Of a DNA stretch of 64,000 nucleotides, positions 1-64,000 are shown in pieces. Position 1 is the first letter of the stretch, and every line of letters begins with the position of its first letter. The stretch is from Leucobacter sp. PH1c (lineage in GTDB: Bacteria > Actinomycetota > Actinomycetes > Actinomycetales > Microbacteriaceae): NCBI RefSeq assembly GCF_000633415.1, contig NZ_AYMV01000010.1:1-64000 (forward strand), read 5' to 3'. Position numbers and translations under genes: made by a program. The notes under the pieces were generated by a model. That model ran no database searches and was not told the DNA's origin. It saw only the letters and a program-made list of their open reading frames with translations.

Positions 1-43
1 AGTGTCCGCCCGCCGCCCGTTTCGCTTCGTCGACCGGTGCGCG

Positions 44-721
44 CTACTGGAGCACCTCGACGATCTCGGCGGGCTCGATGCTCCGCCCGGTGTAGCGCGG
101 GTGCACGGCGGCGATGGCCGCGGTCGCGGAGCCGAGCTGGCGCACGATGCGAATGAGCTCGAGCGGATCATCGGACTCGGCGGTCACGAGCCAGTCCGCC
201 TCCGACAGCCCGGCCGCCTCGAACACGCGCAGGGTCGCGTCGGGCGAGCTCAGCGCCGTCAGCCGGGCCTCGTCGGGGATCTCCGCGGTGGCGCAGGCGA
301 GCCAGTCGGCCGGGGCGCCCGGCTCGGCAGCGCGCGCGGCGACGGCGCTCGGGCCGATCTCGGCGCCGATCGCGCTCCAGGCCCGGATCAGTGGGCGGAG
401 CAGTGCGCAGCGCCGCAGCTGACGGAGCCCCCACTGCAGGTCCTCGATTTCGGTGCCCTGGAGCCGCACCATGAGGTCCGCATCGGAGCGGAGGCCGCTC
501 ACGTCGTACCAGCCCTGCACGCGCACGTCCTCGTCGGCGAGCGACGCCGTGACGTCCTCGAGCTCCTGGACGATCGCGGGGACGTCGCGCCCGTCGAGCA
601 CGACGGGGTGCGACGAGCTCAGCCGGAACACGGCGAGCAGCGTGTAGCTGACTTCCTCGGGGCCCGCGGAGTGGGCCGGGGGTGCGGACGGGGGGCGCGG
701 GGTCTCGGCTGCGTCGCTCAT
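44..721 (-). CDS. HemQ/chlorite dismutase-family protein lacking usual catalytic residues
   Basis: A 225-residue protein. Its N-terminal half matches coproheme decarboxylase (HemQ), which makes haem b from coproheme in Gram-positive bacteria: a YTLLAVFRL strand, then VQGWYDVSGLRSDADLMVR and a paired LRRCALLRPLIRAW segment. The C-terminal half keeps the family order (EADWLVTAE strand, then IVRQL and HPRYTGR). The middle of that half is shortened, and I cannot find the family's YPFVRSYEWY-like tyrosine segment, the FNKSH lysine or the AEHG haem-ligand histidine. The start is placed at MSDAAE, because the longer reading frame begins with arginine-rich, low-complexity sequence. It lies 70 bp downstream of ppk2 on the same strand. 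It could be a divergent enzyme or a non-catalytic paralogue. Family membership is fairly sure; activity is doubtful. Confidence 0.75.
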   Translation of the reverse strand: MSDAAETPRPPSAPPAHSAGPEEVSYTLLAVFRLSSSHPVVLDGRDVPAIVQELEDVTASLADEDVRVQGWYDVSGLRSDADLMVRLQGTEIEDLQWGLRQLRRCALLRPLIRAWSAIGAEIGPSAVAARAAEPGAPADWLACATAEIPDEARLTALSSPDATLRVFEAAGLSEADWLVTAESDDPLELIRIVRQLGSATAAIAAVHPRYTGRSIEPAEIVEVLQ

Positions 722-791
722 AGACTCATCGTCGCGCCCCCGGTGCGCGAGCGCAAGGGGCAGCGCACGCGGGAGCGCGACGGAGCGCCGC

Positions 792-1760
792 TCAGGACGC
801 GATGACGGGGAAGCCGTTGCTCGGCGTCTCGCCATCGTCGTAGACCGTCGCGGGCGAGCCGATCACGAGCGGGTCGGGGGTGCCGACGACCTCGAGATCC
901 TTGCCCGGGTAATCGAAGCGCGCGAGCACCCAGCGGATCGCCTCGAGGCGGGCGCGCTTCTTGTCGTTCGACTTCACGACAGTCCACGGCGTCTGCGGGG
1001 TGTCGGTGTAGAAGAACATCGCCTGCTTGGCGGCCGTGTACTCGTCCCACTTGTCGAGGCTCGCGAGGTCCGTGGGCGACAGCTTCCACTGCTTCACGGG
1101 GTCCTGCGAGCGCGACATGAAGCGCTCGTGCTGCTCCGCTTTGCCCACGGAGAACCAGAACTTCACGAGGTGGATCCCGGAGTTCACGAGCATCCGCTCG
1201 AACTCGGGGGCCGCGCGCGTGAAGTCGAGGTACTCCTGCGGCGAGCAGTAGCCCATGACCCGCTCGACCCCGGCGCGGTTGTACCAGGAGCGGTCGAAGA
1301 GCACGATCTCGCCCGCGGCGGGGAGGTGCTGCACGTAGCGCTGGAAGTACCACTGCGTGCGCTCGCGCTCTGTCGGGATCTCCAGGGCGACGACGCGCGC
1401 GCCGCGGGGGTTCAGATGCTCGGTGAAGCGCTTGATCGCGCCGCCCTTGCCCGCGGCGTCACGGCCCTCGAAGAGGATCACGATCCGCTCGCCGCTCTCC
1501 TTGACCCAGGCCTGGAGTTTCAGCAGCTCGATCTGCAGGATCCGCTTCTGCTCCTCGTAGTCCTTGCGCGAGATCTTGCTCGCGTAGGGGTAGCCCTGCC
1601 GCCAGGGGGCGTCCGGGCTGTTGTTCGCGGGGCGGCCCTTCCCGAGGAGCTCGCCGATCTCATCGATCTCGGGAGTGATGTCGACCTGGCCGGGGGAGGC
1701 GAGCTCGAAGCCCTCCTCGGCGGCATCGGTGTGGGCGGGGGGACGGGGTGCTGCTCCCAT
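792..1760 (-). CDS. ppk2: Polyphosphate kinase 2 (PPK2)
   Basis: A 322-residue cytoplasmic kinase that transfers phosphate between polyphosphate and nucleotides, usually making GTP or ATP from the diphosphate. The Walker A motif GRDAAGKGG lies at residues 99-107. The lid and Walker B region contains FDRSWYNRAG, with its Asp at 156, as in the family. The length fits a single-domain PPK2. The ATG is preceded by GGAAGGA at good spacing. It is divergent from the LuxR-type gene at 1896 and is followed by the HemQ-like gene. A single PPK2 domain with a roughly 60-residue N-terminal extension is typical. The nucleotide preference cannot be read from sequence alone. Confidence 0.95.
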   Translation of the reverse strand: MGAAPRPPAHTDAAEEGFELASPGQVDITPEIDEIGELLGKGRPANNSPDAPWRQGYPYASKISRKDYEEQKRILQIELLKLQAWVKESGERIVILFEGRDAAGKGGAIKRFTEHLNPRGARVVALEIPTERERTQWYFQRYVQHLPAAGEIVLFDRSWYNRAGVERVMGYCSPQEYLDFTRAAPEFERMLVNSGIHLVKFWFSVGKAEQHERFMSRSQDPVKQWKLSPTDLASLDKWDEYTAAKQAMFFYTDTPQTPWTVVKSNDKKRARLEAIRWVLARFDYPGKDLEVVGTPDPLVIGSPATVYDDGETPSNGFPVIAS

Positions 1761-1895
1761 GTGGGATCCTTCCGATCGCGTACCGTGTGGCCTCGGGTAC
1801 TCCCAGTCTACGCGCTGGCCCCCTTCGCGGCTGTGTCCTCAGGGCGAGGTCGCTAGGCTGGAACCCGGGGGAACATATCAAGTGTTGGGGCGGAC

Positions 1896-3410
1896 GTGGA
1901 GACAAATTCAGGGTATCGACAGCTCGCTGACGCGGTCAGGGAGTTCGAAGCGGCGTGCGCGCAGGACACGATCGATGAGGCGCTGTGCTACTTCGATCTG
2001 TACGCGCTCGAAGTCTGGTTCGGGAGCACGCCGAGCCGGCTGCGCGGGCTGCTCGGCGATCTGATCCGGCGCGGAGCACCGCGCTCGAGCGTGGTGGGCG
2101 GGGTGTACGCGTTCCTCCTGGGCGACCCCGTCGAGACGCCGCTCACGGCGGCCAGGCAGAACCAGGAGGTACTCCCCGAGGCGGAGCCCTTCGCCCGGAT
2201 GTTCGAGCACCGGCTGCGCGGGCAGACGCGCGAGGCCGTGCGCGCCGGTGAGGAGATCGTCGCCAAGCGGCTCGAGCCGAACGCGGTGTTCGACCGGCGC
2301 GGCGGCTGGGATCTGTTCCTCTCCGTGCAGCTCGGCACGACGGCCATGCTCGCGGGCGACGTCGCCCAGGCGCTCGGCCACTTCACCGAGGCCTGGATGC
2401 ACCCACCGGCGCCCGTGCTCCGCTGCCTCCTCCGCGAGGCCTACGCGAAGGCCGCGCTCATCGAGGCCTGCGACGGCGACCCCGTGATCGCCCGGCGCTG
2501 CGCCGAGCGTGCCGCCGAGATCTCCCGCACGACGAGCTGGCTCGAGCCGGGGATCGACGCGATCCTGGGGCTCGCCTCCGCGCTGCTCGAGGCGGAGCCG
2601 GATGCGGCCCGCGCGCGGCTCGACGCGATCCCGCTCGGTCAGGTCGGCGAGATGTGGCCCTTCGGGGCGATCGCGACCAACCGAATCCTCGTGGCGCAGG
2701 GCGAGGAGGCCGAGGCGCAGCGGCGGCTCGAGATGTTCGACGGGATGTCGCTGCCCCGCACCGCGGGCGTCGGCTACCCCGGCAGCATGGTCGCGCTGCT
2801 CCGGGCGGGGAACATGCTCGCGCGCGACAACGCGCACGAGGCGGAGCGGCTCATCTCGACCGCGGATCCCGAGCTGCCCCGGACGCAGCTCGGAGAGGCG
2901 CTCGTGAGCCTCAAGGTGGGCCAGCCGCGCCGCGCGCTCCAGCAGCTCCTGCGCATGCCCGAGATGGAGGCGGGGCTGCGCCGCGTCGCCGTGCTGCGGC
3001 ACGCGCTGCTCGCCGCGACGCACCTCCGCCTCGAGCAGCGCACGGAGTGCGAGGCCGTGCTCGTGCGCGCGATGCGGCTGCCCGGCCGCTTTACCGCTGA
3101 GGACGCCGAGCAGTTCGTGCCCGACGTGCGCCGGATCGCGGAGGGTGCGATCCCGGAGTGGCCCGAGACGGACCCCGCGGCGCTGTCCTCCTTCGCCCGG
3201 GCGACGGCCGGCGCCGGCCGCCACCTCACGGAGCGCGAGCTCGAGGTGCTCGCGCTGCTCGCCGGGGGGAGCAGCCGGGAGGAGATCGCGGCGGCGCAGT
3301 TCATCTCGATGAACACCCTGAAGACGCAGCTGCGCTCGGTCTATCGGAAACTCGGGGTCTCGCAGCGCAGCGCGGCGGTGCTCGAAGCCGAGCGGCGCGG
3401 CCTGATCTGA
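1896..3410 (+). CDS. LuxR-family transcriptional regulator with helical-repeat sensor region
   Basis: A 504-residue protein ending in a LuxR-type helix-turn-helix. LTERELEVLALLAGG begins at about residue 446, and MNTLKTQLRSVYRKLGVSQRSAAV forms the recognition helices. The first 430 residues are Ala/Glu/Leu-rich helices resembling the tetratricopeptide-like C-terminal part of LAL regulators (for example LGHFTEAWMHPP and AEAQRRLEMFDG). No P-loop ATPase domain is present, so this is not a full LAL protein. The start is GTG with only a weak GGGGCGG upstream. The target is unknown; the divergent ppk2 is the nearest candidate. No ligand can be inferred. Confidence 0.85.
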   Translation: METNSGYRQLADAVREFEAACAQDTIDEALCYFDLYALEVWFGSTPSRLRGLLGDLIRRGAPRSSVVGGVYAFLLGDPVETPLTAARQNQEVLPEAEPFARMFEHRLRGQTREAVRAGEEIVAKRLEPNAVFDRRGGWDLFLSVQLGTTAMLAGDVAQALGHFTEAWMHPPAPVLRCLLREAYAKAALIEACDGDPVIARRCAERAAEISRTTSWLEPGIDAILGLASALLEAEPDAARARLDAIPLGQVGEMWPFGAIATNRILVAQGEEAEAQRRLEMFDGMSLPRTAGVGYPGSMVALLRAGNMLARDNAHEAERLISTADPELPRTQLGEALVSLKVGQPRRALQQLLRMPEMEAGLRRVAVLRHALLAATHLRLEQRTECEAVLVRAMRLPGRFTAEDAEQFVPDVRRIAEGAIPEWPETDPAALSSFARATAGAGRHLTERELEVLALLAGGSSREEIAAAQFISMNTLKTQLRSVYRKLGVSQRSAAVLEAERRGLI

Positions 3411-3467
3411 GCTCGTCCGCCACGGGTGAACGGCGGGTGAAACGGAGGGTGATTTGGCCCGCTCGGC

Positions 3468-3653
3468 AGGGGGCTTCCCCCCTCGCGCTCGGTAGTGTGA
3501 GAGTGGCTCGTCAGGCGACCCGGAGACGGGACGCGGACCGGCGCCACCTCACCGCGGGATGCAGCCCGCGCGGGTGGGCGCTCTCGGGGGAGAGCGCGTT
3601 ACAAGCACACGGGGGTCGCCTCGTGCGCGTGCAGCAGTGCCGCGCACGAGGCG
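3468..3653. other. Intergenic run of hairpins, function unknown
   Basis: The 302-bp gap between the LuxR-type gene and csoR holds no convincing gene but is densely self-complementary. In order: AGGGGG/CCCCCT at 3468-3483; CGCGGG/CCCGCG at 3553-3570, inside a longer GCGCC/GGGCGC stem; GCGCTCTC/GAGAGCGC with a GGGG loop at 3578-3597; and a 13-bp stem CGCCTCGTGCGCG with an 11-nt loop at 3617-3653. A further terminator follows. High GC makes chance stems common, but four consecutive stems of this strength are notable. I recognise no known RNA class. Confidence 0.4.
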
Positions 3654-3662
3654 TTCACGCCC

Positions 3663-3696
3663 GTGAGGCGCCGCGGTGGGGACCGCGGCGCCTCAC
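3663..3696. terminator. Bidirectional terminator between LuxR-type gene and csoR
   Basis: A perfect 15-bp inverted repeat (GTGAGGCGCCGCGGT and its complement) with a GGGG loop, 16 bp beyond the csoR stop codon. It lacks a long T-run on either side, as is common for actinobacterial terminators. Confidence 0.65.
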
Positions 3697-3712
3697 GTGT
3701 GGCGTGCTCCGC

Positions 3713-4027
3713 TCAGCGGACGAGGCGCGCGATCGCGGCCGACGCCTCTTCGAGCTTCTCAGCGGCGACCTCGCCGCCATCCGCCGCAGCCGATGCAACG
3801 CAGTGCCGCAGGTGGTCGTCGAGCAGCGCGAGCGCCACGCGCTCGAGCGCCTTGGTCGCAGCGGACACCTGCGTCAGGATGTCGATGCAGTACGCGTCCT
3901 CCTCCACCATGCGGTGGACGCCGCGGACCTGACCCTCCGCGCGGCGCAGCCGCTTCAGCAGGTCGTCCTTGTGGCCAATGTACCCGTGGGTCTCGTGCTC
4001 GCACGCTTCGGCCGTCACATCACTCAT
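3713..4027 (-). CDS. csoR: CsoR-family copper-sensing repressor
   Basis: A 104-residue, all-helical DUF156 protein. The Cu(I) ligands of CsoR are at Cys47, His72 and Cys76, with the same 25 and 4 residue spacing as mycobacterial CsoR. The signature KRLRRAEGQVRGVHRM is at residues 25-40. Apo-CsoR represses copper-resistance operons and is released by Cu(I). An extra N-terminal Cys9/His11/His14 cluster may add metal affinity. No copper ATPase or chaperone gene lies beside it, so its targets are elsewhere. It looks leaderless, with TAGGGT six bases before ATG. Confidence 0.92.
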   Translation of the reverse strand: MSDVTAEACEHETHGYIGHKDDLLKRLRRAEGQVRGVHRMVEEDAYCIDILTQVSAATKALERVALALLDDHLRHCVASAAADGGEVAAEKLEEASAAIARLVR

Positions 4028-4033
4028 GCGAGA

Positions 4034-4039
4034 ACCCTA
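4034..4039 (-). promoter_or_regulatory. Putative -10 element of leaderless csoR
   Basis: TAGGGT on the minus strand, separated from the csoR ATG by the six bases TCTCGC. There is no Shine-Dalgarno sequence, so the transcript probably starts at the ATG. Confidence 0.5.
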
Positions 4040-4146
4040 CACGCGAAGCGCGGCGCCGTGGGGCGGGATCGCGCAGGGCGTAGCGGGGGGCGCGAGCGGG
4101 CCGGCGAGCGGCCCTGAGAGCGGCCGCCGTCGCAGGTCTCCCGGTC

Positions 4147-5070
4147 TCAGGAACGGGTGGCCGGGCCGGGCCGCCGGCGCTCGCGCAGCAGGGTGACGAC
4201 CCCGCCGATCAGGATCACGCCCACCGCCGTCCAGATCGTGCCGTAGGTGAGCCACTCCCCGGCTCCGATGCGCTCGCCGTTGAGCAGCGACGCGACGACG
4301 AGCAGCGCCGGCTCGAGGTAGCTGAGCAGCCCGAAGAGGCTGAGCGTGAGGAGCCGTGAGGCGGTGAGGTAGAGCATGAGCGCGACGCCCGTCCACAGGG
4401 CGAAGAGCGGTGCCGCCCACCAGAGGGCCGGGTTGGCCGCGGTGGCCTCGCCGATCACGATCTCGCGGATGACGAACGTGCCCGCGATGACCGCGACGGC
4501 GATGAACTCCCAGAACATGCCGCCGAGGTGCGCGGTGCCGAGCGCGCGGCGCAGCACGAAGTAGACGGGGTAGCCGAGCGCGACGAGCAGCGTCTCCCAC
4601 GACACCCCGCCCACCCGGATGAGTTCGAAGGCCACTCCGATCGCGGCGATCCCCGCGGCGAGCCACTGCCACCAGACGAGCCGGTCGCCGTAGAGGAACT
4701 TGCCGACTACGACGAGTACGAGCGGCAGGAGGAAGTAGCCGAGGGCGACCTGGAGGCCGCGGCCGTGCATGGGCGCCCAGCTGAACACCCAGAGCTGCGC
4801 CGAGACGAGGAGGCCGCAGGCCAGGATCCCGAGTCCGAGCACGGGGCGCATCCGCACGCGCGCGAGGACGTCGGCGGCGAGGTGCCACTGACGCACAGTG
4901 ATGAGCGCGAGCGCGATCATCGGGATCGTGAGCAGGATCCGGATCCCCCACACGGCCTCCGCGGACGCGGGGGCGAGCATGGGCGTGACGAAGTAGACCC
5001 CGGCGAACGCCACGGACGAGGCGACCGAGGCGAGGACCCCGCGCGAGCTCTGGGTGAGGGAGTGAGCCAC
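4147..5070 (-). CDS. EamA/DMT-superfamily permease, RarD-like
   Basis: A 307-residue membrane protein with about ten hydrophobic helices arranged as two EamA repeats. It resembles RarD in the C-terminal half, where FGLLSYLEPALLVVASLLNG precedes a GTIWTAVGVIL helix. Such carriers export small metabolites or drugs across the inner membrane; the substrate here is unknown. The C-terminus is a short basic cytoplasmic tail (RERRRPGP). It starts 6 bp after the stop of the GNAT gene and is probably co-transcribed with it from that leaderless promoter. An exporter plus acetyltransferase pair could serve detoxification, but that is inference. Confidence 0.85.
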   Translation of the reverse strand: MAHSLTQSSRGVLASVASSVAFAGVYFVTPMLAPASAEAVWGIRILLTIPMIALALITVRQWHLAADVLARVRMRPVLGLGILACGLLVSAQLWVFSWAPMHGRGLQVALGYFLLPLVLVVVGKFLYGDRLVWWQWLAAGIAAIGVAFELIRVGGVSWETLLVALGYPVYFVLRRALGTAHLGGMFWEFIAVAVIAGTFVIREIVIGEATAANPALWWAAPLFALWTGVALMLYLTASRLLTLSLFGLLSYLEPALLVVASLLNGERIGAGEWLTYGTIWTAVGVILIGGVVTLLRERRRPGPATRS

Positions 5071-5076
5071 TCCCGG

Positions 5077-5529
5077 CTACAGAGTGATGGCGCCGATGAC
5101 TTCGCCGTACGGGGTCTCCCCGACCGGGACGAAGCCGATGTGCAGGAAGAACTCCTCCGGGCCGTCCTCGCCGCGCTCCCAGAGCACGGTGAGGCGATCG
5201 ACGCCGCGGCGGCGCGCCTCGTCGATCAGCGCGCCGACGGCGAAGGTGCCGACGCCCGCGCCCTGCGCGTCAGCGTCGACGTTGATGCGCCAGAGCGCCG
5301 CACGGAACTCCTCCTGCGCGGCGTCGGGATCGAAGTTGCCGTGGATGAAGCCGACGACCTCGTCGCCGTCCAGGATGACGCGCTGCCAGGCGGTGTGCGC
5401 CGGGGTGACCGCGGCGGCTGCCGCGTAGGAGACGGGCGTGATGAACTGCTCCTGGCCGGGCTTCAGACCGAGCGTGTTCACAGCGACGATGGTCGCGGCC
5501 GAGAGTTCTTCGAGTCTGAGATCGGTCAT
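5077..5529 (-). CDS. GNAT-family N-acetyltransferase
   Basis: A 150-residue single-domain acetyltransferase. The acetyl-CoA pyrophosphate loop is seen as AQGAGVGTFAVGAL, preceded by the RINVDAD strand, and the later strand reads GFVPVGETPYG. It transfers an acetyl group from acetyl-CoA to an amine. The sequence resembles small spermidine/amine acetyltransferases (VGFIHGNFDPD in strand 3), but the acceptor cannot be fixed. It is the first gene of a two-gene unit with the RarD-like permease. The start is leaderless: TAGCCT lies six bases before ATG. Confidence 0.85.
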   Translation of the reverse strand: MTDLRLEELSAATIVAVNTLGLKPGQEQFITPVSYAAAAAVTPAHTAWQRVILDGDEVVGFIHGNFDPDAAQEEFRAALWRINVDADAQGAGVGTFAVGALIDEARRRGVDRLTVLWERGEDGPEEFFLHIGFVPVGETPYGEVIGAITL

Positions 5530-5598
5530 ACCCTTAGGCTAGCGGCTGCTTCGGGTGGCGCAAGCCCCGAACGAGGGATCCGGAAGAGAACCGTGACC

Positions 5599-6507
5599 TC
5601 AATCGGCGCCCGCGAGGGCCGCGCCGACCGCCGCGGCGGGCGAATCCGCCGCGAGCACCTGGACCCGGCCGCTCAGCTCCAGCTCGGAGAGGAACGGGGA
5701 ATCGGCGGCCCACGTGTCGAGCGTGGCGCGGATCCCGTCGATCAGGCGCGGGCCGAGCAGGCGCAGCCCGCCGCCGATCACCACGGTGTGCGGGTCCATC
5801 GCGAGCACGAGCAGGCGCACGCAGCTTGCCGCCCCGCGGACGAGGTGGCCGAACGCTGCTGCGGCGTCCGGATCGCCCGCGTCGACGGCGCTGAGGAGCA
5901 CGCGCCCCGGGTGATCGCCGCCCGCCGGCCAGAACGTTCTGAGCGCGGAGCCGCTCGCCACGGTCTCCAGGCAGCCGCGCTGCCCGCAGGGGCACGGCCG
6001 CCCGAGCGGGTCGACGGGGAGGTGCCCGATCTCTCCCGTGACGCCGTGCGCGCCGCGCAGGGGCGACCCGTCGACCACGAGCCCGGCCGACAGCCCGGTG
6101 CCGAGGTTCAGGTAGGCGAGCGTGCCGCGCAGCTCCATGAGGTGTGCGGCTCCGATCGCGGCGGCCGTCACGTCGTTGTCGAGCGAGATGTCGAGCCCCG
6201 TCCGCTCCGCGAGGCGCGCGGCGAGCGGGAGGTGATCGATGCCGATGTTGTAGGCGTGCTTCACGACTCCGGCCGCCCGGTCGATCTGCCCGGGGATCCC
6301 GATCCCCACGGCGGCGAACTCGTGCGTCGCCCGGCCGGTCTCCCGAGCGAGCGCCGCGATCGCGGAGCTCGCGGTGTCGAGCACGCCCGCCGCGCCGCCC
6401 GTTGTGTGCAGCCGCGTCGTTGCCACGACCCGGCCCGCCTCGTCGAGCGCCACGGCCTCGGTCTTCGAACCGCCGATGTCCATGCCGATGCGGAGCGCGC
6501 CGCTCAT
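5599..6507 (-). CDS. ROK-family sugar kinase (probable N-acetylglucosamine or glucose kinase)
   Basis: A 302-residue cytoplasmic ROK kinase. The N-terminal phosphate loop is IGMDIGGSKTEAVAL, the sugar-binding DNDVTAAAIGAA has its catalytic Asp within the IDLDND-like segment, and the ROK zinc motif is GEIGHLPVDPLGRPCPCGQRGCLE in outline (His plus three Cys). It has no helix-turn-helix, so it is an enzyme and not a repressor. It is the last gene of the amino-sugar operon and overlaps the GH3 gene by 4 bp (ATGA). Context suggests phosphorylation of GlcNAc released by the upstream glycosidase to give the NagA substrate. Glucose is the main alternative. Confidence 0.88.
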   Translation of the reverse strand: MSGALRIGMDIGGSKTEAVALDEAGRVVATTRLHTTGGAAGVLDTASSAIAALARETGRATHEFAAVGIGIPGQIDRAAGVVKHAYNIGIDHLPLAARLAERTGLDISLDNDVTAAAIGAAHLMELRGTLAYLNLGTGLSAGLVVDGSPLRGAHGVTGEIGHLPVDPLGRPCPCGQRGCLETVASGSALRTFWPAGGDHPGRVLLSAVDAGDPDAAAAFGHLVRGAASCVRLLVLAMDPHTVVIGGGLRLLGPRLIDGIRATLDTWAADSPFLSELELSGRVQVLAADSPAAAVGAALAGAD

Positions 6508-8030
6508 ACGTCCGTCCCCTCGGTGATGCGCAGGAGCGCTGCCCCGGCGAGCGCCGAGGAGCCGAAGCCCGCGAGTTCCGCGAGCCCGCCCGGAGCCCCC
6601 GGGGCGTCCGGCCAGCCGAGATCGACCGTGAGCACGGGAGTCCCCGCGGCGCGGAGCTCCGAGATGCCCGCGGCTGCGGCGGAGCGGTGCAGGTCGCGGC
6701 CGATCACGAGCACGCCCGAGCCGTCCTCGGGGTGCCCGTCTGAGAGGCCGCCGCGCGCCGCGTCGGACGCGCTCACGGTCCGGATCCCGCGCGCCGCGAA
6801 CCTCGCCGCCGCCGCGGGTGCGAGCTCCGCCGCCGCGGGGGCGAAGGGCCCCCACGGTGCCGCGCCGATCGCCTGATTGGCCTCGGCGTCGATGCGGATC
6901 ACCCGTGCGCGCGGGTGCTCCGCGAGCCAGGCCATTGCGTGCGCGCGCCCGGCGAAGCTCGCTGCGACGCGTGCGATCTCGGCGTCGTCGGGGAGCGGCG
7001 CGATCGCTGTGCCGGGTCCCGCCGCGCCCGCCTGCGCGGGGCCGACGCCGGCCGCGAGCTCGTGGACCCGCGCGGCGGCTTCGTGGACGCGCGCGGCGTC
7101 GAGCCGCCCCGCGGCGATCGCCGCGAGCACCTGGTCCTCGATCTCGCGCACCTCTTCCTCGCCGCTCGCGGTGCCGAGGCAGAGCAGGTCGCAGCCCGCC
7201 GCGAGTGCGCGCACGGCGGCCTCCGGGATCCCGATCTCGCCGCTCGCGCCGGCCATGTCGAGCGCGTCCGAGACGATCGCGCCCGTGAAGCCGAGCTCGT
7301 CGCGGAGCAGGCCCTGGAGGATCCGGGGGCTGAGCGTCGCCGGGGCCTCCGGATCGATTCGGGGGAGCAGGATGTGCGAGGTCATGATGGCGCGCGCGCC
7401 GGCGGCGATCGCGGCGCGGAACGGCGGCAGCTCGCGGGCACGCAGCACGTCGAGGTCCACGTCGACGGTGGGGAGCATGAGGTGCGAGTCCTGCGCCGTG
7501 TCGCCGTGGCCCGGGAAGTGCTTCGGGCACGCGATCGCGCCGCCGGCCTGGAGCCCGCGCACCCAGGCCGCCGTGTGCCGCGCCGCGAGTTCCGGCTCCG
7601 CGCCGAAGCTGCGCGTGCCGATCACGGGGTTCTCGGGGGTGCTGTTCACGTCCGCGTCGGGCGCGAGCGCGAGGGGGAAGCCCGCGGCGAGGATGTCGGC
7701 GGCGACTCGGCGGCCGATCTCCTCCGTGTACGCGGTGTCGTCGATCCGGCCGAGGATCGCAGCGCCGGGGTAGGGCGCGCCGGTGCGGTAGTGCAGCCGG
7801 GTGACCTCGCCCCCCTCCTCGTCGATGCCGACGATGGCGCCGGGTGCTGCGGCGCGCAGCTGCGCGCCGAGCGCGGTGAGCTGCTCCCGATCAGAAACGT
7901 TCTGGCCGTAGATGCAGACGGCGCGCAGCCCGTCGGCCAGGAGCCCGAGGATCCACTCGGGCGCCTCGGTCCCCGCGAAGCCGGGCATGAGCGTCGCGCG
8001 CACCGCGCGCCGGAGCTCGTCCGCGCTCAT
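6504..8030 (-). CDS. nagZ: Glycoside hydrolase family 3 beta-N-acetylhexosaminidase (NagZ type)
   Basis: A 508-residue enzyme with no signal peptide, so it is cytoplasmic. The TIM-barrel domain carries the NagZ signature KHFPGHGDTAQDSH with its catalytic Asp/His dyad, and the nucleophile segment IVSDALDMAG. The GIDEEGGEVTRL strand is also typical. The last 150 residues form a second alpha/beta domain, making it longer than the roughly 340-residue single-domain proteobacterial NagZ but like two-domain Gram-positive enzymes. It overlaps both the upstream permease and the downstream kinase by 4 bp. It probably cleaves imported chitobiose or GlcNAc-containing cell-wall disaccharides. Confidence 0.9.
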   Translation of the reverse strand: MSADELRRAVRATLMPGFAGTEAPEWILGLLADGLRAVCIYGQNVSDREQLTALGAQLRAAAPGAIVGIDEEGGEVTRLHYRTGAPYPGAAILGRIDDTAYTEEIGRRVAADILAAGFPLALAPDADVNSTPENPVIGTRSFGAEPELAARHTAAWVRGLQAGGAIACPKHFPGHGDTAQDSHLMLPTVDVDLDVLRARELPPFRAAIAAGARAIMTSHILLPRIDPEAPATLSPRILQGLLRDELGFTGAIVSDALDMAGASGEIGIPEAAVRALAAGCDLLCLGTASGEEEVREIEDQVLAAIAAGRLDAARVHEAAARVHELAAGVGPAQAGAAGPGTAIAPLPDDAEIARVAASFAGRAHAMAWLAEHPRARVIRIDAEANQAIGAAPWGPFAPAAAELAPAAAARFAARGIRTVSASDAARGGLSDGHPEDGSGVLVIGRDLHRSAAAAGISELRAAGTPVLTVDLGWPDAPGAPGGLAELAGFGSSALAGAALLRITEGTDV

Positions 8031-8929
8031 CCCTTCACCGCCCCGCTCACGAGCCCGCTCGTCATGCGCCCCTGTACGAACAGGAAGAAGATGATCACGG
8101 GGACCGCGACGAGCGTCGACGCGGCCATGACCTCGCCCCAGTCGATCGCGCGCGAGGAGGACTGCTGGATGAAGCCGCGCAGCCAGAGCGGCAGCGTCTG
8201 CATGCTCGAGTCCTGCAGGATGACGAGCGCGACCGTGAATTCGTTCCAGGCCTGGAGGAAGGCGTAGACGCCGCTCGCGACGAGTCCGGGGGCGAGGAGC
8301 GGGAAGGTGATCCGCAGGAACGCCTGCGTGCGGCTCAGCCCATCGACCATGGCAGCTTCCTCGAGCTCCGCGGGGATGCCCGCGACGAAGCCGCGCAGCA
8401 TCCAGATGGTGAACGGCACGACGGCGGCGATATAGATGATGCTCACGCCGATCACGGAGTTCAGCAGGTTGAGCGAGCCCATCAGCTTGTACTGCGCGAT
8501 GAACATGCCCTCGGCCGGGAGCATCTGAATGAAGAGGACCGCGAGGACGAAGCTGCGGCGGCCACGGAACCGGAAGCGGCTGATTGCGAGCGCGGCGAGG
8601 AACGCGAAGACGAGGCAGCACACGACGGCGATGCCGGCGACCGCGAGGCTGATCCCGAGCGCGCGGAGGAAGCTGCCGTCGGCGAAGACGGCCGCGAAGT
8701 TCTTGAGCGATCCCCCGATGGGGAGGAGCGTCGGCCGGGTCTGCTCGAGCACCACGTTCGGGAGCAGCGCCGAGTTGAGCATCCAGTACACGGGGAAGGC
8801 CCACACGGCGGCGAGGATCACGGCGAGCGCGCCGAGGATGGTGCGGGTGCGGCGGCGCGGCCGCTCGTGCCCGCGCTGGCGCACGACCGCGAGCGGTGCG
8901 GTCATGGATCGGGTGTCTGCGCGGCTCAT
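8027..8929 (-). CDS. Carbohydrate ABC transporter permease, MalG/CUT1 type
   Basis: A 300-residue inner-membrane permease with about six helices after a cytoplasmic Arg-rich N-terminus. The EAA loop that contacts the ATPase reads EEAAMVDGLSRTQAFLRITFPLLAPG. It forms a heterodimeric channel with the product of the preceding gene, with which it overlaps by ATGA. Together with the binding protein at 9909 and the stand-alone ATPase at 12601 it makes a CUT1 sugar importer of the DasABC/NgcEFG kind. The substrate is inferred from the adjacent hexosaminidase gene, not from residues. Confidence 0.92.
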   Translation of the reverse strand: MSRADTRSMTAPLAVVRQRGHERPRRRTRTILGALAVILAAVWAFPVYWMLNSALLPNVVLEQTRPTLLPIGGSLKNFAAVFADGSFLRALGISLAVAGIAVVCCLVFAFLAALAISRFRFRGRRSFVLAVLFIQMLPAEGMFIAQYKLMGSLNLLNSVIGVSIIYIAAVVPFTIWMLRGFVAGIPAELEEAAMVDGLSRTQAFLRITFPLLAPGLVASGVYAFLQAWNEFTVALVILQDSSMQTLPLWLRGFIQQSSSRAIDWGEVMAASTLVAVPVIIFFLFVQGRMTSGLVSGAVKG

Positions 8930-9846
8930 GGCTGTGCATCCTCCTTGACGAGGTTCCGGACGTAGGCCCAGCTGAGGGCGACGGTGAGGAGCAGGACGAA
9001 GATCGACATCGCGCTCGCCATGGCGAAGTCGCTCGAGCCGACGCCGAGCTGGTAGATGTACGTGCCGAGCACGTCGGTCTGGCTGGCGATCGAGCCGCGA
9101 TCCTGCAGGAGCTTGATCTGCGTGAACACGCGCAGGTCCCAGATGATCTGGAGGAGCATGACGATCCCGAGCACGGGCTTGATCACCGGGATGATGATGT
9201 AGCGGAGGCGCTGCCAGGGGGTCGCGCCGTCCATCTGCGCGGCCTCGAGCACCTCACCGGGCACCTGCGTGAGCGCCGCGTACACCGAGAACGCGACGAA
9301 CGGCACGCTCATCCAGACGACGATGATGAGCGCGACGGCGAAGAAGGAGAGCGGCTCCTGGAGCCAGTTGTGGCCCTGCATGGGGAGGCCGAAGCCCGTG
9401 AGGATCCAGTTCACGAGCCCGCGCCGCCAGTCGAAGATCCAGTTCCAGATGGTCATGGCGGCGACGACGGGGGTGGCCCAGGCGAGGAGCAGGGCGATCT
9501 GCAGCGTGATCCGCGTCCAGGTGGGGATCGCCTGCATGAGCAGCGCGAGGGCGACGCCGACGACCATCGTCGAGCCGGCGGCGAGGAGGCAGAACGCGAT
9601 CGAGCGCGCCACGACGAGCCAGGTCGTCGGGCTCGTGAACAGCTCGGCGTAGTTCGCGAACCACACCCACTCGGGCGGCTGCCCGAACTGCTGCGCGAGG
9701 CCGAAGTGCTGCATCGACGTGATGACCTGCCACACGATCGGGTACCCGAGCGCGAGCAGCACGATGAGGGTCGCCGGCAGGAGGAGCGCGTACGGGGTGA
9801 GCCGGACGCGGCGCCGCGGGCGTGCGGTCGGGGCGCTCTGAGTCAT
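8926..9846 (-). CDS. Carbohydrate ABC transporter permease, MalF/CUT1 type
   Basis: A 306-residue membrane protein with six predicted helices. The EAA loop is EAAQMDGATPWQRLRYIIIPVIKP. A short basic cytoplasmic N-terminus (RPRRRVRLTP) precedes the first helix. It is the first permease gene of the operon, 62 bp downstream of the binding-protein gene; that gap contains a strong hairpin. It overlaps the second permease gene by 4 bp. Its role is the other half of the membrane channel of the amino-sugar importer. Confidence 0.92.
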   Translation of the reverse strand: MTQSAPTARPRRRVRLTPYALLLPATLIVLLALGYPIVWQVITSMQHFGLAQQFGQPPEWVWFANYAELFTSPTTWLVVARSIAFCLLAAGSTMVVGVALALLMQAIPTWTRITLQIALLLAWATPVVAAMTIWNWIFDWRRGLVNWILTGFGLPMQGHNWLQEPLSFFAVALIIVVWMSVPFVAFSVYAALTQVPGEVLEAAQMDGATPWQRLRYIIIPVIKPVLGIVMLLQIIWDLRVFTQIKLLQDRGSIASQTDVLGTYIYQLGVGSSDFAMASAMSIFVLLLTVALSWAYVRNLVKEDAQP

Positions 9847-9871
9847 CGTGACCTCTCGGTGGGTGGGTGGT

Positions 9872-9899
9872 GCGGGCCCGGCCGAACGGCCGGGCCCGC
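9872..9899 (-). terminator. Stem-loop between binding-protein and permease genes
   Basis: A perfect 12-bp stem GCGGGCCCGGCC with a GAAC loop, 9 bp after the binding-protein stop codon. No T-run follows, so it is more likely a partial terminator or an mRNA-protecting stem that raises binding-protein levels above the permeases. Confidence 0.6.
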
Positions 9900-9908
9900 G
9901 GTGACCTG

Positions 9909-11255
9909 CTACTTCTGGTTGAGGAGCGCGTCGAGCTCGGCGTTCGTGTCGAGCGCGAGCTGCTGCAGATCATCGGCATCCCGGATCTGCGCGAAGAAGC
10001 CCTCCATGACGTTCTTCGCCTCGACGGCCGCCCAACCGGGCGCGGCCGGCGTCAGCTTCGAGTTCGATGCCGACTCGATGAGCGCCTGCGCGAACTGGTC
10101 GTCGCCGAGCGAGGACGCGTACTGCTGGTTCGCCGGGCCGAGGCCGTTCTTGCCGAGCATCGTCTGGTACTCCTCGGAGTAGATGATGCGCAGCAGCTCC
10201 TTGGCGAGCTCCGGCTCCTTCGACTTCGCGGAGATGCCGAGGTTCGAGCCGCCCGCGAACACGGGGGCGGGCTCGCCGTCCGTGCCGGGGAGCACGAAGG
10301 TGCCGAAGACGGCGTCGTTCCACTCGCGCGCGGGCTCGCCGTCCTCACCGGTCACGAGATCGCCGATCGACCAGTGCGCCCAGCCCGGCGCCATGATCGT
10401 CGCGGCCGCGAGTGAGAGGTCGTCGGTGACGTTGCCGTCCTCGTCCTTCACCTGATCCGAGTCGTTCAGGTACTGGTACTGGTTCGCGTCCTTCGCGTCG
10501 TTCGGCGCGTTCGAGGCGGTGCGGTAGATCTGCTGCAGCTGCTCGAGGCCGCGGAGCGCCTCCGGCGAGTCGAGCGTCGCGACCCACTTGCCGTCGCGCT
10601 GCTCCGCGATCTCGCCGCCGTTGGCAAAGATCCACGAGATGCCGTCGCGCCAGTCCTGGCCGCCCAGGTAGAAGCCGGAGAACTTCTCGATCCCCTTCGG
10701 GTTCTTCTCCGCGATCGTCGTCACGGCCGAGTTGAACTCGGCGAGCGTCGTCGGGAGCGCGACGCCGGCGGCGTCCCACACGTCCTTGCGATAGAACATG
10801 TAGCGCGAGCCGAAGTAGTAGGGGAGCGTGTAGTTCTTCCCGTCGACCTCGCCCACCTCGACGAAGGAGGGGAGCAGGTCGTCGCCGCCGAGCTCCTCCT
10901 TCATATCGCTGATGTCGAGGAACGCGCCGACGTTCGTGAAGGTCGGCGACTGCGTGTTGCCGATCTCGGTGACGTCCGGGGTGTTGCTCGCGTCGGGCAG
11001 CGCGGTCGTGAGCTTCGTGACGAGGTCGCCCCAGCCCTGCTCCTCGATCTTCAGGGTCGCACCGGTCTGCTCGGCGAACTCGGTCTTCAGGTAGTCGCGC
11101 AGCTCGTCGGGGGTGTCCCCGCCCGCGAGCCAGAGCGTGATCGACTTGCCCTCACCCTCCGTTGCCCCGCCGCCCTGCGCCCCCTGGCTGCAGCCGGTGA
11201 ACAGCAGCGCCGAGGCCACGGCCGCAGCGGTGAGACCTGTGAGCTTTCTCTTCAT
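9909..11255 (-). CDS. Extracellular sugar-binding lipoprotein of a CUT1 ABC importer
   Basis: A 448-residue family-1 solute-binding protein. The chosen ATG (MKRKLTG) has AGGAAG upstream and gives a clean lipoprotein signal ending in LLFTGCSQG, so the mature protein is anchored through Cys on the outer face of the membrane. Typical features are the ITLWLAGGDTPDELRDYL strand, the TPDVTEIGNTQSPTFTNVGAFLDI region, and a C-terminal half rich in Asn/Gln. It delivers ligand to the two permeases encoded next. The amino-sugar context suggests chitobiose, GlcNAc or similar, which residues alone do not prove. Confidence 0.92.
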   Translation of the reverse strand: MKRKLTGLTAAAVASALLFTGCSQGAQGGGATEGEGKSITLWLAGGDTPDELRDYLKTEFAEQTGATLKIEEQGWGDLVTKLTTALPDASNTPDVTEIGNTQSPTFTNVGAFLDISDMKEELGGDDLLPSFVEVGEVDGKNYTLPYYFGSRYMFYRKDVWDAAGVALPTTLAEFNSAVTTIAEKNPKGIEKFSGFYLGGQDWRDGISWIFANGGEIAEQRDGKWVATLDSPEALRGLEQLQQIYRTASNAPNDAKDANQYQYLNDSDQVKDEDGNVTDDLSLAAATIMAPGWAHWSIGDLVTGEDGEPAREWNDAVFGTFVLPGTDGEPAPVFAGGSNLGISAKSKEPELAKELLRIIYSEEYQTMLGKNGLGPANQQYASSLGDDQFAQALIESASNSKLTPAAPGWAAVEAKNVMEGFFAQIRDADDLQQLALDTNAELDALLNQK

Positions 11256-11335
11256 GGTGTTCTTCCTTTCGGTGGGCCGCACGCGGGGTGCCGCGTGTAG
11301 CGTTCATGGCGCCCGAGGGCGCGGTCCTGTCCGGG

Positions 11336-12508
11336 TCAGCTGATCCCGAGCTGGGCTTTCACGACGGTCGCCGTCGCACCGCGCAGCACGAGATCCGGTC
11401 CCTGCGTGCTCGTGCGCAGCACGAGGTCGCTGTGGGAGTCGGGCATCGTGCGGCGGCGGAGAATCTCGTGGGTCGCGTCGGCGAGCGTGCCGCCGATGAG
11501 TTCGAGCGGGCCCGCGAGGACGATCTCGGCGAGGTTCAGCATGCCGACGACGGGGGCGAGCACGATGCCGAGGCGCTGGCCCGCCTCGCGGAGCACACGC
11601 TCGCGCTCGGACGCGGAGACCTCGGGACCGGTCGCCGCCGTGAGCGACGGCACCGACAACCAGTGCTCGAGCACCTGGTCGCGGGCGTAGGGCGCGTCGA
11701 GGCCGAGGTCGGTGCCGACCATGACCTGGCCGATCTCGCCGGAGGCGAAGCCGCTGCCGGTCACGGGGTGGCCGTCGACGATGAGGCCCGAGCCGACGCC
11801 GTGGCCGACGGTGACGAGGATGAAGTTGTCGCTCGAATCGCCGAAGCTGTACTCGGCGAGCGCGGCGACGTTCGCGTCATTCGCGACGACGGTGGGGAGG
11901 CCCGTGCGCTCGGCGAGGAGCTCGCGGAGCGGCAGGTTCTCCCAGCCGAGGTTGGGGGCCGTGCGCACGACGCCCTGGTCGTCGACGACGCCCGGCGTGC
12001 CGACGCCGACGCCGAGGAGCGGCAGTTCGGCCGCGGCAACGAGCTCGGCGGCGAGCCCGAGCGCGAGCTCCTGGGCGGCCGCGCCCGTCGCCTCTGCGCG
12101 GTCGGCCTCGGCGCGCGCGAGCACGGTGCCAGCGATCGTCACGACCGCGCCGCGCATGGTGCGGTGGTCGCTCAGATCGAGCGCGACGACCGCGAACGCG
12201 TCGCGGGCGATGTCGACGAGGGTGGCGGGCTTGCCGGGGCGCAGCGACTCGCGGAGCCCGAGCTCGCGGAGCGTGCCCTCCGCGATCAGATCGGCGACGA
12301 GGCCGGACACGGTCACCTTCGTGAGCCCTGTCGCGCGGGCAAGATCAGCCCGGCTCTGCGCGCCCGTGTCGTGGAGCGTCTGCAGGATGAGCGTGCGGTT
12401 GTGGCGCTTCGCGTCGCCCAGGGTCGCCTTGACTCGAGGGCGGAGCGTGCGGGCGGGGAGCCCGGGCGTGCTGCTCGGGTTCGTGGTGCGCGGCGTTGCG
12501 GCGGTCAT
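11336..12508 (-). CDS. ROK-family transcriptional repressor (NagC/XylR type)
   Basis: A 390-residue repressor. The N-terminal winged helix-turn-helix reads LILQTLHDTGAQSRADLARATGLTKVTVSGL. A ROK sugar-binding fold follows, with VVANDANVAALAEYSFG and VTVGHGVGSGLIVDG. The usual zinc motif CxCGxxGC is absent and GEIGH is replaced by GEIGQ, as in some NagC/Mlc homologues with altered metal sites. It is the gene before the binding protein and probably controls the whole importer-hydrolase-kinase operon and itself. Its ATG is only 3 bp from a palindromic operator, so it is likely leaderless. The inducer is probably an amino sugar or its phosphate. Confidence 0.9.
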   Translation of the reverse strand: MTAATPRTTNPSSTPGLPARTLRPRVKATLGDAKRHNRTLILQTLHDTGAQSRADLARATGLTKVTVSGLVADLIAEGTLRELGLRESLRPGKPATLVDIARDAFAVVALDLSDHRTMRGAVVTIAGTVLARAEADRAEATGAAAQELALGLAAELVAAAELPLLGVGVGTPGVVDDQGVVRTAPNLGWENLPLRELLAERTGLPTVVANDANVAALAEYSFGDSSDNFILVTVGHGVGSGLIVDGHPVTGSGFASGEIGQVMVGTDLGLDAPYARDQVLEHWLSVPSLTAATGPEVSASERERVLREAGQRLGIVLAPVVGMLNLAEIVLAGPLELIGGTLADATHEILRRRTMPDSHSDLVLRTSTQGPDLVLRGATATVVKAQLGIS

Positions 12509-12511
12509 GGA

Positions 12512-12526
12512 GTTAGTAAAACTAAC
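12512..12526. promoter_or_regulatory. Probable ROK operator
   Basis: GTTAGT-AAA-ACTAAC is a perfect palindrome with 6-bp arms around a 3-bp centre. It stands immediately before the ROK repressor start codon in an AT-rich patch. Position and symmetry suggest autoregulation. I saw no second copy in the window. Confidence 0.65.
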
Positions 12527-12600
12527 GAACTAAAGATTCGCAAGTCCTTCCGGTGACGAATGGGTGGCCCGTAACCGAACTGTGACCGCCGCCGCCCCGC

Positions 12601-13692
12601 TCAGCCCAGGCGCTCGCCCGTCGCCGCGTCGAAGAAGTGCAGATGCTCGGGCGCCGGGACGAGCGACACGAGCTCGCCCGCGGCCGGGTGCGCGCGACCG
12701 TTCACGCGCGCCACCACCTCGGTGCGCGGCGCATCGGCCGCCGCCCCGTGCACGTGGCCGTAGAGGTAGCCATCGGCCCCGAGCTCCTCGACGAGGTCGA
12801 TCATCACGGGGAGGCCCGCCGCGCCCGCGGGAGCGAGCGCCAGGTCCTCCGGTCGGATGCCGAGCGTCACGCCGGTGCCGGAGGCCGCGGCCCGCACCGC
12901 GGGCGGAGCCGCGAGCTCGGCGGCGCCCACGCGCACGAGATCGCCCGCGAGCTCCGCGGGGAGCAGATTCATCGCGGGGGAGCCGATGAAGCCCGCCACG
13001 AACACGTTCGCCGGGGTCTCGTAGAGCTCCCGCGGCGTGCCGAGCTGCTGCAGCCGGCCCTCCTTCAGCACCGCGATCCGGTCGCCCATCGTGAGCGCCT
13101 CGGTCTGATCGTGGGTCACATAGACGGTCGTCACCCCGAGCCGCCGCTGGAGCGCCGCGATCTGGGTGCGCGTCTGCACGCGGAGCTTCGCGTCGAGGTT
13201 CGACAGCGGCTCGTCCATCAGGAACGCCTGCGGCTGCCGCACGATCGCGCGGCCCATCGCGACGCGCTGCCGCTGCCCGCCCGAGAGCGCCTTCGGCTTC
13301 CGATCGAGGAGCGCCTCCAGATCGAGCATCCGTGCCGCCTCGAGCACGCGCGCCGCGCGCTCCTCCGCGGGCACGCCGGCGATCTTCAGCGCGAAGCCCA
13401 TGTTGTCCGCCACCGTCATGTGCGGGTAGAGCGCGTAGTTCTGGAACACCATTGCGATGTCCCGATCCTTCGGTGGGACGTGCGTGACATCGCGGCCGCC
13501 GATCAGGATCCGGCCCGAGTCGACCTCCTCGAGGCCGGCGAGCATGCGCAGGGTGGTCGACTTCCCGCAGCCGGACGGGCCGACGAGCACGAGGAACTCG
13601 CCATCGGCGACCTCCAGAGAGAGCCCGTCGACCGAGGGGGAGCTGGCGCCCGGGTACACCCGCGAGACGCCGTCGAAACTGAGAGCTGACAT
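12601..13692 (-). CDS. ugpC: Sugar ABC transporter ATP-binding protein, UgpC/MsiK type
   Basis: A 363-residue ATPase for CUT1 importers. Walker A is GPSGCGKST, the signature is [17 protein letters not shown], Walker B is [15 protein letters not shown] and the H-loop is [17 protein letters not shown]. The last 120 residues form the MalK-like regulatory OB-fold domain ([11 protein letters not shown]). The start is set at MSALSFDG, preceded by GGTGGAGG. It is separated by 92 bp and the ROK operator from the rest of the importer genes, so it may have its own promoter and serve several sugar importers, as MsiK does in Streptomyces. It is divergent from the regulator at 13893. Confidence 0.93.
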
Positions 13693-13892
13693 GTGATTTC
13701 CTCCACCGGCAGGCACGTGCCGGACGATCCGTTGTAGAAGAGGGCGCCCGTCCGGGCACCCGCGCCCGTCGTTGGGCGGGCTCAGGCTAGCACGCGCGCC
13801 CGACGCGATTCTGGCGCGCGGCACCCTGGCCGGATACGCTCGGTGGCGAGGTCCCGGCCATCGCCGGAGCAGAACTTCGGGCAGGAGGGCGC

Positions 13893-16466
13893 ATGCGCGC
13901 ACGCGAAATTCGGGAAATCCAGGCACTGCTCATCGAGGGCTCCTCGGTGCGCATGGTCGGGCCGCGCGAGTCCGGCCGGACCCACCTCCTGGGCGACATC
14001 GCGGCGGGCATGGAATCGCGCGGATTCACGGCGTTCCGGGTGACCGGGCGGCGCTCGTTCCGCGAGCAGTCCTACGTCGCGCTGCGCGAAGCCGGGCTCG
14101 TGGGGCTCCGCGGCGCCCAGAGCGAGAGCGACATCGCAGCCGAGCTCGACGCCGCCCTGAACGCCGCGACCCGGCCGCTTCTCCTCCTCGACGACGCCGA
14201 GCACCTCGACCTGTCCTCCGCGTACCTCCTCGAGCAGGCGCGGAGCGAGCGCGAGATCCCCGCCGTCGTCACGGCGCCCCCGTTCGCGATGCTCGATGCC
14301 CACGGCCGCGCGGCCACGAGCAAGATCCGCACCGACGCCCGCCTCGAGCTCACCCCGCTTGGCTACGCCCAGATCAGCCTGCTCGCGCAGAGCGTGCTCG
14401 GCGCCCCGGCGCAGCCCGAGGTGCTCGCCCAGGTGCTCGTGATGTCCTCCGGACTCACCGGCATCGCCGTCGCGATCCTCCGGAGCGCCGCACGGGAGGG
14501 CCGGATCGTCCGCGAGGACAGCGGCTGGGCGCTCGCCGCGGACACGCTCTGGAACGTGCACCTGCGCACCACCGTCGAGCGCCTCATCTTCGGCCTCGAG
14601 CGCGCCGAGTTCCGGGTGCTGCACGCACTCGCGATCGCCGAGAGCATCCCCGTCGAGCGCTTCCACGCGGTCGCGGGAGACATGCTCATCGGGCTCACGC
14701 AGCACGGCCTGCTCACGACCTTCGCGGACACCGACGGGGTGTCCTATGTCGCGCCGCGCCCGTCCCTGATCAGCGATTACTTCCAGAATCAGCCGATCGA
14801 CCCGCTGTACTACGAGGCCACCTCCGTGCTCCGCGAACTCGAGGACGTCGCGGCGCAGGAGCGCGCCAACGCGGGGGCCGCCGAGCAGCTCGCCCGCGCC
14901 GAGACCTTCGATCGCACCCACAACCTCGGCACCGGGATCGCGCGCTTCCACCGCTCCGAGCGGGACGCCGAGCTCGCCCGCGCCGCGCGCGAGTGGCGCG
15001 CCAAGCCCTCGGTGACGAACGCCGTCATCTACCTCGACCACCTCGTCGCGACCGACGGGTACATCGCGAGCGCCGGCGCCGTCTTCGAGCGCACCCCGGG
15101 CGGCGGCTCCGACCCCTGGGCCATCCGGCTCGGCTTCCACCTCGCGTTCTGGGACACGCAGCGCAAGCGCGAGGGCGCCCGCGAACGCCTGCGCGCCTTC
15201 GTCGCGGGCGAACCGGATCCCGCCGCGCGCGCGGCCTACGCCGCCTTCGAGGCGTACCTGATCTTCTCCCGCTTCGGCATGCACCCCGACGTCGAGGAGT
15301 GGTGGCGCGGATCGGCGGAGCTCCGCGACACGTTCTCGCTCGCGATCCGGCACTTCATCGGCGTCGTCGCGGGCTGGATCCACGGTGAGCTCGACCTCTC
15401 CGAGCTCGACCCCGAGCTCGAGCTGTCGCTCGCGATCGCGCAGGTCGGCAACACGATCACGCACTCGCGCGTCCTCGCCCCGGACAGCTACGAGCGCGAG
15501 CTGCGCGCCGAGTTCGGCGCCGCGCGCGCCACGCAGGACTACCGCCGCATCACCGTCGCCGCGTACTTCCTCGCGCAGCAGCAGGCCGCCACCTTCCGCG
15601 ACCGCCTCGCCACCGAGACCGTGAGCACCACTTTCGCGATCGGCAGCCCGAGCCTCGCCTACGCGGACTTCTTCCTCGCGCAGCTGCGCTGGGCGGCGTA
15701 CCTCCACTACCTCCACGGCGAGCCCGACCTCGCGCGCTCCGTGCTCGCCGAGACGCACCGCTACCCGGGCATCTACGGTCCGCTGCCCGCCATGAACCCG
15801 GAGTTCGGGCGGGCCGTGCTGCTCCTCGTCGACGGCGAATCCGACGCCGCGGTCGAGCTGCTCCTCCGCATCGCTCGCGAGAGCCGGGACGCGCAGCTCC
15901 CCGACGCCGCCTGGGGGTACGCGGCCATCGCCTTCGTCGAACGTCCGACGCTCGCGGTGTTTGCGCAGCTCGAGGACGTCGCGGCCACGTCGAGCCACGG
16001 CTCGCCCCACATCATGGAGATCGTGCGGAGCGCGATCGAGGAGGATCCCGCCCTCCCGCGCTTCGCCCAGCAGCTCTCGATCGACGCCGAGATCGCGATC
16101 ACGATCACGCTCCTCACCGCCGTGCAGCGCGACCGCAGGCAGCGGAGCGATGCGGCCGACGACGCCTTCGGAACCGCGCTCAACGAGACGCTCCGCGAGC
16201 TGCGCACGCTGCTCGCGGCCGACGTCGCGGTCGCCGCCGCGGCCGTCGCGGGGGAGGGGCCTGCGGCCTGCGCCGAGCCCGGGCTCACGAAGCGCGAGCG
16301 CGAGGTCTCGCTCCTCGCCGCGACCATGCAGAACCGCGAGATCGCCGAGCGGCTGTCGCTCAGCGTGCGCACCGTGGAGAACCACCTCGCGCGCGCCATG
16401 CGGAAGCTCGGCGTCGGCTCGCGGAGCGAGATCGGGGCGCGCCTCGCCGCGCGCCCGCCCGCCTAG
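13893..16466 (+). CDS. Large LuxR-type (LAL-like) transcriptional regulator
   Basis: An 857-residue protein with LAL architecture: N-terminal ATPase-like domain, long helical middle, and a C-terminal LuxR helix-turn-helix ([21 protein letters not shown] at about residue 801, then [18 protein letters not shown]). The P-loop at about residue 23 reads GPRESGRTH, with Arg where Lys is expected. The Walker B-like strand is [16 protein letters not shown] binding is therefore uncertain. AGGAGGG precedes the ATG. Its position between the sugar importer and nagBA suggests control of amino-sugar use, but LAL proteins are often unrelated to their neighbours. Confidence 0.85.
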
Positions 16467-16596
16467 GCGGGCCCCTCGGGCGCGCCCGCGCGGCGCGCGC
16501 CCCCTATTCTGGTTCTGAACCGCGCCGAGCGACATCCGCCGCTGTGACGCCCAACGCGACGCTTCCGCGTCGCAGCACCGAACGCCTGGAGGAACT

Positions 16597-17388
16597 GTGG
16601 ACGTCATCATCGTGGAGGATGCGGCAGCGGTCGCGGAGCGCGCAGCCGCGCAGATCGCCGCCCGGATCGCTGCGAAGCCGAACGCCGTGCTCGGGGTCGC
16701 GACGGGCTCCTCGCCCGTCGGCACCTACGAGGCGCTCGCCGCCCGCGTGCGCGACGGCCGGCTCGACTGCTCCGCGGTCAGCGCCTTCGCGCTCGACGAG
16801 TACGCCGGACTGCCGCTCACGCACCCCGAGGCCTACCACGAGGTGATCCGCCGCACCGTGACCGAGCCGCTCGGCCTCGACCCCGCCCGGGTGAACGTGC
16901 CCGACGGCAGCGCGAGCGACCTGGCCGCGGCGGGCGAGGACTACGAGCGCCGCATCGCCGCCGCGGGCGGCGTCGACCTGCAGCTCCTCGGGATCGGCGC
17001 GAACGGCCACATCGGGTTCAACGAGCCCTGCTCCTCGTTCGCCTCGCGCACCCGCATGAAGACGCTCGCCCCGCAGACCCGCGAGGACAACGCACGCTTC
17101 TTCGCCAGCCTCGACGACGTGCCGCTCCACTGCATCACGCAGGGGCTCGGCACCATCCTCGACGCCCGTGAACTCCTCCTCGTCGCGCAGGGCGAGGGCA
17201 AGGCCGAGGCCGTGGCCGCCATGATCGAGGGCCCCGTCGCGAGCATCTGCCCCGCGAGCGCCCTCCAGTTGCACGCCCGCGCCACCGTGATCATCGACCG
17301 AGCCGCCGCGAGCCGCCTGCGTCTCGTCGACTACTACGAGCACGTGCAGCGGCACCAGCCGGCGAACCGCATTCCCGCCGAGGTCTGA
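16597..17388 (+). CDS. nagB: Glucosamine-6-phosphate deaminase
   Basis: A 263-residue enzyme that converts glucosamine-6-phosphate to fructose-6-phosphate and ammonia. Family motifs are all present: VATGSSPVGTYEAL for phosphate binding, FALDEYAGL with the proton-abstracting Asp, and GIGANGHIGFNEP. The length is normal. The start is GTG with a strong GGAGGA 3 bp upstream. It is followed after 6 bp by nagA, forming a two-gene unit. Together with the importer, GH3 enzyme and ROK kinase on the other strand it completes a route from GlcNAc oligomers to glycolysis. Confidence 0.97.
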   Translation: MDVIIVEDAAAVAERAAAQIAARIAAKPNAVLGVATGSSPVGTYEALAARVRDGRLDCSAVSAFALDEYAGLPLTHPEAYHEVIRRTVTEPLGLDPARVNVPDGSASDLAAAGEDYERRIAAAGGVDLQLLGIGANGHIGFNEPCSSFASRTRMKTLAPQTREDNARFFASLDDVPLHCITQGLGTILDARELLLVAQGEGKAEAVAAMIEGPVASICPASALQLHARATVIIDRAAASRLRLVDYYEHVQRHQPANRIPAEV

Positions 17389-17394
17389 TCCCTC

Positions 17395-18627
17395 GTGGAC
17401 GGGGTCATCGCTGCGGGGCGCGTCGTCACCGGCACGGCGACGCACGAGCCCGGCTGGGTCGAGCACGCGGCCGGCCGCGTCGTCGCAGTCGGCGCCGGGG
17501 CTCCACCCCGCGAACCGGTGCATGACCTCGGCCCCGAGACCACGCTCGTTCCCGGCTTCGTCGACATCCACGTGCACGGCGGCGGCGGGGCCGACTACCC
17601 GAGCGGCGAGCCCGCGGCCGCGCGCGCGGCGCGGGCGGCCCACCGCGCCCACGGCACCACGCGCAGCATGGCGAGCCTCGTCGCGGCCGCGCCCGAGGCG
17701 CTCCGCGCCCAGCTCGCGGCGCTCGCCCCGCTCGTCGCCGACGGGACGCTCGGCGGCGTCCACCTCGAAGGGCCCTGGATCAGCCCCGCGCGGGCGGGCG
17801 CGCACGATCCCGCGCAGCTGCGCCACCCCGATCCGGCCGAGATCGATGCCCTCCTCGCCGTCGCCCCCGGCGCCGTCCGCATGGTCACCCTCGCCCCGGA
17901 GCTGTCCGGCGCGCTCGACGCGATCGCGCGCTTCCGCGCCGCGGGCGTCGTCGTCGCGATCGGGCACACCGACGCCGACGCCGCGACCGTGCGCGCCGCG
18001 ATCGAGGCGGGCGCCACCGTCGCGACCCACCTCTTCAACGCGATGCCCCCGCTCCACCACCGCGCCCCCGGTCCCGTGCTCGCGCTCCTCGAGGATCCGC
18101 GCGTCACAGTCGAGCTGATCGCCGACGGCACGCACCTCGATCCCGCGCTGGCCCGCTGGGTCGCGGCGCAGGCGGGGCCGGATCGCGTCGCCCTCGTCAC
18201 CGACGCGATGGGCGCCGCGGGCTGCGGCGACGGCAGTTACCGGCTCGGCGCGCTCGACGTCGTCGTGGGCGACGGCGTCGCCCGGCTCGCAGGGAGCGAC
18301 ACAATCGCCGGAAGCACCGTCACGATGGACGCGCTCTTCCGCGCCGCCGCGGGGTGGGGTGCCCCGGCCGCTGGCGCGGGCGCTGCCTCCCCGGCTGCTC
18401 TTTCTTCCGCTGCGCTCTCGGCCGCTGCCCTCCAGGCTGCCGTGCGCATGACCGCGACGACGCCGGCGCGCACCGTCGGCTGGGACGACGTCGGCGATCT
18501 CGCGCCCGGCCGCTGGGCAGATTGCGTCGCGCTCGATCCCGATCTGCGGGTGATCCGGGTGTTCTCCCGCGGGGAGGCGCTCCCGAAAAATATCTCGACG
18601 CCGAGATACCCAGCAGAACTCGGGTAG
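17395..18627 (+). CDS. nagA: N-acetylglucosamine-6-phosphate deacetylase
   Basis: A 410-residue amidohydrolase-fold enzyme that removes acetate from GlcNAc-6-phosphate to feed NagB. Metal and substrate motifs are seen in order: [22 protein letters not shown] with the metal-binding Glu, [16 protein letters not shown] and VTDAMGAAG. It starts with GTG 6 bp after nagB. An Ala/Ser/Gly-rich stretch of about 28 residues (roughly 319-346) lies before the conserved [10 protein letters not shown] segment and looks like a lineage-specific insertion. The end overlaps the putative icd promoter. Confidence 0.96.
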
Positions 18628-18630
18628 AGT
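18625..18630 (+). promoter_or_regulatory. Putative -10 of icd inside the nagA stop codon
   Basis: TAGAGT, whose first three bases are the nagA stop codon. It would give a leader of about 115 nt before the icd TTG start. Confidence 0.4.
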
Positions 18631-18754
18631 GGAGGGTGGTCCTACCGGACCCGACCCGGGCACGCGGCACTCGCCGCGCCCGCATGAATTCAGCGCGTGG
18701 CGCACACTGAGCCGCGCGCCTCCGAGCTCACACAATACGACACTGGGAGAAGCG

Positions 18755-19969
18755 TTGGCGAAGATCAAGGTTGCAGGCACCGTCGTCGAACTCGACGGCG
18801 ACGAGATGACCCGCATCATCTGGCAGTTCATCAAGGATCGGCTGATCCACCCGTACCTCGATGTGACGCTCGAGTACTACGATCTCGGGATCCAGCACCG
18901 CGACGAGACCGACGATCAGGTGACGATCGACGCGGCGAACGCGATCAAGAAGCACGGCGTCGGCGTCAAGTGCGCCACGATCACGCCCGATGAGGCGCGC
19001 GTCGAGGAGTTCGGCCTCAAGAAGATGTGGCGCAGCCCGAACGGCACGATCCGCAACATCCTCGGCGGCGTCGTCTTCCGCGAGCCCATCATCATCTCCA
19101 ACATCCCGCGCCTCGTGCCCGGCTGGAACAAGCCGATCATCATCGGCCGCCACGCACACGGCGACCAGTACAAGGCCACCGACTTCAAGGCCGGCCCCGG
19201 CAAGGTCACCATGACCTTCGAGCCCGCTGACGGCTCGGAGCCCCAGCAGTTCGAGGTCGTCACGCTCCCCGAGGGCGGCGGCGTCATCCAGGGCCAGTAC
19301 AACTTCAACGACTCGATCCGCGACTTCGCGCGCGCCTCGTTCAAGTACGGCCTGTCGCGCAAGTACCCCGTCTACCTCTCGACGAAGAACACGATCCTGA
19401 AGGCCTACGACGGCCAGTTCAAGGACATCTTCCAGGAGGTCTTCGACGCTGAGTTCAAGGCGCAGTTCGACGAGCTCGGCCTCACCTACGAGCACCGCCT
19501 CATCGACGACATGGTCGCCTCGGCCATGAAGTGGGAGGGCGGCTACGTCTGGGCCTGCAAGAACTACGACGGCGATGTGCAGTCGGACACCGTCGCGCAG
19601 GGCTTCGGCTCGCTCGGCCTCATGACCTCCGTGCTGATGACGCCGGACGGGCAGACCGTCGAGGCCGAGGCCGCGCACGGCACCGTGACGCGCCACTACC
19701 GCCAGCACCAGCAGGGCAAGCCGACCTCGACGAACCCGATCGCCTCGATCTTCGCCTGGACGCGCGGCCTCGCGCACCGCGGCAAGCTCGACGGCAACCA
19801 GGAGCTCATCGAGTTCTCGGAGACCCTCGAGGACGTCGTCATCAAGACGGTCGAGTCGGGCAAGATGACGAAGGACCTCGCGCTCCTCGTCGGCCCTGAG
19901 CAGGCATTCCTCACGACCGAGGAGTTCCTCTCGGCCATCGACGAGAACCTGCAGGCACGCCTGGCCTAG
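18755..19969 (+). CDS. icd: NADP-dependent isocitrate dehydrogenase
   Basis: A 404-residue homodimer-type isocitrate dehydrogenase of the TCA cycle, oxidising isocitrate to 2-oxoglutarate. It matches the eukaryote-like NADP-IDH family found in many actinobacteria: [20 protein letters not shown] near the start, [17 protein letters not shown] for isocitrate binding, [12 protein letters not shown], and [18 protein letters not shown] near the cofactor site. The start is TTG with GGGAGAAG upstream, since no ATG fits and MAKIKVAG is the usual N-terminus. It is probably transcribed from a promoter at the nagA end and ends at a strong terminator. Confidence 0.97.
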
Positions 19970-19985
19970 GCTCGGCCCGCGGATC

Positions 19986-20028
19986 GCAGCCCGCCCCGCC
20001 GCCCCTCGTGGGCGGCGGGGCGGGCTGC
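19986..20028 (+). terminator. icd terminator
   Basis: A perfect 19-bp GC-only inverted repeat with a CTCGT loop, 16 bp after the icd stop codon, followed by TTGTG instead of a T-run. Confidence 0.75.
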
Positions 20029-20090
20029 GTTGTGCGTGGGGAGTGTGGTGCGGGTCCGGCGCTCCCCACGCGGAATCGGCGGGTGCATCC

Positions 20091-20162
20091 GACAGTCGCT
20101 GGCCTCGGATCCGACAGACACTGGCCTCGGATCCGACAGTCGCTGGCCTCGGATCCGACAGG
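20091..20162. repeat. 22-bp tandem repeat, three copies plus a partial
   Basis: Units at 20091-20112, 20113-20134 and 20135-20156 share the core CTGGCCTCGGATCCGACAG. The middle copy differs at four positions (GACAGACA for GACAGTCG). A fourth, partial unit (GACAGG) runs straight into the left arm of the inverted repeat at 20158. The rest of the 324-bp gap between icd and the LacI gene shows no gene. Confidence 0.85.
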
Positions 20163-20223
20163 AGAAATCTGAAATCTCGGACCAGAACCCCGAATAGGCT
20201 CCGAGATTCCAGATTTCTCCTGT
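20158..20223. repeat. 24-bp inverted repeat with 18-nt loop
   Basis: Arms at 20158-20181 and 20200-20223 pair at 23 of 24 positions. They contain GGAGAAATCTGAAATCTC and are markedly AT-richer than the surrounding DNA. They lie between the convergent icd and LacI genes, directly after the tandem repeat. It could be a terminator for the LacI gene, a dispersed intergenic repeat, or the end of a small mobile element. Confidence 0.8.
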
Positions 20224-20293
20224 GGAAACGGAGGGGAGCGGTGGCATACGGGGTGGGAACTGAGCGAGCAGCGCCCCCGCGAACCGCGAACCG

Positions 20294-21325
20294 CTAGTCG
20301 CGGGCGCGGCGCGTCGAGTCGCGCACGTCGAGCGTCGCGTGCGGCACCTCGAGGGGGCCGCGCGGGGTGCGCCCCTCGGCCAGCTCGACCGCGACCTCGA
20401 CCGCGCGCGCCGCGATGCCCTCGGGGTGCAGATCGAGGGTGGTGACGCTCGGCGTCGACATGCGGTTCTGGATCGCGCCCGATCCCGCGGCGATCAGGAG
20501 GTCGTCGGGTACGCGGATGCCGCGCGCCGCGACCGCCGCGTTCAAGCCCGCGGCGTGCCGGCCGGTGAGGCAGAAGATCGCGTCGGGGTGGGTGCCGCCC
20601 GCGCCGAAGAAGCGCTCGGCCGCTGCCGCGCCCACGCGCTCGCCCTCGACCTCGGGGAACGCCGCGAGGTCGACCCGCTGCCCGTGGCGGGCGCACCATT
20701 CGCGGTAGGCGTCCTCGGACTCGCGGTTCCAGGCGTTCTCGTCGGTTCCCGTGAGCAGGGCGACGCGCGAGGCGCCAGCGGCGCGGAGGTGGTCGAGCAC
20801 GAGGATCGCCTCCTCCCAGTCGCGGGTGGCGAGCTCGACGAACTGGCCCGGTCGTGCGGGATCGGAGCCGACCGAGACGACCGGGATGTGCCGCTCCGAG
20901 AGCAGCGTGAGCACGGGATCGTTCGCGAAGGGCTCGGTCACGATGTAGGCGTCCGCGGCGGTCGCGCTCAGCGGGGCATCGGGCCGGGTGGGATCGTCGA
21001 CGAGCATCATGCTGTAGCCGTGCTCCATCGCAGCGAGCGAGGCGGCGCCCGCCATGCGGAGGAAGTAGTCCACGCCCTCGGGGAGGAACGTGTCGAGGCT
21101 GTGGAGGGGGCGGATGACGAGGGCGAGCAGCCCGAGCCGTGAATTCTGGAGGCCCTGGGCGATCGGGCTGGGGCGGTAGCCGATCTCGTCGGCGACGCGC
21201 TCGATGCGCTCGATCGTCTCGCGCCGCACCACGCCCTTGCCGTTCAGGGCGTGCGACACGGTCGTCGGAGACACCCCGGCCGCTTTGGCCACGTCTTTGA
21301 TCGTCGGTCTGCCCCTGCGCTGCAC
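20294..21325 (-). CDS. LacI-family transcriptional regulator
   Basis: A 343-residue repressor with an N-terminal LacI helix-turn-helix (PTIKDVAKAAGVSPTTVSHAL) and hinge helix, then a periplasmic-binding-like effector domain (ALVIRPLHSLDTFLPEG, DAIFCLTGRHAAGLNA). The start is GTG at QRRGRP, since upstream reading-frame sequence is shadow. It is divergent from the peptide importer at 21493; two LacI-type sites overlap that promoter. The effector is unknown but probably relates to the importer's substrate, which would be unusual because LacI proteins mostly sense sugars or nucleosides. Confidence 0.9.
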   Translation of the reverse strand: MQRRGRPTIKDVAKAAGVSPTTVSHALNGKGVVRRETIERIERVADEIGYRPSPIAQGLQNSRLGLLALVIRPLHSLDTFLPEGVDYFLRMAGAASLAAMEHGYSMMLVDDPTRPDAPLSATAADAYIVTEPFANDPVLTLLSERHIPVVSVGSDPARPGQFVELATRDWEEAILVLDHLRAAGASRVALLTGTDENAWNRESEDAYREWCARHGQRVDLAAFPEVEGERVGAAAAERFFGAGGTHPDAIFCLTGRHAAGLNAAVAARGIRVPDDLLIAAGSGAIQNRMSTPSVTTLDLHPEGIAARAVEVAVELAEGRTPRGPLEVPHATLDVRDSTRRARD

Positions 21326-21409
21326 CTCGCCAGGATAGCCGGAGCCGGGTGTGCGGCGGGGGTGTTGGCGGGGGTGGCGGGGGTGATCCGTTACCGAAAC
21401 GTGAGAACC

Positions 21410-21433
21410 AAACCGTTTTGCACAAATCGTTTT
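21410..21433. promoter_or_regulatory. Two LacI-type sites over the importer promoter
   Basis: AAACCGTTTT at 21410-21419 and AAATCGTTTT at 21424-21433 are near-palindromes with central CG, 14 bp apart. A likely promoter is TTGCAC at 21418-21423, a 16-bp spacer and TAGCAT at 21440-21445. One site overlaps the -35 and the other fills the spacer, so repressor binding would block polymerase. Confidence 0.6.
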
Positions 21434-21492
21434 GGGTGTTAGCATCCTGCGTGGGTCTTTCGTCCGGCGTCGCGTCGGGCCAAGGAGATTCA

Positions 21493-23172
21493 ATGACGAA
21501 ACTTCGAATGGAGAACAACGTGAAACTCGCACCGATGCGGGCATCGATCGCCCTCTTCGCCATCGCGGGCCTTGCGCTCACCGGCTGCGCCTCGGGTGCC
21601 CGCGGCGGAGACGCCGGCGGCTCGAAGGCCGAGGACGCCCTGCTGCAGACCACCCCCGTCCCCGCTGCCGACGCCGAGAAGGTCAGCTGGAACTCCACCT
21701 ACGGCGAGCTCGCGAGCCTCGACCCGGTGAAGGCCTTCAACTACCCCGAGAACACGATCGTCGCAAACCTCTGCGAGCCGCTGTTCCAGATGCAGCCCGA
21801 CTTCTCCGTGCAGCCGAACCTCGCGACCGAGGCGGACACCGAGGACGGCAAGACCTGGACGCTCGGGATCCGCGACGACGTGACCTTCTGGGACGGCTCC
21901 GCCATGACCCCGCAGGACGTCGTCTTCTCGATCAACCGCCACATCGATCCCGCAGAGGGCAGCTACTGGGGCGGCGGCGTGGTCGCGAACATCGCCTCGG
22001 TGCAGGCCACGGGCGACGCCGAGGTGACGATCGAGCTGAAGACGCCCGATTACACCCTCCCCTCCTCGCTCAGCACTATCATCGGCGTCGTCGTGCAGGA
22101 GGCCCAGCGCACGGCCGCCGGCGAGAACTACGGCAACCCCGAGACCGGCGTGATGTGCACCGGCCCGCTGCAGTTCACCCCGGGCAACTGGAAGCAGGGG
22201 CAGTCGATCACACTCGACCGCTACGACGGCTACTGGAACAGCGACAAGCAGGCGCACGCGAAGCAGGTGGAGATCGGCTTCGTCGTCGATCCGACCGCGA
22301 TCGCGAACGGCCTCGCCACCGGTGAGATCCAGGGCTCCTACGACGTTCCGCTTCCCGCGCTCGGCCAGCTGAAGAGCAGCACGAGCGGCACGCTCTTCGC
22401 GGGCCAGGGCATGCAGGACATGGCCATCATCTCCACGGGCGAGGGCCTCTTCGGCGACCCCGTCGTGCGCCGCGCGCTCACCCGCGCGACCGACCGTCAG
22501 GCGATCGCCGACACGGTCTACGAGGGCACGGGCACCGTGGCCCGCTCGGTCGTGCCGCAGTCGGCATGGGACGCGATCTCCGGCGTCGCCGAGCTCCGCG
22601 ACGAGCAGCTCCCCGACCTGAGCCACGACATCGAGGCCGCGAAGGCCGAGCTCGAGGGCACCGATCTTGACCTCTCGAAGCCGATCAAGATCGCCTACCC
22701 GTCGGAGCGCAGCTTCTACGCCGACATCCTGAACGAGATGGCGAACGGCGCGAAGGAGCTCGGGATCACCCTCGAGCCGACCGGCGTGCCGAGCGCGCAG
22801 TTCGGCGCGTTCTTCTCCGACCCCGAGGCGCGCAAGGGCTTCGACGGCTTCGTCACCACGAACTACCTGAGCGCTCCGGATCCGCTGCTGCACCTGATCA
22901 GCGTCGCGAAGACGGGCAGCGACCAGAACTACGCGCAGTTCTCCGACCCGAAGGTCGACGCCGCGCTCGATGCCGCGATCGCCGAGCCCGACGAGCAGAA
23001 GCGCGCTGAGCTGACGGTCGAGGCCGAGGCGCTCATCATGGCCGCGCAGCCGTGGGTGCCGATCAACGACCTGGCCGTGCGCATGTACATGGACGACAGC
23101 ATCACGGGCGCCCCCGCCTCGTTCGTCTACCTGTACTACCCCTGGGCCGCCGATCTCGGCGCAACGGCCTAG
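21493..23172 (+). CDS. Peptide/oligopeptide-type ABC substrate-binding lipoprotein (SBP family 5)
   Basis: A 559-residue surface lipoprotein. AAGGAG lies 5 bp before the ATG. The signal sequence ends in the lipobox ALTGC, followed by a Gly-rich spacer. Family-5 features are the WNSTYGELASLDPVKAFNYPEN start, LATEADTEDGKTWTLGIRDDVTFWDGSAMTPQDVVFSINRH, and a C-terminal ALIMAAQPWVPINDL segment. It binds peptides or other amphipathic compounds outside the membrane and hands them to the permeases encoded next. It heads a five-gene importer plus acyltransferase unit controlled by LacI-type sites. Confidence 0.93.
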   Translation: MTKLRMENNVKLAPMRASIALFAIAGLALTGCASGARGGDAGGSKAEDALLQTTPVPAADAEKVSWNSTYGELASLDPVKAFNYPENTIVANLCEPLFQMQPDFSVQPNLATEADTEDGKTWTLGIRDDVTFWDGSAMTPQDVVFSINRHIDPAEGSYWGGGVVANIASVQATGDAEVTIELKTPDYTLPSSLSTIIGVVVQEAQRTAAGENYGNPETGVMCTGPLQFTPGNWKQGQSITLDRYDGYWNSDKQAHAKQVEIGFVVDPTAIANGLATGEIQGSYDVPLPALGQLKSSTSGTLFAGQGMQDMAIISTGEGLFGDPVVRRALTRATDRQAIADTVYEGTGTVARSVVPQSAWDAISGVAELRDEQLPDLSHDIEAAKAELEGTDLDLSKPIKIAYPSERSFYADILNEMANGAKELGITLEPTGVPSAQFGAFFSDPEARKGFDGFVTTNYLSAPDPLLHLISVAKTGSDQNYAQFSDPKVDAALDAAIAEPDEQKRAELTVEAEALIMAAQPWVPINDLAVRMYMDDSITGAPASFVYLYYPWAADLGATA

Positions 23173-23201
23173 CGCGTGACCGCAGCAGGAAGGGATCGTT
23201 C

Positions 23202-24152
23202 ATGATCTACCTCGGAAAACGGCTCGCCGCCCTCGTCGGCGTGCTCATCGTGTCCAGCTTCATCGTGTTCGCCGGCATGTACCTCGCACCGGGCAGCCCC
23301 GAGCAGTTCCTCGTCCAGGGACGCACGGTCACCCCGGAGGTGCTCGCCGCGATCCGCGAGCAGTACGGTCTGGACGACCCCTTCCTGCTGCGCTACTGGC
23401 ACTGGCTGCTCGACGTGCTGCAGGGCGACCTCGGTCGCTCGCTGCTCACGCAGCAGGACGTGACGACGCTCGTCGCCTCGCGTCTGCCCACCACCCTCTC
23501 GCTGGCGCTCTACGCCGCGATCCTCATCGTCGTCCTCGGCGTCGGGCTCGGCGTGCTCGCCGCGACCAAGTCGGGCGTCTTCGAGAAGCTCGTCGTCTTC
23601 GGCTCCAACCTCGGCTTCGCCGTGCCGACCTTCTTCGCGGCGCTCGTGCTCATGTTCCTCTTCGGCTCGAGCCTCGGCTGGTTCCCGGTCTCCGGATCCG
23701 GCGAGGGCTTCGTCGACCGGCTCTGGCACCTCACGCTCCCCGCGATCGCGCTCGCCTTCCCCGGCATCGCCGTCGTGGCCCGCATCACGCGCACCGCCGT
23801 GCGCGAGGAGCAGGGATCCGAGCACGTCGTCATGGCGATCGCCCGCGGCGTGCCGAAGCAGCTCGTGCTCTGGCGGCACACGATCCGCAACTCGATGCTC
23901 CCCGTGTCGACCGTGATCGGCACCCAGATCGCCGGCCTCCTCGCGAGCGCCTTCGTGATCGAGTACGCGTTCACGCTCGACGGCATCGGCTCGCTTCTCG
24001 TGAACTCGGTGCAGAAGAAGGACTTCGCGGTCGTCCAGGCGATCGCCCTCATCATGGTGCTGGCCTTCGGCCTCATCAACCTCATCGTCGATCTGCTCTA
24101 CGCAGTGATCGACCCCCGTGTCCGGCTGAGCCAGGGAGTGGCAGCGCGATGA
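23202..24152 (+). CDS. ABC importer permease, DppB type
   Basis: A 316-residue membrane protein. The N-terminal helix and the YLAPGSPEQFLVQGRTVTPE loop are typical of DppB/OppB, as are the YGLDDPFLLRYWHWLLDVLQGDLGRS segment and a C-terminal EYAFTLDGIGSLLVNSVQKKDF loop. About six helices are present. AGGAAGGG precedes the ATG. It overlaps the next permease gene by 4 bp (ATGA). Confidence 0.93.
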   Translation: MIYLGKRLAALVGVLIVSSFIVFAGMYLAPGSPEQFLVQGRTVTPEVLAAIREQYGLDDPFLLRYWHWLLDVLQGDLGRSLLTQQDVTTLVASRLPTTLSLALYAAILIVVLGVGLGVLAATKSGVFEKLVVFGSNLGFAVPTFFAALVLMFLFGSSLGWFPVSGSGEGFVDRLWHLTLPAIALAFPGIAVVARITRTAVREEQGSEHVVMAIARGVPKQLVLWRHTIRNSMLPVSTVIGTQIAGLLASAFVIEYAFTLDGIGSLLVNSVQKKDFAVVQAIALIMVLAFGLINLIVDLLYAVIDPRVRLSQGVAAR

Positions 24153-25084
24153 CCGAGCAGAACTTCACCCGCGACCCCGGCACCAACACCCGCGCGCAGG
24201 ACACGGTCGCCGTCCAGCTGCTGCGCAAGCACCGCGGCGACGTGCCGACCACGGGCTGGCAGCTGCTTCGGCGCCGGCTCGGCCCGGTCGGCCTCGTGAG
24301 CCTCGCGATCATTGTGCTCGTGGTGCTCATGGCGCTGCTCGCCCCGGTGATCGCCCCCTACGACCCCTTCGAGGGCAGCGTGACGGCGCGGCACGAGGCG
24401 TGGAGCCTCGCGCACCTCATGGGCACCGACCAGTCGGGGCGCGACATCCTCTCCCGCATCATCTGGGGCGCGCGCACGAGCCTCATCGGGCCCACGATCG
24501 TGATCGTCATCACGGCGTTCCTCGCCACGACGCTCGCGCTCACGGCCGTCTGGTTCGGCGGCAAGGTCGACGCGATCATCAGCCGCGTGCTCGACGTGCT
24601 CTTCGCGTTCCCGAACATGCTCCTCGCGATCCTCGCGGTGGCCATCTTCGGCCCCTCGCTGCTCACAGCCTCGATCGCGCTCGCCATCGGCTTCACCCCC
24701 TACTCGGCGCGCGTGATCCGCTCGGTCGCGCTCCGCGAGCGGAACCTGCCCTACGTCGCCTCGGCCCAGCTCCAGGGCATCTCGGGCTTCCTCATCACGG
24801 TGCGCCACATCCTGCCGAACGTGCGCACGCAGATCCTCACCGGCATGACGATCAACTTCGGCTACGCGATGATCGAGCTCGCCGCGCTCTCCTTCCTCGG
24901 ACTCGGCGTGCAGCCGCCAACCCCCGACTGGGGCCTCATGGTCTCGAACGGGCAGGCGTCGCTGCAGCAGGGCTTCTGGGAGCAGAGCATCTTCGCTGGC
25001 CTCATGATCGTGATCACCGTCGCCGCGTTCGGCTACGTCGGCGAACAGCTCGGCGGCCGCCGCGCCGCAGGAAGGACCCGCTGA
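24149..25084 (+). CDS. ABC importer permease, DppC type
   Basis: A 311-residue membrane protein with the DppC/OppC pattern: a cytoplasmic N-terminus of about 50 residues, first helix VSLAIIVLVVLMALLAPVIAPYDPF, then LMGTDQSGRDILSRIIWGARTSL and a C-terminal PPTPDWGLMVSNGQASL loop. It forms the channel with the DppB-type subunit. Its stop codon overlaps the next ATG (TGATG), indicating translational coupling. Confidence 0.93.
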   Translation: MTEQNFTRDPGTNTRAQDTVAVQLLRKHRGDVPTTGWQLLRRRLGPVGLVSLAIIVLVVLMALLAPVIAPYDPFEGSVTARHEAWSLAHLMGTDQSGRDILSRIIWGARTSLIGPTIVIVITAFLATTLALTAVWFGGKVDAIISRVLDVLFAFPNMLLAILAVAIFGPSLLTASIALAIGFTPYSARVIRSVALRERNLPYVASAQLQGISGFLITVRHILPNVRTQILTGMTINFGYAMIELAALSFLGLGVQPPTPDWGLMVSNGQASLQQGFWEQSIFAGLMIVITVAAFGYVGEQLGGRRAAGRTR

Positions 25085-25932
25085 TGCTCACCATCGCAGG
25101 ACTCGTCCTCACCGTCACCGACCCGGACACGGGCCGGGAGACGGAGATCCTCCACGGCAACTCGTTCACGCTCGGCCAGGGCGAGGCGCTCGGCCTCGTC
25201 GGCGAGTCGGGCTCCGGCAAGTCGATGACGCTGAAGTGCATCCTCGGCATCGAGCCGGGCGGCGCCCGGGTCGACGGCCGGATCGAGCTCGACGGCACCG
25301 ACCTCCTCGCCACCTCGGGGGAGGAGCTGCGCCGGATCCGCGCTGAGGATCTCGCGCTCATCGCGCAGAACCCGCACGGCGCGCTCAACCCCGTGCTGCC
25401 CGTCGGCCGCTTCCTCGTCGAGGGCATGGCCGATGCGCGGTCGATGAGCCGGGCCGACGCCGAGGCGAAGGCCGCGGAGCTGCTCCGCTCGGTCGGGATC
25501 GCGGACACGGAGCGCGTGCTGCGCTCCTACCCGCACCAGCTCTCGGGCGGCATGCTGCAGCGCGTGGTCATCGCGGGCGCGATCTCGGGTTCGCCGAAGC
25601 TGCTGCTCGCCGACGAGCCGACCACCGCGCTCGACGTCACGACGCAGGCGGAGGTCGTCGCGATCCTCGACGAGATGCGCCGCGAGCACGGCCTGTCGAT
25701 GATCTTCGTGACCCACGATCTCGACCTCGCCGCCGCGGTCTGCGACCGGCTCGCGGTGATGAAGGACGGGGAGATCCTCGAGATCGGCACGCCCGATGAG
25801 ATCCGGGACCACCCGAAGACCGAGTACACGCGCAACCTCATGGCGGCCCGGCCCATGCTCTACCCCGCGGGCCACCCGGCCGCGCGAGCGGGCGCCCCCA
25901 CCCACCCCCGCACCGAGGAGGCCGGCGCATGA
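25084..25932 (+). CDS. ABC importer ATPase, DppD type
   Basis: A 282-residue ATPase. Walker A is GESGSGKS, the Q-loop is LIAQNPHGALNPVLPVG, the signature LSGGMLQRVVIAGAI has the methionine variant seen in OppD/DppD proteins, Walker B is LLLADEPTTALDVTTQ and the H-loop is FVTHDLDLAAAV. The usual C-terminal Cys-rich iron-sulfur motif of many DppD proteins is missing; the C-terminus is instead Ala/Pro-rich. It drives import together with the DppF-type ATPase that overlaps it by 4 bp. Confidence 0.93.
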   Translation: MLTIAGLVLTVTDPDTGRETEILHGNSFTLGQGEALGLVGESGSGKSMTLKCILGIEPGGARVDGRIELDGTDLLATSGEELRRIRAEDLALIAQNPHGALNPVLPVGRFLVEGMADARSMSRADAEAKAAELLRSVGIADTERVLRSYPHQLSGGMLQRVVIAGAISGSPKLLLADEPTTALDVTTQAEVVAILDEMRREHGLSMIFVTHDLDLAAAVCDRLAVMKDGEILEIGTPDEIRDHPKTEYTRNLMAARPMLYPAGHPAARAGAPTHPRTEEAGA

Positions 25933-26801
25933 ACTCCACCCCCATCATCGAGGCCACCGGTCTGCGGCGCACCTTCCACCTGAGCCGCAAGGCGAGCGTC
26001 ACCGCGCTCGACGACGTCACCTGCGAGCTGCGCGCGGGGACCTGCCTCGCCGTGGTCGGCGAATCCGGATCCGGGAAGTCGACGCTGGCCCGCGTGATCG
26101 TGGGGCTCGAATCGGCCGACGCCGGCACCGTGCGGATCGGCGGCACCGAGGTGCAGCCGACCACCGCGCGTCGCGAGCTGCGTAAGCGCGCCAAGCTCGT
26201 GCAGATGGTGTTCCAGGACCCGCAGGGCTCCCTCAACCGATCGCTCCCCGTGAGCGCGACGATCGACGAGATGCTTCGCGCCCACCGCCCCGATCTCGAC
26301 CGGGCCGGCCGCCGGGCGCGCGTGCTCGAGCTCTTCGCCGAGGTGGGGCTCACCGAGCGCCACGCGGACGCGAAGCCGGCCGCCCTCTCGGGCGGGCAGA
26401 AGCAGCGCGTCGCGATCGCGCGTGCGCTCGCCGCCGAGCCCGAGATCATCGTGCTCGACGAGGCGGTCTCCGCGCTCGACGTCTCGGTCCAGGCACAGGT
26501 CCTCGCGCTGCTGAAGCGCCTCCGCGAGGAGCACGGCCTCTCCTACCTCTTCATCACTCACGACCTCTCCGTGGTGCGCGACATCGCGGACGACGTGGTC
26601 GTGATGCGGCAGGGGCGGATCATCGAGCGGGGCACGGTCGACGAGGTGCTCGACTCCCCGCGCGATCCCTACACCCAGCTGCTCATCGCCTCGGCCCCGC
26701 GCCCGGGCTGGAAGCCCCAGCGCGGGCTGCGCGACGCGCTGCTCGGTGCGAGCGAGCCGTCGGGCGGCGCCGCGGGAGCGGGGGCGGCCCCCGCCCCCTG
26801 A
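25929..26801 (+). CDS. ABC importer ATPase, DppF type
   Basis: A 290-residue ATPase. Walker A is GESGSGKST, the Q-loop FQDPQGSLNRSLPVSATIDE is typical of DppF/OppF, the signature is LSGGQKQRVAIARAL, Walker B is IIVLDEAVSALDVSVQ and the H-loop is FITHDLSVVRDIADD. The C-terminus ends in a Gly/Ala-rich tail. It is the last transporter gene; an intergenic hairpin flanked by direct repeats separates it from the acyltransferase gene. Confidence 0.93.
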   Translation: MNSTPIIEATGLRRTFHLSRKASVTALDDVTCELRAGTCLAVVGESGSGKSTLARVIVGLESADAGTVRIGGTEVQPTTARRELRKRAKLVQMVFQDPQGSLNRSLPVSATIDEMLRAHRPDLDRAGRRARVLELFAEVGLTERHADAKPAALSGGQKQRVAIARALAAEPEIIVLDEAVSALDVSVQAQVLALLKRLREEHGLSYLFITHDLSVVRDIADDVVVMRQGRIIERGTVDEVLDSPRDPYTQLLIASAPRPGWKPQRGLRDALLGASEPSGGAAGAGAAPAP

Positions 26802-26804
26802 TCG

Positions 26805-26863
26805 CCCGCACTTCCGACCCCGGGGTGCGCCGCCCGGCGCGGCGCACCCGCACTTCCGACCCC
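26805..26863. repeat. Hairpin flanked by 17-bp direct repeats
   Basis: CCCGCACTTCCGACCCC occurs at 26805-26821 and again at 26847-26863. Between them an 11-bp stem GGGTGCGCCGC (26823-26833 with 26839-26849) closes a 5-nt loop. A second small stem ACGGGT/ACCCGT follows at 26864-26880. It may be a processing or partial-termination signal in the operon. Confidence 0.7.
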
Positions 26864-26908
26864 ACGGGTCTCTCACCCGTGCCCAGCGACACCAGAAAGA
26901 ACCAGCAC

Positions 26909-27973
26909 ATGACCGAGAAGACGAGCCGAATCCACCTGGATCTCCACGGCGCGACGCGACGCGAGCTCGGCCTCGCGCGCGGCACGGCGCTGCGCGGCAC
27001 GCTCCCCGCCGCCGTCGAGCAGTACACCGAGCTGTTCCGCATGATCGAGGTCAGCCCCGAGCGCGAGCAGGCCGGCGTGGAGCGGATCCTCGCCACCCTC
27101 ACCGCCTGGCGCCCCGAGCTCGTGGAGGAGCTGACGGGTATCGCGGAGGGCGCGGGCGTGCCCCTCGCCGCCGTCGTCGCCCTCAACGCACGCACCGAGA
27201 TCCTCGCGCTCGGCAACCGCGCCGCGCACGAGTGCTCCACCGTGACCGCCGAGATCGACGGGCACCGCTTCGGCGTGCAGACCTGGGACTGGCACATCGA
27301 GTTCGACGAGCTCTGGCACACGCACGCCGTCTCCGGCCCGGGGTACCGCTACGCGGGCCTCACGGAGCAGGGCATCATCAGCAAGATCGGCGTGAACGAG
27401 GCGGGCCTCGGGCTGCACTTCAACATCCTCGGGCACGCGGACGACCGGCCGGAGGGGGTGCCCATGCACGTGCTCTCGGGTGTCGTGCTCAGCGAGTGCG
27501 CCACGATCGCCGAGGCGCTCGAACTGATCCGCAGCGCGCCCATCACCTCGTCCTCCGCGTTCACGATGGTGGACGCGAGCGGCGCCGTCTCGGTCGAGAT
27601 GAGCCCGGCCGGAGTGTTCCCGATCCCGGAGATCGCGGGATCGGTGCAGCGCACGAACCACTTCCAGCACGAGACGCCGCTCGGCGCGCAGAAGACCGAG
27701 CTCTATGAGCCCGACTCGTCGGAGCGCCTCGCGCTCGTGCGCGAGCGGCTCGCGGCCGGGTTCCCGGACGCTCCCGACGCCATGGTGCGCCTGCTCCTCT
27801 CGGGCGAGGGGCAGCCGCCGCTCACCTGCGTGCCCGACATGACGAAGGCGTTCGGGGAGCGTTGGGCGACGCTCGCGACGATCATTACGGACCCGGATGC
27901 GCGCACCATCCGCATCCTCGACGGCATGCCGCCCGAGGCCGAGACGGGCGAGTGGCGGGTGCTCACGGCGTAG
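26909..27973 (+). CDS. Ntn-hydrolase of the C45/acyl-CoA:6-APA acyltransferase family
   Basis: A 354-residue protein related to penicillin acyltransferase and C45 autoproteolytic hydrolases. These cut themselves before a cysteine that becomes the N-terminal nucleophile and then hydrolyse or transfer acyl groups on amides. The expected cysteine is Cys109 in AAHECSTVTAEIDG, followed by the RFGVQTWDWH strand and the AGLGLHFNILGH region of the family. The start is chosen at MTEKTSR after AGAAAGAA. It lies downstream of the peptide-type importer and is probably co-expressed, so it likely acts in the cytoplasm on the imported amide compound. The natural substrate is unknown. Confidence 0.85.
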   Translation: MTEKTSRIHLDLHGATRRELGLARGTALRGTLPAAVEQYTELFRMIEVSPEREQAGVERILATLTAWRPELVEELTGIAEGAGVPLAAVVALNARTEILALGNRAAHECSTVTAEIDGHRFGVQTWDWHIEFDELWHTHAVSGPGYRYAGLTEQGIISKIGVNEAGLGLHFNILGHADDRPEGVPMHVLSGVVLSECATIAEALELIRSAPITSSSAFTMVDASGAVSVEMSPAGVFPIPEIAGSVQRTNHFQHETPLGAQKTELYEPDSSERLALVRERLAAGFPDAPDAMVRLLLSGEGQPPLTCVPDMTKAFGERWATLATIITDPDARTIRILDGMPPEAETGEWRVLTA

Positions 27974-28002
27974 CCGGACGCACCCGCAGCGGGTGCTGAG
28001 AC

Positions 28003-28042
28003 GGCTGGGGGCCGGGGCGCATGCGCGCCCCGGCCCCCAGCC
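28003..28042. terminator. Bidirectional terminator
   Basis: A perfect 18-bp GC-rich inverted repeat with an ATGC loop lies between the convergent acyltransferase and amidohydrolase genes, ending 15 bp before the latter's stop codon. Confidence 0.8.
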
Positions 28043-28057
28043 GTTCGTGCGGCGGTG

Positions 28058-29791
28058 CTAGACCCGAGTGCCGTCCACGTAAGTGGCGAGCACGGGCGTC
28101 TCCGCGAGCTCCTCGGGAGAGACCGCGAGCGGATCGGCGGCGAACACGGTGAGCGCGGCACGCGCGCCCGGGCGGATCGCGCCCTCGTCGGCGACCCCGA
28201 TCGCGCGCGCCGCGTGCACCGTGTACCCCTCGAGCGCCTCGAGCGGGGACAGCGCCTGCTCGGGCTGCACGGGGAGCAGCTCGGGGCGCGCGAGCGGCAC
28301 CCGGAGGATCGTCTCCGCCATCATCGCTCGCGGATCGAAGGGGGTGACGGGCCAGTCGCTGCCGAGCGCGAGCACGGCGCCCGCATCGCGGAGGTCCTTG
28401 CAGCGCCAGCCGTGCGCCGCGCGCTCCTCGCCGAGCCGCACCGACCAGTTGTCGCTCCGATCGGCGCGCGTGTGCCGCGTGCCGTGGATGGGCTGCATGC
28501 TCGCGGCGACCCCGAGGGCGGCGAAGCGCGGCACGGTCTCGTCGGGGATCGTCTCGATGTGCTCGATCCGGTGCGCGGCGCGGGCGCGCAGCTCGCCGAG
28601 CGACTCCAGCGCGTCGAGCACGAACGACACCCCGCGGTCGCCGATCGCGTGGGTCGCCGTGGGGATCCCCTGCTCGGCGAAGAAGCGCAGCGCCCGGCGG
28701 TACGCCTCGGGGTCCGTCCAGATCGAGCGGAGCCCCTCGCCGTAGCAGTCGGGCTCAGCGAGCCAGGCCGAGCCGTTGTCGACGGTCCCGTCAATCATGA
28801 ACTTCACGCCGTCGACTCGCCAGCGCCGGCCGTGGAGGCCCTGGAGCTCGGCGATCCCGCGGAGCGCCGCATCGTCCGAGCCGGGCGGCACCATGGGGGA
28901 GAAGCGCAGCCGGAGCGGCAGCTCGCCCCGCTCCTCGAGGAGCTCGAGCACCTCACGGCTCCCGTCGTGGAAGTCCATCACGTGCGTGCCGGTGATGCCG
29001 CTCGCCGCCATGCCGGCGAGCACCTCGGTGAGACGGTCCGCGCGCCGGTCGAGCGGCTCGGGCGGCACCCGCTCGAGCACGAGGTCCATGGCGGCGAGCT
29101 CGAGCAGGTAGCCCGTCGGACTCCCGTCGGCGTCGACCCCCACGGCGGATTCGTCGGGGAAGCGCTCGGCACCCGTGAGGCCCACGTGCGCGATCGCGGC
29201 GCTGTTGACGACGGCGGAGTGCGCGTCGCGCATCCGGAGGAAGAGCGGGCGCCCCGCCGTGACGTCGTCGAAGATCCGGCCCGAGAACCCGCTCGCGGCG
29301 AAGATGTTCGGGTCGACGCCCCAGCCGAAGATCCACTCGCCCTCGGGGGTTGCCGCCGCGGCCGACGCGAGCGCGGCGCGCACCTCGTCGAGCGGGCGGT
29401 CGGTGAGCTGCACGCCGCGGGTGAGCTCGAGCCCGAACACGATGTGCGTGTGGCCGTCGATGAGGCCGGGCACGATCGTGGCGCCCGGGAACTCGTCGAC
29501 GATGGTCTCGGGCCCGCGGAGCCCGGCGAGGGACTCGGGGGTGCCGACCGCGAGCACCCGGCCCGCGGCGACCGCGACCGCCGAGGGGGCGTCGGACGAC
29601 AGTGCGTCCGCCGACGGCGCGTCCGCCGACGGGGCGCTGTCGGAGCGGCGCTCGGCGAGCGCATGGACGCGCTCGCCCACCACGATGCGCTCGGCGCGCG
29701 GGGCGACGGGCGGGGCGACGGGTGGGGCCACGGGCGCCGCCCCGGGCGCGGGGGGAGCGGGGAGATCAGCGGGTCGCTGCTGCGCGGGCAT
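28058..29791 (-). CDS. Amidohydrolase, YtcJ-like (family 3)
   Basis: A 577-residue metal-dependent hydrolase. Motifs in order: VPGLIDGHTHIVFGLELTRG (metal HxH), the WIFGWGVDPNIF segment characteristic of YtcJ-type enzymes, VKFMIDGTVDNGSAW, THAIGDRGV, HRIEHIETI and LALGSDWPVTPFDPR. The first 70 residues are low-complexity and include two tandem-repeat stretches (Ala/Pro/Val, and Ser-Ala-Asp). The ATG has GGAAGGA upstream. It lies 19 bp after the MFS gene and is probably co-transcribed with it. It likely hydrolyses an amide or N-acyl compound brought in by that permease; the substrate is unknown. Confidence 0.88.
   Translation of the reverse strand: MPAQQRPADLPAPPAPGAAPVAPPVAPPVAPRAERIVVGERVHALAERRSDSAPSADAPSADALSSDAPSAVAVAAGRVLAVGTPESLAGLRGPETIVDEFPGATIVPGLIDGHTHIVFGLELTRGVQLTDRPLDEVRAALASAAAATPEGEWIFGWGVDPNIFAASGFSGRIFDDVTAGRPLFLRMRDAHSAVVNSAAIAHVGLTGAERFPDESAVGVDADGSPTGYLLELAAMDLVLERVPPEPLDRRADRLTEVLAGMAASGITGTHVMDFHDGSREVLELLEERGELPLRLRFSPMVPPGSDDAALRGIAELQGLHGRRWRVDGVKFMIDGTVDNGSAWLAEPDCYGEGLRSIWTDPEAYRRALRFFAEQGIPTATHAIGDRGVSFVLDALESLGELRARAAHRIEHIETIPDETVPRFAALGVAASMQPIHGTRHTRADRSDNWSVRLGEERAAHGWRCKDLRDAGAVLALGSDWPVTPFDPRAMMAETILRVPLARPELLPVQPEQALSPLEALEGYTVHAARAIGVADEGAIRPGARAALTVFAADPLAVSPEELAETPVLATYVDGTRV
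29589..29748. repeat. Coding tandem repeats in the amidohydrolase N-terminus
   Basis: A 15-bp unit resembling GCGTCCGCCGACGGG occurs three times at 29589-29633. A separate 12-bp unit GGGCGACGGGCG occurs in four imperfect copies at 29701-29748. Both preserve the reading frame and encode Ser/Ala/Asp and Ala/Pro/Val repeats before the catalytic domain. Confidence 0.75.
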
Positions 29792-29810
29792 GGGAATCCT
29801 TCCTTCGGGG

Positions 29811-31061
29811 TTACGCGCGCTCGGCGACGGGCGCGGCGACGGGGAGCGCGGTCGTGTTGCCGTCTTCGAACTTGCGCCGGGAGCGCGAGATGAGGAAGAG
29901 GGCCGCGCCGAACACGATGCTCGGAGCGGTGACCACGAGCGCGTACTGGACGGGGCTCAGCACGCCGACGAGCTGGCCGCCGATGAGCGGGCCGAACGCG
30001 ACGCCCGCCAGGTAGAAGCCGGAGACGATGACGCCGACCCGGCCCGTGACGTCCATCACGGCGGCGAGGCCCGTGACGAGCACGAGGATCGCGCCGTACA
30101 TGACGCCCCAGATGACGATCGAGACGCTGTAGGCGATCGCGGAGCCGCTCGTGATCATGATGAACTTCGTGATCGTGCTGATCGCGATGATGATGACGAG
30201 CGACCAGCTGCGGCCGATCCAGCGGAGGGCGAGCGGCGCGAGGAGGGCGCCGAGCAGGCCGCCGCCGACCTTGCCCGCGAGGAGCGCGCCGGAGACCTCG
30301 GGCGTGAGGCCCGCCTGATCCGCGAGCACGCTGGTCATCGAGTAGACCATGTCCTCGGTGAGCGACCAGAGGCACATCGAGACGGCGAGCACGAGCGCGG
30401 TGATGGTCACGGTGCGCGAGGCCGCGGCCGGGGCGGTGTCAGCGGCAACGCCGGATCCCGCATCGCGGGGGAGGCCCGCGCCGCTCGCGGGGAGGTTCGG
30501 GAGGCCGCCGGCGAGGAGCAGGCCGAGCAGGCCGAGCGCGGCGATCACGATGAGCACGGAGCGCAGGTCGTTGTGGAAGAGCGGCGCGATCGCGAGGAGC
30601 GCGGTGGCGCCGATCCGGTTGATCACCATCACAGTGGTGACCGTGCGGTCGGGGTTCTGCGTCGAGGATGCGGCCGCCGTGCCGGTCGCGATCATGATGC
30701 CGGCGCCGATCCCGCCGAGCATGAGCCCGCCCATCACCGCCGGGGTCGTGAGCAGGGCGGCCGCGATCCCGTAGCCGAGCACCATCGCGAGGAGGCCGAG
30801 GCGTCCGAGCCGGGGGCGATCGGCGGTGGCAATGAAGCGGGTGGTGATGAACATGGCGAGCGCAGAGCCCGCGGTCATCCCCGTGGCGAGGGCGCCCGCG
30901 GTGGCGATGTCGACGCCGAGATCCTGCACCATGGCGGCGATGAGCACGGGCACGAGGTTCGCGGCCATGAGCGCGATCACCCAGGTGCCGACGAAGCCCA
31001 TGATGACCTTCCCGGTCAGCGCGGCGAGGCCGGCGGGGGCTGCGGGGGTGGCTGTGGACAC
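29811..31061 (-). CDS. Major facilitator superfamily permease
   Basis: A 416-residue membrane protein with about twelve hydrophobic segments in two halves, and a basic/acidic cytoplasmic tail after the last helix (SRSRRKFEDG). The first loop region RFIATADRPRLGRLG resembles the MFS loop 2-3. The start is GTG with AAAGGAG at good spacing. It is the promoter-proximal gene of a two-gene unit with the amidohydrolase. The 22-bp palindrome at 31104 lies 43 bp upstream. The substrate is unknown, probably an organic acid, amide or amino acid derivative. Confidence 0.88.
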   Translation of the reverse strand: MSTATPAAPAGLAALTGKVIMGFVGTWVIALMAANLVPVLIAAMVQDLGVDIATAGALATGMTAGSALAMFITTRFIATADRPRLGRLGLLAMVLGYGIAAALLTTPAVMGGLMLGGIGAGIMIATGTAAASSTQNPDRTVTTVMVINRIGATALLAIAPLFHNDLRSVLIVIAALGLLGLLLAGGLPNLPASGAGLPRDAGSGVAADTAPAAASRTVTITALVLAVSMCLWSLTEDMVYSMTSVLADQAGLTPEVSGALLAGKVGGGLLGALLAPLALRWIGRSWSLVIIIAISTITKFIMITSGSAIAYSVSIVIWGVMYGAILVLVTGLAAVMDVTGRVGVIVSGFYLAGVAFGPLIGGQLVGVLSPVQYALVVTAPSIVFGAALFLISRSRRKFEDGNTTALPVAAPVAERA

Positions 31062-31103
31062 GGGTGACTCCTTTGTCGAGTGGGCGGCGCGGCCGCGGGA
31101 TCA

Positions 31104-31125
31104 AGTGCGGGAACGTTCCCGCACT
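31104..31125. promoter_or_regulatory. Perfect 22-bp LacI-type palindrome
   Basis: AGTGCGGGAAC is followed directly by its exact reverse complement, with a central CG as in LacI-family operators. It lies in the divergent region between the MFS gene and the LacI gene, next to a small AT-rich patch (GTAAATATAC). It probably controls both directions. Confidence 0.75.
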
Positions 31126-31196
31126 GCGTAAATATACGTGCCGGGCCGGGCGCGCGCAACTGCGGGTCGCCGCGGGGCGGCCCCTATGCTGGAGCT

Positions 31197-32156
31197 ATGG
31201 CTGCTTCCGGAGTGACGATCGTCGACATCGCCCGGGCGCTCGGCATCTCGAAGACGGCCGTCTCCTCCGCGCTCCACGGCCGCGGCCGGGTGTCCGAGGA
31301 GACGCGTCAGCGCGTGCTCGCGCAGGCCGAGGCGATGGGCTACCAGTCGAACCGCGCGGCGCAGCGCCTCCGCGGCGGGCAGCACGGGGCGATCGGCCTG
31401 CACCTCCCGGCCGACCTCCGCGAGCTCGCCTTCTACATGGAGTTCACCTTCGGTGTCGCCGACGTCGCGGCCGAGCGCGGGCTCGATCTCCTCCTCCGCA
31501 CGGCCGCCGCGGGGGGCTCTCCCCGCCCCGGAGTGGACGGCCTGCTCGTCGTCGACCCGACCCCCGACACCTTCCCCGACGCCGTGCGCGGGCTCGGGGA
31601 GGCGCCCGTGGTCGCCGTCGGCGAGTACCGCGGACCGGGGAGCGCTGCCGTCGCCGCCTCGATCGCGGCCGACCACCGCGGACTCATCGGGCAGGTGCTC
31701 GACGTCCTCAGCGAGCGCGGCGCCGAGCGCCCCGCCCTCGCCGCGCTCGAGGAGCAGCGCGAGCCGCTCTGGGCGAGCGACGTCGTCGCGGGGTACCGCG
31801 ACTGGTGCGGCGCGCACGGGGTCCAGCCGCTCGTGCTGCGCGTCCCGGTGGCGCCCACGGACGCCGAGATCGAGCGGGCGCTCGCCGAGGTCGAGGCTGC
31901 CGGACGCGATGCGCTCGTCTGGGTGGCGCAGAGCGTCGTGCCGCACGCCCTCGCGCTGCAGGCCCGCGGATACGGCGCCGGGATCCAGCTCGGCACGATG
32001 GCGGTGGACCCGGGAGCCGCGCGCGCCGTCGGGGTCGACCTCCGGCCGCGCGCCTACGGGCGGGCCGCCGCCGAGCTGCTCCTCGGGGTGCTCGCGGGCG
32101 CGGTCGACGCCGGCGCGCACGAGGTGCACGCGGCGCGGCTCGTCGGCCCGGCCTGA
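31197..32156 (+). CDS. LacI-family transcriptional regulator
   Basis: A 319-residue repressor. The N-terminal domain is VTIVDIARALGISKTAVSSAL, followed by the QRLRGGQHGAIGLHLP hinge-to-effector junction. The effector domain is shorter than usual, with VDGLLVVDPTPD and ALVWVAQSVVPHALALQARG segments. TATGCT lies six bases before the ATG, with GGAGCT between, so it is leaderless or has a minimal leader. It is divergent from the MFS/amidohydrolase pair, its probable target through the 22-bp palindrome. The effector is unknown. Confidence 0.9.
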   Translation: MAASGVTIVDIARALGISKTAVSSALHGRGRVSEETRQRVLAQAEAMGYQSNRAAQRLRGGQHGAIGLHLPADLRELAFYMEFTFGVADVAAERGLDLLLRTAAAGGSPRPGVDGLLVVDPTPDTFPDAVRGLGEAPVVAVGEYRGPGSAAVAASIAADHRGLIGQVLDVLSERGAERPALAALEEQREPLWASDVVAGYRDWCGAHGVQPLVLRVPVAPTDAEIERALAEVEAAGRDALVWVAQSVVPHALALQARGYGAGIQLGTMAVDPGAARAVGVDLRPRAYGRAAAELLLGVLAGAVDAGAHEVHAARLVGPA

Positions 32157-32195
32157 GCCGCGTGTCCGGAGCAGGCACCCTGCGCGAGCTGCGAG

Positions 32196-33260
32196 CTAGC
32201 GCAGCAGCTCGCGGACGCGCGGGATCACGGTCGTGCCGTAGAGCTCGATGCTCTGCATGAGCTGCGCGTGCGGCATGGTGCCGTTCGCGTACTTGAGGTC
32301 GAAGCGGTCGGCGCCGAGCGTGCGCACGGTCTGCGCGATGCGCTGCGCGACCGTCTCGGGGGAGCCCACGTAGAGCGAGCCCGTGTCGGCCTCGCGCTCG
32401 AACTCCGCCCGCGTGGTCGCGGGCCACCCGCGCTCCGCGCCGATCCGGTTCCGGTTGCGCTCGAAGTGCGGCCAGAGCTGATCGCGCGCCTCGGCGTCCG
32501 TCTCGGCGACGTGCCCGGGGGAGTGCACGCCGAGCGGCATCTGCTCGCGGCCGAGCTCCTCCTGCGTCTCGCGGTACAGCTTCGCGAAGGGGAGGAAGCG
32601 GGCGGGATCGCCGCCGATGATCGCGAGCATCATGGGGATGCCGACCTCGACGGTGCGGAGCACGGAGTGCGGGCTCCCGCCCACGCCGATCCACGCATTC
32701 ACGCCGTGAGGCTGCTCGGTCTTCGGGTACACCTCCTGCTCGACGAGCGCGGTGCGGTGACGCCCGGACCAGGTCACGGGGCCCTCGGAGCGCAGGCGGG
32801 CGAAGAGCTCGAGCTTCTCGGAGAACAGCTGGTCGTAGTCCTCGAGCCGGTAGCCGAAGAGCGGGAACGACTCGGTGAAGGAGCCGCGGCCGAGGATCAC
32901 CTCGGCGCGCCCCGAGCTGACCGCGTCGAGCGTGGCGAAGCGCTCGTAGACGCGGACGGGGTCGTCGCTCGAGAGCACGGTCACGCCCGTGCCGAGCAGG
33001 ATCCGCTCGGTCTGCCCGGCGATCGCCGCGAGCGCGATCTCGGGGGAGCTCAGCGCGAAATCGTCGCGGTGGTGCTCGCCGAGCGTGATCGCGTCGACGC
33101 CGAGGCGGTCGGCGAGTGCGGCCTGTGCGACCACGTCGCGGAGCACCTGCGCGTGCGAGGAGCGGGTGCCGTCGGCGGCGAGGGTGACGTCGCCGAAGGT
33201 GTCGAGGCCGAGGATGAGCTGGTCGGCGGAGGCGCCGGCGACCGTGCGCGGATGTGTCAT
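32196..33260 (-). CDS. LLM-class flavin-dependent oxidoreductase
   Basis: A 354-residue luciferase-like TIM-barrel protein. Supporting features are LILGLDTFGDVT at the start, LADRLGVDAITLGEHHRDDFALSSPEI, the RAEVILGRGSFTESFPLFGY region, and SLYVGSPETVAQRIAQ near the end. Such enzymes use FMN (or F420) to oxidise diverse substrates. It resembles the short-chain atypical group annotated as Atu2307/SP_0267-like monooxygenases. It ends 39 bp after the convergent LacI gene. The substrate cannot be inferred. Confidence 0.88.
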   Translation of the reverse strand: MTHPRTVAGASADQLILGLDTFGDVTLAADGTRSSHAQVLRDVVAQAALADRLGVDAITLGEHHRDDFALSSPEIALAAIAGQTERILLGTGVTVLSSDDPVRVYERFATLDAVSSGRAEVILGRGSFTESFPLFGYRLEDYDQLFSEKLELFARLRSEGPVTWSGRHRTALVEQEVYPKTEQPHGVNAWIGVGGSPHSVLRTVEVGIPMMLAIIGGDPARFLPFAKLYRETQEELGREQMPLGVHSPGHVAETDAEARDQLWPHFERNRNRIGAERGWPATTRAEFEREADTGSLYVGSPETVAQRIAQTVRTLGADRFDLKYANGTMPHAQLMQSIELYGTTVIPRVRELLR

Positions 33261-33308
33261 GCCCGGTGCAACAGCGGCGCGGGCCGGGCTATTCCGCGCG
33301 GGCCCGCG

Positions 33309-33674
33309 CTAGCGGGTGCGGCGCGAGGTGAGGTAGCCCACCACGGCGCCCGCGACGCCGAAGAGCGCCGGCCAGAGCCAGAAGACGCCGAGCGAGAGGA
33401 GCGCGGCAACGGCGGCCGCGAGGAGCATGAGCTCGAAGAGCGCAGCCGCGAAGTAGTCCACGCGCAGCACCGGGCGCGGGGAGAGGAAGAGCGCCCACAG
33501 GAGCACGGACAGCACGAGCAGCCCGAGGCCGGTGAAGATGCCGGGGAACGGCAGCGGCCACGACAGGAAGCCCCACACCGTGATCACGATGATGGCGACG
33601 AGGTGGAACAGGCCGCGGGCGAGCTGGAACCGGGCGGCCGTGCGCGCGGACTGGGGGGAGGTGGTGCTGGTCAC
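33309..33674 (-). CDS. Small membrane protein, YrdB/DUF2568-like
   Basis: A 121-residue protein with four hydrophobic helices (for example LFHLVAIIVITVWGFLSW and FTGLGLLVLSVLLWALFL) and an Arg-rich end. The layout matches the uncharacterised YrdB family. The GTG start follows TAGACT by six bases, so it is probably leaderless. It is upstream of the LLM oxidoreductase on the same strand, 48 bp apart. Function unknown. Confidence 0.75.
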   Translation of the reverse strand: MTSTTSPQSARTAARFQLARGLFHLVAIIVITVWGFLSWPLPFPGIFTGLGLLVLSVLLWALFLSPRPVLRVDYFAAALFELMLLAAAVAALLSLGVFWLWPALFGVAGAVVGYLTSRRTR

Positions 33675-33763
33675 CCGCCCAGTCTACCCGCTGCGCTGTG
33701 CGGGTGGTTCAGCGGAGCGTGCGGCAAGTGGTCCATTGAATCGATCCTGGCTACCGTAATGAC

Positions 33764-35038
33764 ATGGACCAGGCGCGGCACGCTGCCGGGCCCGTGATTC
33801 CGGGAGCCCCCGGCGCGGGCGCGGTCGTCGGCGTGCGCGCGCTCGACGAGCGCGGGGGCTTCGGCGCCCCCGGCACGCTGCGCTGGGCGCAGGGCCGCTT
33901 CGTCGCCGCTTCGGATCCGGTCGCTCCGGTTGATCCGGCCGTTCCGGTCGCTCCGGCGATGGCCGGCACCGAGCTCTGGGCGATCCCAGGCCTGGTCGAC
34001 GCGCACGTGCACGCCGCCTGGCACGCCTTCGACGCGGCAGACCGGGAGCGCGCGAGCGCCGACGAGCGCCGCGCAGCGACGGCCGACGGGCTGGCGCGCA
34101 CGCTCGCGGCGGGCATCACGAGCGTGCGCGACGCGGGCGGCCTGAGCGCCGCCGAGCTCGCCGCGATCCCGGCCGCCGAGCGCCCGGCCGTGCAGCTCTC
34201 GGTGCGCCTGCTCGATCGCGCGGCGGCCGACGCCGCGGGCGGCCTCGACCGCGCCGTCGAGGGGGTGCTCGCCGAGGGCGCGCGCTGGGTGAAGCTCGTG
34301 GGCACCGCGGGCGTCGCGAGCCCCGCCGGGACCGGCCTCGACCCCGTGTTCTCGGCTGCCGAGGTGCGCGACGCGGTCTCGCGTGCCGAGCGTGCGGGCG
34401 CCGCCGTCATGGTGCACGCCTGGGGCGGCGCCGCGATCGACGATGCGATCGCGGCGGGCGCCGCGAGCATCGAGCACGGGATCTTCCTCACCGACGCGCA
34501 GGCCCGTGCGGCCGCCGCGGCGGGGCTCACGCTCGTGCCCACCCTGCGGATCTACCGGCTTGTCGCGGACATGATCGATGCGGGCGCGCTCCCCGCGGCG
34601 TTCCGCGCACGCGTGTCCGAGGCGGTCGGCGCGCACCCCGAGGCCGTCCGCCGCGCGCGGGACGCCGGCCTGCCGATCGCGGTCGGCACCGACTCGGGCA
34701 CCCCCGAGCAGCACGGCTCGGCGCGGCTCGAAGTCGACGCGCTCCGCGCTGCCGGCCTGAGCGCGGAGGAGGCGCTCCTCGCGGCCACCCGCTCGGGGGC
34801 GGCGCTCCTCGCGCGCGCCGAAGCCGATCCGGATCCCGAGCCGCGCACCGGAGGCACGCTCGCCCCCGGAGCGCGCGCCGATGCCCTGCTCCTCGCCCGC
34901 GATCCCCGCGAACCCGGCGCCCTGTCCGCGCCCGGGGCCGTCGTCGGCGTGCTGCGCGGCGGCGTGTACCGGCCCGCAGGCCCGCTTCCGGCGTCCCCGC
35001 CCTCTGCGGCGCCTCCTCCGGCACCCCCGCCGCGCTGA
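33764..35038 (+). CDS. Amidohydrolase-family protein (imidazolonepropionase/prolidase-like)
   Basis: A 424-residue TIM-barrel metal hydrolase. Motifs: IPGLVDAHVHAAWHAFD (HxH), the GITSVRDAGG strand, WVKLVGTAG with the probable carboxylated Lys, MVHAWGGAAIDDAI, SIEHGIFLT and VGTDSGTPEQ with the last metal Asp. It resembles cytoplasmic Xaa-Pro or isoaspartyl-type dipeptidases and imidazolonepropionases. The start is leaderless (TACCGT six bases before ATG). Residues 51-65 are encoded by a 9-bp tandem repeat, and the C-terminus is Pro-rich. It precedes a peptide-importer operon by 70 bp, which suggests hydrolysis of the imported compound. Confidence 0.86.
   Translation: MDQARHAAGPVIPGAPGAGAVVGVRALDERGGFGAPGTLRWAQGRFVAASDPVAPVDPAVPVAPAMAGTELWAIPGLVDAHVHAAWHAFDAADRERASADERRAATADGLARTLAAGITSVRDAGGLSAAELAAIPAAERPAVQLSVRLLDRAAADAAGGLDRAVEGVLAEGARWVKLVGTAGVASPAGTGLDPVFSAAEVRDAVSRAERAGAAVMVHAWGGAAIDDAIAAGAASIEHGIFLTDAQARAAAAAGLTLVPTLRIYRLVADMIDAGALPAAFRARVSEAVGAHPEAVRRARDAGLPIAVGTDSGTPEQHGSARLEVDALRAAGLSAEEALLAATRSGAALLARAEADPDPEPRTGGTLAPGARADALLLARDPREPGALSAPGAVVGVLRGGVYRPAGPLPASPPSAAPPPAPPPR
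33916..33960. repeat. 9-bp coding tandem repeat, five copies
   Basis: Imperfect copies of TCCGGTCGC run through the N-terminal part of the amidohydrolase gene and encode alternating Pro/Val/Ala residues between the first strands and the metal motif. Confidence 0.7.
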
Positions 35039-35108
35039 CCTCGCTGGCCGCCGGCTCCCCGGCCGCCAGGATCCCCGACTGCTTCCACCCCCTGAAAGGA
35101 CCCATCCC

Positions 35109-36686
35109 GTGCACACCCCATCCCGCGCGAGGCGCCGCCTCGCGACCGCGGCAACGGCGCTCGCCGCCGCGCTCCTCCTCTCCGCCTGCGCCGGTGGCGC
35201 GGCTCCCGGCGACGGCGCCGCGAGCGGGGACCCGGTTTCCGGCGGCACGCTGATCTTCGGCCGCGCCGCCTCCGCCGACAACCTCGACCTGAACCAGCAG
35301 ATCACCGCGAACAACGCGTTCGCGATCGACAAGATCTTCGAGCCGCTCGTCAGCTTCGACGAGTCGGGCGCCCTCGTGCCGTGGCTCGCCGAGTACACCG
35401 CCAACGACGCGGGCACGGAGTACGTGTTCACCCTGCGCGAGGGCCTGCAGTTCTCCGACGGCAGCCCGGTCGAACCGGCCGACGTCGTGTTCTCGCTGAA
35501 CCGCCACATCGACGTCGGCGGCCCGCTGCCGCTCACGGCCCCCATCTCCGCGATCGAGGAGACGGGGGCACGCGAGGTGACGATCACGCTGAGCGCCCCC
35601 TACACCCCGTTCCTCTCGGAGCTCGCGAGCTTCTCGAACGGCATCTTCCCCGCTGACTTCGGCGGCGCGAGCGAGGACGACTTCTTCCGGCAGCCGATCG
35701 GCACCGGCCCCTTCGCCGTGCAGAGCTTCGACCCCAACGGCGACCTCGTCTTCGTGAAGAACGAGCACTACTGGCAGGAGGGGAAACCCTCCCTCGACGG
35801 GCTCGAGTACCGCGTGGTCGCCGACGACGCGCAGCTGCGCCAGCAGCTCGCCGCGGGCCAGCTCGACGCGATCGATATCGTCCCCGCGGCGAACGCGGCC
35901 GAGGTCGACTCTGCCGCCGACACCGTGCTCTCGCAGACCCCCGGCTGGTCGACCGAGCAGGTCTTCTTCAATACCCAGCGGCCCGAGCTCGCGGATCCGC
36001 ACGTGCGCCGGGCAATCGCGCACGCCCTCGACCGCGAGGGCATCACCTCGGCGACGACGTTCGGCACGGCCGAGGTGGCGAATGCACTCCTGCCGCCGAC
36101 CATCACCGACTCCGCGAACGACACGGTCACCCCGCTCGACTTCGACGTCGACGCGGCGAAGGCCGAGCTCGCGAAGTCGGCGTTCCCCGACGGCTTCTCC
36201 ACCACGCTGCTCATCGCGAGCGGCAACGCCCAGCGCGCCCAGATCGCCCAGATCGTGCAGGAGTCGCTCGCGAAGATCGGGATCACGGTCTCGATCGAGC
36301 AGCTCGACATCGCGGTGTTCCGCGAGCGCTTCTTCGCCTACGACTTCGACATCATGCTGAACAGCGGGCAGTCGGACGCGCCGGATCCGAACGGCTTCAT
36401 CACGTTCCAGGCGGATCCGGAGGGCTTCAGCAAGTCCTACTGGACGCACTACACGAACGATCGCGTGACCGAGCTCATGCACGAGGGGCGCACGACCGCC
36501 GAGGGCCCCGAGCGCACGAAGATCTACGGCGAGATCCAGCAGATCCTCGCGGACGATGTGCCCTACATCCCGCTGTTCTTCCCCGCGAACCTCAAGGCGA
36601 CGACGAGCGATGTGCAGGGCTTCACGGTGCTGCCGAACGGCAGCGTCCGCTTCGAGGACGCCTGGCTCGCGAGCGTCGGGAAGTAG
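35109..36686 (+). CDS. Peptide-type ABC substrate-binding lipoprotein (SBP family 5)
   Basis: A 525-residue lipoprotein. The GTG start has AAAGGA 8 bp upstream. An Arg-rich n-region, a hydrophobic core and the lipobox LLSAC predict lipid anchoring. The body shows GGTLIFGRAASADNLDL, YVFTLREGLQFSDGSPVEPADVVFSLNRH and NGDLVFVKNEHYWQEGKPSLDG, all typical of DppA/OppA proteins. It supplies the permease at 36749 and the fused permease-ATPase at 37873. The family-5 protein at 21493 is clearly different in sequence, so this is a separate uptake system. Confidence 0.93.
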   Translation: MHTPSRARRRLATAATALAAALLLSACAGGAAPGDGAASGDPVSGGTLIFGRAASADNLDLNQQITANNAFAIDKIFEPLVSFDESGALVPWLAEYTANDAGTEYVFTLREGLQFSDGSPVEPADVVFSLNRHIDVGGPLPLTAPISAIEETGAREVTITLSAPYTPFLSELASFSNGIFPADFGGASEDDFFRQPIGTGPFAVQSFDPNGDLVFVKNEHYWQEGKPSLDGLEYRVVADDAQLRQQLAAGQLDAIDIVPAANAAEVDSAADTVLSQTPGWSTEQVFFNTQRPELADPHVRRAIAHALDREGITSATTFGTAEVANALLPPTITDSANDTVTPLDFDVDAAKAELAKSAFPDGFSTTLLIASGNAQRAQIAQIVQESLAKIGITVSIEQLDIAVFRERFFAYDFDIMLNSGQSDAPDPNGFITFQADPEGFSKSYWTHYTNDRVTELMHEGRTTAEGPERTKIYGEIQQILADDVPYIPLFFPANLKATTSDVQGFTVLPNGSVRFEDAWLASVGK

Positions 36687-36748
36687 CGGCCCCGAGCGGG
36701 ACGCGTGCGCGCGGGGCCCACGGGCCCCGCGCGCACTACAGTGATGAC

Positions 36749-37872
36749 GTGGTGACGAGGAACGGGCGAGCGCAGGAGCCGGGCAGCGCAGTGCGCGATG
36801 CCGCGGGCGCCCGGGCGGCGACGGCCCCCGGCCTCGCGCGGCGGATCGCGCGCGAACTCGGCCGGGTGCTCGGCCGCGTCGTTCCCGTCATGATCGGCGT
36901 CGTCGTCGCCGTCTTCTTCCTGCTCCGGATGGTGCCGGGGGATCCCGCCGCGATGATCCTCGGCGAGCGGGCCACCCCCGAGTCGATTGCGGCCCTCCGC
37001 GCCGAGCTCGGCCTCGATCTCCCGCTCTGGCAGCAGTTCACCCACTTCGCGGTCGGGCTGATCACCCGCTTCGACACGGGGGACTCGCTCGTGACCGGGG
37101 TGTCCACCCGCGAGCTGATCCTCGCGAAAGCCCCGATCAGTCTGGGCATCGTCGGCCTCGCGGTCGTGCTGGCCGTGCTCATCACGGTGCCGCTGGCGCT
37201 CGCCGCAGCGCGCCGCCAGGACGGCTGGATCGATCACGTCGTGCGGATCATCCCGGCCGTGGGCATGGGAATGCCGCTCTTCTGGATCGGCCTGCTCCTC
37301 ATCATCGTCTTCGGCGTGCAGCTGCGCTGGTTCCCGGTGGGCGGTGTCGGCACGGGGCCGGGAGAACCGCTCAGGAGCCTCTTCCTCCCCGCGCTCGCGG
37401 TGGCGCTCGGCATGGCTCCGCCGCTCATCCGCTCGCTGCGCGCGCAGCTCATCGACGTGCTCGCGGCCGACTTCGTGACGACGCTCCGCGCCGCGCGGAT
37501 CCCCGAGCGGCGCATCCTCGCCCGGCACGTGCTCCGCAACGCGGCGCTGCCGACGCTCACGCTCCTGAGCGTCAACACCGCGACCCTCATCGGGGGCACG
37601 CTCGTCGTCGAGAAGGTGTTCGGGATCAACGGGCTCGGCGCCCTGCTCTTCCAGTCGATCGGCAGCCGGGACTTCCCGGTGGTGCAGGGGATCGCGCTGT
37701 ACTGCGCGCTGCTCGTGGTGCTCGTCACGACCGTCGCAGGCGTGCTTGCCGCGGCGCTCGACCCCCGGCTCCGCGCCGGCGACCCGGTTGCCGAGCCCGC
37801 CGCGGGCCCGGCCGCCGGGCGCGGGAGCGAGGCCGCAGGCGGCCCCGTGGGCGCCGCGCAGGGAGACCCCCG

Positions 37873-37876
<4 letters not shown>
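36749..37876 (+). CDS. ABC importer permease, DppB type
   Basis: A 375-residue membrane protein, longer than usual because of a 40-residue basic/Ala-rich N-terminus and an Ala/Gly-rich C-terminal tail of about 30 residues. The core has FFLLRMVPGDPAAMILGERATPESIAALRAELGLD, the KAPISLGIVGLAVVLAVL helix and EKVFGINGLGALLFQSIGSRDF. The GTG start has TACAGT six bases upstream and no Shine-Dalgarno, so it is probably leaderless; a second in-frame GTG follows immediately. It overlaps the fused gene by 4 bp (ATGA). Confidence 0.9.
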
Positions 37877-40446
<2,570 letters not shown>

Positions 40447-40516
40447 CGCGATTTCGCTCGGCCGCGGCGGCCCGGCTTGCTACGCTCCCAGTACAGGCGT
40501 TGAGAGGAGGTGCCGA

Positions 40517-41077
40517 ATGGACGGCATCATGAGCTGGCTGGATCGACTCGTGGACGGCTCCCTCATCGCGGGGGGCGTCTTCCTCATCATCGGCATCGTG
40601 GGCGGCGTGCTGCTGCTCATCTCGCTCGTGCTCGACGGGATCTTCGATGCCTTCGACTTCGGCGACGGGCCGCTCAGCCTCACGACGATCGCCGCCTTCA
40701 CCGCGATCTTCGGCTTCACCGCCTTCGCCCTCGTCGGCGCGGGGCTGCCGACGCCGCTCGCGGGAACGCTCGGCGCCGTGGCCGGCGTGATCGGCGGGGC
40801 CGCTGCCTGGTGGCTCAGCCGGCTCATCCGCAGCGCGGAATCCTCCACTGCCGTCTCCGGCGAGGAACTCGTCGGCAGCGCAGCGAGCGTCGTGCTCGCG
40901 ATCCCGGCCGGCGGCCTCGGCGAGGTCGCGCTCGTGCGCCACGGCGAGCGCGTCTCGCTCGCGGCGACCGCCGACACCGCGATCCCGCGCGGCGCCCAGG
41001 TGCGCATCGCACAGACCATCACGGCGACGTCGGTGCGGGTCGAGCCCGCGCCCGCCGCCGCCCCGCCCACCCAGTAA
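40517..41077 (+). CDS. NfeD-like membrane protein
   Basis: A 186-residue protein. Three or four hydrophobic helices fill residues 15-115 (GVFLIIGIVGGVLLLISLVL; TIAAFTAIFGFTAFALVGAG; GTLGAVAGVIGGAAAWWLS). A small beta-rich C-terminal domain then resembles the NfeD OB-fold (ELVGSAASVVLAIPAGGLGEV). NfeD proteins are encoded with flotillins and act with them in membrane microdomain organisation. GGAGG precedes the ATG. The flotillin gene follows after 18 bp, which supports the assignment. The OB-fold call rests on pattern and context only. Confidence 0.75.
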   Translation: MDGIMSWLDRLVDGSLIAGGVFLIIGIVGGVLLLISLVLDGIFDAFDFGDGPLSLTTIAAFTAIFGFTAFALVGAGLPTPLAGTLGAVAGVIGGAAAWWLSRLIRSAESSTAVSGEELVGSAASVVLAIPAGGLGEVALVRHGERVSLAATADTAIPRGAQVRIAQTITATSVRVEPAPAAAPPTQ

Positions 41078-41095
41078 CCCGAAACGGGAGAGGAC

Positions 41096-42673
41096 ATGTT
41101 CTTTATGACCCCCGCAATTGTCGGAGTGTTCGGCGCAGTCGTCGCGCTCGTGCTCATCGCCCTCGTCATCATCAAGCGCTACCGCATTGCGAAGCCCGAT
41201 GAGGCGATCATCGTGACCGGTGGCAAGGGCAAGGAAGTGAAGACGGCCGACGGCGGCACCGTCCGTGACATGTCGGGCCAGAAGGTCGTCACGGGCGGCG
41301 GCGTGTTCGTCCTGCCGTTCGTGCAGAAGTCCTTCACCATCTCGCTGCGCTCGCGCCGCCTCTCGATCACCACCGAGGCGCAGACCACCGACGGCATCAC
41401 GATGCAGGCCCAGGCCGTGGCCGTCGTGAAGGTGGGCGGCTCGCAGGAGATGATCCGCGCCGCCGCCCAGCGCTTCCTCTCGAACTCGGACGAGATCGAC
41501 GAGTCGACGCAGGAGGTGCTCTCGGGCTCGCTGCGCTCGATCATCGGCGGCCTCACGGTGCTCCAGATCATCCGTGACCGCGCCGTCGTGGCCCAGAGCG
41601 TGCTCGAGGCCGCCGAGGAGGCGCTCACGAAGCAGGGCCTCGTGGTCGACACCCTGCAGATCCAGGAGATCCGCGACGGCGCCGACTACATCACGAACAT
41701 CGGGCGCCCCGAGGCCGCGAAGGTGCGCCAGGCCGCCGACATCGCCGAGACGAACGCCTACCAGGCCTCCGAGGAGGCGAAGATCTCCGCGGAGAAGGTG
41801 CTGCTCGACCGCAACCGCGAGCTGAAGCTGCGCCAGGCGGAGATCCAGGCCGAGACGGACAAGGCGAACGCGCAGGCCCAGGCCGCCGACCCGCTCGAGC
41901 AGGCGATCCAGCAGCAGGCCATCGTCGAGCAGCAGCAGATCACCGCGCAGAAGGAGGTCGCGCTCCGCACCGAGAAGCTGAACGCCGACGTGCGCGCCGT
42001 GGCCGAGGCCGAGGCCTACCGGGTCGAGGCGCTCGCCAAGGCCGAGGCCGCCGCCTCCGTGTCCGCGGCCGAGGGCCGCGCGCAGGCCGTCGAGCGCGAG
42101 GGCGTCGCGAGCCGCGCCGCCCGTATCGCCGCGTCCGAGGCACTCGCCGCCGAGGGCCGCGCCGAGGCCGAGGCGATCCAGGCGAAGGGTACGGCAGAGG
42201 CCGCGGCCATCGACGCCCGCGCCCGCGCGCTCGAGACGCAGTCGCAGGCGGTGCTCGCGCAGGAGCTCATCCACCTGCTGCCGCAGATCGCGAACGAGTA
42301 CGCGCAGGCGATTGGCGCGATCGACAGCATGACGGTCGTCTCGGCCGACGGCACCTCGAAGGTGGCCGGCGAAGCTATGGGCAACATCAAGGGCCTGCTC
42401 GAGATGGCGAAGGACACGGTCGGCATCGACCTCGTCGGCATGCTGAATGGCGCCGTGAGCGGCGGTGCCGCAGGCGCGGCAGCCGGGCGCGCGGCGACCG
42501 CGTCCGCCCGCGACGGGCAGGGCGACGCGCTGCTCGCGTCGCGCCCGAGCGCTGTCGAGACGCCTGCGGCCGACGAGGTCGTTCCCGCGCACGCCGCGGC
42601 CGACGCGCCCGAGCCCGCTGCGGAGCCCGGCCAGGCCGCGGCGGACGAGGTCCAGGTGGAGCGGGCAGAATAG
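41096..42673 (+). CDS. Flotillin-like SPFH-domain protein
   Basis: A 525-residue membrane-associated protein. One N-terminal helix (residues 5-26) is followed by an SPFH/Band 7 domain (KPDEAIIVTGGKGKE, RRLSITTEAQTTDGITMQAQAVAVVKVGG). A long Ala/Glu/Gln-rich coiled coil at about 215-390 (AEAEAYRVEALAKAEAAASV type) has the EA repeats of flotillins. The C-terminus is Ala-rich and disordered. Flotillins oligomerise on the inner membrane and organise protein clusters. It lies between an NfeD-like gene and a PH-domain gene in a three-gene operon; GAGAGGA precedes the ATG. Confidence 0.92.
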   Translation: MFFMTPAIVGVFGAVVALVLIALVIIKRYRIAKPDEAIIVTGGKGKEVKTADGGTVRDMSGQKVVTGGGVFVLPFVQKSFTISLRSRRLSITTEAQTTDGITMQAQAVAVVKVGGSQEMIRAAAQRFLSNSDEIDESTQEVLSGSLRSIIGGLTVLQIIRDRAVVAQSVLEAAEEALTKQGLVVDTLQIQEIRDGADYITNIGRPEAAKVRQAADIAETNAYQASEEAKISAEKVLLDRNRELKLRQAEIQAETDKANAQAQAADPLEQAIQQQAIVEQQQITAQKEVALRTEKLNADVRAVAEAEAYRVEALAKAEAAASVSAAEGRAQAVEREGVASRAARIAASEALAAEGRAEAEAIQAKGTAEAAAIDARARALETQSQAVLAQELIHLLPQIANEYAQAIGAIDSMTVVSADGTSKVAGEAMGNIKGLLEMAKDTVGIDLVGMLNGAVSGGAAGAAAGRAATASARDGQGDALLASRPSAVETPAADEVVPAHAAADAPEPAAEPGQAAADEVQVERAE

Positions 42674-42678
42674 GGAGC

Positions 42679-43290
42679 ATGGCTTCCCGTTCCGCGCGCT
42701 CGATGACCGCGGAGGTCGACTCCTTGATGGGGCCGGCCCCCGCGAGTCACGCGCAGCCCGAGGTGATCGTGCTGCGCTTCCGCAGACACGGACGCCGGCT
42801 CCTGCTCCCCGCGCTCGCGCTCATCGCGATCGCGGCGGTCGCCGGGTTCTGGGTGGGGCGGCTCCCCGCGGGCTGGGCGAATCTCGCCGCGGCGCTCGTC
42901 GCCGGGGTGCTCGGCTTCGTGCTCGGAGTGCTGCCGATGCTCGCGTGGCTCGCGGGCCGCACGACGGTGACGACGCGCCGGGTGATCGTGCGCCGCGGGC
43001 TCTTCGTGCGCCAGCGCGCCGAGCTGGCGCTCGGCCGGGTGCGCGAGGTGCGGCAGCGCCGCAGCCTCGGGCAGCGGCTCTGGGGTTGCGGCAGCATCGA
43101 GCTGCTGTACGGCGCGGAGAAGCTGGTGCTCGAGGATGTGCCGGGCTTTGCGCTCACCGCCGAGGCCCTCCAGGAGCTCATGGAGCGCAGCTACGCGCAG
43201 GAGAGCCGGGTGCAGCAGACGCTCGGGGCCGCGCAGCTGCCGTTCGGCGCGGGCGGGCTCGGCCCGGGCGCCGCGCCCCCGCAGTTCTGA
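42679..43290 (+). CDS. Bacterial PH-domain membrane protein
   Basis: A 203-residue protein. A cytoplasmic N-terminus of about 45 residues leads to two transmembrane helices (LLLPALALIAIAAVAGFWVG; LAAALVAGVLGFVLGVLPMLAWL), then a bPH2-type domain with TTVTTRRVIVRRGLFVRQRAELALGRVREVRQRRSLGQRLWG in outline. bPH2 (YdbS-like) proteins are poorly understood envelope factors. It starts 5 bp after the flotillin stop codon with AGGGAG upstream, so it is co-transcribed. The 96-bp gap after it is C-rich with two copies of CTGACCCCGCGA and no gene. Confidence 0.85.
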   Translation: MASRSARSMTAEVDSLMGPAPASHAQPEVIVLRFRRHGRRLLLPALALIAIAAVAGFWVGRLPAGWANLAAALVAGVLGFVLGVLPMLAWLAGRTTVTTRRVIVRRGLFVRQRAELALGRVREVRQRRSLGQRLWGCGSIELLYGAEKLVLEDVPGFALTAEALQELMERSYAQESRVQQTLGAAQLPFGAGGLGPGAAPPQF

Positions 43291-43386
43291 CCCCGCGAAT
43301 CTCACCCCGCGGGTTGAGCCCCGAGACGCTGACCCCGCGATTCGGGCCCGCGGTTCCGCGCGCAGGACGCGCCGAGCCGCGACCGC

Positions 43387-43974
43387 TCAGCTCGTGCGGG
43401 CGATGAGCGTGTTGATGAGCTCGCTCGCGAGGGAGACGAGCCGCGCGATCTCGTTCTCGTCGCGGTCGATCCAGCGGCACTCCGGATCCCCCACGGGGAC
43501 GAAGTTCTCGTGCCGCTCCCACACCATGAGCGTGCGGTCGGCGCCGAGCACGTACTGCTGCCACCACACCTGCCGGAGGTAGTGGCGGGGGATCGTGCGC
43601 CACTCCTTGTTCGTGGTCTTGATCTCCGCGAGCTCGATGGAGCCGCCGTCGCGGAGCACGAGCCCGTCGGGCGTGGCGAGGTGGCGCAGATCCGCCGCGG
43701 CGTGGAAGAGCGCCTGGCTCGGCGCGATGCCGTGCTCGCGGAGCACCCAGCTGGCGATCTCGGGCTCGCGGGCCTTGCCGTGGTCGGTGTAGACGTTGCC
43801 GCTGAAGCGGCTGCCGTGGAGCTTCTCGTGCGCCGCGTTCTCGATCGAGCGCGGGGTGGAGAGCTTCGCGACGTCTGTCGCGGTGATGCCGCGGGCGCGG
43901 GCGCGGAGCCACGCTACTCGGTCGGTGCCATCCGTGACCATGCGGGACAGATAATGCGGTGTAGAATCGGTCAC
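43387..43974 (-). CDS. YqaJ-type viral recombinase-like exonuclease
   Basis: A 195-residue PD-(D/E)XK nuclease of the YqaJ/lambda-exonuclease group. GITATDVAKL and HGKAREPEIASWVLREHGI precede the active site, where ATPDGLVLRDGG supplies the Asp and IELAEIKTT the ExK. The QVWWQQYVLGADRTLMVWERH helix is also family-typical. The GTG start has GGGAGA upstream; a longer frame to 44019 lacks a ribosome site. Phage versions pair with a RecT/Bet annealase, but no partner or other phage gene is nearby, so it is either domesticated or a remnant. Confidence 0.85.
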   Translation of the reverse strand: MTDSTPHYLSRMVTDGTDRVAWLRARARGITATDVAKLSTPRSIENAAHEKLHGSRFSGNVYTDHGKAREPEIASWVLREHGIAPSQALFHAAADLRHLATPDGLVLRDGGSIELAEIKTTNKEWRTIPRHYLRQVWWQQYVLGADRTLMVWERHENFVPVGDPECRWIDRDENEIARLVSLASELINTLIARTS

Positions 43975-44259
43975 TCGTCCAGTCTCCCACGGACTTCGTC
44001 GTGGTGCGGACGTCGCCATAGGGGGATGACGTCATCCGTGACCCGGCCCCGAGACCGACTGCACGCTTGCATTCACACAGGATGCACTCAGTGACCTCTA
44101 TGACGGGAATCAGGCAGCAACAGTAGGCTCACAGCGAGCTGTCGCCGAGGTTCCGTCGAGCGGTCACGACAACCGATTTCATCGGGGTATGGACGAAGCC
44201 CGAGCGCAGAGCGCTCGCGACCCCAACCCGCGCAGAGCCGAGAGGAAGAGACAAGAGCA

Positions 44260-44994
44260 ATGGATTCACAGAATCTGACGCGCGCCGACGGGGGCAAGAT
44301 CCGGGCGCTGGTCGTCGACGACGAAGCATCGATCACGCAGCTGATCGCCATGGCGCTCCGGTACGAGGGATGGGAAGTGGAGACGGCCGCCACCGGCCAG
44401 GAGGCCAGCGACAAGATCCGCAGCTTCCGACCCGACGTCGCCGTGTTCGACATCATGCTGCCCGATTTCGACGGGATGCAGCTGCTGTCCCGGGTGCGCG
44501 GGGAGGGAGACATGTTCCCCGTGCTCTTCCTGACCGCGCTCGACTCGGTCGAGGACCGCGTCAACGGGCTGACCGCGGGAGGCGACGACTACGTCGTCAA
44601 GCCGTTCAGCCTCGAGGAGCTCATCGCCCGCCTGCGCGGCCTCGTGCGCCGCTCGCAGATCACGCTCTCGCAGCAGCCTGACCCCGTGCTGCGCGTCGGC
44701 GACCTCACGCTCAACGAGGACAGCTACGAGGTGGAGCGCGGCGGCGAGCCGATCATGGTCACCAACACGGAGTTCGAGCTGCTGCGCTACCTCATGCGCA
44801 ACCCGAACCGCGTGCTCTCGAAGGCGCAGATCCTCGACCGGGTCTGGGCCTACGACTTTTCCGGGAAGTCGACCGTCGTCGAGCTGTACATCTCCTACCT
44901 CCGCAAGAAGGTCGACGCGGGCCGCGCGCCCATGCTGCACACCGTGCGCGGCGCCGGCTACATGCTGAAGGCGGCGGCCGAGCCCGCAGCCTGA
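44260..44994 (+). CDS. OmpR-family response regulator, orphan
   Basis: A 244-residue two-domain regulator. The receiver has ALVVDDEASI, phospho-acceptor Asp64 in VAVFDIMLPDFDG, the switch Thr in LFLTALDS and Lys in VVKPFS. The winged-helix domain (about 140-238) shows TNTEFELLRYLMRNPNRVLSKAQILDRVW and ELYISYLRKKVD. It closely resembles PhoP/TcrX-type actinobacterial regulators. No histidine kinase is adjacent: a strong terminator and a P-type ATPase gene follow. GAGGAAGAG precedes the ATG. The 240-bp upstream gap shows no gene. Confidence 0.93.
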   Translation: MDSQNLTRADGGKIRALVVDDEASITQLIAMALRYEGWEVETAATGQEASDKIRSFRPDVAVFDIMLPDFDGMQLLSRVRGEGDMFPVLFLTALDSVEDRVNGLTAGGDDYVVKPFSLEELIARLRGLVRRSQITLSQQPDPVLRVGDLTLNEDSYEVERGGEPIMVTNTEFELLRYLMRNPNRVLSKAQILDRVWAYDFSGKSTVVELYISYLRKKVDAGRAPMLHTVRGAGYMLKAAAEPAA

Positions 44995-45010
44995 ACCGCG
45001 AGCTGAGCGA

Positions 45011-45054
45011 GCAGCCGCCCCGCGCACGCCGAACGGCGCGCGCGGGGCGGCTGC
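45011..45054 (+). terminator. Response-regulator terminator
   Basis: A 15-bp stem GCAGCCGCCCCGCGC continues, after one A-C mismatch, into CGCC/GGCG around a GAAC loop. GCGTTT follows. It isolates the regulator gene from the ATPase gene. Confidence 0.8.
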
Positions 45055-45162
45055 GCGTTTCGGGGCCGCCGATTCGGGAAACCCGGAAAACTTCGGCGGG
45101 ATCCCCACGATTCTCCCAGGAATGCCAGGGAGACCTCGCCGGGGTCTTCTAGGCTGTTCCGC

Positions 45163-47598
45163 ATGGAAATCACCGGGATCCGGGGGCTCACCGCCGCCGA
45201 AGCGGAGCGCAGGTTCGACGCGGGGCAGGGCAACGCCGCCCCCGACGGATCGAGCCGCTCGCTGTGGGAGATCCTCGCGGCGAACGTGTTCACGCTCTTC
45301 AACGGGATCGTGTTCGCGGGCTTCGGGATCCTGCTCGCCCTCGGCCGGTGGCAGGACGCCCTGTTCGGCCTGCCCGCGCTCTTCAACACCGTGATCGGTG
45401 TCGTGCAGGAGTTCAACGCGAAGCGCACCCTCGACCGGCTCGCCGTGCTCAACGCGCCCACCGCGCGCGTGCTGCGCGACGGGAGCGCCGTCGAGATCCC
45501 GCTCGACCGGGTGGTGCTCGGCGACGTGCTCGTGCTCCGCATGGGCGACCAGATCACCGCGGACGCCCGCGTGGTCGACACGGACCACAGCGGCCCCGCC
45601 GGGCTCGAAGTGGACGAATCCCTCCTCACGGGCGAGTCGGACCCGATCCGGAAGCGCACGGGCGACGAGGTGCTCTCCGGCTCCAGCGTCGTGGGCGGTA
45701 CGGGGCTCGCCGAGGTGGTGCGTGTCGGCGGCGACTCGTACGCCGCGAAGCTCACCGCCGAGGCGCGGAAGTTCTCGCTCGTCCGCTCCGAGCTGCGCGG
45801 CAGCATCGACCGCCTCCTGAAGTGGATTACTTGGGCGCTCGCACCCATGATCCTCATCGTCGCGAACGGGCAGATGCAGGCGCAGGGCGGCTGGGAGGCC
45901 GCGCTCGCGAGTGGCGCCTGGCGCGAAGCGGTCGTCGGGGCCGTCGCCGCCGTGATCGCCATGGTGCCGCTCGGCCTCGTGCTCGTGACGAGCATCGCCT
46001 TCGCGGTGAGCGGGGTCACGCTCGCGCAGCGGCAGGTGCTCATCCAGGAGCTCCCCGCCGTCGAGGGGCTCGCCCGCGTCGACGCGCTGTGCCTCGACAA
46101 GACCGGCACGCTCACCACGGGGGAGATGCTCTTCGACCGCGCCATCCCGCTCGCCGAGGTTCCCGGCTGGCGCGGCGTGCTCGGCCACCTCGGCAGCGCG
46201 GACGACGCGAACGGCACGGCCCGCTGCCTCGCGGCCCCGTTCGGCGAGGCCCCCGGCCCACTCGATCCCGAATCGATCCCCTTCAACTCCGCGCGGAAGT
46301 GGAGCGCCCTCATCGTCGGCGACGACGCAGCGGACCGTCCCGCCCCGGGCACGTGGGTGCTCGGCGCACCCGAGTTCGTGCTGCCCGCGGCCAGTGGGGC
46401 CGAGGCGGCCGACGCGATCGCCCAGGCCGGCGCGCTCGCCGAGGCCGGGGCCCGCACGCTGCTGCTCGCGCACAGCGCCGAGATCGCCCCGCCCGCCGAG
46501 CACCCGGAGCTGCCCGGCGGCCTCCGCCCCGTCGCGCTCCTCACGTTCCGCGAGCAGGTGCGCGACGACGCGGCGCAGACCCTCAGCTACTTCGCCGAGC
46601 AGGGCGTCGACGTGCGCGTCATCTCCGGTGACGACCCGCGCACCGTCGCCGCCGTGGCCCGCACCGTCGGCCTCGACTGCCCGGAGGGCCGCGATGCGCG
46701 AACGCTCCCCGATGACCTCGACGAGCTCGGCGAGATCCTCGACCGCGAGCGGGTGTTCGGCCGCGTCACGCCGCACCAGAAGCTGCAGATGGTGCACGCG
46801 CTGCAGCGCCGCGGCCACGTCGTCGCGATGACCGGCGACGGGGTGAACGACGCGCTCGCGATCAAGGAGGCCGACCTCGGGATCGCGATGGACACCGCCG
46901 CGCAGGCCACGAAGGCCGTCGCCCGTCTCGTGCTCCTCGACGGCCGATTCGATCGCATGCCCGGCGTGGTCGCCGAGGGGCGCCGCGTGATCGCGAACAT
47001 CGAGCGGGTCTCGATGCTCTTCCTCACGAAGACGAGTTACGCCTTCGCGATCGCCGTCGTGTTCGGCCTCCTGGCCTGGAGCTTCCCGTTCCTGCCGCGC
47101 CAGCTCTCGATCACCGACGGGCTCACCATCGGCATCCCCGCGTTCTTCCTCGCGCTCATGCCGAACGCGGCGCGCTACCGCTCGGGCTTCCTGAAACGCT
47201 CGCTTGCCTTCGCGATCCCGGCCGGTCTCGTCGTGACCCTCGGCCTCGTCGCCCTGCACCTCGGCGCGGAGCGGCTCGGCGGCTTCAGCTTGATCGAGCA
47301 GCAGTCGGCGGCCACGCTCACGCTCGCGGGCATCGCGCTCTGGGTGCTCGCAGTGCTCGCGCGGCCCGTGCACCCGTTCCGCGTGCTCATCGTGCTCGCG
47401 ATGTACGCGGGGCTGGGGCTCATCTGGCTGATCCCGATCGCGCGCGACTTCTTCCAGGTCACGTGGCTGCCGAACGATCTCGGCCTGCTCGTGATCGGGA
47501 TCGTGGCGACGGGCATCGTGATCATCGAGCTGCTCCGGGCCTGGCACCTCCGCTTCATCCGCCACCAGGAGCCCGCGCCGCAGCTCGTCACGGCCTGA
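45163..47598 (+). CDS. CtpE-like P-type cation ATPase
   Basis: An 811-residue P-type ATPase of the HAD-IC class related to mycobacterial CtpE, a Ca2+ transporter. The actuator is LLTGESDPIRKR, the phosphorylation site DKTGTLTTGE is at about residue 312, and the hinge is MTGDGVNDALAIKEADLGIAMD, with about ten membrane helices. The M4 motif reads MVPLGLVL; Ca2+-type pumps including CtpE usually have PEGL there, so a cation-binding Glu seems to be replaced by Leu. There is no N-terminal metal-binding Cys domain. The start is leaderless: TAGGCT lies seven bases before ATG. Confidence 0.9.
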   Translation: MEITGIRGLTAAEAERRFDAGQGNAAPDGSSRSLWEILAANVFTLFNGIVFAGFGILLALGRWQDALFGLPALFNTVIGVVQEFNAKRTLDRLAVLNAPTARVLRDGSAVEIPLDRVVLGDVLVLRMGDQITADARVVDTDHSGPAGLEVDESLLTGESDPIRKRTGDEVLSGSSVVGGTGLAEVVRVGGDSYAAKLTAEARKFSLVRSELRGSIDRLLKWITWALAPMILIVANGQMQAQGGWEAALASGAWREAVVGAVAAVIAMVPLGLVLVTSIAFAVSGVTLAQRQVLIQELPAVEGLARVDALCLDKTGTLTTGEMLFDRAIPLAEVPGWRGVLGHLGSADDANGTARCLAAPFGEAPGPLDPESIPFNSARKWSALIVGDDAADRPAPGTWVLGAPEFVLPAASGAEAADAIAQAGALAEAGARTLLLAHSAEIAPPAEHPELPGGLRPVALLTFREQVRDDAAQTLSYFAEQGVDVRVISGDDPRTVAAVARTVGLDCPEGRDARTLPDDLDELGEILDRERVFGRVTPHQKLQMVHALQRRGHVVAMTGDGVNDALAIKEADLGIAMDTAAQATKAVARLVLLDGRFDRMPGVVAEGRRVIANIERVSMLFLTKTSYAFAIAVVFGLLAWSFPFLPRQLSITDGLTIGIPAFFLALMPNAARYRSGFLKRSLAFAIPAGLVVTLGLVALHLGAERLGGFSLIEQQSAATLTLAGIALWVLAVLARPVHPFRVLIVLAMYAGLGLIWLIPIARDFFQVTWLPNDLGLLVIGIVATGIVIIELLRAWHLRFIRHQEPAPQLVTA

Positions 47599-47609
47599 GC
47601 GTCACGGCG

Positions 47610-48230
47610 CTAGGCCGGCGTGATTGGCTGGCGGAGGATCGTGCGCATGCGCTCGGGGGCGGTACGGCGGCGGTCGCTCAGGTAGATCTCGTGGTGCGTC
47701 CCCGTGAGGCGGGCGCCGAGGCCGGGGATGATCTCGTCGTGCAGCCGCGCGAGGGTCTCCGCCTCGGCGTCGAAGCTCCCCACGTGCAGGGTCTGCACGC
47801 AGCGCCCCTCGTCGAGCCATTCGAGCCGCACCTCGTCGAGGCGCTGCGGCGGCTGCTTCCCCGCGGCGACCGCCGCGGCCGTCGCGGCGACGAGTTCGGG
47901 CGTGATCCACTCGGGGACGAGCAGCATGAGCGTCCAGCTCCACCGCGACTTGTCGCGCGACGAGGTGAACGCCGACATGTCCTCGGCCCACCAGAGCCCC
48001 TCGAGCGGCGGGACGACGTAGTCGTGGCCGAGCTCGCGCTTGCTCGCGAACTTCAGCGCGTAGGCGAGCGGGTAGAGCGCGGCGACGGCCTCGGCGAACG
48101 CCGGCGCGGTGTTTGGATCGCCGTGGCCGTCGATCATCAGGTAGCGCATCGGCGGGACGATCAGCTCGCGGAACTCCCCGCGCCGCGCGGCGTAGCTCGC
48201 GAGCGTCTTCGTGAGCGTGATCTTCTCCAC
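47610..48230 (-). CDS. GyrI-like small-molecule-binding domain protein
   Basis: A 206-residue stand-alone GyrI-like protein. Distinctive segments are VPPMRYLMIDGHGDPNTAPAFAEAV, ALKFASKRELGHDYVVPPLEGLWWAEDM and QTLHVGSFDAEAETLARLHDEI. Relatives bind hydrophobic or cationic small molecules, and some hydrolyse cyclopropanoid toxins. There is no helix-turn-helix, so it is not a regulator by itself. The GTG start has GGGAGG 5 bp upstream. It is convergent with the ATPase gene, 11 bp apart, and divergent from the L10 leader. Confidence 0.88.
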   Translation of the reverse strand: MEKITLTKTLASYAARRGEFRELIVPPMRYLMIDGHGDPNTAPAFAEAVAALYPLAYALKFASKRELGHDYVVPPLEGLWWAEDMSAFTSSRDKSRWSWTLMLLVPEWITPELVAATAAAVAAGKQPPQRLDEVRLEWLDEGRCVQTLHVGSFDAEAETLARLHDEIIPGLGARLTGTHHEIYLSDRRRTAPERMRTILRQPITPA

Positions 48231-48298
48231 GTCGCCTCCCTCTCGCGCGGGATCGCCGCGCGTCTTCCCCGCAGCGTATCGAGTGCGGGGGAAGTGTG

Positions 48299-48450
48299 CT
48301 AGAGTTATCGACGGCCAAAGACCGCCGGTAGGGTTCGCAAGAATCCCGGAACGTCTGCGAGAGCAGAGACCAGCGCAGGTGCAGAACTCCTTGACCGGCG
48401 GGTTTCCCCCGGATTCATGAAGCTCCGTGCGTGCGCGCCGGAGCTTTTTT
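48299..48450 (+). ncRNA. Ribosomal protein L10 leader with attenuator terminator
   Basis: TAGAGT (48299-48304) is a likely -10. The transcript then holds GGCCAAAGACCGCCGGT and a distal ACCGGCGGG that can pair with it, the layout of L10 leaders bound by the L10-L12 complex. It ends in a stem AAGCTCCG/CGGAGCTT (48420-48446) with a run of six T, about 80 bp before rplJ. An intrinsic terminator ahead of the gene fits feedback attenuation of rplJL. Confidence 0.85.
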
Positions 48451-48526
48451 CGTTTCACGATGAGCTCCGACAGGCACGGCCCTCGATCGGCATCCGCCGC
48501 TCGGGTACAACAAGCTAGGGAGCGCC

Positions 48527-49036
48527 ATGGCTACGAAGGACGCTACGGTCGCCGATCTTCAGCAGAAGTTTGAAGAGTCGGGCGCCGTTCTGCTGACTGA
48601 GTACCGCGGTCTCACGGTTGCTGAGCTGCGGGAACTCCGCAACAGCATCCGCGAGCACGCGACGTACGCTGTGGCGAAGAACACGCTGACCAAGATTGCG
48701 GCCAACAACGCCGGGATCACCGCATTCGATGACGAGCTCGCCGGTCCTTCGGCTCTCGCCTTCGTGCACGGTGACACCGTCGCGGTCGCCAAGGCTCTGC
48801 GTGACTTCGCCAAGGCACACCCTCTTTTGGTGGTAAAGGCTGGCTACTTCGATGGCAAGCCGCTTACCGCCGCTGAGGTAGGCAAGCTCGCCGATCTCGA
48901 GAGCCGCGAGGTGCTGCTGGCCAAGGCCGCAGGCGCCATGCAGGCCTCGCTCGTCGGTGCAGCACAGCTGTTCGCTGCCCTGCCCGCCAAGGCCGCACGC
49001 GGCTTCGGCGCGCTGCAGGAGAAGCAGGACGCGTAA
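48527..49036 (+). CDS. rplJ: 50S ribosomal protein L10
   Basis: A 169-residue L10 of the ribosomal stalk base. It anchors L7/L12 dimers through its C-terminal helix (GAMQASLVGAAQLFAALPAKAARGFGAL). The N-terminal globular domain has LTEYRGLTVAELRELRNSIRE and AKNTLTKIAA. Full length; AGGGAG precedes the ATG. It is the first gene of the rplJ-rplL operon and is downstream of the L10 leader. Codon use is less extreme in GC than its neighbours (for example gct, ctt, gtt codons), as expected for a highly expressed gene. Confidence 0.98.
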   Translation: MATKDATVADLQQKFEESGAVLLTEYRGLTVAELRELRNSIREHATYAVAKNTLTKIAANNAGITAFDDELAGPSALAFVHGDTVAVAKALRDFAKAHPLLVVKAGYFDGKPLTAAEVGKLADLESREVLLAKAAGAMQASLVGAAQLFAALPAKAARGFGALQEKQDA

Positions 49037-49116
49037 GGAACGGCTCACGCCGTTTCACGTACAAAAACCCCGCCTGAGGCACGTCAGTGCCTGGGCAAAC
49101 ATCAAGGAGATACATC

Positions 49117-49497
49117 ATGGCTAAGCTTTCGACTGAAGAGCTGCTCGAGCAGTTCAAGGAGCTCACCCTCATCGAGCTCTCCGAGTTCGTGAAGGCCTTC
49201 GAGGAGACCTTCGACGTCTCGGCTGCCGCTCCGGTTGCGGTTGCTGCTGCTCCGGCTGCCGGCGCTGCTGAGGCCGTCGAGGAGAAGGACGAGTTCGACG
49301 TCGTCCTCGAGTCGGCTGGCGACAAGAAGATCCAGGTCATCAAGGTCGTGCGCGAGCTGACCGGCCTGGGCCTGGGCGAGGCGAAGGCTCTCGTCGAGGA
49401 GGCTCCCAAGAACGTGCTCGAGGGCGCGAAGAAGGATGCCGCCGAGGAGGCCAAGGCGAAGCTCGAGGAGGCTGGCGCGGGCGTCAAGCTCGTCTAA
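49117..49497 (+). CDS. rplL: 50S ribosomal protein L7/L12
   Basis: A 126-residue acidic stalk protein that recruits translation factors. The N-terminal dimerisation domain ([26 protein letters not shown]) is joined by an Ala/Pro/Val hinge to the C-terminal domain ([29 protein letters not shown]). AAGGAGA precedes the ATG. It lies 80 bp after rplJ and ends at a strong terminator. Confidence 0.98.
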
Positions 49498-49518
49498 GCT
49501 CTTCGCGATACGCGAATA

Positions 49519-49546
49519 GGGGGTCCGCTCTTCGGAGCGGGCCCCC
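49519..49546 (+). terminator. rplJL terminator
   Basis: A 12-bp stem GGGGGTCCGCTC closed by a TTCG tetraloop, one G-T wobble, followed by TTGTG. It lies 21 bp after the rplL stop codon. Confidence 0.85.
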
Positions 49547-49583
49547 TTGTGCATGTCCGGGGCCGGATCGGCGCCGCGCTGCC

Positions 49584-49609
49584 GCTCGGAGCTCGGAGCT
49601 CGGAGCTCG
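49584..49609. repeat. 7-bp tandem repeat GCTCGGA, 3.7 copies
   Basis: Three exact copies and a partial copy lie in the gap between the rplL terminator and the stop codon of the glycosyltransferase gene. Confidence 0.7.
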
Positions 49610-49650
49610 TCAGCGTCGGACCCCCGGCGGGGGACGAACCCCTGCTCGGA

Positions 49651-52041
49651 CTACTCGGCGCGGGTCGCGTGGCGCGCAGCGCGGCGCCGGGCGCGGCCGG
49701 TCGGCTGCTGCGGCGGCACCTCGACGGGCGCGCTGTGATCGTGCACATCGGCGCGCACGCTGCTCAGCCGGCGGCGGCGGTCGCTCGTGCGCGCGAGGTC
49801 GCGGCGGAGGCGGCGATCGCCGTGGTAGAGGATCGCCTGCCAGTTGACCGTCGCGGTGGGATCGACGAGCGACTCCTGCTTCGCGCGCTTCGGCTTGATC
49901 GGCACGTAGAGCCAGCCGACGAGCCCGAGGCTCGCGTCGGCGATGGCCGCGCGGATGCCGATGTACGCGACGATCGCCCAGGCGGCCATGATCGCGTTGA
50001 AGGTGGCAAAGGCTGCGTTGCCCCAGTTCCCCACCGCGGAATCGCGCACCGCGGTGAGCACGGAGAAGCCCACGATGATGAAGGGCAGCGTGACGTACAG
50101 GCCGGGCGCCGCCGTGCGGCCCACGACCTTGGGCGTGCGCGCGAACGGGATCTTCGACCCGGTCGCGCCCTGCTGGAGCGACTTCAGCACGCCGGCGAGG
50201 TTCACGGGGAGCAGGATCAGGTTGAAACCGTAGATCCGGAAGATGTCGCCGAAGCGGTGCCCGCTCGCGCGGAGGTCGAGGCCCATCGAGATGAAGTACG
50301 GCAGCGCGGCCGCGATCACGAGGGGGCTGAGCAGCCGCGAGTCGAACGGGAAGAACAGCAGGAACAGGAGCCCGAAGCTCGCCCACGCGAGCGAGGACAT
50401 GTAGTTGCTGCGCAGCAGCTTCTCCGTGAGGCGCACGCGGTCCGGGGTGTGCTTGCGCGCACGGATCATCTCGAAGAACTTCGGCATGATGAGCAGGCCG
50501 CCGTTGGCCCAGCGACGGCGCTGCACCACGAGCGAGCCGAAGTCGGGCGGCGTCGCACTGTAGCTCAGCCGCTCGGGATAGTTCTCGAGCGTCCAGCCGT
50601 GGAGTCCGAGGTCGATGCTCGACTCGGTGTCCTCGATGACGGTGCGATCCTGCACGTAGGTGGTGATCTCGAAGCCGCCGACCGTCTGCGTCACCGCGAT
50701 GTCGTCGAGCGCGGCCGTGCGGATCACCGCGTTGGCGCCCACCCAGAAGGTCGCGCCGAAGTAGGTGAGGCCCTGGTGCTGGATGTGCTGCAGATCGGTC
50801 GTCGCCCCCGCGATCCGCTCGATGCGCGTGCTCGCGCCGCGGAACGAGGAGTACGGCGTCTGCGTCACCGCAACCCGCTCGTTCTCGGGCTGCTCGAGCA
50901 GGTACACGAGCCGCAGGCAGTACTCGCGCAGCAGCTGCGAGTCGGCGTCGAGCGTCAGGAGGTAGCGCGAGTCGGGGATCACGAGGTCGGCGCTCGCGGG
51001 ATCCTCATCGACGCCGAGCTCCTCGAGGATCTGCTCGCCCGTCTCGCGCGCGATCCGGTAGTTCCCACCCATGAGCGAGATGTACGAGTTCAGGTTCATC
51101 GCCTTGTTCGGCTCCTGCGAGAGGGAGGCGTACTGCTTCCGCTCGAAGGAGCCGAGCTCGGCGCTGAAGATCCACACGAGGCGCTGGTGCAGCTGGCGCA
51201 GCCGCTCCCAGTCGGGCGCCGCGCCCTGATCGTGCGCGGCGTCGAGCGCGAGCCGCGTGAGGCGCAGGTCGTTCGAGAGCCCCAGCAGCACGTGCTCGGC
51301 GAAGAACTCGCCCATGTGCTCGTCGATCTCCTCGGTGCCGGCGAACGTGTCGAGCCAGGTCGCGGCGTCCGCGTAGGCATCGGCCGCCCGCTTCGCGTCC
51401 GCGGGGCTGGGCGTTGCTGGCGCCTCAGCGAGGAACGCGTCGAGCGCCGCCTGCGCTGACGCACGCGGCTCCTCGAGCTCCGCGGCGATCTCCCCGAGCA
51501 GGGAGCGCGTGCGCTCGAGGCGCGCGAGCGGCTCGCCCGTGAGTCCCTCGGCGCGATCGTCGATGAGCAGCACGATCCGGATGTCGGGGAACTCCTGGAG
51601 CGCGGCCGACCAGAGCGTGTACCGCACGACGTCGGGTTCCTCGTCGTAGCTCGGGATGAGCACCGTCACACGGTCGTCCGAGCGCGCGAAGTGCTCGTCG
51701 AGCAGGGCGCGCTCCACGCGGCGGTGCTCGCGGAACCGCACGAGCGCGCCGTAGCGCGCGGTGAGGTACATGATCGCCGAGAACGTGAGCGCCGTGACCG
51801 TGAGCCCGTAGACCCAGGTCTGCAGGTGGAAGACGAACGACTCCTTGGGGCCCTCGATGACCATGCGGATGATCGTCGTGAGCATGTAGAGGAACCAGGA
51901 GACGACCGTGATCACGATCGCGAGGCGCGCCCAGACGACGGCGGCGGGCGAGGGCCGCGAGGGCACGATCGCGAGCGGCTCGGCGCGGTGCTCCGCACCC
52001 CATTGCCTCCGGCGGGCACGCTGCTGGGACGATTCTGGCAC
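49651..52041 (-). CDS. Processive family-2 glycosyltransferase (cellulose/chitin/hyaluronan synthase-like)
   Basis: A 796-residue membrane glycosyltransferase. Two N-terminal helices precede the GT-A domain. Donor binding is TVLIPSYDEEPDVVRYTLWS, the catalytic DxD is Asp365-Ala-Asp367 in LTLDADSQ, the base region is VIEDTESSIDLGLHGW and the processive QxxRW motif is Gln507-Trp511 (QRRRW). About five more helices follow, then a basic C-terminal tail. An insertion of about 130 helical residues separates the first strand from KAMNLNSYISLMGG, longer than in BcsA or NodC. The GTG start has GGAGGAG 5 bp upstream. It is divergent from a GH18/chitin-binding protein. The product is probably a beta-linked extracellular polysaccharide. 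Confidence 0.88.
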   Translation of the reverse strand: MPESSQQRARRRQWGAEHRAEPLAIVPSRPSPAAVVWARLAIVITVVSWFLYMLTTIIRMVIEGPKESFVFHLQTWVYGLTVTALTFSAIMYLTARYGALVRFREHRRVERALLDEHFARSDDRVTVLIPSYDEEPDVVRYTLWSAALQEFPDIRIVLLIDDRAEGLTGEPLARLERTRSLLGEIAAELEEPRASAQAALDAFLAEAPATPSPADAKRAADAYADAATWLDTFAGTEEIDEHMGEFFAEHVLLGLSNDLRLTRLALDAAHDQGAAPDWERLRQLHQRLVWIFSAELGSFERKQYASLSQEPNKAMNLNSYISLMGGNYRIARETGEQILEELGVDEDPASADLVIPDSRYLLTLDADSQLLREYCLRLVYLLEQPENERVAVTQTPYSSFRGASTRIERIAGATTDLQHIQHQGLTYFGATFWVGANAVIRTAALDDIAVTQTVGGFEITTYVQDRTVIEDTESSIDLGLHGWTLENYPERLSYSATPPDFGSLVVQRRRWANGGLLIMPKFFEMIRARKHTPDRVRLTEKLLRSNYMSSLAWASFGLLFLLFFPFDSRLLSPLVIAAALPYFISMGLDLRASGHRFGDIFRIYGFNLILLPVNLAGVLKSLQQGATGSKIPFARTPKVVGRTAAPGLYVTLPFIIVGFSVLTAVRDSAVGNWGNAAFATFNAIMAAWAIVAYIGIRAAIADASLGLVGWLYVPIKPKRAKQESLVDPTATVNWQAILYHGDRRLRRDLARTSDRRRRLSSVRADVHDHSAPVEVPPQQPTGRARRRAARHATRAE

Positions 52042-52200
52042 GCGAACTCCTCCATCCCCAGCGGTGGCGCGCCACTCTCCCCGTGGCGCGACGCGCACTC
52101 GGGGGAAACCTGCCGATTCCGGGCCCGAGTGTGTCACCATGATCTTATCCGGGAGGCTGGCGATCGGGCGCCACCGAATATCTCCGGGGGTCCGGTCCCG

Positions 52201-53766
52201 ATGTCCAAGCGGTGGGGAAGAATGTCGAAGTGGTTTCCGGGGCGACGGCTGTCGTGGCTGCGCCTGTCCATCCTGATCGTCGTGGTCGCCGCGCTCGCGT
52301 TCGGGGCCGTGTTCGGCTGGGGCTGGTGGCAGGATCAGCGCGAGGCGAGCGAGCAGCAGCCCTGGAGCGACGGCTACGTCGATGTCACGGCGACGCCGAG
52401 CTTCGCGTTCGAGAGCCCGGGCAGCGACGGGCCGAAGAACGTCGTGCTCGCCTTCGTCGTGGGCGATCCCGATGCGGCGTGCCGCCCCGCCTGGGGCGGG
52501 GTGTACGGCCTCGACGAGGCTGAGGACATGCTCGACCTCGACCGGCGGCTGGCGCGTCTGCGGAACCTCGGCGGCTCGGCCATGGTGTCGTTCGGCGGGC
52601 AGGCGAACTCCGATCTCGCGCTCGAGTGCACGGATGCCGGGAAGCTCGCCGACGGGTACCGCTCCGTGGTCGACCGCTACGAGCTCGCGAGCATCGACAT
52701 GGACCTCGAGGGTGAGATGCTCGCCGACGCGGCCGCGGTCGAGCGCCAGGCGCGCGCAATCCGCGAGGTGCAGGCGGGCGCGAGCGACGGCCTCGACGTC
52801 TGGCTCACGCTGCCGGTGGCGCCCGACGGGCTCACGGCGGAGGGGCTCGACGCGGTGCGCAGCTACCTCGACGCCGGGGTCACCGTCGCGGGAGTGAACG
52901 CCATGACGATGAACTACAACTCCGGGCTCGACGAGCCGCTCATCGACACCGTCCGCGGAAGCCTCACCGCGATGCACGCGCAGCTCCGCTCGCTCGCGCA
53001 GGCCGCCGGCGTGCCGATGGGGGAGGCTACCGCGTGGAGCCGGATCGGCGCGACGCCCATGATCGGGCAGAACGACGTGCGCGACGAGGTGTTCACGCTC
53101 GCCGACGCCCGCGCGCTCTCGGCTTTCGCCGCGGAGAACGGGCTCGGCAGGCTCTCGATGTGGTCGCTCAACCGCGACCGCAGCTGCGACGCGAACTGGC
53201 CCGATCCGAAGCAGGTCTCCGACTCGTGCAGCGGCGTCGACCAGGGCGACGAGCGCTTCGCGCGCACGCTCGCGGGGGAGCGCCACGGTGCGATCGCGCA
53301 GATCGCGCCCTCCCCGCAGCCGGAGGCGCCCGCGCGCGGCGAGGTCGTCGACGATCCCGAGACGAGCCCCTACCCCGTCTGGAACGCCGACGCCGCGTAC
53401 CCCGCCGAGACCAAGGTCGTGTGGCGCCGCAACGTCTACGAGGCGAAGTGGTGGACCCAGAACGAGCAGCCGGACGAGCCGACCGAGAGCGGAGCGCAGC
53501 CCTGGCGCCTCCTCGGCCCCGTGCTCCCGGGGGAGAAGCCGATCGAGCGGCCGCAGCTGCCCGCGGGCGTCTACCCGGCGTGGGACCACGGCACGGAGTA
53601 CCGCCAGGGCGATCGCGTCATCTTCGACGGGATCGGCTACGAGGCCCGCTGGTGGACGAAGGGGGAGAGCCCGGACGCCGCGCTCGTGCTCCCGCAGAAC
53701 TCGCCGTGGCGGGTGCTGAGCGATCGCGAAGTCGCCGAGGTGCAGTCGGCCGCCGCGGGCGAGTAA
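52201..53766 (+). CDS. Membrane-anchored GH18-like protein with two CBM5/12 modules
   Basis: A 521-residue protein. An N-terminal signal anchor (about residues 20-43, LSILIVVVAALAFGAVFGWGWW) leads to an extracellular GH18 TIM barrel with the core motif DxDxE at Asp166, Asp168 and Glu170, so catalysis is possible. Two aromatic-rich chitin-binding type 3 modules follow: about 393-440 (YPVWNADAAYPAETKVVWR... AKWWTQNEQP) and about 458-508 (YPAWDHGTEYRQGDRVIFDG... ARWWTKGESP). It resembles chitinase-like proteins that trim or bind GlcNAc polymers. It is divergent from the glycosyltransferase gene, 159 bp apart. An alternative start exists at 52222. Confidence 0.87.
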   Translation: MSKRWGRMSKWFPGRRLSWLRLSILIVVVAALAFGAVFGWGWWQDQREASEQQPWSDGYVDVTATPSFAFESPGSDGPKNVVLAFVVGDPDAACRPAWGGVYGLDEAEDMLDLDRRLARLRNLGGSAMVSFGGQANSDLALECTDAGKLADGYRSVVDRYELASIDMDLEGEMLADAAAVERQARAIREVQAGASDGLDVWLTLPVAPDGLTAEGLDAVRSYLDAGVTVAGVNAMTMNYNSGLDEPLIDTVRGSLTAMHAQLRSLAQAAGVPMGEATAWSRIGATPMIGQNDVRDEVFTLADARALSAFAAENGLGRLSMWSLNRDRSCDANWPDPKQVSDSCSGVDQGDERFARTLAGERHGAIAQIAPSPQPEAPARGEVVDDPETSPYPVWNADAAYPAETKVVWRRNVYEAKWWTQNEQPDEPTESGAQPWRLLGPVLPGEKPIERPQLPAGVYPAWDHGTEYRQGDRVIFDGIGYEARWWTKGESPDAALVLPQNSPWRVLSDREVAEVQSAAAGE

Positions 53767-53914
53767 CCGGGGGCGAGCGGGGGGATCCCGCGAATCGCGG
53801 CGGGAGCCTCGCATCCCGGGCGCGTCGGTGGTAGTGTTTTCGCCTGCTCCGTCGATCGCTTCCGTGCCCGCCCTGCGTGGACCGCGTCGATCCGTGCGCG
53901 ACGAAAGGATCCTC

Positions 53915-55651
53915 GTGGCCCTCATCTCCCTGACCCTCCGGCACGCGAAACGGTACTGGCCGTTCGTGGTCGCCGTGCTCGTGCTGCAACTGCTGTCGAC
54001 CATCGCCGCACTGTGGCTGCCGAGCCTGAACGCCCAGATCATCGACGACGGCATCGCCAAGGGCGACACCGGCTTCATCTGGCGCACGGGCGGCTTCATG
54101 CTCATCGTGTCGCTCGGCCAACTGCTCACCGCCGTCGTCGCCGTGTACTTCGGTGCGCGCACCTCCATGGGGATCGGCCGCGACCTCCGCCGCGAGGTGT
54201 ACCGCAAGGTCGACTCGCTCAGTACGCTCGAGGCCACGAAGTTCGGCGCGGGCACGCTCATCACCCGCGGTACGAACGATGTGCAGCAGATCCAGATGCT
54301 CGTGCTCATGGCGCTCAACTTCATGGTCTCGGCGCCGATCATGGCGATCGGCGGCGTCATCATGGCGCTCCGCGAGGACGCCGGGATGTCGTGGCTCGTC
54401 TGGGTCTCGGTCGCGGTGCTCGCGGTGATCGTGAGCTTCCTCGTGTGGCTCCTGCTCCCGCTCTTCCGCACGATGCAGGACCGGGTCGATGCGATCAACA
54501 GCGTGCTCCGCGAGCAGATCATGGGCATCCGCGTCGTGCGCGCGTTCGTCCGCGAGAACTTCGAAGCCGATCGCTACGAGACCGCCAACCGCAACATCAC
54601 CGACGTGTCGGTGCGGGTCGGCAACATCTTCGTGCTCATGTTCCCCGTGATCATGATGGTGCTCCACGTCGCGACCGCCGCCGTGCTCTGGTTCGGCGGG
54701 CACCGGGTCGAGGCCGGCATCGTACAGGTCGGCTCGCTCACCGCCTTCCTGCAGTACCTGCTGCAGATCCTCATGGCCGTGATGATGGGCGTCTTCATGA
54801 CGATGATGATCCCCCGCGCGGTGGTGTGCGCCGAGCGCATCCGCGAGCTTCTCGACACCGAGTCGACGCTCACCTTCCCGACCGCCGAGACGCAGCCGAC
54901 CCCGCAGGCCGGGCGCATTGAGTTCTCCGGTGTGAGCTTCGGCTTCCCGGGGGCCGAGCAGCCCGTCATCCGCGATGCGAGCTTCGTCGCCGAGGCGGGG
55001 AAGACCACCGCGATCATCGGCTCGACCGGCGCGGGCAAGACCGTGCTCCTCAACCTCATGCTGCGTCTCTACGATGCGCAGGACGGCTCGATCACGATCG
55101 ACGGCGCCCCGGTCTCGGCGCTCACCCGCGCGCAGCTCGCGGAGACGATCAGCCTCGTGCCGCAGCGGCCCTACCTGTTCTCGGGCACGATCGCCTCGAA
55201 CCTCCGCTTCGGCAAGGCCGACGCGGAGGATGAGGAGCTGTGGCACGCGCTCCGCGTCGCGCAGGGCGAGGACTTCGTCCGTGAGAAGGAGCTGGGACTC
55301 GAGGAGCCCGTCTCGCAGGGCGGCACGAGCGTGTCCGGCGGCCAGCGCCAGCGCCTGTCGATCGCGCGGGCGCTCGTCGCGAAGCCGCACGTGTACCTGT
55401 TCGACGACTCGTTCTCCGCGCTCGACGTGGCCACCGACGCCCGACTGCGGGCGGCGCTGCCGAGCGCGACGCAGGGGGCGACCACGATCATCGTGGCGCA
55501 GCGCGTCTCCACGATCACGGAGGCGGACCAGATCCTCGTCGTCGAGGCGGGGGAGATCGTCGGACGCGGCACCCACGAGGAACTCCTCGAGACCAACGGG
55601 GTGTACCAGGAGATCGTTCGATCGCAGCTCGAAGAGGCGGAGGCGGCGTAA
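53915..55651 (+). CDS. ABC exporter subunit with degenerate ATP site
   Basis: A 578-residue fusion of a six-helix exporter membrane domain (1-320) and an ATPase. Walker A is GSTGAGKT, the signature is VSGGQRQRLSIARAL and Walker B is VYLFDDSFSALD. Asp takes the place of the catalytic Glu, as in the degenerate subunit of heterodimeric exporters such as TM287/288. The GTG start has GAAAGGA at good spacing; upstream frame sequence is shadow. Its stop codon overlaps the next ATG (TAATG). It pairs with the 55651 product. The substrate is unknown: lipids, peptides or drugs are possible. Confidence 0.93.
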   Translation: MALISLTLRHAKRYWPFVVAVLVLQLLSTIAALWLPSLNAQIIDDGIAKGDTGFIWRTGGFMLIVSLGQLLTAVVAVYFGARTSMGIGRDLRREVYRKVDSLSTLEATKFGAGTLITRGTNDVQQIQMLVLMALNFMVSAPIMAIGGVIMALREDAGMSWLVWVSVAVLAVIVSFLVWLLLPLFRTMQDRVDAINSVLREQIMGIRVVRAFVRENFEADRYETANRNITDVSVRVGNIFVLMFPVIMMVLHVATAAVLWFGGHRVEAGIVQVGSLTAFLQYLLQILMAVMMGVFMTMMIPRAVVCAERIRELLDTESTLTFPTAETQPTPQAGRIEFSGVSFGFPGAEQPVIRDASFVAEAGKTTAIIGSTGAGKTVLLNLMLRLYDAQDGSITIDGAPVSALTRAQLAETISLVPQRPYLFSGTIASNLRFGKADAEDEELWHALRVAQGEDFVREKELGLEEPVSQGGTSVSGGQRQRLSIARALVAKPHVYLFDDSFSALDVATDARLRAALPSATQGATTIIVAQRVSTITEADQILVVEAGEIVGRGTHEELLETNGVYQEIVRSQLEEAEAA

Positions 55652-57729
55652 TGGCCACGAAGGACCGGAAGTCCGCGAAGTCCGCGGCCGTCGAGGAGTT
55701 CGAGCTTCCCGACGATTACCAGCCCGACAACGACGACTGGACGGGCGGCCAGCCCACGAAGAAGGCGAAGCACTTCTGGCCTGCGGCCAAGCGCCTCGTC
55801 GGCCTGCTCGCACCCGAGAAATGGCTCTTCGCGCTCGTGGTGCTGCTCGTCATCGGCTCGGTCGTGCTCACCGTGATCGCTCCGAAGATCCTCGGCCAGG
55901 CGATGGACGTGATCTTCAACGGCATCCTCGGGAAGGACCTGCCGAGCGGCGTGCCGCTCGACCAGATCATCTCGGTCGCGCGCGACCGGGGCGAGAACCA
56001 GTTCGCCGACATGCTCGAGGGCTCGGGCGTCGTGCCCGGCCAGGGCATCGACTTTGGGCTCCTTGGCCGCCTCATCCTCGTCGTGCTCGGACTCTACCTC
56101 ATTGCGTCCTTCCTGATGTGGCTCCAGGGCTTCCTGCTGAACAAGCTCGTCATGCGGGTCGTCTACCAGCTCCGCCAGGACATCGAGGCGAAGATCAACC
56201 GCCTCCCGCTGAGCTTCTTCGACGGACGCCAGCGCGGCGACGTGCTCTCGCGCGTCACGAACGACGTCGACAACATCCAGCAGGCGCTGCAGCAGGCGCT
56301 CTCCCAGCTCGTGCAGTCGCTCCTCACCGTGATCGGCATCACCGCCATGATGTTCGTCGTGTCGTGGCAGCTCGCCCTGATCGCCCTGATCGCGCTGCCC
56401 CTCTCGGGGATCATCGCGGGCGTCGTCGGCGTGCGCGCGCAGAAGCTCTTCGTGGCGCAGTGGAAGTACACGGGCGATCTCAACGGGCACATCGAGGAGT
56501 CGTTCACCGGCCACGAGCTCGTGCGCATCTTCAACCGTGACGCCGAGATGACCGAGGAGTTCGACCGCCGCAACGAGGGGCTCTTCGCCGCGGCGTACCG
56601 CGCGCAGGCGCTCTCCGGCACGATCATGCCGGCGATGCAGTTCGTGCAGTACCTCAGCTACGTGCTCATCGCGGTGGCGGGCGCGCTCCGCGTCACGGCC
56701 GGTCAGATGACGCTCGGTGACGTGACCGCGTTCATCCAGTACTCGCGCGAGTTCGCGCAGCCCATCGGCGAGATGGCGGGCATGGCGAACATGCTCCAGT
56801 CGGGCGTCGCCTCGGCGGAGCGCACCTTCGAGCTGCTCGACGCCGATGAGCAGGATCCCGACACCGCCGAGGCGGATCTGCCGGAGCGCACCGACGGGCA
56901 CGTCGTGTTCGACGGCGTGAGCTTCAGCTACGACCCCGAGCAGCCGCTCATCGAGGACCTGTCGCTCGAGGCGAGCCCCGGGCACACGGTCGCGATCGTC
57001 GGGCCGACGGGCGCGGGCAAGACCACCCTCGTGAACCTCGTGATGCGCTTCTACGAGCTCGACGGCGGGCGGATCCTGCTCGACGGTGTGGACATCACGA
57101 AGCTCTCGCGCGCGGAGCTCCGCGGCCACGTCGGCATGGTGCTCCAAGACGCGTGGCTCTTCGACGGCACGATCCGCGAGAACATCCGCTACGGGCGGCT
57201 CGACGCGAGCGACGAGGAGGTCGTCGCCGCGGCGCAGGCCACCATGGTCGACCGCTTCGTGCGCCAGCTCCCCGAGGGCTATGACACCGTCATCTCGGAG
57301 AACGGCTCCTCGCTCTCGGCGGGCGAGCGGCAGCTGCTCACGATCGCGCGCGCGTTCATCGCGAACCCGTCGCTGCTCATCCTCGACGAGGCGACCTCCT
57401 CGGTCGATACCCGCACCGAAGTGCTCGTGCAGCAGGCGATGAGTGCGCTCCGTACGGACCGCACCTCCTTCGTGATCGCGCACCGGCTCTCCACGATCCG
57501 CGATGCCGACACGATCCTCATGATGGAGCGCGGCAAGATCGTCGAGCAGGGCACGCACGAGGAACTCCTCGCGCGGCGCGGCGCGTACTACGCGCTGCAC
57601 CAGGCGCAGTTCGCGGGAGAGGTGGACGAGACGCACCTCGAGGAGCAGCTCACGGGGAGCGTGGCCGTGGTCACCGGCTCCGTCGCCGTTCCGCCGGACG
57701 CCGAGTCGGGGGAGCCCCGGCCCGAGTAG
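55651..57729 (+). CDS. ABC exporter subunit with canonical ATP site
   Basis: A 692-residue exporter half-transporter. A Lys/Asp-rich cytoplasmic N-terminus of about 60 residues precedes six helices. An insertion of about 50 residues lies between helices 1 and 2 (GILGKDLPSGVPLDQIIS region). The ATPase has Walker A GPTGAGKTT, signature LSAGERQLLTIARAF and Walker B LLILDEATSSVD with the catalytic Glu. It provides the hydrolytic site of the heterodimer with the 53915 product. A Pro/Glu-rich tail ends the protein and a strong terminator follows. Confidence 0.93.
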   Translation: MATKDRKSAKSAAVEEFELPDDYQPDNDDWTGGQPTKKAKHFWPAAKRLVGLLAPEKWLFALVVLLVIGSVVLTVIAPKILGQAMDVIFNGILGKDLPSGVPLDQIISVARDRGENQFADMLEGSGVVPGQGIDFGLLGRLILVVLGLYLIASFLMWLQGFLLNKLVMRVVYQLRQDIEAKINRLPLSFFDGRQRGDVLSRVTNDVDNIQQALQQALSQLVQSLLTVIGITAMMFVVSWQLALIALIALPLSGIIAGVVGVRAQKLFVAQWKYTGDLNGHIEESFTGHELVRIFNRDAEMTEEFDRRNEGLFAAAYRAQALSGTIMPAMQFVQYLSYVLIAVAGALRVTAGQMTLGDVTAFIQYSREFAQPIGEMAGMANMLQSGVASAERTFELLDADEQDPDTAEADLPERTDGHVVFDGVSFSYDPEQPLIEDLSLEASPGHTVAIVGPTGAGKTTLVNLVMRFYELDGGRILLDGVDITKLSRAELRGHVGMVLQDAWLFDGTIRENIRYGRLDASDEEVVAAAQATMVDRFVRQLPEGYDTVISENGSSLSAGERQLLTIARAFIANPSLLILDEATSSVDTRTEVLVQQAMSALRTDRTSFVIAHRLSTIRDADTILMMERGKIVEQGTHEELLARRGAYYALHQAQFAGEVDETHLEEQLTGSVAVVTGSVAVPPDAESGEPRPE

Positions 57730-57750
57730 GGCCGCACGCCCCACGTGCGC

Positions 57751-57786
57751 AGCAGGACGCCCCGGCCCCGGCCGGGGCGTCCTGCT
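57751..57786 (+). terminator. ABC exporter terminator
   Basis: A perfect 15-bp stem AGCAGGACGCCCCGG with a 6-nt loop, 21 bp after the stop codon. A separate small palindrome CTGGA-N5-TCCAG at 57804-57818 lies before the next gene. Confidence 0.8.
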
Positions 57787-57891
57787 CTGCCGTGCGAAAA
57801 ATCCTGGACATGATCCAGACTTCTCGCTAACATCGGCCCTGGCGCGTCTGCGCTCAGGGGGACCGCGCTGCGGCGGGGAGAGGAAGCACAG

Positions 57892-60495
57892 ATGCGATCA
57901 GGCATGTTCCGAGGACTGACGGCGTGCGCGGTGATCCCGCTGCTCGTCCTGCTGGGAGGGCCCGTGGCCCACGCGCAGGAACCCGAGCCCGAGTCTCCCG
58001 TGACGACGCTGACCGATCGGCTCGTCGAGGCCGCGGAGACGGGCGCCTCCGGCGCTGCCGAGCTCGCCGAGGCCGCCGCGCTCCCGGTCGAGGGCGGCGG
58101 CAGCCTGCAGACCGACGAGGCCGAGCGCGTCGTGGCGACCGTGCTCTTCGCCCAGACGCCTGACGAAGCGACGCTCGCGGCTCTCGCCGAGCTCAGCATC
58201 GTGGACGAGGTGCTCACGATCTTCCCTGCGGCGACGATCCGCGTGGACCCCGCAACGCTCTCGGACGTCGAGGCGCTCCCAGGCGTGCTGAGCGCGACGC
58301 CCGCGCTGAAGCCCTTCACCGGCGCGGAGCTGCGCTCGGCGACCGCGGGCGGGGCCCAGACGCTGCGCGCGGAGGCCGACGCGTCGCTCGCCGCCCCGGC
58401 CGAGCGCTGCACCCCCGTGCCGATCGAGGCGGACGGGCCGCTGCGCTCCGCCGAGGCGCGCGAGCTCTTTGGGGTGGACGGCGCCGGTGTCACCGTCGGC
58501 GTGATCTCCGATTCCTTCGGCTCGGTCGCGTCCCCCACGTCCTGGGCTGACGACGTCGCCTCGGGCGCGCTCCCCGGCGCCGACAACCCGTGCGGCTACA
58601 CGACGCCGGTCGAGATCGTCTCCGACGCCGTCGGCGGCTCGGACGAGGGGCGCGCGATGGCGCAGCTCGTGCACGGCGTCGCGCCGGGCGCGCGGATCCT
58701 CTTCGCGGATGCGGGGCGGAACGACCTCGAGATGGCGATGAACATCTCGGCGCTCGTCGAAGCGGGAGCCGACATCATCGTCGACGACATCACCTGGCCG
58801 CAGGAGACCGCGTACCAGCAGGGCTTCATCTCGGGCGCGATCGAGGACGCCAAGGTCCAGGGTGTGGCGTACTTCACCTCGGCCGGCAACTCGACGGGCG
58901 TGGGCTCGGAGGGTGAGTCCGCGGGGCGCCCGATCTCCTCGTGGAGCACTTCCGCCTACCGCCCCACCGATTGCCCGAGCTGGCTCGCGCAGGGCGCGGG
59001 CGACCCGCTCGAGGGCGCGACCGGCATCGACTGCCTCGACTTCGATCCGGATCCGACCGTCGAGACGCCCTACGACACGCTGACGCTCGATGGGGAACCG
59101 GGCGATCCCGACGCCAATCTGCGGGTGCTCGGCTCGATCGCCGAGCCCTTCCTCGGGATCACGACGGCGTACGAGTGGCGTTTCTACCAGGTGGACCCCG
59201 GCGCGAGCGACCCCGCGCTGATCGCCGTCGTGCCCCAGCTGAGCCCGTACTACCCGGGCGCGACCGGCGCGGTGACCGCCGCGGCCGGATCGGAGATCCG
59301 CGCGGTGATGGTGCGCACCCGGCACGACGCTGCGGCCCCGGCGCCCGCCGTGCTCTTCTCGTTCCTGCGCGGGGGCGACTCGATCACCTCGCGGGCCCAC
59401 CTCGGCGACGGCGCGGGCGATCTCGTCGGGCCGACGACCTTCGGGCACGCGGCCGACGGCTCCGCGGTGAGCGTGGCCTCGCTCGACTGGGAGGACCCCA
59501 CGAGCCTGCGCCCCTACAGCTCGCTCGGTCCGGCCACGCTGTACTTCGAGCCCGTGCGCTTCACACCGGACGGGCCCGCGCTCCCCTCAGCTCCGCTCCC
59601 GAGCCCGGTCGTCGTGAACACACCGAACCTCGCATCGGTCGACGGCACGCAGACCACCTTCTTCGCCGGGGAGCCCGGGGACGCGGAGTTCCGCTTCTTC
59701 GGCACCTCGGCCGCCGCGCCGAACGCCGCGGCCGTCGCCGCACTCGGCAAGTCCTACGCCCCGGGAATCTCGGGGGCGGATCTCACCGCGCGCGTGCTGG
59801 AGACGGCACGCGGCACCGCGGAGGGCGGTCCGGTGAACCCGTACACGGCCGCCGGGTTCTCGGACGCGACCGTGTTCGGCGAGGGCATCGTCGACGCCGT
59901 CGGCCTGCTGGGCGCGCTGCCCGCGGCGCCCGCCACCCCGTCGGGGCTGCGCACGACCGAGGTGACCGCCGAGCGCATCGCCGTCGCGTGGGCGCCCGTT
60001 GCCGATGCGACGGCCGTGCGCGCCGAGCTGATCCCCGCCGCGGCGGAGACGCGGGCGGCAGGCGATGCCCCGCTGAGCCTCCCCGCTCCCGCGACCTCGG
60101 CGGTGTTCGAGGGCCTTGCTGCCGATACGGCGTACACCGTGCGCGTCACGGCCGAGAACGCGGTCGGCGCGACGCGCAGTGCGACGCTCGAGGTGCGCAC
60201 GGCCGCCGTCGCTCCGGAGCCGAAGCCCGAGCCGGAGCCGGAGCCGAAGCCCGAGCCGAAGCCCGAACCGGCTCCCGCGCCGAACGCGGCGAAGCCCCCG
60301 CTCGCGCAGACCGGTGGCGCGTCGACGCTGCCCTGGCTGCTCGCGGGTGGCGGGCTGCTCATTCTCGGCGCCGCTGTGGTCGCGGTCGTCGCGGCGCGCT
60401 CCCGCGCGCGGGCTCGGACCGCGGATGCGGTGAGCGGTGCGACCGATGCCGACGAGGCGCGCCCGGGTGACGCGCCGCGCGAGACGGGCGAATAG
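57892..60495 (+). CDS. Wall-anchored S8-like serine peptidase with Glu in place of His
   Basis: An 867-residue surface protein. A signal peptide ends near AHAQ (residue 29) and an inhibitor-like N-terminal region follows. The subtilase fold has Asp207 (VGVISDSFG), oxyanion Asn333 (TSAGNSTG) and Ser606 (GTSAAAP). Where subtilisins have the HGT histidine there is Asp251-Glu252 (SDEGRAMAQLVHGVAPGA), recalling the Ser-Glu-Asp triad of sedolisins. A fibronectin-III-like domain (about 685-770), a Pro-Lys-Glu spacer, the sorting signal LAQTG at 804-808, a helix and an Arg-rich tail complete it. LAXTG signals are handled by class E sortases; none is encoded here. GGGAGAGGAAG precedes the ATG. Confidence 0.88.
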   Translation: MRSGMFRGLTACAVIPLLVLLGGPVAHAQEPEPESPVTTLTDRLVEAAETGASGAAELAEAAALPVEGGGSLQTDEAERVVATVLFAQTPDEATLAALAELSIVDEVLTIFPAATIRVDPATLSDVEALPGVLSATPALKPFTGAELRSATAGGAQTLRAEADASLAAPAERCTPVPIEADGPLRSAEARELFGVDGAGVTVGVISDSFGSVASPTSWADDVASGALPGADNPCGYTTPVEIVSDAVGGSDEGRAMAQLVHGVAPGARILFADAGRNDLEMAMNISALVEAGADIIVDDITWPQETAYQQGFISGAIEDAKVQGVAYFTSAGNSTGVGSEGESAGRPISSWSTSAYRPTDCPSWLAQGAGDPLEGATGIDCLDFDPDPTVETPYDTLTLDGEPGDPDANLRVLGSIAEPFLGITTAYEWRFYQVDPGASDPALIAVVPQLSPYYPGATGAVTAAAGSEIRAVMVRTRHDAAAPAPAVLFSFLRGGDSITSRAHLGDGAGDLVGPTTFGHAADGSAVSVASLDWEDPTSLRPYSSLGPATLYFEPVRFTPDGPALPSAPLPSPVVVNTPNLASVDGTQTTFFAGEPGDAEFRFFGTSAAAPNAAAVAALGKSYAPGISGADLTARVLETARGTAEGGPVNPYTAAGFSDATVFGEGIVDAVGLLGALPAAPATPSGLRTTEVTAERIAVAWAPVADATAVRAELIPAAAETRAAGDAPLSLPAPATSAVFEGLAADTAYTVRVTAENAVGATRSATLEVRTAAVAPEPKPEPEPEPKPEPKPEPAPAPNAAKPPLAQTGGASTLPWLLAGGGLLILGAAVVAVVAARSRARARTADAVSGATDADEARPGDAPRETGE

Positions 60496-60511
60496 TCCGC
60501 TACACTGGAAC

Positions 60512-60603
60512 GGCTCCCTACGTGGCGCTATCTCGAGGAACTCCCCCAGGTCGGAAACGAAGCAAGGGTACTCGGGCTCTAGCGGGTACGTAGGGAGTCT
60601 TTT
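60512..60603 (+). ncRNA. ffs: Signal recognition particle RNA, small bacterial type
   Basis: The conserved domain IV core is seen as CCCAGGTCGGAAACGAAGCA followed by AGGGTA. The ends GGCTCCCTACGT and ACGTAGGGAGTC pair to close one long hairpin, followed by a T-run that serves as terminator. A likely -10, TACACT, is at 60501-60506, placing the 5' end near 60512. The RNA binds Ffh in targeting membrane proteins. Confidence 0.92.
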
Positions 60604-60624
60604 CGTTTCCCGGCGCTCCGCGGA

Positions 60625-61293
60625 TCAGGCGGGGGAGCCGGGCTCCTCGTGGCGCGGCCACGCTTCGGCGAGCTTCGTGAGGAGTCGCGCGAGTTCGGTG
60701 CGCTCCGCGGGGTCGAGCGCTGCGAGCGCCGCGCTGGCCTCGGCCCGCTGGCGGCCGCGGAAGCCGTGCACCGCGTCCTCGCCCGCGGGTGCGATCCGCA
60801 CGCGGGTGCGGCGGGCGTCCTCCGGGTCGGCCTCCCGGGCCGCGAAGCCGCGCTCGACGGCCTGCTGCACGAGGCGCGAGGCGCGGGGCTGGTCGACGCC
60901 GATCTCGCCCGCGATCTCGTTGACGGTGAGCGGTTCCGTGGCGTGCGCCAGTGTGCTGAGCAGGCGGAGCAGGGCGGGGCCGCCGAACCCTCCGCGTGGG
61001 CCGCGTGCTCCCGGGCCCCGCGCGCCGTGCTCGCCGCCCGCGCGGCCGGCCCAGGGGTCGCCATGGCCCTCGTCGTCGCCACGGCCCTCGGGGCCGCCCG
61101 CGAGTCGGGGGTCGGTCCCGTGCGACCCGGGGAAGCCCCCGGGGCCGTGCGCGCCCGGGAAGCCGCCCGGGCCGCCGTGGCGTCGTCCGCCGCGTGCGCC
61201 GCGGAGCCGGGCGAGCGCAGCGATGACCGCGTCGGTCTCCGCGATGGCTGAGGGATCGTGCTCGGGAGCCGGATCGTGCGCGAGGGGGTCCAT
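60625..61293 (-). CDS. MarR-family regulator with Gly/His-rich N-terminal insertion
   Basis: A 222-residue regulator. The C-terminal half is a standard MarR winged helix: LTVNEIAGEIGVDQPRASRL for the DNA-reading helices and EADPEDARRTRVRIAP for the wing. Residues 35-110 are Gly/His/Pro/Arg-rich, with repeats such as GGFPGAHG and GGFPGSHG, and are probably disordered and perhaps metal-binding. The ATG is leaderless, with TAAAAT seven bases upstream. It is divergent from a second MarR-like, His-rich gene over an AT-rich region with TGACAT repeats, so autoregulation is likely. The ligand is unknown. Confidence 0.85.
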   Translation of the reverse strand: MDPLAHDPAPEHDPSAIAETDAVIAALARLRGARGGRRHGGPGGFPGAHGPGGFPGSHGTDPRLAGGPEGRGDDEGHGDPWAGRAGGEHGARGPGARGPRGGFGGPALLRLLSTLAHATEPLTVNEIAGEIGVDQPRASRLVQQAVERGFAAREADPEDARRTRVRIAPAGEDAVHGFRGRQRAEASAALAALDPAERTELARLLTKLAEAWPRHEEPGSPA

Positions 61294-61300
61294 GCTGAGA

Positions 61301-61370
61301 ATTTTACATGCACCTTGACATGTATGTATTTCCATGTCACCATACATATACATGCACAGTGACATATATC
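61301..61370. promoter_or_regulatory. AT-rich divergent control region with MarR-type sites
   Basis: TGACATG at 61316-61322 and CATGTCA at 61333-61339 form an inverted repeat with a 10-bp spacer. A 16-bp direct repeat, ACATGCACnnTGACAT, occurs at 61306-61321 and 61350-61365. TTGACA at 61315 could be a plus-strand -35. The region is far richer in A and T than its surroundings. Confidence 0.65.
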
Positions 61371-61405
61371 GCGGGCAGGGGCCCGCACGAAAGGACATGC
61401 AGATC

Positions 61406-62293
61406 ATGCAGAACCCAGACTTCATTCATCCCGCGGACCCCGCTCAGCCGACCGCGTCCAACGACCCCACCGTTCCCGAAGCCCTCACGGGCGCCGACGC
61501 CGACGCGCCGCGCTCCCTCGCCTCCTGGCTCCGCATCGCCGAAGCGATGATCGCTCGGGAGCGGGCCACGGCGCTCGCCGCCGCGGGCGTCACCCGAGGC
61601 GAGTTCCGGATCCTGAGCGGGCTCGCCGCCGACGAGCTTCCGGAGCGCCTGCGCGAGCGGCTCGCCCGCGGGGGCAAACGGCTCTTCGAACTCGAGGCGC
61701 GCGGCTGGATCGCCGCCACCGCCGACGGGTGGGAGCTCACCGAGGCCGGCGAGACCGTGCGCGAGCGCGCCGCTGCGGCGCTCAGCGCGGCGGATCTCCG
61801 CATCTCGGAGAGCGTCCCCGCCGCTGAGCTCGAGGCGGCGCGCGCCACGCTCGAGTCGCTCGCCCGGGAGCTCGGGTGGACCGAGGGGCTCCGCCTTCCG
61901 CGTCGCGGCCCGCGCGGGCACCGCGGCCACGGAGGCCCGCGCGGCCACCGCGGTCACCGAGGTCACCGCGGTCACGGCCACCGTGAGCACATGCACCCCG
62001 GGCACGACCACGGTGACCACGACCATGGTGGTCACTGCCACCGTGGGCATATGCACCCCGGTCACGACTTCCGCGGTCACGAGCATCGCGGTCACGACCA
62101 CCGCGGCCGTGGCGCCGGGTCCGAGTGCCGGCACCCGCAGGCGGATCACCACCCGCACTCCGGGCACTTCCCGCAGCCCCACACCGGGCACTTCCCGCAC
62201 CCGCACGACGGGCACCGCCCGCACCCGCGGGGCTTCGAACGCGGCTTCACCGCGGGCTTCGCTGCGGCACGACGCGCGGAGGATCGGGGCTGA
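61406..62293 (+). CDS. MarR-like protein with long His-rich C-terminal tail
   Basis: A 295-residue protein. Residues 35-165 resemble a MarR-type winged helix (RGEFRILSGLAADELPERL, LFELEARGWIAATADGWELTEAG), but the recognition-helix part is reduced. From about residue 170 the sequence is His/Gly/Arg-rich: repeats of RGH/HRG, then HPGHD/HDHG, then HSGHFPQPH and GHFPHPHDGH. Such tails bind Ni, Zn, Cu or Co in other proteins. A single Cys lies in HCHRGH. The ATG at 61406 is preceded by AAAGGA; an in-frame ATG at 61397 is too close to it. It is divergent from the MarR gene at 61293. Function as a metal sensor or store is inference. Confidence 0.75.
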   Translation: MQNPDFIHPADPAQPTASNDPTVPEALTGADADAPRSLASWLRIAEAMIARERATALAAAGVTRGEFRILSGLAADELPERLRERLARGGKRLFELEARGWIAATADGWELTEAGETVRERAAAALSAADLRISESVPAAELEAARATLESLARELGWTEGLRLPRRGPRGHRGHGGPRGHRGHRGHRGHGHREHMHPGHDHGDHDHGGHCHRGHMHPGHDFRGHEHRGHDHRGRGAGSECRHPQADHHPHSGHFPQPHTGHFPHPHDGHRPHPRGFERGFTAGFAAARRAEDRG

Positions 62294-62431
62294 TCCCGAT
62301 CCCGAGCCGGCCGTGAGGGATCTTCAGCGCGGCCCGGCGACGGCGGCCCGGTTCCGGAGTTTCTTCGGACCGGGCCGCCGTTCGCGCGCCCCCGCTGAGT
62401 CGCCCATGGGCGGCCGCATAGACTGAAGGCT

Positions 62432-64000
62432 GTGGCAGCGAGCATCTACCTGACGTCGGCTGAGGGCCGGACCGGCAAGAGCGCCGTCGCGCTGGGAGTG
62501 CTCGATGCGCTCCGCGCCGACGCTCCGCGAGTGGGCGTGTTCCGCCCCCTGATCCGCTCGGCGAGCGAGCCCGACCGCGTGCTCGAGATGCTCCTGCGCC
62601 GCGCGACCGCAGACGTGCCCTACGCCGACTGCGTGGGCGTCACCTACGACGACGCGCACGCCGATCCCGACGCCGCCATGGCCCGGATCGTCGCCGCCTA
62701 CCAGGCCCTCCGCGCCCGCTGCGACGCGATCGTGGTGGTCGGCTCCGACTTCACGGACGTCGCGGCGCCCACCGAGCTCGCGTTCAACGCCCGCATCGCG
62801 GCGAATCTCGACACCCCCGTGCTCCTCGTGCTCGGCGGCCGCTCCTCCGACGAGGCCGAATATCTCGGCCAGCAGGTTGCCCGCACCCCCGCCGAGATCG
62901 CGCAGCTCGCAGAGCTCGGGCTCGTCGAGCTCCAGGCCGAGCACGCCACGGTGCTCGCGGCACTCGTGAACCGCGCCGATCCCGAGCGGCTCGCGGAGAT
63001 TGATCGCGCCGTCACCGGCGTGCTGCCCGCGGGAGTGCCCGTCTGGTCGGTTCCGGAGGAGCTGCTGCTCGTCGCGCCGCCCGTATCCGAGGTGCTCGCG
63101 GCCGTCGACGGCACGCTCGAGCGCGGATCGGGCGAGCTCCTCGCCCGCGAGGTCCGCGACGTGGTCGTCGCCGGGATGTCGATGGAGAACGTGCTCCCGC
63201 GGCTGCTCGAGGGATCCGTCGTCGTGATCGCCGCCGACCGCTCCGAGACGCTCCTCGCGGTGACGATGGCCCACGAGGCGCCGACCTTCCCCACGATCGC
63301 CGCCGTTGTGCTGAACGGTGAATTCGCCCTCCCCGCGGACGTCTCGCGGCTGCTCGACGGGATCGACTCGACGCTCCCGATCATCCGCACCCACTCGGGC
63401 ACCTTCGACACGGTGCGCCGCATCTCGTCCGCGCGCGGGCTCCTCACCGAGGAGTCGCCGGCCAAATTCGATACGGCGCTCGCGCTCTTCGCGCAGCACG
63501 TCGACACGGCCACCCTCCGTGAGCGGCTGCGCCTCCACCGGGGCGGCGTGCGCACGCCCGTGATGTTCGCCTACGAATTGTTCGACCGCGCGGCCGCGGC
63601 CGACTCGCACATCGTCCTCCCCGAGGGCCACGACGACCGGATCCTCCGCGCCGCGAGCACGCTGCTCGCCCGCGGAACCGCGCGCCTCACGCTCCTCGGC
63701 GACGCCGCCGCGATCCGCAAGCGCGGTGGCGAGCTCGGCCTCGCGCTCGACGCCGCCCAGATCATCGACCCGCTGCGCGCCCCCGAGCGCGAGCGCTTCG
63801 CCGCGGAGTACGCGCGCCTCCGCGCGCACAAGGGCGTCACACCCGAGCAGGCGTGGGACATCATGGCCGACGGCAGCTACTTCGGCACCATGATGGTGCA
63901 GCTCGGCCTCGCCGACGGGATGGTGTCGGGGGCCGCGAACACGACGGCGCACACGATCCGGCCGAGCCTCGAGTTCATCAAGACGAAGCCGGGCGTCTCG
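62432..64000 (+). CDS. pta: Phosphate acetyltransferase, 3' end beyond the window
   Basis: The first 523 residues of a multidomain Pta, which interconverts acetyl-CoA and acetyl phosphate. The N-terminal BioD-like P-loop domain starts IYLTSAEGRTGKSAVALG. A DRTGG-type domain follows (VVVIAADRSETLL). The catalytic PTA_PTB domain begins at about 383 (RTPVMFAYELFDRA, then HIVLPEGHDDRILRAAS) and includes DGMVSGAANTTAHTIRPSL at the edge. The GTG start has TAGACT seven bases upstream with GAAGG in between. ackA would be expected next. Acetate from nagA could feed this pathway. Confidence 0.96.
   Translation, partial: MAASIYLTSAEGRTGKSAVALGVLDALRADAPRVGVFRPLIRSASEPDRVLEMLLRRATADVPYADCVGVTYDDAHADPDAAMARIVAAYQALRARCDAIVVVGSDFTDVAAPTELAFNARIAANLDTPVLLVLGGRSSDEAEYLGQQVARTPAEIAQLAELGLVELQAEHATVLAALVNRADPERLAEIDRAVTGVLPAGVPVWSVPEELLLVAPPVSEVLAAVDGTLERGSGELLAREVRDVVVAGMSMENVLPRLLEGSVVVIAADRSETLLAVTMAHEAPTFPTIAAVVLNGEFALPADVSRLLDGIDSTLPIIRTHSGTFDTVRRISSARGLLTEESPAKFDTALALFAQHVDTATLRERLRLHRGGVRTPVMFAYELFDRAAAADSHIVLPEGHDDRILRAASTLLARGTARLTLLGDAAAIRKRGGELGLALDAAQIIDPLRAPERERFAAEYARLRAHKGVTPEQAWDIMADGSYFGTMMVQLGLADGMVSGAANTTAHTIRPSLEFIKTKPGVS

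Follow-up and report, generated by a model that had tools for sequence, protein, structure and literature searches.

The divergent arrangement of a repressor gene and its neighbor is common in the MarR family. Known members of this family, and systems built around them, provide the closest points of comparison for the gene pair considered here. The zinc-sensing MarR protein AdcR binds Zn via core residues such as H108, H112 and E107, and oxidation-sensing Cys residues are widespread in MarR proteins (both according to passages of PMC6224198). ArmR acts as an antirepressor of the MarR protein MexR (a passage of PMC3290565). Outside the family, SlyD binds Ni and Zn through a disordered tail rich in His and Cys (a passage of PMC7055735). 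Among the matches listed from a search of open-licence full texts, a scope that leaves most subscription journals outside, no description of the pair below was found.

The pair is located in a window of 64,000 nucleotides from Leucobacter sp. PH1c (NZ_AYMV01000010.1, positions 1 to 64,000), to which the coordinates refer. Bacteria of the Leucobacter and Microbacterium kind are soil bacteria. A gene for a MarR-family repressor (marR) and a gene for a MarR-derived protein (referred to as the partner) are transcribed back to back from a 112-bp intergenic region, in a segment (60500-62499) with a GC content of 71-78%. The proteins and their low-complexity segments are:

60625..61293, minus strand: MarR-family repressor (Pfam MarR_2), 222 aa, with a Gly/His-rich insert in the helix1-helix2 loop
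~60979..61185 (approximate), minus strand: Gly/His-rich insert of MarR, residues ~37-105, separating helix 1 from the winged helix; low pLDDT over most of its length
61406..62293, plus strand: MarR-derived partner, 295 aa, with a reduced winged helix, dimer-type helices, a Cys-bearing His-rich tail and a C-terminal FERGFTAGF helix
61892..62290, plus strand: His-rich tail of the partner (HMM segmentation), 133 residues (33 His, 2 Cys) up to and including the C-terminal helix that carries the motif

Both open reading frames were confirmed. An initial annotation had described a divergent MarR-like pair whose members face each other; the divergent orientation holds, while the second part does not, since the genes are not convergent. 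The Gly/His-rich segments that it noted in both proteins are there, and they recur in relatives along with the layout. This recurrence, together with a His content of 13.9% in the partner tails versus 1.8% in the cores, indicates that the pair is more than a chance occurrence. On the side of the marR 3' end, the locus is directly adjoined by a gene for the bacterial small SRP RNA (60509-60605; Rfam RF00169, 62.6 bits). It is preceded by a subtilase (57892-60495; Peptidase_S8, 1.5e-13), which also contains an Fn3 domain, a repetitive stretch of E/P/K and, near the C-terminus, an LAQTGG-like sequence that we take to be a sorting signal.

The marR product, which starts at the ATG at 61293-61291 (minus strand), matches Pfam MarR_2 with an E-value of 9.2e-11 (42.2 bits against a cut-off of 27). 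Its AlphaFold2 model (mean pLDDT 77.0) displays helices at residues 14-36, 106-117, 124-131 and 135-147, followed by a wing at 151-167. The recognition helix (135-147, 13 residues) and the 17-residue wing are thus complete, with a pLDDT mostly >90. In 39 aligned sequences the recognition helix, IGVDQPRASRLV, is invariant or 90% conserved, and no His or Cys is found among the invariant or 90% columns of these orthologues. Ahead of this helix the orthologues have a median of 7 His and 19 Gly, and Cys in 0 of 66; start and insert counts refer to 66 loci because 7 of 73, where the script did not identify a marR start, were left out.

For the partner, the most likely start as read from the sequence is the ATG at 61406, which yields 295 aa and has AAAGGA at a distance of 10 nt on its upstream side; another in-frame ATG, at 61397, is separated from AAAGGA by a single nucleotide. 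Most analyses of the partner used 61409-62293, i.e., the protein without Met, so that the model residue numbers are the protein numbers minus one. The window partner does not match any Pfam or NCBIfam family above cut-off, but a profile comparison links it to solved MarR proteins (best, Rv2887 at 2.6e-4), and each of the 15 Foldseek matches with an E-value no higher than 0.001 is a MarR-type protein. These data support descent of the partner from a MarR. In its AlphaFold2 model (mean pLDDT 69.2, core >90) the recognition helix comprises 8 residues (model residues 90-97) versus 13 in MarR, and the wing 10 versus 17, in line with the reduced recognition helix proposed in the initial annotation. 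The partner is therefore probably DNA-binding-defective and no longer a DNA reader. Among 40 partners, MarR_2 matches one (best E 0.089). HTH_67 weakly matches 22 of the 40 partner relatives (5.4e-7 for the strongest match, which may exceed the HTH_67 cut-off), as does HVO_A0261_N with 33 of 40 (best 4.2e-6); because such matches are found in relatives with a winged helix, DNA binding by the partner may persist.

A search for the pair in other actinobacteria revealed that it is conserved in Leucobacter, Microbacterium and a second family (f7). In the genus Leucobacter (54 genomes) both genes are found in 20 genomes, only marR in one, only the partner in one and neither in 32, where MarR was counted at E 1e-41 or better (21 genomes) and the partner at 1e-13 or better (21 genomes); weaker matches, of MarR in 3 genomes (1e-16 to 1e-18) and of the partner in 5 (1e-4 to 1e-7), were not counted. 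This distribution supports the earlier suggestion of a dedicated two-protein pair. The co-occurrence has a Fisher p of 1.3e-12, a value that ignores relatedness of the 54 genomes. In 19 of the 20 genomes with both genes these are divergent neighbors on the same contig; in the other one, G057, they are found on two contigs of an assembly that is 74% complete. In the genome with marR only (G042), the divergent gene encodes a 98-residue His-rich protein with AYERGFEAGF near its end and, by eye, no visible MarR core, and the genome with the partner only (G055) is an assembly in 410 contigs. In a first set of 40 relatives the partner was found in 11 genomes, all members of the genus and including the own one; next to the partner in the remaining ten, an orthologous MarR with a Gly/His-rich loop is encoded divergently.

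A divergent partner ORF (E 1e-3 or better) was identified at 74 of the 80 named contigs fetched by MarR (the best 80 of 232 relatives), mostly from Leucobacter and Microbacterium. The six others are at a contig edge (L140, L148), hold a remnant (L141), lack the partner (L157, L163) or have an ORF without a MarR core (L197). At L157 the partner is lost and MarR retains its Gly/His-rich loop; only L163 has lost both. In larger samples MarR was found in 40 of 349 family genomes (E 1e-25) and in 38 of 396 order genomes (E 1e-22), and these include 14 genomes of family f7 and one of f16. Two Microbacterium loci, L141 (reverse complement 4400-4620) and L150 (reverse complement 4430-4500), display a deletion that seems to remove the operator and to bring remnants of MarR and partner together.

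The shared promoter region contains a direct repeat, TACATGCACCTTGACATGTAT / TACATGCACAGTGACATATAT, and three sites that fit the pattern TTTACATGNNNNTTGACATG with 0, 3 and 3 mismatches:

61301..61306, minus strand: putative marR -10 element, TAAAAT
61303..61322, plus strand: operator site A, TTTACATGCACCTTGACATG, overlapping the putative marR -10 and the putative partner -35, TTGACA
61333..61352, minus strand: operator site B, covering the putative partner -10 and differing from the pattern at 3 positions
61347..61366, plus strand: operator site C, 3 mismatches, a direct repeat of site A

In 57 of 66 loci, 8-9 nt separate site A from the marR start codon, and the Shine-Dalgarno-like score ahead of marR is at most 3 of 5 in all 66, which suggests that marR is probably leaderless, with a -10 element overlapping site A. 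The assignments of TTGACA in site A as the partner -35 and of a partner -10 in site B are putative and read from spacing. The array is conserved across Leucobacter and Microbacterium and is also seen in the f7 loci looked at; from the start of site A to that of CATGTCA in site B the distance is 30 or 31 nt in 71 of 73 aligned loci, and some Microbacterium have, by eye, four operator copies. Loci without a partner keep one recognizable site, with 3 mismatches at L157 and 2 at L163.

Sites that deviate from the pattern at no more than one position are found in 20 of the 54 genus genomes, all of them MarR bearers, and always at the locus; the only one of the 21 MarR bearers without such a site is G057. 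A single such site, adjacent to MarR, was found in each of 26 out of 27 other genomes that carry MarR. This search misses weaker sites (such as B and C with their 3 mismatches), which were assessed in the own genome, where two further 3-mismatch sites were found, one of them in a likely promoter region. The two-mismatch sites away from the locus in the 54 genus genomes number 14 versus 9 for a reversed-pattern control, i.e., not far above it. Because operator matches with at most one mismatch are found only at the locus, the module seems to regulate mainly itself; since the genome gave no further strong operator, the partner is the leading candidate for the output. The 3-mismatch operator-like site in the likely promoter region (L072, G000:C56:17824-17843; crude gene calling) may be due to chance; the gene at this site looks, by eye, like a proline-racemase type.

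The reading that we prefer, and to which we give an even chance, is that of a self-repressed repressor and an effector that is probably defective in DNA binding. The His/Cys tail of this effector would bind metal or sense thiol stress, and repression may be relieved as a result. A MarR dimer would bind the three operator copies through its near-invariant recognition helix, as suggested by the strong sequence conservation. At site A it would block the putative -10 of leaderless marR as well as the putative -35 of the partner gene, at site B the partner -10, while site C would lie near the partner transcript start. The restriction of near-exact sites to the locus supports the partner as the main regulated product. 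Also supported is a partner that is MarR-descended and probably not a DNA reader, with a winged helix that is shortened and in several lineages deleted, and that has retained the C-terminal ERGF motif and a His-rich segment, in most cases with one Cys. The tail would then bind a transition metal, or its Cys would sense thiol-reactive stress, and the loaded partner would act on MarR, which carries a similar Gly/His-rich loop, via the retained dimer-type helices or the C-terminal helix. Lifting of repression would yield more partner, and metal or stress would be buffered until the signal fades.

The extent to which the partner has abandoned its DNA-binding head is seen from a comparison of 71 measurable partners (70 named loci and the window), segmented into core and tail by an HMM. 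Ten of the 80 named loci were left out of this measurement: L140 and L148 (contig edge), L168 and L207 (partner cut by a contig end), L141 and L150 (deletions), L157 and L163 (no partner), L196 (start not found by the rule) and L208 (reading frame interrupted). The L196 partner has ATT at the expected start, and this and the interrupted L208 frame may reflect sequencing error or decay. The winged helix is missing in 8 of the 71, i.e., in one clade around M. oleivorans (six loci), in L159 and in L197, a His-rich ORF without any MarR core. It is also missing, by eye, in the f7, g64 and L126 loci (14 loci looked at); the f7 loci have the same operator, and the partner is without a winged helix in the five looked at. 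In L114, L121, L125 and L107 a His-rich stretch is seen by eye within the winged-helix region, and in L121 and L125 this stretch includes a FERGYERGF motif. A weakly resolved MarR-core tree (76 rows, 108 columns; 12 loci excluded for want of a regex core) requires at least five changes among three winged-helix states (kept, lost, insert) and leaves the number of independent losses unfixed. An RMF-like match of one core-less partner (E 0.098) was dismissed, the family not being among the 25 listed for 40 other partners.

These losses are also what would be expected if the partner were a metal buffer alone, a metallothionein- or SlyD-tail-like store that is MarR-regulated and never touches MarR. 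This main rival, which we regard as rather unlikely, draws on the metal-binding SlyD tails mentioned above and on the core-less partners, which keep only the His-rich part and the C-terminal motif. These two, L197 and G042, are also without dimer-type helices, so that heterodimerization cannot be essential everywhere. Most partners without a winged helix, however, keep the dimer-type helices, and MarR itself has a similar His-rich loop. Nor was a linked metal enzyme found in the 54 genus genomes: urease alpha is found in one of these (G011), a genome without the pair, and a NicO Ni/Co transporter in none, and a role in nickel supply to urease is accordingly not supported. The near absence of urease and NicO from the genus also weighs against the preferred reading.

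The tails are present in close orthologues, as would be anticipated from the initial annotation, the interpretation of which is supported in part, as regards a dedicated pair, persistent tails and a reduced recognition helix. In the window partner the pLDDT is <50 over most of model residues 173-272, while the ERGF-type motif is found within a predicted helix (275-293, pLDDT about 73). Together the 71 tails comprise 7713 residues with 1075 His and 69 Cys, and the 71 cores 9504 residues with 169 His and one Cys in all. A codon-position composition model predicts 608.7 His and 290.7 Cys in the tails, such that His is enriched over base composition and the tail Cys is not, being only very evenly spread: it is present in 62 of the 71 tails, with exactly one in 56 and none in 9. 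The case for the Cys thus rests on this narrow one-per-tail distribution and on the C-x-H context, found in 34 of 71 tails versus a shuffle mean of 9.4 (maximum 21 in 1000), both of which are inflated by relatedness. With one representative for each 60% cluster, Cys is present in 29 of 36 tails, exactly one in 24, and C-x-H in 16 of 36 versus a shuffle mean of 4.8 (maximum 11 in 1000). An ERGF-type motif is found within the last 45 residues of 66 of the 71 tails, even as the tail letters drift fast between partners. Judged from such patterns the tail does not appear to be random filler, and neutral repeat growth is disfavored by the one-Cys pattern, the C-x-H excess and the ERGF end. The partners without an ERGF end are L161, L162, L204 and L205, which end in HIHIHTH, and L160, which ends in another sequence; the L106 and L110 partners have VHVHVH near the end. 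Such an alternating His strand looks like a metal site.

The single tail Cys, set against one Cys across all 71 cores, also allows a redox or electrophile switch in which this Cys is the sensor, of a type widespread in MarR proteins as noted above, and His only tunes Cys reactivity or solubility. The nine tails that have no Cys and the HIHIHTH ends of four tails without ERGF, with their resemblance to metal binding, make this alternative unlikely.

The genes around the pair provide a further view of what MarR may control. Searches with tblastn seeds at the 80 named loci gave matches for pta at 7, dcd at 42, an MFS gene at 55, BCCT at 22, a CDF-like gene at 19, a CbiX-like gene at 10 and a sulfite reductase-like gene at 8, where the names are readings of the sequences rather than database matches. 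All CDF-like and MFS matches are on the strand opposite to MarR. A metal or drug exporter under MarR was rejected, as no operator is found there and the neighbors differ between lineages. The CbiX-like gene beside the L157 MarR is taken as synteny left after loss of the partner. One further alternative is that MarR autoregulates in the usual manner in response to drugs or phenolics, that the paralogue has kept its DNA binding, and that the tails are neutral low-complexity growth in GC-rich DNA. This alternative could appeal to the base composition and fast-drifting tail letters, to the weak winged-helix Pfam matches in partner relatives, and to Rv2887, the nearest solved partner relative, structures of which have also been determined in the presence of salicylic acid and p-aminosalicylic acid. 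It is very unlikely given that the best operator is found only at the locus with no neighbor under it, that one Cys per tail, an excess of C-x-H and the ERGF end persist inside the drifting tails, and that the winged helix is lost while the tail is kept.

Within the preferred reading of a self-repressed repressor and its effector, we tentatively put forward a closed loop as a possible arrangement, where the metal-loaded pseudo-repressor titrates the true repressor, the twin is the only substantial target and no transporter or enzyme belongs to the regulon. If true, such a loop would be a new regulatory architecture, in which the twin has given up the part that reads DNA and carries instead a His/Cys tail for metal loading. 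The pair is a conserved case of a repressor-derived protein that loses its DNA-binding head in several lineages while a metal-type tail is kept, and of a regulator whose detectable regulon is its own locus only. It represents a two-gene module of Leucobacter, Microbacterium and a second family, and would illustrate how low-complexity His/Cys segments come to be used in regulation.

Both proteins share the fold of MarR repressors, of which Rv2887 (PDB 5hsm/5hso) is nearest to the partner, and the operator is palindrome-like; the partner differs in its shortened or absent winged helix and in its His/Cys tail. Tail-less MarR-like proteins of the 'RPIGFWLKLVDRLIDEQF' type (e.g., L085 and L098) share the helix 1 and helix 5/6 signature with the partner, but are mostly about 140-150 aa and have no His tail. 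Relatives of this tail-less type are seen in many genomes of the family, and the group is possibly the source from which the partner arose. Like AdcR/ZitR, the pair combines a MarR fold with a suspected metal link, but the MarR described here has no conserved His/Cys column (39 sequences, set against the ligands described for AdcR), and no metal-uptake genes are seen under its operator (sites with at most one mismatch). With SlyD and UreE the partner shares a disordered His- (and Cys-) rich C-terminal extension, which is here attached to a degenerate MarR rather than to a prolyl isomerase or a urease accessory protein. The proposed logic resembles that of ArmR and MexR, by analogy a small protein that would lift a MarR repressor; in contrast to ArmR, the partner is itself MarR-derived, and it is encoded divergently from, and apparently repressed by, its putative target.
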